35,298 bases of DNA from an uncultured Myxococcales bacterium (lineage in GTDB: Bacteria > Myxococcota > Myxococcia > Myxococcales > Myxococcaceae): positions 1 to 35,298 of the forward strand of contig CAIWFK010000668.1 of assembly GCA_903911905.1 (NCBI GenBank), read 5' to 3'. Position 1 is the first letter of the stretch; each line of letters starts with the position of its first letter. A program made the position numbers and the translations under genes. The notes beneath the pieces were generated by a model. The model was not told the origin of the DNA. It searched no databases and saw only the letters and a program-made list of their open reading frames with translations. Shown here piece after piece: positions 1 through 35,298 of this stretch.

Positions 1-1
1 C

Positions 2-850
2 AACGGCGCGGGCAAGACGACCCTGGTGCGCACGCTCATCGGCGAACTGCCCCCCACCAGCGGCACGGTGAAGCTGGGCCCCCGCACCAAGGTCGCGTAC
101 TTCGACCAGCAGCGCGTGCAGTTGGACGAAGAGTCGACGGTGCTCGAGGCCGCCTGGCACGACGAATGGGTGACGCTGGCCGACAAGAAGGTGCGGCTGA
201 GCGATTACCTGGAAGACCTGTCGTTCCCCGTGCTGATGCAGCGCATGAAGGTCAAGGCGCTGTCGGGCGGTGAGCGCAACCGCTTGCTGCTCGCTCGCCT
301 GTTCCTCGAGGGCGCGAACGTGTTGGTGCTCGACGAGCCGACCAACGACCTCGACCTGGTGACCTTGAGCGTGCTCGAGCGCCTGCTCATCGAGTTCCCC
401 GGTGCGGTGCTGCTGGTGACCCACGACCGCTACTTCCTCGACAAGGTGGCGACGTCGATGCTCGCCGTCGAAGGCGATGGTCGGGTCACGCGCTACGAGG
501 GCAACTGGTCGATGTACACCAAGCTGCGCCCCAGGCCGGGCGATGCGAAGCGCGCCGAGGTGGTGGTACCCGTTGCGGCTCCGGCTCCGGCTCCGGCGGC
601 GCCTGCTCCCGCAGCGGCGAACGCGAAGAAGAAGCGCTCGCTCTCGTTCAAGGACCAGCGCGAGCTCGACGGCATGGAAAAGGCCATCGAGATCGCCGAA
701 GGGAAGAAGGCCGCCATCGAAGCGCAGTTGGCCGACCCCGCGGTGTTCTCGAGCGCGCAGAAGACGATGGAGCTGACCACCCAGCTCGACGCCGCCACGC
801 GCGAGGTCGAATACCTCTACGCGCGCTGGTCGCAGTTGACGCAGGACTGA
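2..850 (+). CDS. uup: ABC-F family ATPase, Uup-like (5' truncated by window edge)
   Basis: The reading frame is open from the first bases, which encode a Walker A motif (NGAGKTT), so this is the second ABC domain of a gene that starts upstream. The signature LSGGERNRLLLARL, Walker B VLVLDEPTNDLD and the H-loop VTHDR follow in normal order. There is no membrane segment, as expected for the soluble ABC-F family, which acts on ribosomes or nucleic acid. After the ATPase comes an Ala/Pro-rich linker and a charged C-terminal helix pair ending near WSQLTQD. This matches the DNA-binding coiled-coil tail of Uup rather than EttA, which lacks it. The stop codon directly abuts the stop of the convergent regulator, leaving no room for a terminator. 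The ABC-F call is firm; the Uup subtype rests on the tail. Confidence 0.88.
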   Translation, partial: NGAGKTTLVRTLIGELPPTSGTVKLGPRTKVAYFDQQRVQLDEESTVLEAAWHDEWVTLADKKVRLSDYLEDLSFPVLMQRMKVKALSGGERNRLLLARLFLEGANVLVLDEPTNDLDLVTLSVLERLLIEFPGAVLLVTHDRYFLDKVATSMLAVEGDGRVTRYEGNWSMYTKLRPRPGDAKRAEVVVPVAAPAPAPAAPAPAAANAKKKRSLSFKDQRELDGMEKAIEIAEGKKAAIEAQLADPAVFSSAQKTMELTTQLDAATREVEYLYARWSQLTQD

Positions 851-2344
851 CTAGCGCTCCTTCACGGTCTTCTCGAGCGTCAGGCCGTGCTTCGCCATCA
901 GCCGGTAGAAGGTGACGCGGTTGACGCCGGCCTGCTTCGCCGCGGGTTCGACCCGGCCGCCGGTCGACGCCAACAGGCTGCGCAGGTACGCCTTTTCGTT
1001 GGCCGCCACCCAGGTCTCGCGCAGTTGGGCCAGGGTGGGGGCGCGCTCGACGCGCTTGCTGGTGCGGGGCGCGGCGGCCTGCATGGTCTGCGGCAGGTCC
1101 TGCGGCTGCACCACGTCGCTGCGCGCCATGATGACGGCGTGCTCGAGCGCGTTCTTCAGCTCGCGCACGTTGCCGGGGAAGTCGTGCCGCAACAGCACCG
1201 CCATCGCCTCGGCGCTCAGGCTGGTCACCCGCCGCCCGTGCTGCCTCGCCGCCTGCTCGAGGAAGACCTGCGAGAGAATGGCCAGGTTGTCCTTGTAGCT
1301 GCGCAGCGGTGGCAGCTCGAGCGAGACCACGCTGACCCGGTAGAGCAGGTCTTCGCGGAACTGGCCGCGCCGCGACCTGGCCAGCAGGTCGCGGTTGGTG
1401 GCACAGATGAGCCGCACGTCCACCCGGGCGGGCGCGGCGTTGCTGCCCAGGGGCGAGACTTCGCCGTGCTCGACCGCGCGCAGCACCTTGGCCTGCAGGA
1501 GCAGCGGCAGTTCACCCAACTCGTCGAGGAAGAGCGTGCCGCCGTGCGCCTTCTGGAACTCACCCACCTTGTCGAAGCTGGCGCCGGTGAAGGCCCCCTT
1601 CACGTGCCCGAAGAGCACGCTCTCGAGCATGGTCTCGGGAATGGCGGCGCAGTTGACGGTCACGAAGGGCCGGCTGGCGCGCTTCGAATTGAAGTGCAGC
1701 GCGCGGGACACCAGGTCCTTGCCAGTGCCGCTCTCGCCCTGCACCAGCACCGGCGCGTCGGTGGCCGCCACCTGTTCCATGCGGCGCTCGACCTCGAGCC
1801 AGGCCGCCGAGAGCCCCTTGATGACGAAGGGCTTGCCGCCGTCGGCCTCGGCCTTGCGCGCCAACTGGGCCCGACGCAGGTACTTGGCGGCCGTCTGCGC
1901 GATGTCTTCGAGCGCGGTGCCGTGCGCGTCGGCGAAGGCGTGCTGCTGGCGCGCCGAGACGGTCAACACGCCCATCGGCCGCCCCTGCCAGGGAATGGGT
2001 ACCGCCAGCACCGAGCCCACGTCGAGGAAGTAGCGGGCGTAGTTCGGGTCGCTCGCGGTGTCGTTGCAGCAGTAGCGCGCGCCGCGCTCGAAGCAGGTCA
2101 GCGCGATGCCGTTGGGGCGCCCGTCGGTGCGGTGATGCAGCACGATGCCGTGGCCGGGCAGGGCCACCACCACCCCGTCGACCAGGTGGAAGTCGAGTGT
2201 CAGGCCCCGGGCCTTCGCGTCCCACAGGAAGACGGCGCCGCTGGTGGTGCGCGTCTGCGTGCAGGCCACCTCGACCAGCCGGCGGGCCAGCGTCTCGATG
2301 CTCGCGGAATGAAGCTCGGCGTCGGTGAGCGATTGCAACGACAT
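851..2344 (-). CDS. Sigma54-dependent transcriptional activator with GAF sensor domain
   Basis: A 497-aa enhancer-binding protein. Residues about 15-165 resemble a GAF small-molecule or redox sensing domain and contain a Cys-Cys pair at 92-93. Residues about 175-410 are the AAA+ domain, with Walker A GESGTGKD at 203-210, an intact sigma54-contacting GAFTGA loop at 250-255 and Walker B GGTLFLDE at 268-275. The last 45 residues hold a Fis-type helix-turn-helix. There is no receiver domain, so signalling is probably by ligand. The frame stays open 41 codons further upstream, but that stretch is low-complexity and would cover a perfect inverted repeat at 2364-2381. I therefore prefer the ATG at 2344. 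No clear ribosome site precedes either start. The ligand and target promoters are unknown. Confidence 0.9.
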   Translation of the reverse strand: MSLQSLTDAELHSASIETLARRLVEVACTQTRTTSGAVFLWDAKARGLTLDFHLVDGVVVALPGHGIVLHHRTDGRPNGIALTCFERGARYCCNDTASDPNYARYFLDVGSVLAVPIPWQGRPMGVLTVSARQQHAFADAHGTALEDIAQTAAKYLRRAQLARKAEADGGKPFVIKGLSAAWLEVERRMEQVAATDAPVLVQGESGTGKDLVSRALHFNSKRASRPFVTVNCAAIPETMLESVLFGHVKGAFTGASFDKVGEFQKAHGGTLFLDELGELPLLLQAKVLRAVEHGEVSPLGSNAAPARVDVRLICATNRDLLARSRRGQFREDLLYRVSVVSLELPPLRSYKDNLAILSQVFLEQAARQHGRRVTSLSAEAMAVLLRHDFPGNVRELKNALEHAVIMARSDVVQPQDLPQTMQAAAPRTSKRVERAPTLAQLRETWVAANEKAYLRSLLASTGGRVEPAAKQAGVNRVTFYRLMAKHGLTLEKTVKER

Positions 2345-2363
2345 GTTCAAGAATTGAAACAGA

Positions 2364-2381
2364 TGTTGCGACGGTGCAACA
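2364..2381. promoter_or_regulatory. Inverted repeat upstream of the sigma54 activator, possible autoregulatory site
   Basis: TGTTGC-N6-GCAACA is a perfect 6-bp inverted repeat with a 6-bp spacer, 20 bp upstream of the preferred ATG of the activator. Size and symmetry fit a site for a dimeric Fis-type helix-turn-helix, so autoregulation is a reasonable inference. I found no second copy in this window. Confidence 0.45.
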
Positions 2382-2472
2382 GGGGCCCCTGCGGCGTTCG
2401 AGTGATGCGGCAGGGTTGCGGGAACGAAGGGTGGCGGTACGGCGCGTGCAGAGTCCTCTGCTCGCAAGGGGG

Positions 2473-2514
2473 AGGCGCGGTGCCTGTTTCGACGGGTACC
2501 GCGCCTGTTTTTTT
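2473..2514 (+). terminator. Terminator-like hairpin with T tract, oriented on the plus strand
   Basis: The arms AGGCGCGGT (2473-2481) and ACCGCGCCT (2498-2506) form a perfect 9-bp GC-rich stem with a 16-nt loop, followed by G and eight T. Geometrically this is a rho-independent terminator reading on the plus strand. However, both flanking genes are on the minus strand, where the A tract comes before the stem. It may stop antisense transcription into the phosphodiesterase gene, or simply be an extragenic hairpin. Confidence 0.45.
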
Positions 2515-2519
2515 TGAGC

Positions 2520-3299
2520 CTACCGGGCGTCGAGCACGTCGCGAAGCAGGTCGGGTCGGTCGGTCATCACGCCACCCACGCCCTGTGCGATGACCTGGCG
2601 CATGTCGGCGGGGTCGTCGACGGTCCACACGTTGACCCATTTGCCGGCGGCCTTCGCGGTCTGGGCCAGGTGCTCGTCGAACACCCGCAGCCCTTCCCAG
2701 TCGAGCGGCATGTCGAGCACCAGGAAGCGCGGGTCGTCTTCGACCGGTTCTCCGCTGCGGGCCGACATCACGAAGGCGGCGAGCGCGTTGGCGGGGAAGA
2801 AGTGGCAGGCGTCGGGCAGGGCCTCGACCAGGCGACTGGCGAGCGCGTCGTGTTCGCTGCCGATGCACAGGCGCTCTCGCAGGGTGGGCCGCTCGCGCAC
2901 CAGGTCGGCGAAGGGCTGCAGCGCACCGTCGGTCTTCACCTCGAGGTTCACCCGCACGTGCGGGAAGGCCTCGAGCACCTCGGTCAGTCGCGGCACACGC
3001 ACGCCCTGGCCGCGCAGCGTGGGGTGGTGGAAGGCCGCGTCGAGCATCGAGAGCTGCGAGAAGGTGAGCGCGCTCACGGGGCCCGCACCGTCGGTGCAGC
3101 GCTCGAGCGTGGGGTCGTGGAAGACGACGACTTCACCGTCGGCGGTGGCGTGCACGTCGAGTTCGAGCACGTCGGTGCGCCAGCGCTCGACCGCGGCGCG
3201 AAAGGCCACCATGGTGTTCTCGGGTGCCAGCTTCGCGCCACCGCGGTGGGCGATGTGGAGCGGCGCCTTGAGCCCGTCGAAGAAGGGGTGCGCGGGCAC
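2520..3299 (-). CDS. Glycerophosphodiester phosphodiesterase (UgpQ/GlpQ family)
   Basis: A 259-aa protein predicted to hydrolyse glycerophosphodiesters from phospholipid turnover to glycerol-3-phosphate and an alcohol. The family signature is complete: HRGG at 18-21, PENT at 26-29, the metal-binding E46-x-D48 and the catalytic His in FHD at 61-62. There is no signal peptide, so a cytoplasmic UgpQ-like role is likelier than a periplasmic GlpQ-like one. It starts at a GTG 6 bp after the stop of the receiver-DUF4388 gene on the same strand, so the two are probably co-transcribed. No strong Shine-Dalgarno sequence is visible, which suggests translational coupling. Confidence 0.92.
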   Translation of the reverse strand: MPAHPFFDGLKAPLHIAHRGGAKLAPENTMVAFRAAVERWRTDVLELDVHATADGEVVVFHDPTLERCTDGAGPVSALTFSQLSMLDAAFHHPTLRGQGVRVPRLTEVLEAFPHVRVNLEVKTDGALQPFADLVRERPTLRERLCIGSEHDALASRLVEALPDACHFFPANALAAFVMSARSGEPVEDDPRFLVLDMPLDWEGLRVFDEHLAQTAKAAGKWVNVWTVDDPADMRQVIAQGVGGVMTDRPDLLRDVLDAR

Positions 3300-3305
3300 G
3301 GGGTT

Positions 3306-4652
3306 TCAGCCTTCGCGGCGCTCGAGAATCTCGACGCCCAGCATGGCCGCGAGAAAGCCACGCACCTGGTGCTCGGGCTGCGGCGTGGCGGCGAGCAGTT
3401 CGGCGGTGGTGCGGTTGCCGTCGATGCGCGAGAGCAGCACCGCTTCCCACTTCTCGAGCTGCAGTTCGTGCAACTGGTACGCGGGGTGCTGGCTGGGAAT
3501 GAGTCGGTCTTCGAGCGTGATGAGTCGGGCCAGCCGCTCGGGCTTGTAGAGCTTCTTGATGCCGCGAATGATGAGGTTGCCGGGGAAGACGTCGAGCTTG
3601 ATGCTCTCGGCGCGCGCCTTCTCGCGGAAGGTCACCACGAAGCGGCCCTCTTCCCAGCCGAAGAGGCTGTAGATGATGCTCTTGACCTGCTGGCCCACGT
3701 ACCAGAGGCGCTCGGTGTCCTTGAGCAGGCCGCGCTCGACCAGCACGTCGCCGGTGCGCCGCTTCGACTGGGCGGCGACCACCGCCACGTCGTCGAGCTG
3801 CTCGGGCTTGATCTTGCCCACCCGCACCAGGAACTGGCCGAAGCGGTCGGCGGCGAGGTTCGAGAGCGCGAACACCGGCTGACCGCCCTCGAAGTACACC
3901 ACCTTCTTGACCTTGCCCTTCTGGCAGTACAGCTCGCCCGTCTCGCGCGACTGGTAGAAGGCCGAAATGAGCCCGGGCAGGTTGTTCTGCAGTTCGCCCT
4001 GACGGGTCCCGCGCACGCCGCTGGGCGAGCTGCCGACGAACGAGGCTGCGGGTGACGACACCGGCCGCGAGCCCGACACCGGCCCCTTGAGCGCACCGGC
4101 GGTGAGGTTCTCGCCCTGCAGCTCGGCGGTGATGTTGCCGCCGCCGGTCACCTTGATGCGACCGGTGAGCTCCATTTCGTCTTGCTCGTCTTCGGCGTCG
4201 ACGTCGATGTCGAGCTCGACGTCGAAGTCTTCGGGGGCGGCGGGCGGTTTGGGGGCGCTCGAGGCCGGCGGCGGCGCGGCGAGCGTGGGCGGCACCAGGG
4301 CCCGCACGTCGTCGAGCAGCTTCTTGGCGTCGAAGGGCTTCTCGAAATAGCTCGAGCCGGGGAAGCGGGTGAGCGCCTCGGTGGAATGGCGCGAGCCCTT
4401 GAAGACGCCGCTCATGAACATCAGCGGCACGCCGGGGCGCGCGGCCCTCAGCGCGTCGGCGACGTGGTAGCCCATCATGTCGGGCAAGAGTACGTCGACC
4501 AGCGCCAGGTCGAAGGGTGTGGTGCGAGCCAGATCGCTGGCCTGCTTGCCCTTGTTGGCCCCCACCACCGCGTACCCGGCCTCTTCGAAGAGCGAGGTGA
4601 GCAACGCCACCAGCTCTTTGTTGTCGTCGACGACGAGAATGGTGGAAGACAT
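3306..4652 (-). CDS. Response regulator receiver domain fused to DUF4388
   Basis: A 448-aa cytoplasmic protein. Residues 1-115 form a canonical receiver domain with acidic pair D9/D10, phospho-acceptor D53, S81 and K105. An acidic Ala/Pro-rich linker follows. From about residue 205 comes a DUF4388-type region (GELQNNLPGLISAFYQ, then GELYCQKGKVKKVVYF) and an alpha/beta C-terminal part typical of delta-proteobacterial signalling proteins. There is no DNA-binding or enzymatic output domain, so output is probably by protein contact. The frame extends to an ATG at 4703, but the receiver core begins right at the ATG at 4652, and the longer form would overlap the start of the divergent gene. The partner kinase is not in the window. 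Confidence 0.85.
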   Translation of the reverse strand: MSSTILVVDDNKELVALLTSLFEEAGYAVVGANKGKQASDLARTTPFDLALVDVLLPDMMGYHVADALRAARPGVPLMFMSGVFKGSRHSTEALTRFPGSSYFEKPFDAKKLLDDVRALVPPTLAAPPPASSAPKPPAAPEDFDVELDIDVDAEDEQDEMELTGRIKVTGGGNITAELQGENLTAGALKGPVSGSRPVSSPAASFVGSSPSGVRGTRQGELQNNLPGLISAFYQSRETGELYCQKGKVKKVVYFEGGQPVFALSNLAADRFGQFLVRVGKIKPEQLDDVAVVAAQSKRRTGDVLVERGLLKDTERLWYVGQQVKSIIYSLFGWEEGRFVVTFREKARAESIKLDVFPGNLIIRGIKKLYKPERLARLITLEDRLIPSQHPAYQLHELQLEKWEAVLLSRIDGNRTTAELLAATPQPEHQVRGFLAAMLGVEILERREG

Positions 4653-4701
4653 CGAGAGGTAGGTTACCCTCAAGGGACCCCAGCCCCAAGCCCGAGGTAA
4701 C

Positions 4702-5019
4702 ATGAACCGTCAGTTGCTGGTTGCGTTGCTGTTCTCGGTCACGAGCGCCACCGCCGTGCGCGCGCAGGTCTTCGACGCCTCGATTCCCGACGCCTCGGTC
4801 GGTCAGGGCGGGGCCGATCAGAGCAGCGAAGAGAACGACCCCAACGCCTACCCGTGCCTCGACTCCACCGTCTGCGAGAAGGGGTACGTCTGTCGCAGTG
4901 GAACCTGCGTGCCGCCGGTGAAGTCCGGCAGCAGCGGCAGCGGGTGCAGCACGGCGGTGATGCCGCTCTCGCTGTTGGGCGTGCTGGCGTTGATGCGCCG
5001 CGCCCGTCGCGGTCACTGA
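4702..5019 (+). CDS. Small secreted Cys-rich protein with MYXO-CTERM-like anchor
   Basis: A 105-aa protein with a Sec signal peptide (about residues 1-21, cut after VRA) and a short acidic segment. A compact four-Cys motif follows at C52, C58, C64 and C69, of the C-x5-C-x5-C-x4-C knot type common in myxobacterial surface proteins. The C-terminus is Gly/Ser-rich, then GC (C82), a hydrophobic helix and a basic RRARR end. That tripartite tail matches the MYXO-CTERM sorting signal, which is thought to be processed at the Cys for surface display. A good ribosome site (GAGG at 4694-4697) precedes the ATG. It diverges from the receiver-DUF4388 gene with only 49 bp between starts, and its 3' end overlaps the convergent AgmX-like gene by 3 bp. 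Confidence 0.75.
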   Translation: MNRQLLVALLFSVTSATAVRAQVFDASIPDASVGQGGADQSSEENDPNAYPCLDSTVCEKGYVCRSGTCVPPVKSGSSGSGCSTAVMPLSLLGVLALMRRARRGH

Positions 5020-6245
5020 TCGGTGCGGTGGAAGACCAGCGGGTAGCTGACGGTCGCGCCGCCGCCGTGGGACGCGGGGAAGCGCCAGGTCCGAACTCGC
5101 GAGACGACGCACTCGTCGAGCTCGGTCGACAGCCCTTCCTTCGCGGCTGCGCTCGAGACTTCGCCCGAGGGCTCGATGCGGAAGACGAAGACCAGCCGAC
5201 CGTCGAGCGACGGGGCGCGGGCCAACGAGCGCTCGTAGCAGGCGCGCAACTGGCCCAGGTGCTGGTGAATGACGTCGCGAATGAGCTTCTTGTCGAGGCA
5301 GCCGGTCGAGTCGCAGGTCGGCTCGGGGTCGGGCAACCGCTCGGGGCCCACGTGCTGCTTGCCGCACTCGGCGCCCACGCACGGTCGCGCGACGCCGGTC
5401 TGGTGTGCCACGCCCACCCGGCCGATGTCGGCGCGGCCGCCGAGGTCGCCGCCTCCGCCACCGCCGCGCAGGTCCAGGCCGCCCAGGCCTCCGGCGTTGG
5501 CCAGGCCACCACCACCGGCATTGCGCAGGCCGTCGAGCGCGTGGTCGAACGAGCCCGCGCCCAGCCCCTGCAGCGACGAGAAGAGGCGTGAGGCCGCGAG
5601 CGTCGGTGCGCGGGGCCCGACGCGCGCGATCGAGGCCTGGCCGGGAGGTGCTCGGCCGCTGGGCGTGCGTGCGGGCGTGGGTTCGGGGGTGGCAGCGCGG
5701 TGCACGACGGGAGGAGGAGGTTCGACCATGGGCAGAATGCGCCGCAGCCGGGTAGGGTCGAGGTGCGGGCGGTCGTCGTCTTCCAGGCCCGCCACGAGCG
5801 TCTCGGCGCGAGTGACCAGCACCGCCGCGACCAGCCCCGTCAGCAGCAGCACGTTGAGCCAGCGGTAGTCGGGCGCGGCGCCGCCGGTGGCGCGCGCGGG
5901 GGTGCGTACGGTGAAGGCGTCGAGCGTCAGCGCTCCCGATGAGAGGCGCAGGCGCTCGTGCGCGCCGATGGGAAGGCTCCAGCCGTCGGCCTCTTCGGTC
6001 GCGGTGCCATCGGCGACCAGCTCGGTGAGCGCGTGGGTGCCGCCGTCGCGCTGACGCCGGCCGGTGAGCCCGGGCGAGAAGGTGCAGGCCCAGGTGCCGT
6101 CACGAAGGGCGAAGCGCACCGCACCCACTGGCAGGCCCAGTTCGCCACCGGGGCCCAGCTGGAGCGAAGGCCGGTGCTCGTCGACGAGCCACGAGGTCAA
6201 CGGCCGGTCCTTCCATCGCACGCGCACGGCCAGCGAGGTCGCCAT
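5013..6245 (-). CDS. AgmX/PglI C-terminal domain protein (TonB-like)
   Basis: A 410-aa protein from the preferred ATG at 6245. Residues 1-120 form a beta-rich N-terminal domain. One membrane helix (about 129-146) is followed by a Pro/Ala-rich and then Gly-rich spacer. The last 100 residues have the AgmX/PglI-type fold, a relative of the TonB C-terminal domain (conserved I-x-x-H-x-x-Q-x-x-x-CYE, then a beta hairpin with GEV and a final RTWRFP). The topology suggests a cytoplasmic N-domain and a periplasmic C-domain reaching toward the outer membrane. Family members include proteins of adventurous gliding motility, but the family is large and motility is not proven here. The frame is open 30 codons further upstream, but those residues are Arg/Pro-rich and look non-coding. 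Confidence 0.8.
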   Translation of the reverse strand: MATSLAVRVRWKDRPLTSWLVDEHRPSLQLGPGGELGLPVGAVRFALRDGTWACTFSPGLTGRRQRDGGTHALTELVADGTATEEADGWSLPIGAHERLRLSSGALTLDAFTVRTPARATGGAAPDYRWLNVLLLTGLVAAVLVTRAETLVAGLEDDDRPHLDPTRLRRILPMVEPPPPVVHRAATPEPTPARTPSGRAPPGQASIARVGPRAPTLAASRLFSSLQGLGAGSFDHALDGLRNAGGGGLANAGGLGGLDLRGGGGGGDLGGRADIGRVGVAHQTGVARPCVGAECGKQHVGPERLPDPEPTCDSTGCLDKKLIRDVIHQHLGQLRACYERSLARAPSLDGRLVFVFRIEPSGEVSSAAAKEGLSTELDECVVSRVRTWRFPASHGGGATVSYPLVFHRTDQ

Positions 6246-6494
6246 GAAAGTCCAGACAGCGCGGCGGGCGCGAGGTTCCCGAAGCGGCCTCGCGCGAGGG
6301 CCGGGGCGGGCGCGGCCGACGAACTGCTCGACCACCGGTTGGCGCGTGGCTGGGTAGCGACACCGAGGAGCACGGTCGTGCGCGGGGCCGTGGCGGGTCG
6401 AGCTGGTTCGAGGTCTCTGGTGATTCTGTGAAGCTGAGGCCCGGAGCGGGTCGGCTGAATCTCACACAGAACGAGCCTCCTCATCGCAGCCGCA

Positions 6495-6683
6495 GTGAAC
6501 CCGCCGGCCCAGGACCTGCCGTGGAGCGTGTCGTTGGTCGTGCTGGGCCCGGCGCTGATGCTGGCGGTTGCCTCACCTCGACGCAGCTCGTTCGTCTCGT
6601 TGGGCGTGGCGGTGGTGACGGTGCTCGGCCAACTGGCGTGGGCTTCCCACGCCGCGTTCCTGTCGTCCGAGCAGGGCCCGTGA
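6495..6683 (+). CDS. Small hydrophobic protein, possible two-helix membrane protein
   Basis: A 62-codon frame starting at GTG. It encodes two hydrophobic stretches (about residues 12-26 and 32-52) separated by PRRSS. Its third codon positions are about 90 percent G or C, as in the confident genes around it, which favours real coding. No family is recognised and no convincing ribosome site precedes the GTG. It ends 11 bp before the convergent VOC gene. The 249 bp between it and the AgmX-like gene (6246-6494) hold nothing I can name. It could still be a chance ORF. Confidence 0.4.
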   Translation: MNPPAQDLPWSVSLVVLGPALMLAVASPRRSSFVSLGVAVVTVLGQLAWASHAAFLSSEQGP

Positions 6684-6694
6684 CGAGGGCGTCG

Positions 6695-7045
6695 TCAGAG
6701 CTTCTCGGGGAACGCCGAGAGCCCCACCCGTCGCCCGTCGGGGTCGCGGAAGTAGAGCGTGTGGTTGGTCGAGCCCTCGAGCGCCACCTTCGCCGCTGCG
6801 AGCCGCGTGAGGAACTCGTCCTTGCGCTCCGGGGTGATGGCGAAGGCGAACATCTCGAGCGAGTCGATGGCCAGCGGTGGCTCGCTCGCTTCCTTGCGCT
6901 CGAGCATGAGAATCGTCTCACCGGCCTCGATCCACACGCTGCGCTCACCCTGGCGCCGGCTGACGTTCAGGCCCAGTACGCCCGTGTAGAACGCCTCGAG
7001 CCGGGGCAGGTCGGCGGTGCGCAGCGCGAGGTGGTGAAGACGCAT
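6695..7045 (-). CDS. VOC (glyoxalase/bleomycin resistance) family protein
   Basis: A 116-aa single VOC module. It opens with MRLHHLALRTADLPRLEAFY, the usual first beta-alpha unit with a His. It ends with LYFRDPDGRRVGLSAF, the usual last strand. At the two other positions where metal-dependent members have His and Glu, this protein has Met (EMFAFAI) and Gly (RRVGLS). It is therefore unlikely to be a metal-dependent glyoxalase and may bind a ligand instead. The gene starts 8 bp after the stop of the thioesterase-like gene and very likely shares its promoter and TetR operator. Substrate unknown. Confidence 0.8.
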   Translation of the reverse strand: MRLHHLALRTADLPRLEAFYTGVLGLNVSRRQGERSVWIEAGETILMLERKEASEPPLAIDSLEMFAFAITPERKDEFLTRLAAAKVALEGSTNHTLYFRDPDGRRVGLSAFPEKL

Positions 7046-7053
7046 CGCTGCCT

Positions 7054-7554
7054 TCAGCTCCGCGGGCCGATGACCCAGCGCGCCGACATGCGCGCGACCA
7101 GTTCGCCCGCTTCGTTCTTCAATTCGGCGGTGACCGTCTGCTCGAGGTTGCCAGTCACCGTCTCGGGCGCGTCGCACACGCATTCGGCGGTGATGGGCCC
7201 GCGCGCCTTCTTGAAATACTCGATGGCCAGGTTGTTCGGAATGCCGCGCGCGTCGTCTGGCAGCGAGTACATCATCGCCACGCCGGTGGTGGCCTCGGCC
7301 AGGTTGATGAGGGCGATGGCGTGCACCGAGTTGAGGTGGTTGCGCACGCGCCTGGTGTCCCTGATGCGCAGCTTGGCGTAGCCGCGGTCGAGGGAGACCA
7401 CCTCGGGGCGCACCGTGCCGGTGTACGGCGCCAGTTGGCCCAACACCCGGCCCATGATTCGACCACCACCGGGCACCGAGCGCAGCACGCCCCAGGTCGA
7501 GCGCAGCGTGGCCGGCGAAGCGAGGTTCTTCAGGTTTCCAAGCAGGGAACTCAT
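7054..7554 (-). CDS. Hotdog-fold protein, DUF4442/thioesterase-like
   Basis: A 166-aa protein resembling the DUF4442 group of the hotdog superfamily, whose members are related to acyl-CoA or acyl-ACP thioesterases. The diagnostic stretch is RVRNHLNSVHAIALINLAEATTG, where N and H of the long helix lie at the hotdog active-site position. After it comes a strand-rich half with RGPITAECVC. The ATG at 7554 is preferred over upstream alternatives because the conserved part begins soon after it. Divergent from the TetR gene; the 68 bp between the two starts carry a TetR-type operator, so repression by that regulator is likely. The acyl substrate cannot be read from the sequence. Confidence 0.75.
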   Translation of the reverse strand: MSSLLGNLKNLASPATLRSTWGVLRSVPGGGRIMGRVLGQLAPYTGTVRPEVVSLDRGYAKLRIRDTRRVRNHLNSVHAIALINLAEATTGVAMMYSLPDDARGIPNNLAIEYFKKARGPITAECVCDAPETVTGNLEQTVTAELKNEAGELVARMSARWVIGPRS

Positions 7555-7582
7555 GACCGTCGCCCTTAGCGTCAAACAGGGC

Positions 7583-7610
7583 TTGACTCAAAATTGAACG
7601 AACGTTCTAT
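7583..7610 (+). promoter_or_regulatory. Probable promoter of the TetR gene
   Basis: TTGACT (7583-7588) fits a -35 box. TTCTAT (7605-7610), 16 bp further on, is a weak -10 box. The TetR operator at 7595-7608 fills the spacer, the classic place for a repressor to block RNA polymerase. A divergent promoter for the thioesterase side (TTGAGT with CTAAGG, minus strand) overlaps it. Confidence 0.4.
7595..7608. promoter_or_regulatory. TetR operator, copy 1
   Basis: TGAACGAACGTTCT contains the perfect inverted repeat GAACG-AA-CGTTC. It lies between the divergent thioesterase-like and TetR genes. The same 12-bp core recurs exactly once more in the window, at 8254-8265. Confidence 0.75.
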
Positions 7611-7622
7611 TTGGAGGCGAGC

Positions 7623-8255
7623 ATGGCTCGGCCAAGGAAATCAGAGGCGCGCAACACCCGGCAGGCGATTCTCGATGCCTCGCTCGACCTCTTCGCCGAG
7701 CACGGCTATTTCGGCACCTCGATGCGGGAAATCGCCCGCACCGTCGGCGTTCGCGAGAGCGCGCTGTACCACCACTTCGATTCGAAGGAAGCGGTGTTCC
7801 GCGAACTCATCGCCCACCTGGGCCCTGGCCGCATCGGGCAGGTGATGACGGTCGACACGCTGGGGCTGGCGCGCTCGCTGGGCGTGCGGCAGATGCTGCG
7901 GCGGCTGCTCGACATGGTGGTCGTCACCTGGACCATTCCCGAGGAAGCCAAGCTCTTCCGGGTGATGTTGCAGGAAGGCATGCGCCTGGCCGCCGCCGAG
8001 GTGGTCAACCCTGCCGACGCCATCACGCGGGTGCGCGCGAGCATGGCCGCGCTCTTCGGTCAGCTCGCGAAGGCGGGGCTGATTCGCAAGGTCGACCCGC
8101 ACGCCACCTCGGCCATGCTGATGGGGTCGCTGTTGATGTTGCGCGTGCTCTACCAGGGCGCGAGCAGCGACTTTCCCGCGCTGCAGCGCGAGGCGGCGAA
8201 GGTGGCCGACCAGTTGTGGGTGTTCCTCGAGCCCGGGCCTGAGGCTCTCAAATGA
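7623..8255 (+). CDS. TetR/AcrR family transcriptional regulator
   Basis: A 210-aa repressor. Residues about 9-57 form the TetR helix-turn-helix domain (ILDASLDLFAEHGYFGTSMREIARTVGVRESALYHHFDSKEAVF), with the typical recognition-helix end YHHF. The C-terminal helical domain would bind the inducer. The start is set by GGAGG at 7613-7617, 5 bp before the ATG. Identical inverted repeats lie just upstream of its own start and across its stop codon, before the ABC operon. It therefore probably represses itself, the divergent thioesterase-VOC pair and the export operon. The inducer is unknown; the thioesterase context makes an acyl compound possible. Confidence 0.93.
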   Translation: MARPRKSEARNTRQAILDASLDLFAEHGYFGTSMREIARTVGVRESALYHHFDSKEAVFRELIAHLGPGRIGQVMTVDTLGLARSLGVRQMLRRLLDMVVVTWTIPEEAKLFRVMLQEGMRLAAAEVVNPADAITRVRASMAALFGQLAKAGLIRKVDPHATSAMLMGSLLMLRVLYQGASSDFPALQREAAKVADQLWVFLEPGPEALK

Positions 8256-8266
8256 ACGAACGTTCA
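8253..8266. promoter_or_regulatory. TetR operator, copy 2
   Basis: TGAACGAACGTTCA repeats the GAACG-AA-CGTTC core of copy 1 and is symmetric over its whole 14 bp apart from the AA centre. It overlaps the TGA stop of the tetR gene and lies 23 bp before the ATG of the first permease, so it is placed to control the export operon separately from tetR. Confidence 0.75.
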
Positions 8267-8289
8267 CTTCATTTCAGTCGGGAGGCGCC

Positions 8290-9591
8290 ATGGCGCTGCT
8301 GAAGCTGGCCGTGCGGAACCTGCTGCGCAACCGCAAGCGCACCGTCATCACCCTGGTCGCGCTGGTGGTCGGCGTGAGCGCGATGATCGCCACCCGCGCC
8401 TTCATCAACGGGTTCCGCGGCATGATCATCGAGAACCAGACCCGCGGCGTGCTGGGGGAATTGCAGGTGCACCACGTGGGCTACGTGGCCAACGTGCAGA
8501 GCAGCCCGCTGACCATCGACATGGTCGACTCGCCCGAGGTGCGCGCGAAGATCGCGGCCGTGCCGGGCGTCGGGGTGGTCAGCCCCCGCATCGACTTCGG
8601 CGCGCAACTCTCGACGCCCGATCGCACGCCGCCGCACGAAGACGGCAGCGAGCTGCCCGAGGCCGACCGCGGCACCTCGACCTTCATGATGGTCACCGCC
8701 TTCGAGCCCGCGCTGGAAAAGCAGGTCACGCCCCGCCGGTGGGACTGGATCGGCGCCGGCCGCGGGACGATGTCGGAAGCGGGCGATTCGACCTCGCTGG
8801 TGCTCAACGACGACTTCGCCCGGGCGCTCAAGCTCGAGTTGCTGCCGGCCGGCGCGGCGCTGCCTCCGGTCGAACGCCAGGCTGCGCTCATCACCGGAGA
8901 TCGCGAGCAGGCGCTCAACGGCGAGAACGTGGTCATCGGCGGTACCTTCGCCTCGGTCACCGCCAACGACCGGCGCATCGGCTTCCTGCCCTTGGCGCTC
9001 GCCCAGCGCCTGTTGCGCATGGAAGGCCGGGTCACCGAGTACGGCCTGACGCTCGAGCCGGGAGCTGACCTCGAGCAGGTGAAGGCTGGGCTGCAGGCGG
9101 CGCTGGGGCCCGAGTACGAGGTGCACACCTGGGCCGAGCGCATTCCCTTCCTCACCGACCTGGTCGAGACCCAGACGAAGATCTTCAACATCGTCTCGAC
9201 CATCGTGCTGCTGGTGGTGCTGCTGGGAATCGTCAACGCCATGTTGATGAGCGTGCTCGAGCGGGTGCGTGAAATCGGCACCATGCTGGCGGTGGGTATG
9301 CGGCGCTCGCAAATCACCCGCATGTTCCTGATGGAAGGCGCGGTGCTGGGCGTGGTGGGCGGCGTGCTGGGCATCGCGGTGGGCCTGCTGCTGGTGCTGG
9401 TGATGAGCCAGGCCGGCATCGAGCTGCCCGCGCCCGGGGCGAAGGTGGCCTCGGTCATTCACCCCACCGTCGAGCCGTTCTTCGTGGTGCGCACGCTGGC
9501 CCAGGCCGTCATCGGCTCGGCGCTGGCGGCGATTCTTCCTGCACGACGGGCGGCGGCGCTGCGACCCGTGGAGGCGCTGGCGCACACATGA
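8290..9591 (+). CDS. ABC transporter permease, LolC/E-FtsX-MacB type (first copy)
   Basis: A 433-aa inner-membrane protein with the four-helix FtsX topology: one helix near residues 18-38, a large periplasmic domain to about 285, then three helices. The motif after the second helix (NAMLMSVLERVREIGTMLAVGMRRSQI) is the coupling region of FtsX-family permeases, and the C-terminus has the usual PARRAAALRPVEAL end. There is no fused ATPase, so it needs the separate LolD-like ATPase at the end of the operon. GGGAGG precedes the ATG. It overlaps the second permease gene by 4 bp (ATGA), indicating coupled translation and a heterodimer as in LolCE. Expected to extract cargo from the membrane rather than pump across it. 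Confidence 0.92.
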   Translation: MALLKLAVRNLLRNRKRTVITLVALVVGVSAMIATRAFINGFRGMIIENQTRGVLGELQVHHVGYVANVQSSPLTIDMVDSPEVRAKIAAVPGVGVVSPRIDFGAQLSTPDRTPPHEDGSELPEADRGTSTFMMVTAFEPALEKQVTPRRWDWIGAGRGTMSEAGDSTSLVLNDDFARALKLELLPAGAALPPVERQAALITGDREQALNGENVVIGGTFASVTANDRRIGFLPLALAQRLLRMEGRVTEYGLTLEPGADLEQVKAGLQAALGPEYEVHTWAERIPFLTDLVETQTKIFNIVSTIVLLVVLLGIVNAMLMSVLERVREIGTMLAVGMRRSQITRMFLMEGAVLGVVGGVLGIAVGLLLVLVMSQAGIELPAPGAKVASVIHPTVEPFFVVRTLAQAVIGSALAAILPARRAAALRPVEALAHT

Positions 9592-10808
9592 GCCGACTTC
9601 CCGCACTCGCCATTCGCAACGTCGGCCGCAACCGCCGCCGCACCTTCATCACCGCGCTCACCATCGCCTTCGGCGTCACCATGGTCGTCTCGGTACGCGG
9701 GGTGATGTTCGGCCTGCAGACGATGATGATTTCCGACACCGTCGAGGGCCGCCTGGGCGCGCTTCAGGTCCACCGCGCGGGCTACCTCGACGCCATCGAT
9801 TCGGTGCCGCTCACCCTCAACCTGCCGTACACCCCCGAGCTATTGCAGAAGATTCGGGCCGTACCGCACGTGAAGGGCGTCACCGGGCGCATTCAGTTCA
9901 ACGGGCTGGTGTCGAACGGGCAGGCGCAGACCATGTTCGTGGGGCGCGGGCTCGACGTCGGTCACGAGCTGGAAGTGTGCCCCCAGTTGGCCAGTACGGT
10001 GAAGCCCGGCGGCGGGCCGCTGGGCGCGGGTGACGACGCGGCGGCCTTGCTGGGCTTCGAGTTGGCGCAGTCGTTCGGGGTCGGCGTGGGGCAGACGGTG
10101 GCGTTGCAGACCACCAGCCCCTCGGGCCGCGCCAACTCGCTCGACCTGAAGGTTCGCGGGCTGTCGACCTCGGCCTTTCCGCTGGAAAACAAGCGCGTGG
10201 CGACCGTGACGCTGGGCACCGCCCAGGCGCTGCTGGGGCTCGAGGGCAAGGTGACCGAAATCGCCGTGGCCATCGACGACGTAGCGCGGGTCGACGAGGT
10301 CGCAGCAGCCCTGCGCCAGGCCCTGGGCGAAGGCTACGAGGTCAGCACCTGGCGTGAACTGCAGCCCTTCCTGCGCGACATCATCTCGCGGCAGAACTTC
10401 GTGCTGGGCATGGTCTCGTTGATTCTGCTCGTCATCGTGCTGACCAGCATCATCAACACCATGTTGATGAGCGTGTTCGAACGGGTGCGCGAAATCGGCA
10501 CCCTGCTGGCGGTCGGTGTGCGGCGCGCGCAGGTGATGTCCATCTTCCTCATCGAGGCGGCGGTCATCGGCGTGCTGGGCGGCCTGTCGGGCGCCGTCGT
10601 CGGGCGAACGTTGGTGGCCATCGTCGCCTCGCGCGGCATCCACTTCGAACTCTCGGGGCTCAACGCGGTCAACGTGCTGCGGCCGGTGGTGACCTGGCCC
10701 TTCGTCTTCGGCGCGGTGGCCGTGGCGATTCTGGCCGCGCTGGGTGCAGCGCTCTGGCCCGCGTGGCGCGCTTCTCGAATGAACCCCGTCGATGCCTTGA
10801 GGAACTGA
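9588..10808 (+). CDS. ABC transporter permease, LolC/E-FtsX-MacB type (second copy)
   Basis: A 406-aa paralogue of the preceding permease with the same plan: an N-terminal helix after RNVGRNRRRTFI, a periplasmic domain to about 270 and three C-terminal helices. The coupling motif NTMLMSVFERVREIGTLLAVGVRRAQV is nearly the same as in the first copy, while the periplasmic domains have diverged. That pattern suits an asymmetric pair like LolC and LolE. It begins inside the stop codon of the first permease and is followed after 4 bp by the LolA-like gene. The periplasmic domain would be the docking site for that carrier, by analogy with LolC. Confidence 0.92.
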   Translation: MSRLPALAIRNVGRNRRRTFITALTIAFGVTMVVSVRGVMFGLQTMMISDTVEGRLGALQVHRAGYLDAIDSVPLTLNLPYTPELLQKIRAVPHVKGVTGRIQFNGLVSNGQAQTMFVGRGLDVGHELEVCPQLASTVKPGGGPLGAGDDAAALLGFELAQSFGVGVGQTVALQTTSPSGRANSLDLKVRGLSTSAFPLENKRVATVTLGTAQALLGLEGKVTEIAVAIDDVARVDEVAAALRQALGEGYEVSTWRELQPFLRDIISRQNFVLGMVSLILLVIVLTSIINTMLMSVFERVREIGTLLAVGVRRAQVMSIFLIEAAVIGVLGGLSGAVVGRTLVAIVASRGIHFELSGLNAVNVLRPVVTWPFVFGAVAVAILAALGAALWPAWRASRMNPVDALRN

Positions 10809-10812
10809 AAAA

Positions 10813-11532
10813 ATGCGAACTGCGCTCATCTGCACGCTGCTGCTCTCGACCCAGGCGCTGGCCGGCGCGCCGACCGTCGACGACATCTTGAAGAAGTACG
10901 ACGCCATCATGGGGCCCACGGTCTTCGAGGCCGAGAACGAGATGACCTCGACCCGCGAAGACGGGACCACGCGCACCTACGTGATGAAGATGCTCAAGAA
11001 GGACAGCGACAAGTTCCGCATCTATTTCACCGGGCCCGCTGCGGTGAAGGGGCAGGAAATCCTCCGCATCGGCGACAACGCCTGGGTGTACCTGCCGAAC
11101 CTCAAGCGCGCGACGCGCATCGCCAACCGCGAGAGCTTCCAGGGCGGTGACTTCAACAACGCCGACGTGCTGCGGGTGAACTACCAGGCCGACTACTCGG
11201 GCACGCTCATCGACTCCGACGTGCCCGACACCTGGTGCGTGCAGTTGAAGGCGAAGAACGCCGAGACCTCGTACGACGCCATCACCCTCTACGTGCGCAA
11301 GAGCGACCTGTTGCCGGTGAAGGGCAAGTACTTCGGCACCTCGGGCAAGTTGATTCGCAGCGCCGAGTTCACCGACGTGAAGGAGCTGTCGAAGGGCTTC
11401 GTGCGCCCGGTGAAGGTGGTGATGCACAACGAGCTGGTGCCCGCGCGCAAGTCCGAGATGGTGGTGCGCGAGATGAAGCTCGACGTCGAAGTGCCCGCGC
11501 AGCGCTTCACGCAGACCGACCTGGGGAAGTGA
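10813..11532 (+). CDS. LolA-like periplasmic outer-membrane lipoprotein-sorting protein
   Basis: A 239-aa protein with a Sec signal peptide (about residues 1-19, ending LAGA) and no lipobox, hence soluble in the periplasm. The mature part matches the LolA-like/COG2834 group, with the core WVYLPNLKRATRIAN followed by SFQGGDFNNADVLRV. These proteins have the open beta-barrel fold that shelters acyl chains. Housekeeping LolA is usually encoded apart from FtsX-like permeases. This one sits inside an ABC operon 4 bp after the permeases, which suggests a dedicated carrier. Its partner would be the beta-barrel protein encoded next. The cargo, lipid or lipoprotein, is not shown. Confidence 0.85.
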   Translation: MRTALICTLLLSTQALAGAPTVDDILKKYDAIMGPTVFEAENEMTSTREDGTTRTYVMKMLKKDSDKFRIYFTGPAAVKGQEILRIGDNAWVYLPNLKRATRIANRESFQGGDFNNADVLRVNYQADYSGTLIDSDVPDTWCVQLKAKNAETSYDAITLYVRKSDLLPVKGKYFGTSGKLIRSAEFTDVKELSKGFVRPVKVVMHNELVPARKSEMVVREMKLDVEVPAQRFTQTDLGK

Positions 11533-11534
11533 CC

Positions 11535-13100
11535 ATGCTGCTCGTCGCTCTGCTCAGCGTGCTCGCGGCCGAGGCTCCCGAGGCGGGAAGCGAGGTCGAT
11601 GCGGGGGCGGCGATGGAAGCCCCCGCAGCCGAGGTCACGCCCGCGCCCGCCGCTGCGGTCGACGTGAGTGCCCCCCCGCCTGCGGCGACCCCCGAGCCGG
11701 CGAGGAAGCTGGTCGAGGCCACCGGCTACGTCGACAGCCGCAGTTCGTTCACCCGGGTCAAGACCTGGGGCCTGGTGCCCACCGACGACGTGCCGCAATT
11801 GCAGGAACTGCTCGAGTTCAACGCGCAGGTGAAGGTGAAGTGGCGCGAGCGCAGCTACCTGTCGAGCGACGTCTCGCTCATCGGCAACGTGTCGGGCGAG
11901 TACCACGGGCGCGACGCCACCACCCAGGCCGACGTTCGGCTCGATGATCACAACAGCGCGCAGGCCCTGCCGGTGGTCAGCATCAACGAGTTGTACCTGT
12001 TCCACGAATTCATTCCGCAGCTCAACGTGGTGCTGGGCAAGAAGCGCGTGGTGTGGGGCCCGGGCCTGGCCCTCAACCCCACCGACCTGCTCAACCCGCG
12101 CCGCGACCCCACCGACCCCACGCTGCAGCGCTCGGGCTCGTGGCTGGCCGAAATCGAGGCGCCCTTCGAGACCATGACCTTCTCGCTGCTCTTCGCGCCC
12201 ACCCAACTGAGCGCGGCCTCGGGCATTCCCACCGCGTTCGTGACGTACCCCGGCTGGAACAAGGTCGACGACCTGGCGCACTTCCAGCTCGCCGCGCGCT
12301 GGTACCTGCTGGTGAAGGACGCCGACGTGAACGTGATGGCGTTCTACGGCAATTCGAGCATCGACGCGTTCCGCGACAAGTTCCGCGTGGGCCTGACCTT
12401 CTCGCGCTACTTCTTCACCGACTACGAATTGCACGCCGAGGCGCTCATTCAGCAGGGCAGCGCACGCCAGACCATCGACCCCGATTGCGTTGCGAGCACG
12501 GTGGGCGCGCTGACCTGCGTGAAGGCGGGCACGGCGGTGCTGCAGACCACCCGCTTGAACGACCACGCCTTCCTGCCGAAGCTGCTGGTGGGCACCAAGC
12601 GACAGTTCAGCGACGACTCGCTCATCTCGCTCGAATACCTGTACCAGGCCGACGGGTGGGACCGCGCGCAGTTCCAGGCCTTCGCCAACGGGCTGTCGCT
12701 GCTCGACGAAGGGCGGCGCGCCGGGCTGCCGGTCAACCGCATTCCCGGCGCCAGTTCGCTGTTGGGGCAGTCGAGCTCGACCGACGGCCTGCCGGCGCGG
12801 GTGAGCTTCGACCCGCGCGGTCAGCACTACCTCTTCCTCACCTTCCAGAAGCCGCGCATCTTCGACGACTTCACTGCGAGCGTGGTGGTCATCGCCAACC
12901 TGACCGACCTCTCGACCATCTGGACGCCGTCGCTGGCCTGGAGCGCCACCGAGTGGCTGACCCTGACGCTCTACGCCTTCGTGCCGCTGCAGGGCCCCGA
13001 CGCGCTGGCGGTGACCACCCCGCAGGGCAAGCCGGTCAGCGAGTTCTCAGCCAGTCCCTACGCCGTACGTGCGCTGCTGGAAGCGCGCGTCTTCTTCTGA
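11535..13100 (+). CDS. Putative outer-membrane beta-barrel protein of the export operon
   Basis: A 521-aa protein starting at ATG 2 bp after the LolA-like gene. A short signal peptide (about residues 1-12, MLLVALLSVLAA) is followed by an Ala/Pro-rich segment to about 55 and then a long region of alternating amphipathic strands. The last residue is Phe (EARVFF), the usual recognition end for the barrel assembly machinery. The region VLGKKRVVWGPGLALNPTDLLNPRRDP recalls DUF1302-like barrels, which often accompany LolA-like proteins and RND or MMPL pumps, but I cannot fix the family. Its position points to a role in receiving or inserting the exported cargo at the outer membrane. Confidence 0.75.
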   Translation: MLLVALLSVLAAEAPEAGSEVDAGAAMEAPAAEVTPAPAAAVDVSAPPPAATPEPARKLVEATGYVDSRSSFTRVKTWGLVPTDDVPQLQELLEFNAQVKVKWRERSYLSSDVSLIGNVSGEYHGRDATTQADVRLDDHNSAQALPVVSINELYLFHEFIPQLNVVLGKKRVVWGPGLALNPTDLLNPRRDPTDPTLQRSGSWLAEIEAPFETMTFSLLFAPTQLSAASGIPTAFVTYPGWNKVDDLAHFQLAARWYLLVKDADVNVMAFYGNSSIDAFRDKFRVGLTFSRYFFTDYELHAEALIQQGSARQTIDPDCVASTVGALTCVKAGTAVLQTTRLNDHAFLPKLLVGTKRQFSDDSLISLEYLYQADGWDRAQFQAFANGLSLLDEGRRAGLPVNRIPGASSLLGQSSSTDGLPARVSFDPRGQHYLFLTFQKPRIFDDFTASVVVIANLTDLSTIWTPSLAWSATEWLTLTLYAFVPLQGPDALAVTTPQGKPVSEFSASPYAVRALLEARVFF

Positions 13101-13109
13101 AAGCCGACC

Positions 13110-13805
13110 ATGAGCCACCTCATCGAGATGAAGGGCATCACCAAGACCTACCAACTGGGCAAGACCGACGTGGTGGCGCTGCGGGGCGTCGACCTCACCA
13201 TCGACGCGGGTGAGTTCACGGTGGTCACCGGGCCTTCGGGCTCGGGCAAGACGACGCTGCTCAACATCATCGGCTGTCTCGACCGGGCGACCAGCGGCAG
13301 CTACGTGCTCGATGGGGTCGACGTGGGCACGCGCGACTTCGACGACCTGGCCGGCGTGCGCAACGAGAAAATCGGCTTCATCTTCCAGAACTTCAACCTC
13401 ATTCCCGTGCTCGACGTGGCCGAGAACATCGAGTTCCCGGTGGCGGTGCGGAAGAACGCCGAAGACCCGGCGGCGTTGCGCGCGCGCGTGGAGCAGTTGG
13501 CGAAGGCCGTGGGGCTCGACCAGTTCCTGCATCACAAGCCCGATGAGTTGTCGGGCGGTCAGCGGCAGCGCGTGGCCATCGCCCGGGCGCTCATCACCAG
13601 ACCGCGGTTGGTGCTGGCGGACGAGCCGACTGCGAACCTCGACTCGAAGACCAGCGAGCAGATCATCGACCTGATGCTGGCGCTCAACCGCGAGCAGGCG
13701 GTGACGTTCCTCTTCTCGACGCACGACGCACGGGTGGTCTCGCATGCTCGGCGCGCGCTGCAGATTTCCGACGGCCGAATGGTCGCCGGCGCGATGGCGC
13801 ACTGA
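13110..13805 (+). CDS. ABC transporter ATP-binding protein, LolD/MacB type
   Basis: A 231-aa cytoplasmic ATPase with Walker A GPSGSGKTT at 41-49, Q-loop FIFQNFNLIPVL, signature LSGGQRQRVAIARAL, Walker B LVLADEPTANLD and H-loop STHD. The Q-loop region and TANLD are typical of the LolD/MacB/FtsE group that drives FtsX-type permeases by mechanical transmission. It is the last gene of the operon, separated from its permeases by the LolA-like and barrel genes. That unusual order suggests all five genes are expressed and work together. It is the only ATPase available for the two permeases in this cluster. Confidence 0.93.
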   Translation: MSHLIEMKGITKTYQLGKTDVVALRGVDLTIDAGEFTVVTGPSGSGKTTLLNIIGCLDRATSGSYVLDGVDVGTRDFDDLAGVRNEKIGFIFQNFNLIPVLDVAENIEFPVAVRKNAEDPAALRARVEQLAKAVGLDQFLHHKPDELSGGQRQRVAIARALITRPRLVLADEPTANLDSKTSEQIIDLMLALNREQAVTFLFSTHDARVVSHARRALQISDGRMVAGAMAH

Positions 13806-13861
13806 GCGAGCGTGCTCCCGGGAAGACCGCCTCGTGAGCAGTTGCTCGAAGAACGGGAAAA

Positions 13862-13889
13862 CGCCGCGCCAGCAACAGCCAGCGCGGCG
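13862..13889. terminator. Hairpin between convergent genes, probable terminator
   Basis: The arms CGCCGCGC (13862-13869) and GCGCGGCG (13882-13889) form a perfect 8-bp stem with a 12-nt loop. Read on the minus strand the stem is followed by TTTT, so it probably ends the outer-membrane protein transcript. On the plus strand it closes the ABC operon without a T tract. Confidence 0.6.
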
Positions 13890-13914
13890 CTTCAGGTGAG
13901 AGTGGGAATTCTCT

Positions 13915-14616
13915 TCAGCGGGCGTCGTAGCCCAGCGTCAGCGCCGGCATCACGCCGACCGCGAGGCCGGTGGTGTTCGCCGTGACCGAGCCGCCCATGC
14001 TGTCGCCGGTGACCGTGGCGTAGGCCGCGTTCGGGGCGAAGAGGAAGAGCACGTCGAGGCCGATGTTGAACCCCGAGCGGCGACCGGTGCGCTCGTTGCG
14101 GTGACCCAGGTTGAGGCCGATCTTCAGGTCGAGCGCGGGCATGAAGCCGCCAGCGACGACGGTGGTGGTCGAGGCCGCACCGTTGGTGTTGGCCGAGGCA
14201 GCCACGCCGGCCCAGCCGCCGTCGGCGATGGCAGGACCCGCCGCGATGGACAGGCGGTCGAAGAGCGTCATTTCACCCAGTACGCCCAACTTCCACCAAC
14301 CGGCGACCGAGATGGACGCCGAGGTCGTGCCGTTGGGGTTGACCGAGCCGCCCACGCCGAAGCCGAAGGTCGCGCCGCCGTTCACGAACACACCGAACGT
14401 GCGGTTGACCTGGTAGCCGATGCGGCCTTCCGCGCCGAAAGTGACGGTGGTCTGCGGCAGCAACAGGCCAATCTGCCCGTCGATACCCCAGCGAACCCGG
14501 CCTTGTTCTTCGACCATGGGCGCGTCTGGAGGCGGGGGCGGCGGCGGCGCCATGCTGTCCTGGGCCAGCGCAGTGAACGACGAAACGAGAGCTGCCATCA
14601 TCAAGGTGCGGTTCAT
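13915..14616 (-). CDS. Putative outer-membrane beta-barrel protein
   Basis: A 233-aa protein with a Sec signal peptide (about residues 1-18, ending ALAQ), a run of seven prolines and then about 200 residues of short alternating strands rich in Gly, Thr and aromatics. Length and pattern fit an eight-stranded OmpA/OmpW-like barrel. It ends YDAR rather than in an aromatic residue, slightly unusual for a barrel. It is transcribed alone, convergent to the ABC operon and divergent from the antiporter gene. The 104-bp divergent gap holds an AT-rich patch (14651-14663) suited to a promoter. Exact family and function are not recognised. Confidence 0.65.
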   Translation of the reverse strand: MNRTLMMAALVSSFTALAQDSMAPPPPPPPDAPMVEEQGRVRWGIDGQIGLLLPQTTVTFGAEGRIGYQVNRTFGVFVNGGATFGFGVGGSVNPNGTTSASISVAGWWKLGVLGEMTLFDRLSIAAGPAIADGGWAGVAASANTNGAASTTTVVAGGFMPALDLKIGLNLGHRNERTGRRSGFNIGLDVLFLFAPNAAYATVTGDSMGGSVTANTTGLAVGVMPALTLGYDAR

Positions 14617-14720
14617 GTGGCGCCGATTGACGCACGGCCCGTCACCCGATTCAAAAATATTCCCGTGCCTTTTCGATTCGATGCACTGCGTCGACGCGGC
14701 GTGATTTGTTGACGGACGTC

Positions 14721-16019
14721 ATGCGCCCGTTCTTCCGACCCTTCCTGGTGGTCGCCTCCCTTGCGGCGAGCGTGGCGTTCGCCAGCGAAGGGCACGCCGA
14801 CCCGTCCGCGCCGGTGGTGCTGGGCCTGGCGGTCATTCTGCTGGTCGCCAAGCTGGCGGGTGACGTCGCGGTGCGGGTGGGGCAGCCCGCGGTGTTGGGC
14901 GAATTGTTGGCAGGCGTGGTGCTGGGGAACCTGCCGTTGCTCGGCGTGCACACCTTCGAGCCCATGGCGGCCAGCCCTTTCCTCGACATGTTCGCGCGGG
15001 TCGGCGTCATCGTGCTGCTCTTCGAGGTGGGGCTCGAATCGACGGTCGCCCAGATGATGAAGGTGGGCCTGTCGGCGCTGCTGGTGGCCATCATCGGCGT
15101 AGCGCTTCCCTTCGCACTCGGCTTTGCGACGACCCGATTGGTGCTGCCGGGTCACCCCATGACCGTGGCCCTCTTCATCGGCGCGACGCTGACCGCGACG
15201 TCGGTGGGCATCACTGCCCGCGTGCTCAAGGACCTCGAGCGCTCGCAGACGCCCGAGGCGCGGGTGATTCTGGGCGCGGCGGTCATCGACGACGTGCTCG
15301 GGCTGGTGATTCTGGCGGTGGTGACCGGCGTCATCGTCGCTTCCGACGCGGGCGGGTCGCTGGCGGTGTCCGACGTGCTGCTCACCGTGGGGAAGGCCGT
15401 CGGCTTCCTGATGGGCGCGCTGGTGCTGGGCACGCGGCTCTCGAAGCGGCTCTTTGGTCTGGCGTCGTTGCTCAAGGTCCGGGGCGTGTTGTTGGCCTTC
15501 GCGTTGGGCATCGCGTTCCTCTCGTCGGCGCTGGCCGACTTCATCGGGCTGGCGCCCATCGTCGGAGCCTTCGCCGCAGGGCTCGTGCTGGAAGACGTGC
15601 AGTACCAGGACCTGGTCGACCGCGAGCACCACTCGCTCGAGGAATTGATTCACCCCATCGCCGGCTTCCTCGTGCCGGTGTTCTTCGTGCTGATGGGCAT
15701 GCACACCCAGCTCACCTCGTTCGCGCAGCCCGGCGTGTTGGGCCTGGCGGCGGCGCTGTGTCTGGTGGCGGTGGTGGGCAAGCTGGCGTCGGGTCTGGGC
15801 GTGCGAGGGTCGGCGGGCGCGAGCCGGCTGACGGTGGGCATCGGCATGGTGCCTCGTGGAGAGGTCGGGCTCATCTTCGCGGACCTCGGCTCGAAGTTGA
15901 TGACGCACGGGGAGCCCGTCGTCAGCCCCGAGGTGTTCTCGGCGGTGGTGGCGATGGTCATCGTCACCACCATGGTCACCCCGCCGGCGCTCGAGTGGAG
16001 CATGAGGAGGTCAGCGTGA
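14721..16019 (+). CDS. Cation:proton antiporter, CPA2/KefB-like
   Basis: A 432-aa polytopic inner-membrane protein with about 13 hydrophobic segments. Family landmarks are QPAVLGELLAGVVLGN in an early helix, FEVGLES, the discontinuous-helix region GATLTATSVGITARVL, AAVIDDVLGLV with the paired acidic residues that bind the exchanged cation, and PRGEVGLIFADLG. There is no C-terminal TrkA-N (RCK) domain, so it is a short form without nucleotide gating. The first 26 residues look like a cleavable signal peptide (ending FAS). A TTG at 14706 is possible, but the ATG at 14721 better matches the signal sequence. It overlaps the next gene (GTGA). The ion, Na+ or K+, cannot be told. Confidence 0.88.
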   Translation: MRPFFRPFLVVASLAASVAFASEGHADPSAPVVLGLAVILLVAKLAGDVAVRVGQPAVLGELLAGVVLGNLPLLGVHTFEPMAASPFLDMFARVGVIVLLFEVGLESTVAQMMKVGLSALLVAIIGVALPFALGFATTRLVLPGHPMTVALFIGATLTATSVGITARVLKDLERSQTPEARVILGAAVIDDVLGLVILAVVTGVIVASDAGGSLAVSDVLLTVGKAVGFLMGALVLGTRLSKRLFGLASLLKVRGVLLAFALGIAFLSSALADFIGLAPIVGAFAAGLVLEDVQYQDLVDREHHSLEELIHPIAGFLVPVFFVLMGMHTQLTSFAQPGVLGLAAALCLVAVVGKLASGLGVRGSAGASRLTVGIGMVPRGEVGLIFADLGSKLMTHGEPVVSPEVFSAVVAMVIVTTMVTPPALEWSMRRSA

Positions 16020-16525
16020 GGTACGCGGTCTTTCTGCGGGGCATCAACGTTGGTGGGCGCAACACGGTGGTGATGGCGAAGCTGACGAACTCACTCGAGG
16101 CGCTGGGGTGCGCCGACGTGAAGACGTTGCTCAATTCAGGCAACGTGGTGCTCACCTCGAAGAAGTCGGCGGCCGGGGTCGCGAAGGACGTCGTCGCGGC
16201 GGTGGGCTTCGAGGTCGAGGTGTTGGTGTGGACCGCAGCCGAGCTGACCGCCCTGGTCGACGCGACGCCGTTCGCCGACGTCGCCGACGACCTGAAGCAG
16301 TACGTGTGCTTCACGAAGCGGCCCGTGACGCTGAAGGTGCCGGTGCGGTGGGACACGTTCGGGCTCGAGGCCTTTGGCGCTTTGCGACATGCGGTGTTCC
16401 TGCGCTCGTTCCCGGTGAAGAGCCCGCGCCCCGGGTACCCGCCCGAGCTCGAGCGGGAAGTGGGGCCGACCACCACGCGCACCTGGAACACGGTGCTCAA
16501 GGTGCACGCTGCGGCGCAGCGCTGA
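16016..16525 (+). CDS. DUF1697 family protein
   Basis: A 169-aa cytoplasmic protein with the DUF1697 signature RYAVFLRGINVGG at the start and LLNSGNVVLTS at residues about 40-50, then TRTWNTVLKV near the end. The function of the family is not established. The GTG start overlaps the antiporter stop codon and is preceded by a strong GAGGAGG at 16004-16010, so it is co-transcribed with the antiporter. No catalytic residues can be assigned. Confidence 0.88.
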   Translation: MRYAVFLRGINVGGRNTVVMAKLTNSLEALGCADVKTLLNSGNVVLTSKKSAAGVAKDVVAAVGFEVEVLVWTAAELTALVDATPFADVADDLKQYVCFTKRPVTLKVPVRWDTFGLEAFGALRHAVFLRSFPVKSPRPGYPPELEREVGPTTTRTWNTVLKVHAAAQR

Positions 16526-16756
16526 GTCGAGCTCTGCACGTCGAACGCTTCCAGTTGCGCTGCGGCGTGGTGCCGACTCCGCGACCGCTCACCTTCGTTT
16601 TCGACCGTTGGCCCCTCGCGTGCAGCGTCGACTCCTCGCCGGGCACGCGTCTCCTCACGTCCGCGCTTCGTCGTCGCGTGCCCACTGTCGGTGAGGCTGC
16701 CTCGCCACGTCCCACCGGCGGTTGGGGGTGGATCCACCCTTGCACTGTCGGTGCGC
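16526..16756. other. Intergenic region with direct repeat and perfect palindrome
   Basis: No gene is visible in these 231 bp. The element CACTGTCGGTG occurs twice, at 16683-16693 and 16743-16753, exactly 60 bp apart; the second copy ends 3 bp before the next ATG. Between them GGGTGGATCCACCC (16726-16739) is a perfect 14-bp palindrome. Together they may be regulatory sites for the DUF4173-like gene, but no promoter boxes are evident. Confidence 0.4.
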
Positions 16757-18256
16757 ATGACGCCGACCATCGACACCGTCCCGCTTGCTGCCGTGGCCGC
16801 TCGCCCCCGACTTCGTTTCGGCCGGCGAATCCTCCCGTTGGCGGCGGGGCTGGGCCTGGTGACCCGCTGGGCATTCGCAGGCGCGCTGGGCCTGGGCTTC
16901 TTCGTGGCGGTGCTCGCGCTGGTCGCAGCCTTCGCGCTGGCGGGTGGGGTCGAATCAGTCCAGCGAGCGCGCGCCGCCCGCAGTTGGGTCGTCGCGGCGC
17001 TCTTCTTCGCGGCGATGGTGGCGCTGCGCGACTCGCCCGAGTTGACGGCGTTCAACGTGCTCGCCGTGGTCGGCCTGTTGGGCCTGGCCGCTCGAGACGC
17101 GGTGGCGGCGCCCGAGCGCACCCGCCTGCTCGACTTTCCCCGCTCGACCCTCGAGGCCGCGCGTGGCTCACTCTCGAGCACGCTCGAGGTGGGTCGCGAA
17201 GCGGTCGCTCAAGCACTCGAACTCAAGGAGCGCGCGCCCGGCTCGACCGCGTCGGTGCTGCGGGGCCTCGCGCTGGCCTGTCCCGTGGTGCTGGTGCTGA
17301 CCGCGTTGCTCGCCTCGGGTGACGACCACTTCCACGACGCGCTCTCGGGCGTCACCGGCACGGTGCCCGACCTGGTGCTCCTGGCGACCGACTGGGCCTG
17401 CTGGTCGCTGGTGTCGGGGGCGCTGGCCGGAGGCTCGCTGACCTGGGCCCTGCGTCGACGCCCGCTCGATCGCGCAGACCACGCCATGCCCATGGCCCGC
17501 CGCACCGTCGGTGCGACCGAGGGCCTCATCGTGCTGGGCAGCGTGGTGTTGGTCTTCGCCGCCTTCCTCGCCGTACAGGCGGCCTGGCTCTTCTCGCAGG
17601 ACCCGTCGGCCCGCGGCACCGGCCTCACCTACGCCACCTGGGCGCGCAAGGGCTTCGGCGAACTCACCGTGGTCGCGCTCCTCACCTGGTGGCTCGTGGA
17701 ACTGACCCGCAAGCACGTGACCGCCACCGGCGGCGCCGACCTCGCGCTGCGCAGCGCCAGTTCGGCGGTGCTCGCCCAGGCGCTGGTGCTGCTGGTCTCG
17801 GCGCACCAGCGCCTGGCGCTCTACGATCAGGTCTACGGCTTCAGCGTCACCCGCATCTTCGCGCACGCCGGCCTCGCCTTCCTCGGCCTCGGGTTGGTGA
17901 CGCGCCTGGCGACGCTGTGGGTGGCGAAGGGCTCGAGCGCCCAGTGGGTGGTGGCCTCGGCGCTCGGCGTGCTGGCCGCGCTCAACCTGCTCGACCCCGA
18001 CGCCTTCGTGGTGCGCGCGAACCTGGCGCGCACCTCGGCGACGGTGCAGACCGACTGGTGGTACCTCTCGCAATTGTCTGCCGACGCCGCGCCAGCGCTT
18101 GCAGCCGTGGCGCGCGATGGCAGCAACGACGCCGCGCTGGCCCACTTCGCCTGTCGAATGAGCGCGCAGCAGGTGACCTCGCTTTCGGGCTTCAACTTCT
18201 CTCGCGCCGCGCTCGGGCACGAGCGGGTCGGCGACTGCGGCGACGAGGACCACTGA
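16757..18256 (+). CDS. Polytopic membrane protein, DUF4173/DUF4153-like
   Basis: A 499-aa protein with about 10-12 transmembrane segments. The middle contains YATWARKGFGELTVVALLTWW, and later come YDQVYGFSVTRIFAH and LNLLDPDAFVVRANL. These are the conserved blocks of the DUF4173 family of multi-spanning membrane proteins of unknown function. The ATG at 16757 is chosen over an in-frame GTG 22 codons upstream, because the extra residues would fall on the direct-repeat and palindrome region and carry no conserved sequence. The soluble C-terminal tail of about 75 residues has two Cys. Transcribed in the same direction as its neighbours but with its own leader. Confidence 0.75.
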   Translation: MTPTIDTVPLAAVAARPRLRFGRRILPLAAGLGLVTRWAFAGALGLGFFVAVLALVAAFALAGGVESVQRARAARSWVVAALFFAAMVALRDSPELTAFNVLAVVGLLGLAARDAVAAPERTRLLDFPRSTLEAARGSLSSTLEVGREAVAQALELKERAPGSTASVLRGLALACPVVLVLTALLASGDDHFHDALSGVTGTVPDLVLLATDWACWSLVSGALAGGSLTWALRRRPLDRADHAMPMARRTVGATEGLIVLGSVVLVFAAFLAVQAAWLFSQDPSARGTGLTYATWARKGFGELTVVALLTWWLVELTRKHVTATGGADLALRSASSAVLAQALVLLVSAHQRLALYDQVYGFSVTRIFAHAGLAFLGLGLVTRLATLWVAKGSSAQWVVASALGVLAALNLLDPDAFVVRANLARTSATVQTDWWYLSQLSADAAPALAAVARDGSNDAALAHFACRMSAQQVTSLSGFNFSRAALGHERVGDCGDEDH

Positions 18257-18316
18257 GCGTGACCTTGGCGGGGCGTGGAAGTAGGGTCCGCGCCTTCTTT
18301 GCTTCAGGAGCCGCCC

Positions 18317-20377
18317 GTGACTGCACCTGCCGACTTCAAGCCCTACGTCGCCGACGATGCCAAGGTCGCCGAGTTCACCCCCAAAGCCATCTTCCTGGGA
18401 GCGCTCTTCGGCATCATCTTCGGCGCGAGCACCGTGTACCTGGCGCTCAAGGCCGGCCTCACGGTCTCGGCGTCGATTCCCATCGCGGTGGTCAGCATCT
18501 CGCTGCTCAAGAAGCTGGGCGGCTCGACCATTCTCGAGAACAACATCGTGCAGACCATCGGCAGCGCGGGCGAGTCGATCGCCGCGGGCGTGGTCTTCAC
18601 CTTGCCGGGCTTCCTGTTCCTGGCGCGCGACCCGGCCACCGGTCAGAGCGTGGGCGCGGGCTTCTTCACCTACTGGACCATCTTCACCCTCGCCCTGCTC
18701 GGCGGCGCGCTCGGCGTGCTGATGATGATTCCGCTTCGCAAGGCGCTCATCGTCAAGGAACACGGCGCGCTGCCCTACCCCGAAGGCACCGCCTGTGCGC
18801 AGGTGCTCATCGCCGGCGAGAAGGGCGGCAACCTGGCCCGCACGGCGTACATGGGCCTGGGCTTTGGGCTGGTCTACGCCGTGCTGCAGCAGTTGCTGAA
18901 GGTCATCGTCGACACGCCGACCTGGGTCAGCCAGATGCGCTCGAAGGTCTTCCCTGCCGCGACGGTGAACGCCGACATCACGCCCGAGTACATGGGCGTC
19001 GGCTACATTCTCGGCATTCGCAACGCGGGTCTGCTGGTGGCCGGTGGCGTGCTGGCGTGGCTGGGGCTCATTCCGCTGTTGGCTTCGCTGGTGCCGCCCG
19101 ACGCCATCGCCGCGCAGCTGACCAAGCTGGGGTACCCGCTGACCAAGTTCGCCTGGAACGCCGAGACGCACGACTTCGCCAAGCTGAACACCGCGGTGTA
19201 CTTCGCGTACATTCGCCAGATCGGCGCGGGCGCGGTCGCGGCGGGCGGTTTCATCACGCTCATCAAGACCATTCCCACCATCGTGCAGGCCTTCCGCGGA
19301 GCCATGGCCTCGATGAAGGGTGGCGTGGCGGGTGGCACCAAGCGCACCGAGAACGACCTGCCGATGTCGGTGGTCATCTTCGGCTCCATCGCGCTGGTGG
19401 TCATCGTGGCCATTCTGCCGTTCATTCCGGGTGCGGGCTTCGGCAGCAAGCTGCTGCTGGGCGTGCTCATCGTCGCGTTCGGGTTCTTCTTCGTCACCGT
19501 GTCCAGCCGCATCGTCGGCATCATCGGCAGCTCGTCGAACCCCATCTCGGGCATGACCATCGCCGCGCTGATGGCGACCTGCCTCATCTTCGTGGCGCTG
19601 GGGTGGACCGGCGACGTCTACCAGCCGATGGCGCTGTGCGTGGGTGGCATGGTTTGCATCGCCGCGGCCAACGCCGGCGCGACCAGCCAGGACCTGAAGA
19701 CCGGCTTCCTCGTCGGTGCGACGCCGCGCAGCCAGCAGATTGGTCTGATGATTGGCGCGGTCGCCGCGTCGTTCGCCATCGGCCTCACCGTGCAGGTGCT
19801 GGACAACGCGCACCTCGACTCCGCGACTGGCCTGATGGTGCACGCCATCGGCAGCGAGAAGTTCCCCGCGCCGCAGGGCACGCTGATGGCCACGCTCATC
19901 AAGGGCCTGCTGGCGATGAACCTCGACTGGCAGTTCGTGCTGGTCGGCGTGTTCATTTCCATCACCATGGAGCTGTGCGGCGTGCGCGCGCTGGCCTTCG
20001 CGGTCGGTGCGTACCTGCCCATCTCGACCACCTTGCCCATCTTCGTGGGCGGCGTGGTGCGCTGGCTGGCCGACAAGAAGAACGGCGTGAAGGAAGGCGG
20101 CGACCACGGCGGTGAAGAAGAAATGGGCCCGGGCAACCTCTTCTCGACGGGGCTGGTCGCGGGTGGCGCGCTGGCCGGCGTCTTCGTGGCGATTCTGACC
20201 GCCAAGTTCGAAGACCGGGTGCAGGCGATGTCCATCGAGAAGCCGTTGGTCGACGCGCTCGGAGCGGGCGGCTACCAGGTGCTCGGCGTGCTGGCGTTCC
20301 TGGCGATGGCGGTGACGCTGTTCTTCATCGGCACGCGCAAGGACCCGTCGGCTCCGGTGGCCCAGAAGAAGGCCTGA
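18317..20377 (+). CDS. OPT family oligopeptide transporter
   Basis: A 686-aa polytopic transporter with about 16 hydrophobic helices. Conserved OPT blocks are visible: [66 protein letters not shown] and [24 protein letters not shown]. These place it in the bacterial OPT branch (TIGR00733 type), which imports peptides or metal-chelate compounds by proton symport. A GTG start 6 bp after CAGGAG (18305-18310) is preferred to the longer frame from 18275. A charged loop rich in Lys, Gly and Glu precedes the last two helices. No peptidase or binding-protein gene is beside it, so the substrate is open. Confidence 0.92.
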
Positions 20378-20396
20378 CGCCGGCGCGGTCTTCCGC

Positions 20397-20463
20397 GTGG
20401 GACGCCGTCCCACCCGTGAGACGGTGATCAGTCGGGAAGAGCGCAGCGATTTCGCGGCTCTTC
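20397..20463 (+). terminator. Two hairpins after the OPT transporter gene
   Basis: GTGGGAC-GCC-GTCCCAC (20397-20413) is a perfect 7-bp stem with a tight loop. GAAGAGC at 20436-20442 pairs with GCTCTTC at 20457-20463. Neither is followed by a T tract, so factor-independent termination is uncertain. They could be mRNA-stabilising or leader structures of the next gene. Confidence 0.35.
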
Positions 20464-20518
20464 GGTCGGCACGTGGGCCGCACTGCGGTGGGGCTCACCC
20501 GCAGACCAAGGAGCCCAC

Positions 20519-21835
20519 GTGGCCCTGAACATCGACTCGTCGTCCCGCAGTTCCAGCTTCGACCCCGTTGCCAGCGATGCGCCGTCGACGCCCGAAGCCG
20601 TGTCCTCGTCGTCGCCCGGCCTGACTGGCAGCGCTTCGCCGACCAGCTCGTCGGGCAGTGCTGCGGAGGCCTTCTCGGGCCCCGACTGGTACCCCCCGCC
20701 GCGTTCACCCCAAGCGCAGCTCGAGTCGCCCACGGTGCCGCCGCACGAGCTCCAGGCCGAGCAACTGCAGACGCTCAGCTCACGCGTGGCGTTGCGCAAG
20801 GGGCTCGAGCTGCCCATCGCCGACCTGCTCAAGCATGGTCACCTGGTGGGGCCCGACAGCCCCGCGTGGGGTCGGTTCGAGAACGCGCTGCGCTCGGCGC
20901 CGGTGAAGGACTCGCTGGGCCAGCTCTCGCGCTGGGACGCCGCCGACATCATCGGGGCCGACGTGCGCAAGGCGCTGCCGAACGCGTCGCCCGACCGCCA
21001 GGCCGACGTCACCCAGAAGCTGGTGGGCCGCGTGCAGGAACAGTTGCTCTACGGCGGCGTCGCGGCGTTCAAGGACCAGACGGTGCACTCGCTCGAAAAG
21101 CGCGCGACCGAGCTGACGCAGTTCGCGAAGGACCCGGCGCAGGTGAAGGCGCTCGAGACGTCGCTGCGGCACCTCGACCACGGCACGGCGGTCGACCGCC
21201 AGAAGGCCCAGGCGCTGCGCGCGAAGCTGGGGGTCGAAGGCGAGAAGCCGCTGGCCGCCGAGCTGCGCGAGAGCGCCCGCAACATCCGCACCGCGGCACA
21301 CGAGCTGAACGAGGTGTCGGGTGACCGCATCTTCCGCGCGCTCAACGGCTTCGAGGGGCGTGACGAGCTGATGCAGCGCGCCGGCATCAAGCCCGGCAGT
21401 TGGGCTGCGCAGGCGCTGGCCAACGGTCAGGCCAAGGGCGTGGCCGAGCAGAAGACCATCGAGCGGCTCGAGAGCGCGCTCAAGTGGAGCAGCCTGCTGG
21501 CCGGTGGGCCCGTCATGGGCGCGGTGGTCGACGCGGCCATCGCCATTCCCGAGGTCGGCGGGGCGTGGAACAAGGCCTCGCTTGCCCGCGCCGCCGAGGC
21601 CAGCGGCGTGATGAAGGCCGGCAGTGGCGAGGACGCGGAGCGGAACGCCAGGGCTGCCACCGGGGTCGCTGCGGCGGAGGTCCTGCTCGGTCCGGCGCTC
21701 TCGAAGGGGGCAAGCCATGCGATGGGCCACCTTGCGCCGGTACTCGGGAAGGGCGTGGCGCACGTGGCGGGTGAGGTGGTGTCCAAGCTGGGCTTCGACG
21801 CCGCCGGTCGGGCGCTGCACCGCGGCGAAGAGTAG
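20519..21835 (+). CDS. Uncharacterised 438-aa protein with Ser/Pro-rich N-terminus
   Basis: I recognise no family. The GTG start has a good ribosome site (AAGGAG at 20508-20513). Residues 1-75 are Ser/Pro-rich and probably disordered, with no Sec signal peptide or lipobox. Residues about 80-310 are charged and largely helical. Residues about 320-420 are rich in Ala and Gly with mildly hydrophobic stretches (LLAGGPVMGAVVDAAIAI and VAAAEVLLGPAL). That layout, a disordered N-terminus and an Ala/Gly-rich amphipathic C-terminus, occurs in non-Sec secreted proteins, but this is only a structural impression. The gene stands alone between hairpins and a strong terminator. Base composition matches its neighbours. 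Confidence 0.7.
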   Translation: MALNIDSSSRSSSFDPVASDAPSTPEAVSSSSPGLTGSASPTSSSGSAAEAFSGPDWYPPPRSPQAQLESPTVPPHELQAEQLQTLSSRVALRKGLELPIADLLKHGHLVGPDSPAWGRFENALRSAPVKDSLGQLSRWDAADIIGADVRKALPNASPDRQADVTQKLVGRVQEQLLYGGVAAFKDQTVHSLEKRATELTQFAKDPAQVKALETSLRHLDHGTAVDRQKAQALRAKLGVEGEKPLAAELRESARNIRTAAHELNEVSGDRIFRALNGFEGRDELMQRAGIKPGSWAAQALANGQAKGVAEQKTIERLESALKWSSLLAGGPVMGAVVDAAIAIPEVGGAWNKASLARAAEASGVMKAGSGEDAERNARAATGVAAAEVLLGPALSKGASHAMGHLAPVLGKGVAHVAGEVVSKLGFDAAGRALHRGEE

Positions 21836-21861
21836 CCTCGTCGACGTGATGGAAGAGGAAG

Positions 21862-21901
21862 CCGCCCTGGCGAGAATTTCGCCGGGGCGGTTTTTCGTTT
21901 T
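21862..21901 (+). terminator. Strong rho-independent terminator
   Basis: A 12-bp stem (21862-21873 with 21879-21890, one G-T pair) closes a 5-nt loop and is followed by TTTTTCGTTTT. It ends the transcript of the uncharacterised 438-aa gene 26 bp after its stop and shields the convergent lipoprotein gene. Confidence 0.88.
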
Positions 21902-21911
21902 CTGCTGTCGC

Positions 21912-23318
21912 TCAGGGGACCTGCACGCAGAGGATGCGGGCCTTCTGGTCGCAGGTGCCGCTCAGGTTGCCGTAGTCGACGTTGTCGGCTCGGCCGAAGC
22001 GCGCCTCGCTCGTCGACTGGGTGCTCAACAGGTCCACGCAGCCCCCTCTCCAGAGCAGCGTGTCATCGATGATGAGGTCTGCAGAAGCAGGCCACGGGAG
22101 CACGCCAGCTCGAACCACCATTCGGTGGTCGGCCGTGACCTGTGGCTCGGCCAGGGAGTACGTCGTCGTGTAGGGAGGCACGGTCGTCTCGATCGCCGGC
22201 ACGCCATCGGGGCGGAACCACGTTGTCCCCGGAAACGCCGGCAGCACGGTGTGAACGGCCGACGTGTCGACCTCGGCGAGGAACGTTCCGGGCAGCCCCG
22301 CATCCAGCGCCTCGGCCTTGCACGCGGCATCGAACGCCACGCGCCCATGCCCCGACGGAAAGGCGTCTTTGGTGATGAAGCTCAGAGGCGAGCCCCGTGG
22401 CGCGGACTTCGGTGGGAACGGCGCCGCATGGTTGGCCTCGAAGCAATAGACCCACGTCGGCGTGTCGCACGTCTGGAGCGCACACGGGGTGCCGCAACCG
22501 CCGTTTTCGGCGTTGGACCACCCAGGAATGCCCAGCAGGCCGAAGCCCGAACGGTACTGGTCGCTCGAGCTCTTGCTCGACCAGTCGTTGCACGAAGGAC
22601 CCACGTATCGACCGAACTCGTCGGACGCCGTCGCGACGACGCGGGCGCTGAACCGGGCCGAGTAGACCCAGTCCGATGACAGCTCGTCGATGAAGGGAAC
22701 GATCGTGGTGCCATCGTCGAGGACCCAGCCGCGCACGCCGGGGGGAAATCGGTCTCTGACGTCTTGCTTCGAAGTCGAGAGCCAGGGCACGAAGGTGCCA
22801 CTCAACCCGGATGTCGCGGCTTCCTGCTGACAGAGCGCGTCGGCGACTCCGACGCCTCCGTCGCCGTCTCCGAGGTCGCCGGCCAGGTAGGACCCCTTGG
22901 TGACGATGACGTGGTTGTACGACCGTACGCCGGCGGTCACCGTGCTCGCGCTGGAAATGGTCAGCGTGCAGGACTGGGTGAACCCACTGCAGGCGCCTCC
23001 CCAGGCGGTGAGCGTCGCGCTGGTCCCAATCGTCGCACTGAGCGTGAGCGTGCTGCCGCGCTGCACGGTGAAGACGCAGGTCGCCGAGCAGACGTCACCA
23101 GTCGGCGTCACCGTCACCACGCCCGTGCCCGCGTCGACGTCGAGTTGGTCGACGATGACCGTCAGCTTCACGGGGTCGGTGATGCCGCCGCCTGTTCCAC
23201 CGCCCTCGCCTCCACCTCCGACCGGCCCGCCATCCTCCGAACTGTGAATCACATGGTCGAACCGGGGACACGCCATCACCGCCACCGCGACCAGGACTGC
23301 CCACGACGTTCGACGCAT
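21912..23318 (-). CDS. Lipoprotein with InlB-like repeat and two DUF1554-like domains
   Basis: A 468-aa surface or periplasmic lipoprotein. The signal peptide ends in the lipobox VMAC with C17 as the lipidated residue, followed by a Gly-rich tether. Residues about 50-135 resemble a divergent InlB B-repeat or bacterial Ig-like module (TLTAWGGACSGFTQSCTLTISSA). Two DUF1554-type lectin-like units follow: the first contains VGVADALCQQEAATSGLSGTFVPWLS, the second AACKAEALDAGLPGTFLAEV, and the chain ends in CDQKARILCVQVP. Many Cys residues suggest disulfides. The start is set by GGGAGG directly upstream of the ATG at 23318. The ligand is unknown; a role in surface adhesion is a guess from the folds. 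Confidence 0.82.
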   Translation of the reverse strand: MRRTSWAVLVAVAVMACPRFDHVIHSSEDGGPVGGGGEGGGTGGGITDPVKLTVIVDQLDVDAGTGVVTVTPTGDVCSATCVFTVQRGSTLTLSATIGTSATLTAWGGACSGFTQSCTLTISSASTVTAGVRSYNHVIVTKGSYLAGDLGDGDGGVGVADALCQQEAATSGLSGTFVPWLSTSKQDVRDRFPPGVRGWVLDDGTTIVPFIDELSSDWVYSARFSARVVATASDEFGRYVGPSCNDWSSKSSSDQYRSGFGLLGIPGWSNAENGGCGTPCALQTCDTPTWVYCFEANHAAPFPPKSAPRGSPLSFITKDAFPSGHGRVAFDAACKAEALDAGLPGTFLAEVDTSAVHTVLPAFPGTTWFRPDGVPAIETTVPPYTTTYSLAEPQVTADHRMVVRAGVLPWPASADLIIDDTLLWRGGCVDLLSTQSTSEARFGRADNVDYGNLSGTCDQKARILCVQVP

Positions 23319-23382
23319 ACGACCTCCCACCTGCGACACCCGGCCAGTCAGACACCTCATGTCCCCAGCGTGGGACACCTTT

Positions 23383-23575
23383 CAGTGCCCGTTCGTTCGA
23401 GCGGTGAAGGGCCGGGGCGCGTTCCAGCGGAGCGACTGCGCGCTCGCACTCGCCCTGTTCGGCCAGGAGCTCGCCTCGCAGTCCCAGCAACTGGCGGGTG
23501 CTTCGCGCTCATCTCGTCGTCGAGTCGGTCGAGCGCCGACAGCGTGAGGAGGACGAGCCCGACCATCACGTCAAT
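23383..23575 (-). pseudogene. Possible frameshifted remnant of a TPR protein gene
   Basis: In the 252-bp gap between two minus-strand genes, one minus frame reads LLGLRGELLAEQGECERAVA and then PLERAPALHRSNERAL (about 23383-23493), a near-consensus tetratricopeptide unit. Just upstream, in another frame, is MVGLVLLTLSALDRLDDEM. No intact start-to-stop frame joins them, and the TPR frame has no stop before it runs into the lipoprotein gene. This looks like decayed coding sequence, but the evidence is one repeat. Otherwise the gap from 23319 to 23570 shows nothing. Confidence 0.35.
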
Positions 23576-24881
23576 CGAACTGCACCGGCTGCCCGCGCGG
23601 CGCACCGACCAGGGCCCCGTCTCGCATCACGAACGCCCCACGCACGATGGTGCCCACCGGCCACCCGCGCACCCGCTTGCCGTCGAAGGGCGTCCACTTC
23701 ACCTTGGACGCGATCCACGAGTTCTCGATGACCCGCGAGGCCCGCAGGTCGACCAGCGTCAGGTCGGCGTCGTACCCGGGCACGAGGCGCCCCTTGCGAC
23801 GGGCATTGAAGACCCGCGCCACCGAGGTCGAGCTCAAGTCGACGAAGCGCTCGAGTGACAGCCGGCCTTCATTCACGTGGTCGAGCATCACGGGCACCAG
23901 GGTCTGCACGCCCGGCATGCCCGAGGGCGACGACGGCCACGGCTTGGCCTTCTCGTCGAGCGCGTGCGGCGCGTGGTCACTGCCCAGCACGTCGACCAGC
24001 CCGCTCTGCACCGCTTTCCACAAGGCGTCGTGGTGCCGCTTCTCGCGAATGGGCGGGTTCATCTGCGCCAGCGTGCCCAGCCGCTCGTAGCAGTCGGGCG
24101 CCCACATGGTCAGGTGCTGCGGCGGCACCTCGATGGTGACCAGGTCACGGTTCGCCTCGAGCAGGGGCAGCTCACCGGCGGTGGTCACGTGCAGCAGGTG
24201 CAACCGCCGCCCGGTCTGCCGCGCCAGCGCGATGATGTTGCGGGTCGAGTCGACCGCGCACTGCTCGTCGCGCCACTCGGGGTGGAATTCGACGCCCTTG
24301 CCCTCGAACAGCGGCTTGCGCGCCTTGAGTCGCGCCTCGTCTTCGCTGTGGCAGGCCACCCGCTTGCGGCCGCTCTCGAGCACGCGCTTCTGCACCGCCG
24401 GGTCGTCGACCAGCAGCGAGCCGGTCGAGCTGCCCAGGAACATCTTCACCCCGCAGCAGCCTTCGGCGCGCTCGAGCTCGCCGATGTGGTCGGCGTTCTC
24501 GTTGCTGGCCCCGATGAAGAAGGCGAAGTCGACCCACGAGGTCTGCTTCGCGCGCTCCACCTTCCACGCCAGCCGCTCGGCCGAGTCGGTCGAGGGGTTG
24601 GTGTTCGGCATCTCGAAGTACGCGGTGACGCCTCCGAGCGCGGCGGCCATCGACCCCGAGCCCAGGTCTTCCTTCCAGGTCAGGCCCGGCTCACGGAAGT
24701 GCACCTGTGGGTCGATGATGCCCGGCAGCACGTGCAGGCCGGTGGCGTCGACCACCTCGGTCGCGGGCCGCCCCGCCAGGTGCCCCAGCTCGGCGATGCG
24801 CCCGCCGACGATGCCCACGTCGAGCTGCTGCCGCCCCGAGGGCGTGACGCACACGCCGTTGCGCAGGACCAGGTCGAACAT
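23571..24881 (-). CDS. Dihydroorotase (cyclic amidohydrolase superfamily)
   Basis: A 436-aa cytoplasmic metal-dependent amidohydrolase, most like class I dihydroorotase, which closes carbamoyl-aspartate to dihydroorotate in pyrimidine synthesis. Landmarks are DPQVHFREPG at 57-66, FEMPNTNPST, the probable metal-bridging Lys in GVKMFLGSS (K146), H178, H231 and D302 in GSDHAPH. In most amidohydrolases the metal motif is HxH; here it is Q59-V-H61. QVHFREPG together with GSSTG is, as I recall, the pattern of a Bacteroidetes-type dihydroorotase subgroup, so it need not mean inactivity. AAGGAG lies 9 bp before the ATG at 24881. No other pyr gene is nearby. A related dihydropyrimidinase or allantoinase activity cannot be excluded. 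Confidence 0.82.
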   Translation of the reverse strand: MFDLVLRNGVCVTPSGRQQLDVGIVGGRIAELGHLAGRPATEVVDATGLHVLPGIIDPQVHFREPGLTWKEDLGSGSMAAALGGVTAYFEMPNTNPSTDSAERLAWKVERAKQTSWVDFAFFIGASNENADHIGELERAEGCCGVKMFLGSSTGSLLVDDPAVQKRVLESGRKRVACHSEDEARLKARKPLFEGKGVEFHPEWRDEQCAVDSTRNIIALARQTGRRLHLLHVTTAGELPLLEANRDLVTIEVPPQHLTMWAPDCYERLGTLAQMNPPIREKRHHDALWKAVQSGLVDVLGSDHAPHALDEKAKPWPSSPSGMPGVQTLVPVMLDHVNEGRLSLERFVDLSSTSVARVFNARRKGRLVPGYDADLTLVDLRASRVIENSWIASKVKWTPFDGKRVRGWPVGTIVRGAFVMRDGALVGAPRGQPVQFD

Positions 24882-24901
24882 CGGAAGGCGCTCCTTGCCG
24901 G

Positions 24902-26197
24902 TCAGAGCTGCGACGAGAGGATGTTGGCGACGCACATTTCGTCGGTCGAGTTCTCGCCCCAGTTGGTGTCGGTCGACGGCACGCCCGGGCCGTGACGACC
25001 CGGCGAGTTGTCGAAGACGCACTTGACGCGCAGTTGGTCACCCGGCTCGAACTTCAGCGACTGCGCCAGTTGGAACTCGTTCTGCCAGTGGAAGTCCCAC
25101 GCGGGAATTTCGAGCACCTTGATGTGGGTGTGGTCGGCCTTGTCGAGCCACAGTTGGCCGGTCGCACCCAGTTGGTGCATGTGGAACATCACCGCTTCGA
25201 TGCCGAAGCCCTTGCTGTTGTCGAGCGGGCTGCCGAGCAGCTTGAAGAAATCGCGCGGGTCGGCCGCGTACTGGAAGGGCACGTTGGTGGCGTTGGCGGG
25301 AATGGGCATCGCGCCGGCCACCCAGGCCACGTCGAGCAGCGGCTGGTAGGCGAACTGGGTCTTCACCGTGTCTGCGACCTGGAACTGCATTTCGGTCTGG
25401 TCGGGCTGCGGGCCGCCGGAGTTCGCCACGTTGTAGTGCATCTGCATCACGATCATCGCGCCGGGGGGAATCATCACGCCGCCGCCGCGGGGGAAGGTGC
25501 TGCCGTCCTGCCCGGGAATCCACGCGGTGAGCAGGTTGACGGCGAACTGCTGCGGCCGGTTGCCGAACGGCCCACCGAAGCACTGGTAGCCCGGCAGCGG
25601 GTCTTCGGCGTCCCACATGGGCGGGTACTGCGCGGCCTCGGGCGGCACCACGTAGAGCGCGAGGTGGTGCCCCATGCTCGGCACGCCGGGCAGGGCAGTG
25701 ACGCCGGTGATGAACTGCTGGGTCGTACCCGGCCAGGTGAGCACGAAGCAGCGGTAGTCGTCGGGCGAGACCTGGGGCGTGTACGCGTCCTTCATCTTGA
25801 GCGAGAGGTCGACGTGCTCGATGCCGCCGCCGAGCGCAGGCAACGGCGTACCCGGCTTCTTCAGGTCGCCCACCGGCGCCTTCGCCGCGGCCCAGGCGGT
25901 GATGGTGGCCTTCTGCTCGGCGCTGAGGGTGGGGTTGCGCAGGTACGTCACGTCGGCGGGCCCAGCCTTCCACGGCGGCATTCGGCCCGCGTTGACCGCG
26001 TCGGCGACGGCCGCGGCGTGCGCGGTGGCGTCGGCGGCGTTGTCGAGCGCGAAGGGCGCGGTGCTGTTGGCGTGGTGGCAGTTGATGCAGCGCGCGTCGA
26101 GAATGGGCTTGATGTCCTGGGCGTAGGTCGGGCCCGGAGCCTGACAGGCGGCCAGGGTGCACAGCGACAGCAACGCAAGGACCGGGAAAGCGCGCAT
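24902..26197 (-). CDS. Lipoprotein joining a cytochrome c centre to a PHM-like copper monooxygenase
   Basis: A 431-aa exported lipoprotein with lipobox LAAC (C18). A c-type haem site CINCHH (C37, C40, H41) is followed by a candidate axial Met in GRMPPW (M73). From about residue 125 comes a type II copper, ascorbate-dependent monooxygenase-like fold. All expected copper ligands are visible: H177 and H178 (MGHHLALYVV) with H254 (MQMHYN) for one site, and H339 and H341 (FHMH) with M421 (TDEMC) for the other. A catalytically competent two-copper oxygenase with a built-in electron entry domain is a fair inference; the substrate is unknown. It starts only 37 bp from the divergent secreted-protein gene and ends 20 bp before the dihydroorotase start on the same strand. 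Confidence 0.85.
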   Translation of the reverse strand: MRAFPVLALLSLCTLAACQAPGPTYAQDIKPILDARCINCHHANSTAPFALDNAADATAHAAAVADAVNAGRMPPWKAGPADVTYLRNPTLSAEQKATITAWAAAKAPVGDLKKPGTPLPALGGGIEHVDLSLKMKDAYTPQVSPDDYRCFVLTWPGTTQQFITGVTALPGVPSMGHHLALYVVPPEAAQYPPMWDAEDPLPGYQCFGGPFGNRPQQFAVNLLTAWIPGQDGSTFPRGGGVMIPPGAMIVMQMHYNVANSGGPQPDQTEMQFQVADTVKTQFAYQPLLDVAWVAGAMPIPANATNVPFQYAADPRDFFKLLGSPLDNSKGFGIEAVMFHMHQLGATGQLWLDKADHTHIKVLEIPAWDFHWQNEFQLAQSLKFEPGDQLRVKCVFDNSPGRHGPGVPSTDTNWGENSTDEMCVANILSSQL

Positions 26198-26234
26198 GCG
26201 GTGCGCATAGCACGTGGCGTGGTACCGTCGCACG

Positions 26235-26945
26235 ATGCTGCCGTTTCTTTTGGTGATGCTCGCCTCGGCACCCACCGTGGGGTCGACGTACCGGGTGACG
26301 CTCAATTCGACCTCGCAGACCCGCCTCGAGGGCAAGCCTGATTCCCGCGTGCGGGCGCCCGGGGCGACCACGGTCGACGTGAAGGTGCTCGAGATGAACG
26401 AGGCGACGCCCAGCAAGGTGTCGGTGACGGTGGTGCGCAGTGACGTGCCCGAATTCCAGGTCGGCACCGAGCTGGTGCTGGCCACCATCGACGGCGAGGT
26501 GTCGCTGACGGGTGGCCCGCCGATGTCGAACGGGTCCCGCGTCTTCACCCTGCGCGTGTTGCTGGCGTCGTTGATCAGCCCCGACCCGGTGGTGGCGGCG
26601 GCGAGCGCGGCGACGGCCCCGTGCTCCAAGCAGACCCTGGGTGCCATCGGCCTGGCGGCGGCCCGCCTGACCAACCGCGCGCTCTTCGATGCGACCATGC
26701 GGGTCGTCGACGGCGCGAGCGCGACCTGCGTCAAGGGCAAGGAGGGCGACACCTGGTCGGTGACCTTCTCGCTGCTCAGCGAAGGCGCCCAGGACACCGT
26801 CATGCCCTTCACCGGCACGGTGTCGGTGCCAAAGGGCGCGTGGCGCGCGAACGCCGACCTGAAGTCCACCTTCGACCTGAACCGCGCGCAGAAGGTCACC
26901 GGGACGCTGGGGTTCAGTTCGACCACGGCCGCGGCGCATCAATAG
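26235..26945 (+). CDS. Secreted protein, first of two tandem paralogues
   Basis: A 236-aa protein with a Sec signal peptide (about residues 1-13, MLPFLLVMLASAP). I recognise no named family. It shares a clear scaffold with the next gene: VGSTYRV near the mature N-terminus, TTVDVKVLEMNE, VVRSDVPEFQ, LLASLISPDPVVAAA, APCS, VVDGASATCVKG and GTVSVPKGAWRAN. The strand-rich pattern and the two conserved Cys (APCS and ATCVK) suggest a disulfide-bonded beta protein of the periplasm or cell surface. It diverges from the copper monooxygenase gene with a 37-bp gap, so shared control is possible. Confidence 0.72.
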   Translation: MLPFLLVMLASAPTVGSTYRVTLNSTSQTRLEGKPDSRVRAPGATTVDVKVLEMNEATPSKVSVTVVRSDVPEFQVGTELVLATIDGEVSLTGGPPMSNGSRVFTLRVLLASLISPDPVVAAASAATAPCSKQTLGAIGLAAARLTNRALFDATMRVVDGASATCVKGKEGDTWSVTFSLLSEGAQDTVMPFTGTVSVPKGAWRANADLKSTFDLNRAQKVTGTLGFSSTTAAAHQ

Positions 26946-26973
26946 CGACCCGGCCGCGTGATACCCTTGCGTG

Positions 26974-27699
26974 ATGGTTTTGCTCGCGTTGGTCGTGATG
27001 GGTGCGGCGCCGTCGGTGGGCTCGACGTGGCGCGTGGTGCTCGACGAGTCGATTCAGGCGCAGTTCAGCTCGAACCAGGGCGAGCTCGAGACCCAGAGCA
27101 TCGCCGCCGGCGCGAACACCGTCGACCTGAAGGTGCTCGAGGTGAGCGAGGGGCGCCCCACCAGGCTGGGGTTGTCGGTGGTGCGCAGCGCCGCGCACGA
27201 GTTCCAGTATTCGTCCGAACCCATCACCCTCAGCCTCAACTACGGCGAACCGGTGCTGCAGGGAGGCCCGCTGGGGAGGCCCGATTCCCAGGTGGGCTCG
27301 ATTCGCCAGTTGCTCAAGTCGTTGATCAGCCCCGACCCGGTGGTGGCCGCGGTGGCTGCTGCGACGAGCCCCTGCTCGAGCGAGGCCGGCCAGGCCATCG
27401 GCGTGGCGGCAGCGGCCCTGGTCAACCAGGCCTCGAATGGCGGTCGACTGCGGGTGGTCGACGGGGCGAGCGCCACCTGCGTGAAGGGAACACGAACCTG
27501 GAAGGTGAGGTTCTCGCTGCTCCAGGAGCGTTCGACCGACCTCACCATCGCCTATTCCGGCACGGTCAGCGTTCCGGTCGGTGCGTGGCGCTCGAACCTC
27601 GACCTGCGCGGCACCTACCAGTTCAAGCCGACCGGGAGCCTCATCGAGCTCAAGGGCAAGGGCTCGGTGGTCTTCACCTCGAGCACCTCGGCGCACTGA
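26974..27699 (+). CDS. Secreted protein, second of two tandem paralogues
   Basis: A 241-aa paralogue of the preceding protein, 28 bp downstream and in the same transcript by spacing. It has its own signal peptide (MMVLLALVVMGAAPS) and the same blocks: VGSTWRV, NTVDLKVLEVSE, VVRSAAHEFQ, LLKSLISPDPVVAAV, SPCS, VVDGASATCVKG and GTVSVPVGAWRSN. The blocks are strongly kept while the stretches between them differ, so the pair arose by an old tandem duplication with a shared core function. ATG at 26974 is taken; GTG one codon earlier is equally possible. Function unknown. Confidence 0.72.
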   Translation: MVLLALVVMGAAPSVGSTWRVVLDESIQAQFSSNQGELETQSIAAGANTVDLKVLEVSEGRPTRLGLSVVRSAAHEFQYSSEPITLSLNYGEPVLQGGPLGRPDSQVGSIRQLLKSLISPDPVVAAVAAATSPCSSEAGQAIGVAAAALVNQASNGGRLRVVDGASATCVKGTRTWKVRFSLLQERSTDLTIAYSGTVSVPVGAWRSNLDLRGTYQFKPTGSLIELKGKGSVVFTSSTSAH

Positions 27700-27723
27700 A
27701 ACGGCACTGCCTGGAGTGAGCTG

Positions 27724-28272
27724 ATGGCCGACTACGAAGTGAGCGCGGCGTACCTCGACACCTTGCTGCGAGCGCTCGACAAGGCCGGCGAGCTGGCGGC
27801 GGTGGTGCAGGGCGACGCCCGTCTGGGCGATCTGGCGAAGGACCCGTACATGAGCGCCTGGCACCCGGCCGAGCTGCTCGAGTCACTGGGCGAAGGCGTG
27901 GTGCTGGCCTTCGGCCCCCAGCGGCTGGCCGCCCTGACGGGAGAAGCGCTCAGCACGCGGTTCGGCAACATCGTGCTGCCCATGATTTCGTCGGCGGTGA
28001 AGGCGGGCCCCGCCGCGGTGCTGGGCAAGCTCGACGCGGTCCTCAAGGTCGCCCTGCGCGGGGTCAGCGTGCGCTGGGCGCCCGACCCCGACGGGTTGGG
28101 GGGCCAGGTGGTGGTGCGTTACCCCCGGCCGGTGGCGGGCCACGTGGCCCAGTCGTGGCGGGGAATCGTGGGGTACGCGCTGAGCGCGACCGGGCGAAAC
28201 GGCAGGGTGGAAGGGGTCGATCGCTCGCCAGACGGGCAGGTGCTGACGACCCGGGTTCGCTGGGCCGCCTGA
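27724..28272 (+). CDS. Probable TIGR02265/DUF2378 family myxobacterial protein
   Basis: A 182-aa soluble protein without signal peptide or membrane segments, mostly helical up to about residue 115 and then strand-rich ([21 protein letters not shown]). Size and layout fit the TIGR02265 (DUF2378) paralogous family, which is expanded in myxobacteria and has no known function. I make this call from general resemblance, not from a diagnostic motif. It lies 24 bp after the second secreted paralogue and 118 bp before rpmH, on the same strand. Confidence 0.55.
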
Positions 28273-28291
28273 TCCACCCTGCCTGAAGAGG

Positions 28292-28320
28292 TTGACGCTC
28301 CGGCGGGCGCGGAATAAAGG
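28292..28320 (+). promoter_or_regulatory. Probable sigma70-type promoter of the rpmH operon
   Basis: TTGACG (28292-28297) fits a -35 box. TAAAGG within AATAAAGG (28315-28320), 17 bp on, is a plausible -10 box in an otherwise very GC-rich leader. It lies about 70 bp before the rpmH start. No DnaA boxes are visible in this gap. Confidence 0.5.
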
Positions 28321-28390
28321 CCCACCCTCTGCTCTTCAACGGGCATTCCGTACACGTCTCTGCCAACAGGCACACAGAAGGAGCCACCCC

Positions 28391-28549
28391 GTGGCCAAGC
28401 GAATTCCGACGTATCAGCCCTCGAAGGTGAAGCGGAACCGGTCGCACGGTTTCCGCAAGCGCAACGCCACCAAGGCGGGGCGTGCGGTGCTCAAGCGCCG
28501 TCGCGCGAAGGGCCGCAAGCGTCTCGTCGTGCGGGCCTACGACAAGTAA
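28391..28549 (+). CDS. rpmH: 50S ribosomal protein L34
   Basis: A 52-aa highly basic protein with the L34 core [39 protein letters not shown]. It is slightly longer than the common 44-46 aa through an N-terminal VAKRIP and a C-terminal VVRAYDK. It starts at GTG with AAGGAG (28378-28383) 7 bp upstream. It heads the conserved rpmH-rnpA-yidD-yidC cluster and ends 8 bp before rnpA. Confidence 0.97.
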
Positions 28550-28557
28550 GGCCGCGC

Positions 28558-28989
28558 GTGGCGGGTGAGGCGTCGACGCCTGGGCGGTGGCGCTTCCCCA
28601 AGGAGCTGCGGCTTCGTCGCCGCTCCGAGTTCCTGCGGGTGCAGGACAAGGGCCTGAAGATTCCCGCCGACTGCCTGCTCGCGCTGGTGATGCCCGCGCG
28701 ACCAGCGGTGGCCTCGGCTTCTGCCTCGCCGTCATCAGCCAGGTCACCTGACCACGTCCCCGTGACGAGGGTGGGGTTCACCGTGTCGACCAAGGTCGGC
28801 AACGCGGTGGTGCGCAACCGCATCAGGCGTCGTCTGCGTGAGCTGTTCCGCAAGCGCCGACAAGACTTCCCCAAGGGCCTCGACATGGTGCTCGTGGCCC
28901 GGCAGTCTGCCGCGCAAGCCGACCTCGCGCGTCTGACCAGCTCGTTCGAGCGCGTGGTGGTCGAGCTCAAGAAGAGGTTCAAGTCGTGA
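28558..28989 (+). CDS. rnpA: Ribonuclease P protein component
   Basis: A 143-aa basic protein that helps the RNase P RNA mature tRNA 5' ends. It carries the family start [17 protein letters not shown] and the RNR signature [20 protein letters not shown]. Between the first strands and the GFTVSTKVG strand sits an extra Ala/Ser/Pro-rich stretch of about 20 residues (from ARPAV to DHVPV), absent from typical 110-120 aa homologues. The GTG start lies 8 bp after rpmH, and the stop overlaps the yidD start (GTGA). Confidence 0.95.
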
Positions 28990-29327
28990 TCCGGCTCGTG
29001 ACTCAGTTGCTGCTCGTGCCGTTGCGCCTGTACAAGGCCTTCGTCTCGCCCCTGCTGCCGCCGAGCTGCCGCTTCCACCCGTCGTGCAGCGTGTACGCGA
29101 TGGGGGCCATCGCCGTGCATGGCCCCTTCAAGGGCACGTGGCTGGCGATGCGGCGGGTCGGCCGGTGCCACCCGTTCAACCCGGGCGGCCTCGACCCGGT
29201 GCCCGACCTGCATGGCCGCAAGGCCGAAACGGTGCTCGAGACGCTCGAGCCCACCCTGGCGCGTCGGCTGACCGAGCCACCGCCTCCCCACCTCGCTGCG
29301 GTGTCGACGCCGCAGCACCGCACCTGA
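28986..29327 (+). CDS. yidD: Membrane protein insertion efficiency factor YidD
   Basis: A 113-aa member of the YidD family. It has an amphipathic N-terminal helix ([16 protein letters not shown]), the Cys-rich block [15 protein letters not shown] and the block [15 protein letters not shown]. It acts at the inner membrane beside YidC and SecYEG. The GTG start is shared with the rnpA stop. The C-terminal 40 residues beyond the conserved part are Pro/Thr-rich and probably disordered. Confidence 0.95.
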
Positions 29328-29335
29328 GCTCGTCA

Positions 29336-31168
29336 ATGGATCAGCAAAAGCGACTCCTTCTCGCCATCGCCCTCTCGTTCGGGCTGACGTTGCTGTTCAC
29401 CAACTTCGTGTGGAAGCCGCAGGCCGAGGCCGAAGCCGCACGCCTCGCGGCGCTCGACGCGGGCCTGGTGCTGCTGGCCGACGGCGGCACGGTGCCGCTC
29501 GACAAGCCGGTGCTGGCGGCGGCGACGCCTCCGGCCCCGACGCTCGATGCCGACGGGGGCGGGCTGCCCGTACCGGCGCCGGTCGCCGAGGTGCCGCTCA
29601 AGCTGGTGACCGCCGAGCGCGCCACCACGAAGATGACCTTCACCTCGGAAGGCGCCGGCCTGACCGACGCAGTGCTGCAGGGCAAGCGCGAGCACGTGCT
29701 GCGCCAGCTGAGCATCGCCGAGGGGTACGCCAAGCTGTTCGGAAAGGACTTTCCCCAGGGGCCGCAGTTCGACCTGGCCGAGCCCATTCCCGGCGGGTTG
29801 CCGCAGTTGGCGGTGAGCATCACCGGCGCGACGCCGTTGAGCGGCACGCAGCGCTACGCGGTCACCGAAGAATCGCCGGGCAAGCTGGTCTTCACCGCCA
29901 CCACCGGTGCGTACGAAGTGGTCAAGACCTTCCGTTGGAACGTGGCGGCGCCCGGTGAGAAGTCGCCGGCGGGCTACCTGTCGACGCTCGACGTGCAGGT
30001 GAAGAACGTGTCGAACGTGGCGGTGGGTGGCGAGCTGCTGGTGCACGCGGTGCGCGCCATCGACCCCACGCAGGAACAGGGGCCGAGCATGTTCGGTGGC
30101 ATCGGCAACCAGGCCTCGGTGCTCTGCCGGGTGGCCGACGACATCAAGCGCAAGGTGCCTCCGGCCGAGGGCAACGGCTTCCTCGGGCTGGGCAGCGGGC
30201 CGGTGTACGACCTCGAGGGCAAGGGCCTGGTGCACTACGTGGGCATCGACCAGCAGTACTTCCTGACGGCGGTGTGGCCGAAGGAAGGCGCCATCGAGAG
30301 CCGCTGCCTGCTCAACGCCACGGGCACCTCGCGCACCGCGAGCCTGGCGCTGCCGCTGGTGCTGCAGCCCGGCCAGACCCTGGCCAGGTCGTTCGGCGTC
30401 TACCTGGGCCCGAAGGACCTGAGCCTGCTGCTCGACATCGGCAAGTCGCCGCCCGAGGCGCCGGCGACCACCGTGTTCGACCCGGGGCTCGACAAGACCG
30501 TCGACTTCGGAATCTGGGCGGTCATCTGCAAGGCGCTGATCGTCTTCCTGCGTTTCTTCCACGGGGTGGTGGGCAACTGGGGCATCGCCATCGTGCTGCT
30601 GACGGTGATGGTCAAGGTGGTGCTGCTGCCGCTGACCCACCGCGCGATGGTCTCGGCCGAGCAGATGAAGAAGCTCCAGCCGAAGATGGAGGAGATCAAG
30701 AAGAAGTTCCCCGACGACCGCGAGAAGCAGAACCTCGAGGTGATGAAGCTGTACCAGGAGGCGAAGGTGAACCCTCTGGGCGGCTGCCTGCCGCTGCTGC
30801 TGCAACTGCCGATCTGGGGTGCGCTCTTCACCACCCTGCGCACCAGCTACGAGCTGTACGGCGAGCCGTTCTACGGGGTGTGGAGCGACCTGACCTCGAA
30901 GGACCCGACCTACCTCTTCCCCCTGGCGCTCGGCATCACGATGATCGTGACCCAGCGGCTGCAGCCCCAGATGTCGATGGACAAGTCGCAGCAGATGCTG
31001 ATGACCTGGGTGATGCCGGTCTTCTTCACCGCGGTGATGATGAACTACCCCGCGGGCCTGGCGCTCTACATCTTCACCAACAACCTCTTGTCCATCGTTC
31101 AGCAGTACGCGCTGCGGCGCTGGTTGGCGCGGGGCAACGCGGGTACGGGCGCGGTGGTGGCGAAATGA
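29336..31168 (+). CDS. yidC: Membrane protein insertase YidC
   Basis: A 610-aa insertase of the Gram-negative type. One N-terminal helix (about residues 7-24) is followed by an Ala/Pro-rich linker, a large periplasmic beta-domain (about 85-375) and the conserved C-terminal membrane core (from FFHGVVGNWGIAIVLLTVMVK). The core includes the charged cytoplasmic hairpin MKKLQPKMEEIKKKF and the final helices with YPAGLALYIFTNNLL. The ATG at 29336 directly precedes the first helix. The stop overlaps the next start (ATGA), so the Jag-like protein is translationally coupled to YidC. Confidence 0.97.
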   Translation: MDQQKRLLLAIALSFGLTLLFTNFVWKPQAEAEAARLAALDAGLVLLADGGTVPLDKPVLAAATPPAPTLDADGGGLPVPAPVAEVPLKLVTAERATTKMTFTSEGAGLTDAVLQGKREHVLRQLSIAEGYAKLFGKDFPQGPQFDLAEPIPGGLPQLAVSITGATPLSGTQRYAVTEESPGKLVFTATTGAYEVVKTFRWNVAAPGEKSPAGYLSTLDVQVKNVSNVAVGGELLVHAVRAIDPTQEQGPSMFGGIGNQASVLCRVADDIKRKVPPAEGNGFLGLGSGPVYDLEGKGLVHYVGIDQQYFLTAVWPKEGAIESRCLLNATGTSRTASLALPLVLQPGQTLARSFGVYLGPKDLSLLLDIGKSPPEAPATTVFDPGLDKTVDFGIWAVICKALIVFLRFFHGVVGNWGIAIVLLTVMVKVVLLPLTHRAMVSAEQMKKLQPKMEEIKKKFPDDREKQNLEVMKLYQEAKVNPLGGCLPLLLQLPIWGALFTTLRTSYELYGEPFYGVWSDLTSKDPTYLFPLALGITMIVTQRLQPQMSMDKSQQMLMTWVMPVFFTAVMMNYPAGLALYIFTNNLLSIVQQYALRRWLARGNAGTGAVVAK

Positions 31169-31989
31169 ACGACGTGCTCCCCACTGCGGTGCCGGCCACC
31201 GTGGCCGTCGACCTGAAGCCGAAGGTGCACGAGCTGCTCACCAGCATCTTCTCGCTGATGAAGTACCCCGCGACGCTCGACTTCAAGGACATGCCCGACG
31301 GCGCGCTGGGCGTGGCGGTGAACTTCGAGGGCGAGCTGCCGGGCATCACCCCGGGCAAGCGCAGCTACCTGGTCGACTGCATTCAGTTCCTGGTGAACAA
31401 GGCCATCAACCGGCCCAACGTGCCGCGTCGGTGGGTGAACCTGGGCGTCAACGCCTTCCCCGAGCCGCGCGTGCCCGGCCAGCCGGTGGCCAAGCCCGAG
31501 AAAGACCCGGCGGCGACGAATGCCCCCGCCAAGGGCCCGCCGGCGGTCGCCAAGCCGCCCAAGGACGCCGCGCGTGGCAACCCGTCGGCCCCGGCCATCG
31601 CCGAGGCGAAGAGCGGCAAGCACGAGAAGGTGGCGCGTGAGGCGCAGCCTCCGCGTGGCAACCAACGCGGTGGTCCCGACGAGAAGTCGATGGACGTGAC
31701 GCCCGACCCGAAGTTCACCCTCGCCGGCGAGCTGCTGGCGAAGAAGGCGGTGCAGCACGGCCGCATCTACGCGGTGATGATGCTGGGCACCGAAGACCGG
31801 GCGCGAATGCTCAAGGCCGCGGCGCCGACGAAGGGCGTGACCGCGAAGGCCGACGGCGAAGGACACTGGCGGCGGGTCAGCTTCACGCCCGACAAGGTGA
31901 CGCCGATTCTGAAGCGGCAGATCATGCCCGACTACGACGACGAAGAAGAAGACGACGACGCCCAGCCGACGGGGCCGCTGCCGAAGTAG
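31165..31989 (+). CDS. Degenerate Jag/KhpB-like protein (KH and R3H remnants)
   Basis: A 274-aa acidic-tailed protein overlapping yidC, where many genomes carry jag. Residues about 18-98 follow the Jag KH pattern, ending GITPGKRS-YLVDCIQFLVNKAINR then RRWVNLGVNAF; compare the usual G-(K/R)-x-G-x-T-L-x-A-L-Q-Y-L-V-N. The final Gly of the RNA-binding GxxG loop is replaced by Ser (S67). Residues about 100-180 are a Lys/Pro/Ala linker. Residues about 186-220 (LAGELLAKKAVQHGRIYAVMMLGTEDRARMLKAA) resemble the R3H domain, but the usual ER-x-x-H is DRARML. The C-terminus is very acidic. I infer a Jag-derived protein that may no longer bind RNA in the normal way. Confidence 0.68.
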   Translation: MNDVLPTAVPATVAVDLKPKVHELLTSIFSLMKYPATLDFKDMPDGALGVAVNFEGELPGITPGKRSYLVDCIQFLVNKAINRPNVPRRWVNLGVNAFPEPRVPGQPVAKPEKDPAATNAPAKGPPAVAKPPKDAARGNPSAPAIAEAKSGKHEKVAREAQPPRGNQRGGPDEKSMDVTPDPKFTLAGELLAKKAVQHGRIYAVMMLGTEDRARMLKAAAPTKGVTAKADGEGHWRRVSFTPDKVTPILKRQIMPDYDDEEEDDDAQPTGPLPK

Positions 31990-32040
31990 TCACGTGGTCG
32001 TCGCCTGCGGCGCTTTCTCGTCGTACCTTCGAGCGCACGC

Positions 32041-34215
32041 ATGTCTTCTGATCAGCCCAGCTTCGGCGACCAGGTCCGCTACCAGGTCGACCGCTTCCTC
32101 TCGTGGAGCCCGATGGCCCGCTTCCTGGGGCTCTTCGGTCTGTCGGTGCTGCTGGTGCTCTTCTGCGGCACGCTCGCCACCCTGGCCATGCCTCCGCCGA
32201 GCGGAGACGACCCGCCCTTCGACCTCTTCGAGGCGCTGTGGTGGGCCCTGCTGCACGTCACCGACACCGGCGCGCTTGGCAACGACAAGCCCGGGTTGAT
32301 TCGGCTGGTCGGCGTCATCGGCACGCTCTCGGGCATCAGCGTGGTGGCCCTGCTCATTGGCCTCGTCAGCAGCACGGTGGGCGACAAGCTCGACGACCTG
32401 CGCAAGGGCAAGAGCCCGGTCATCGACGACCGACACACCCTGGTGCTGGGCTTCGGAGAGAAGGTCTTCGCCATTCTGCGCGAACTGCGCGAGGCGAACT
32501 CGAACCAGAAGCAGGCCTCCATCGTCATCTTGTCCGAGACCGACAAGGAAGAAGTCGAGACCGCGGTGCGCGAACGCATGGGCGACATGTGGACCACCCG
32601 CGTCGTCGTGCGGCAGGGCAGCCCCTTCTCGGTACACGACCTGCGCAAGGTCGGGGCGGGGCGGGCGCGGTCCATCATCGTGCTGTCTGACGAGTCGTTG
32701 GGTCACGAGCAGGGCGCGGGCGCAGCCGACATGGGCGTCATCAAGACGCTGCTGGCGCTGCGGCGCATTCCCGGGGCGCTCAGCAAGAACCACGCGGTGG
32801 TCGAGTTGATGGACGGCGCGCGGCGCTCGGTCATCGAGCAACTGGGCGCGGGCGGCGTCGAGACGGTGGCCATGGCCGAAACGCTCTCGCGCATGATGGT
32901 GCAGACCGCGCGGCAGAACGGGCTGGCGCAGGTCTACCGTGACCTGCTGTCCTACGAGGGCAGCGAGTTCTATTTCCAGGCCTTCCCCGAACTGAACGGG
33001 CGCACCTTCGGCGAAGCGCAGTGGAAGATGAAGGACGCGGTGGTCTGCGGCGTGCGCAAGCCCGAGCGCGAAGGGCGCGCGGCCCAGACCATGCTCAACC
33101 CGCCCGACGCCACGGTGCTCGAGGCGGGCGACGAGTTGCTGGTCATCGCCGAAGACGACGATTCGTTCTCGCTGACCGCCGCGCACGCGCCCGAGGTGCC
33201 GAGCAGCTTCGCGGGCGCCACGCCCATCGCCCGTTCGCCCGAGCGGCTGCTGGTGTGCGGCCAGTCGCCCAAGCTGGGCGACATGCTCAAGGAATTCGAC
33301 AACTACGTGCTGCCGGGCTCGGAGGCCTGGCTGATGCCGTCGATGGGGAAAGAGGCCTTCACCGAGTTGCTCAAGCGCGAGGTCGGCACCTTGAAGAACC
33401 TGCGGCTCAAGTTCGTCGAGGGCGACCCCACCACGCCCGACGCGTTGAAGAAGGTGCTCTCGCCCGACTTCGCGGCCGCGATGGTGGTGGCCGACACCTC
33501 GCTGCCCGCCGACGAGGCCGACGCCCGCACCGTCATCACCGTGTTGTTGCTGCGCGAGCTGTTCGGGTCGCTGGGCGCGAAGAAGCCCCGGCTCATCTCG
33601 GAAATTCTCGACCCCCGCACCAAGGACCTGGTCGAGCAGGACTATGGCGCCGACTTCGTGGTCTCGAGCGAGATGACCTCGATGCTGCTGGCCCAGGTCA
33701 GCGAGCGGCGAGACCTGAACGCGGTGTTCGCCGACCTCTTCGATTCCGACGGCAACGAGATCTACCTCAAGCGCGCGGCCTGCTTTTCCACCGTGGGCCA
33801 GCCCATGCCGTGGCTCGCCGTGCAGAAGGTGGCGCGGCAGCGCGGCGAGGTGGCCATCGGGTTCCTCAAGTTCAACGCCACGCCGGTCATCAACCCCAAA
33901 CAGGACGAGGTGCTCACCTTCGTCGCCGAAGACCGGGTCATCGTCATTTCCGAAGACGACAGCGAGGCCCCCGGCGACCAGCGCGGAGGCACCCTGGTCG
34001 AGGGCCTGAGTCCTCCGCCGCCTCCTGCCGACGACGAGCCACCCCCGGCCCCCCGGCCACCGCCGCCGGTCGAGCGCACGCCCATGCCTGGCCGCTCGGC
34101 CCTGGTGCCGCCTCCCGACAAGCTGCCCGAAGTGAAGACCGTCACCGCGGGTCCGCGCGTGGCGGGCCCCAGCACGCTGCCTCGACCGCCGTTGCCGCCC
34201 AAGCCCAAGTCATGA
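32041..34215 (+). CDS. CASTOR/POLLUX-like ion channel protein with RCK domains and Pro-rich tail
   Basis: A 724-aa inner-membrane protein. Two helices (about 27-49 and 88-110) flank a short pore loop with LLHVTDTGALG (about 70-80), the layout of the CASTOR/POLLUX/DMI1 channel family. Next come two regulatory nucleotide-binding-like domains of the RCK/TrkA type, the first beginning HTLVLGFGEKVFAILREL and the second RLLVCGQSPKLGDMLKEF. The last about 60 residues are extremely Pro-rich and look like a disordered tail that is not part of the family core. Ion selectivity cannot be read from the filter. It starts 51 bp after the Jag-like gene and overlaps the kelch gene by 4 bp (ATGA). Confidence 0.85.
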   Translation: MSSDQPSFGDQVRYQVDRFLSWSPMARFLGLFGLSVLLVLFCGTLATLAMPPPSGDDPPFDLFEALWWALLHVTDTGALGNDKPGLIRLVGVIGTLSGISVVALLIGLVSSTVGDKLDDLRKGKSPVIDDRHTLVLGFGEKVFAILRELREANSNQKQASIVILSETDKEEVETAVRERMGDMWTTRVVVRQGSPFSVHDLRKVGAGRARSIIVLSDESLGHEQGAGAADMGVIKTLLALRRIPGALSKNHAVVELMDGARRSVIEQLGAGGVETVAMAETLSRMMVQTARQNGLAQVYRDLLSYEGSEFYFQAFPELNGRTFGEAQWKMKDAVVCGVRKPEREGRAAQTMLNPPDATVLEAGDELLVIAEDDDSFSLTAAHAPEVPSSFAGATPIARSPERLLVCGQSPKLGDMLKEFDNYVLPGSEAWLMPSMGKEAFTELLKREVGTLKNLRLKFVEGDPTTPDALKKVLSPDFAAAMVVADTSLPADEADARTVITVLLLRELFGSLGAKKPRLISEILDPRTKDLVEQDYGADFVVSSEMTSMLLAQVSERRDLNAVFADLFDSDGNEIYLKRAACFSTVGQPMPWLAVQKVARQRGEVAIGFLKFNATPVINPKQDEVLTFVAEDRVIVISEDDSEAPGDQRGGTLVEGLSPPPPPADDEPPPAPRPPPPVERTPMPGRSALVPPPDKLPEVKTVTAGPRVAGPSTLPRPPLPPKPKS

Positions 34216-35298
34216 CCCGTGCGTGCGTGGTGGCGATGACCCTGTGGGCGGCGTCGAGCCCGGCGCAGGGCCGCTTCGTGCCTGCAGGCTCGCTGTCGGT
34301 CGCACGCGTCGCCCACACCGCCACGCTGTTGGCCGACGGGCGGGTGTTGGTGACCGGCGGGCGCACCACCGACGGGCTCACCACCCTGGCCACGGTCGAG
34401 CTGTTCGACCCCCGGTCGAAGACGTGGAAGGTGGCCGCGCCCATGAGCACCGCGAGGTCGCACCACACCGCGACGCTGCTGGCCGACGGGCGGGTGCTGG
34501 TGACGGGCGGCACCTCGGCCGACCCCGACCCCACCCAGGCCCGCTTCATCGCGCTCGACACCGCCGAGGTCTTCGACCCGGTGAAGAACGCGTGGAAGCC
34601 GGTGGCGCCGCTGCACGACGCCCGCAACGGGCACACCGCGACCCTGCTCGACGACGGCACGGTGCTGGTGATTGGCGGCGCGCGGGAGCAGCGGGTGCAC
34701 CTGGCGTCGGTCGAGCGCTACGACGTGAAGGCCAACACCTGGACCGTGCTCGCGCCACTGACCGTGCCCCGGTTCATGCACGTGGCCCTCAAGCTGAGCG
34801 ACGGCAGCGTGGTGGTGATGGGCGGGCGCGGCGCCGGCAAGGTGGGCAGCCTCGATTCGGTCGAGCGATTCGACCCGAAGGCAGGTACCTGGAACGTCGC
34901 GCCGGCGATGACCGAGCCCCGGCAGCGCACGGGCGCGGTGCAGTTGGGTGATGGCGTGGTGGTGCTGGGCGGGCAGACGGCGAGCTCGAGCACCAACCTC
35001 GCCGAGACCTGGTCGCCCGGCGCCGAGGCGTGGAAGCCGCTCGAGAACCACCTGTCGATGGCGCTGGCCTCGCACTCGGCGACCTTGCTGGGGACGAGCG
35101 ACCTGCTGGTGATTGGGGGCGAGCCTCCCAACGCGGTCGATACCACGCGCGCGCAGCGGTGGAGCCACGCCACGAAGCAGTGGTGCCTGGCGGGCGAGCT
35201 GCGGTTTCCCCGCAAGGCTCACACGGCGACAGCGCTCAAGGACGGGCGGGTGCTGGTGGTGGGCGGCACCTCGAGCGGCGTGCCCGAGGTGAGCGCCG
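34212..35298 (+). CDS. Secreted kelch-repeat protein (3' truncated by window edge)
   Basis: An open frame of 362 codons running off the window. A signal peptide (about residues 1-19, ending SPAQG) is followed by at least six kelch units of about 50 residues with the repeating pattern HTATLLADGRVLVTGG and then VELFDPRSKTWK. This builds a beta-propeller, here without any other domain in the visible part. Such proteins are abundant and often lipid- or surface-anchored in myxobacteria; no lipobox is seen here. It begins in the stop codon of the channel gene, so the two are likely co-transcribed. Its partner or ligand is unknown. Confidence 0.85.
   Translation, partial: MTRACVVAMTLWAASSPAQGRFVPAGSLSVARVAHTATLLADGRVLVTGGRTTDGLTTLATVELFDPRSKTWKVAAPMSTARSHHTATLLADGRVLVTGGTSADPDPTQARFIALDTAEVFDPVKNAWKPVAPLHDARNGHTATLLDDGTVLVIGGAREQRVHLASVERYDVKANTWTVLAPLTVPRFMHVALKLSDGSVVVMGGRGAGKVGSLDSVERFDPKAGTWNVAPAMTEPRQRTGAVQLGDGVVVLGGQTASSSTNLAETWSPGAEAWKPLENHLSMALASHSATLLGTSDLLVIGGEPPNAVDTTRAQRWSHATKQWCLAGELRFPRKAHTATALKDGRVLVVGGTSSGVPEVSA

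Follow-up and report, generated by a model that had tools for sequence, protein, structure and literature searches.

Introduction

Tolerance of apolar monoterpenes in Castellaniella defragrans involves AmeABCD, which combines an RND pump with a DUF1329 protein of the LolA superfamily and a DUF1302 barrel; deleting it lowers monoterpene tolerance (PMC6394551). In P. gingivalis, a TetR-MMPL-LolA-hypothetical gene set is strongly induced under haem or iron limitation (PMC10470040, PMC10434189). The locus reported here lies in a 35,298-nucleotide stretch of DNA (the window) from an uncultured Myxococcales bacterium. It resembles AmeABCD in pairing a LolA-superfamily periplasmic carrier and a probably DUF1302-related barrel with an inner-membrane exporter, and in its (here predicted) inducibility. 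The AmeABCD engine is however an HAE3-type RND pump while that of this locus is an ABC transporter, AmeABCD has an extra periplasmic protein (AmeC), and the present barrel is distant from DUF1302 (hhalign 95.7%).

Other described systems share different subsets of these parts. Borrelia BBJ23-29 likewise has a MacB/LolE-like permease, a separate ATPase, a LolA-like protein and an outer-membrane barrel in one cluster; according to the available text of that report, its barrel belongs to the Omp85 family, a homodimer of the single permease is proposed, two extra TPR/chaperone proteins are present and a TetR is not described (PMC13078400). P. gingivalis PG1178-PG1181 co-regulates a TetR, a LolA-like 'sorting' protein and a transporter, although the engine there is an MMPL protein (PMC10470040, PMC10434189, PMC13227078). 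Heterodimeric FtsX-type permeases, a LolD-like ATPase and a LolA-fold carrier are shared with E. coli LolABCDE, which in contrast has LolB, a canonical LolA and no barrel, and is essential and not TetR-linked. A Lol-type carrier has also been proposed for a dedicated hydrophobic cargo at the Flavobacterium flexirubin locus, with LolB2 instead of a barrel accompanying LolA2, and within a biosynthetic cluster (PMC11885536). The module in the window consists of known parts in a new arrangement.

Results

Organisation of the locus

A sequence-only reading had proposed a TetR-governed envelope transport unit at 7045-13805, and all genes it named are indeed present. They run in the order TetR, FtsX1, FtsX2, LolA-like (PF17131), outer-membrane barrel and LolD-like ATPase, with genes for a hotdog-fold DUF4442 protein and a VOC protein on the minus strand, divergent from TetR (Table 1). 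Most of the VOC gene falls outside the proposed span, 7045 being its start codon. FtsX1 and FtsX2 overlap by 4 bp, with subsequent operon gaps of 4, 2 and 9 bp, and the gene past the ATPase (13915-14616) is convergent. A sigma-70 promoter scan returned no candidate. An alternative upstream TTG start at 7611 is possible for the TetR gene.

Table 1 Features of the TetR-linked locus, in window coordinates
Feature	Position	Strand	Basis or remark
VOC/glyoxalase-fold gene	6695..7045	-	PF00903 (Glyoxalase), E 2.5e-10
Hotdog-fold DUF4442 gene	7054..7554	-	PF14539, E 3.4e-36; start codon from sequence
Candidate TetR operator 1, TGAACG-AA-CGTTCT	7595..7608	.	1 mismatch to 6-2-6 palindrome
TetR-family regulator	7623..8255	+	TetR_N PF00440, E 3.6e-18
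Candidate TetR operator 2, TGAACG-AA-CGTTCA	8253..8266	.	Overlaps tetR stop, precedes FtsX1
FtsX1, LolC/E-like type VII ABC permease subunit	8290..9591	+	PF02687, MacB_PCD
FtsX2, LolC/E-like type VII ABC permease subunit	9588..10808	+	PF02687, MacB_PCD
LolA-fold periplasmic carrier	10813..11532	+	PF17131 (LolA_like), E 1.7e-42
Outer-membrane beta-barrel, probably DUF1302-related	11535..13100	+	Fold model and profile comparison; C-terminal Phe
LolD-like ABC ATPase, own polypeptide	13110..13805	+	PF00005

Transporter, carrier and barrel

Both permeases contain approximately four hydrophobic segments and find their best NCBIfam match in lolCE (94.9 bits for FtsX1; 120.7 bits over the full length of FtsX2), under the cut-off of 362.45, which is passed by no protein of this genome and in only 2 of 14 control genomes. 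LolCE scores above MacB for each of them. The ATPase, encoded separately from the permeases with no fusion, is closest to LolD (221.5 bits, under the cut-off of 307.75). The earlier designation of two LolC/E-like permeases is upheld as similarity and not as family membership.

The N-terminus of the carrier is hydrophobic and was interpreted as a type I signal; the protein matches PF17131 only, not the canonical LolA family PF03548, genes for which are located elsewhere in the genome (C135 and C761). Its AF2 model (pLDDT 84.5) has 3buu, 9tp6, 3bk5 and 4z48 as nearest structures. The fold is nearest to NE2245, P. gingivalis LolA3 and a DUF1329 protein (TM 0.77-0.80; 0.77 for the DUF1329 protein, 4z48), compared to a TM of ~0.44 for canonical LolA. 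By its model, the carrier is a member of the DUF1329/LolA3-type branch. Taken with the missed LolCE and LolD cut-offs, the canonical LolA genes elsewhere indicate that the module is not the housekeeping Lol system.

The barrel ends in ...ARVFF and carries the conserved motif GKKRxxWGxG..NPTDLLNP..DPTDP, which is located in a low-confidence loop of an AF2 model of moderate confidence overall (pLDDT 78.4). Fold matches are to AlgE/porin-type barrels (E 1e-10). Pfam searches with the barrel and 21 relatives gave nothing above chance and no direct DUF1302 match, and a sequence search of the barrel against solved structures gave no match. Profile-profile comparison by hhalign, on the other hand, relates the barrel to DUF1302 with 95.7% (E 8.8e-9), compared to 0.1-0.2% for reversed and shuffled controls, which points to a distant relationship. 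No Pfam match to Omp85 was obtained for the barrel, and none of the 50 PDB fold matches listed is an Omp85 protein, the list being made up of AlgE, porins and other barrel types.

Conservation of a five-gene unit

Using the barrel profile, 60 related loci were gathered, nearly all from Myxococcota. The exact order FtsX-FtsX-LolA-barrel-ATPase on a single strand is kept in 51 of the 60, far beyond chance. Carrier and barrel hence stay with the permeases, and their loss, which the earlier reading regarded as evidence against its own proposal, was not seen. Permuted orders include ATPase-FtsX-FtsX-LolA-barrel, LolA-FtsX-FtsX-ATPase-barrel and barrel-ATPase-FtsX-FtsX-LolA, the last of which also has a copy within this same genome; a Spirochaete order is LolA-ATPase-FtsX-FtsX-barrel, and versions with a single FtsX also occur. 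Among 58 further LolA-like loci, a related barrel is found within 6 kb in 53 and FtsX in 43. In Myxococcota and Spirochaetes, pairs of carrier and barrel are also found with MMPL pumps and, unexpectedly, adjoining a rhomboid-TPR protein with intact active site.

Apart from TetR, most of the 60 loci share no functional gene that might reveal the cargo, and no cargo-making gene conserved with the module was found. The hotdog and VOC genes match none of the related loci, and DUF4442 homologues of the relatives are located elsewhere, unlinked to the module. Their linkage to the module is private to this genome, and we rejected the two genes as part of the system. Consequently, neither the proposed seven-gene set nor its 'acyl chemistry' arm is borne out, the conserved unit being five genes plus TetR. 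Divergent control of hotdog and VOC by the same regulator is a proposal from position: operator 1 is located between hotdog and TetR, but relatives without the hotdog gene have the operator as well.

Candidate operators

The motif TGAACG-NN-CGTTCA repeatedly precedes TetR and FtsX1 in TetR-bearing relatives, with both operator positions kept. Operator 2 is the sole exact match in the 7.57-Mb genome. Allowing up to one mismatch, 19 sites were found in 877 kb, all within the module: 16 stand upstream of TetR or FtsX1 in loci that carry TetR, one stands upstream of FtsX1 in L122 and two lie between barrel and ATPase. The recurrence suggests that TetR binds at the two predicted operators. TetR is located immediately 5' of FtsX1 in 21 of the 51 complete modules; more than half lack an adjacent TetR, so this regulation is not universal. 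The gene 5' of TetR differs among relatives (M20 peptidase, MBOAT, protein kinase and others).

Discussion

The carrier fold and the probable DUF1302 homology of the barrel match the design of AmeABCD, with an ABC engine. In our view, the chance is slightly better than even that the module is inducible and exports a small lipid or another hydrophobe across the envelope. TetR would repress its own gene and the operon at the two TGAACG-NN-CGTTCA operators until it is freed by an inducer, which would be the cargo itself or a stress signal related to it. FtsX1-FtsX2 and an ATPase dimer would assemble into a type VII ABC complex resembling LolCDE, and this complex would pull cargo out of the inner membrane and hand it to the LolA-fold carrier. 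After traversing the periplasm, the carrier would unload at the DUF1302-related barrel, which would replace LolB as terminal acceptor and where cargo may enter or leave the outer membrane. With no conserved cargo-making gene, the cargo class rests on the AmeABCD analogy and the carrier type. The data support the earlier proposal of a dedicated TetR-linked exporter spanning both membranes, distinct from housekeeping Lol; of its 'lipid or lipoprotein' cargo, the carrier branch and barrel relation favour a small lipid or hydrophobe and make lipoprotein less likely.

A paralogous Lol pathway, in which the ABC complex extracts a lipoprotein subset that the carrier brings to the barrel to be inserted or displayed at the surface, would account for permeases and ATPase scoring highest against LolCE and LolD, and for the name of PF17131, 'outer membrane lipoprotein-sorting protein'. 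We consider it rather unlikely, as all these cut-offs are missed, the carrier fold differs widely from that of canonical LolA (TM ~0.44 versus 0.80), canonical LolA genes are present elsewhere and no recurrent lipoprotein gene was seen adjoining the module in the 60 neighbourhoods. Furthermore, P. gingivalis LolA3, of the carrier's structural group, binds LolB very weakly (PMC13103446). A MYXO-CTERM/myxosortase link was also considered and set aside; published work assigns surface export of MYXO-CTERM proteins to the T2SS.

MacB is an ATPase-permease fusion whose partners are a membrane-fusion protein and a TolC channel. As counter-evidence, the sequence-only reading had named a MacB-type efflux pump for soluble drugs. 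Such a pump, or a tripartite one more generally, would fit the MacB_PCD domain in both permeases and the adjacent TetR. It is nevertheless very improbable: ATPase and permeases are separate genes here, the locus has a LolA-fold carrier, LolCE outscores MacB, and membrane-fusion or TolC-type genes are absent from 6695-14616 and were not seen recurring in the 60 neighbourhoods (flanks annotated in part), most of which share no further gene family. Uptake, with the barrel admitting an external hydrophobe that the carrier takes inward, is consistent with nutrient porins among the barrel fold matches and with the mention of DUF1302 and DUF1329 in the available text of papers on hydrocarbon-degrading bacteria. 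It seems improbable, since the known type VII ABC systems of such architecture export or act mechanically and do not import, and no conserved catabolic gene was found nearby. AmeABCD is, moreover, reported as efflux (PMC6394551).

More tentatively, and with distinctly less than an even chance, the carrier and DUF1302-like barrel may constitute a portable 'outer half' to which evolution has joined three or more kinds of inner-membrane partner, namely LolCDE-like ABC, MMPL/RND and a rhomboid-TPR intramembrane protease with intact active site. If so, carrier-mediated envelope export would form a general class with the window operon as its TetR-controlled ABC branch. Another branch would be driven by a protease, and no description of such a branch was found in the literature. 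The unit is compact, its candidate operators are mapped, and cultured Archangium/Pyxidicoccus relatives (L094, L117) make the cargo directly testable. The passage of small lipids and hydrophobes through the periplasm has long been a gap in understanding, and a soluble LolA-fold carrier and barrel with exchangeable inner-membrane engines would offer a general solution in addition to Lol, Mla and Lpt.

Conservation of the putative exporter module

The TetR-governed, Lol-like gene set proposed in the sequence-only reading, including the divergent hotdog and VOC genes, could be located in full. The permease genes overlap and the gaps that follow are only 4, 2 and 9 bp, hence the last five genes of the module are read as a putative single transcript.

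Genes of the module and its surroundings in the window
Gene	Position	Strand	Remarks
tetR	7623-8255	+	
FtsX-type permease 1 (FtsX1)	8290-9591	+	
FtsX-type permease 2 (FtsX2)	9588-10808	+	
LolA-like carrier	10813-11532	+	PF17131
Barrel	11535-13100	+	
ABC ATPase	13110-13805	+	
Hotdog	7054-7554	-	DUF4442; opposite to module
VOC	6695-7045	-	opposite to module
233-aa protein	13915-14616	-	convergent to module; without Pfam match and not conserved with module; N-terminus signal-like, proline-rich stretch
Response regulator	3306-4703	-	upstream of module; DUF4388 domain
Open frame	5013-6335	-	weak C-terminal TonB_C match, just under Pfam cut-off

The neighbourhood survey suggested by that reading was performed by searching the carrier against 60 relatives and a barrel profile against one collection of prokaryotic genomes. 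Carrier and barrel stay with the permeases, the exact order FtsX-FtsX-LolA-barrel-ATPase being found in 51 of the 60 barrel loci. The nine deviating loci are truncated at contig borders (L108, L110, L116), are without part of the set (L096, L137), have no neighbour match (L143), or are Spirochaete loci with a different gene order (L140) or MMPL versions (L141, L142). TetR lies directly 5' of the complete module in 21 of the 51 loci. Archangium lansinium contains two copies, with all five genes in each (L094, L134). As the barrel profile matches just 57 of 195 Myxococcota genomes (E <= 1e-10; long matches in about 40), the module is accessory and patchy in Myxococcota. A complete Myxococcota-type module also sits in a record labelled as a Klebsiella pneumoniae MAG (L122, CAMDBH010000021.1), which is thus probably mislabelled or contaminated.

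Candidate TetR operator

The 7.57-Mb genome contains a single exact palindrome TGAACG-NN-CGTTCA, which overlaps the tetR stop; a one-mismatch copy, likewise found once, precedes tetR. In 877 kb of related loci, where the overall rate is ~0.004 per 180-bp window, the palindrome recurs 19 times with no more than one mismatch. Of these copies, 7 precede TetR and 9 precede FtsX1; L122, for which TetR was not detected, adds 1 before FtsX1, and the remaining 2 fall between the barrel and ATPase genes (L108:1938-1951, L137:9525-9538). The L137 cluster has no permease genes. Loci without TetR mostly lack the site too. The conserved palindrome is a phylogenetic footprint and marks a candidate TetR operator.

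The proposed acyl-chemistry arm was not borne out. Neither the hotdog nor the VOC gene has a match in any related locus; DUF4442 genes are present in 48 of 60 relatives, those compared lying on other contigs or megabases away from the module. The gene 5' of TetR varies (M20 peptidase, MBOAT acyltransferase, kinase and others). Autoregulation by itself accounts for the operator that precedes TetR. On these combined grounds the arm was dropped, although the hotdog gene may still be co-regulated with the module in this one genome.

Structure of the engine, carrier and barrel

The best NCBIfam model is LolCE for FtsX1 (94.9 bits) and FtsX2 (120.7 bits), and LolD for the ATPase (221.5 bits); all three scores are below cut-off. 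Elsewhere, the same genome encodes canonical LolA (contigs C135 and C761) and a LolC/E-like permease stronger than those of the module (C516). Hence, the module is predicted to resemble LolCDE in its working, without being classed as Lol.

The AF2 model of the carrier (pLDDT 84.5) matches NE2245 (3buu, TM 0.80), P. gingivalis LolA3 (9tp6), a Vibrio protein (3bk5) and a DUF1329 protein (4z48) at TM 0.75-0.80, in agreement with the PDB sequence matches. In contrast, canonical LolA structures reach only TM ~0.44. P. gingivalis LolA3 binds LolB just very weakly, and a separate function is thought likely (PMC13103446).

No Pfam family was found for the barrel or 21 relatives. Its AF2 model (pLDDT 78.4) is one large single barrel, nearest to AlgE and porin-type structures (E ~1e-10, TM ~0.5), and the C-terminal residue is aromatic in 22/22 aligned relatives. 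The most conserved stretch, GKKRxxWGxG..NPTDLLNP..DPTDP, maps to a loop modelled at low confidence and is possibly oriented towards the lumen. Cys318 and Cys328, near-invariant across the 22 relatives and in one loop, possibly form a disulfide. Profile-profile alignment to DUF1302 proteins (95.7%, E 8.8e-9, 294 columns; reversed and shuffled controls 0.1-0.2%) suggests homology that ties the barrel to AmeA, the barrel of AmeABCD, the Castellaniella defragrans RND system.

A wider carrier-barrel class

A further 58 LolA-like loci were taken mostly by score order, own-genome paralogues included, and are not a random sample; a barrel of the module's family lies within 6 kb in 53 of them, and FtsX permeases are present in 43. 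Gene orders are permuted, with a single permease in some, and carrier, barrel and engine remain grouped. Spirochaete loci L141:642-6264 and L142:3364-8903 (TetR-MMPL-LolA_like-barrel, TetR upstream) possess the same carrier-barrel pair as the module, but with an RND-type engine. MMPL is also found in Myxococcaceae locus L200 and, as a weak match, near L196.

In nine loci (L079:1482-5781 on own-genome contig C177, L201, L202, L203, L209, L212, L222, L227, L228), the gene directly 5' of the LolA-like one encodes a rhomboid (PF01694)-TPR protein whose GASG serine and AH-GG histidine motifs are intact, and a barrel of the same family lies 3' of the carrier in most. It is possible these represent protease-coupled carrier-barrel export, an arrangement for which no description was found in the open-access literature.

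Proposed mechanism and cargo

Release of TetR would allow transcription of the module; cargo would then be extracted from the inner membrane in an ATP-driven step, handed over to the LolA-fold carrier and delivered to the barrel. The nearest published ABC-type relative found in the open-access literature, the Borrelia BBJ23-29 cluster, differs by its Omp85 barrel and by additional proteins (PMC13078400). Published data on the P. gingivalis TetR-MMPL-LolA genes PG1178-1181, which show a strong response when haem or iron is limiting, demonstrate that such units can be tightly regulated, while saying nothing on cargo. Deletion of AmeABCD lowers monoterpene tolerance (PMC6394551). Based on the AmeABCD analogy and a carrier that is not of canonical LolA type, the cargo would most likely be a small lipid or hydrophobe.
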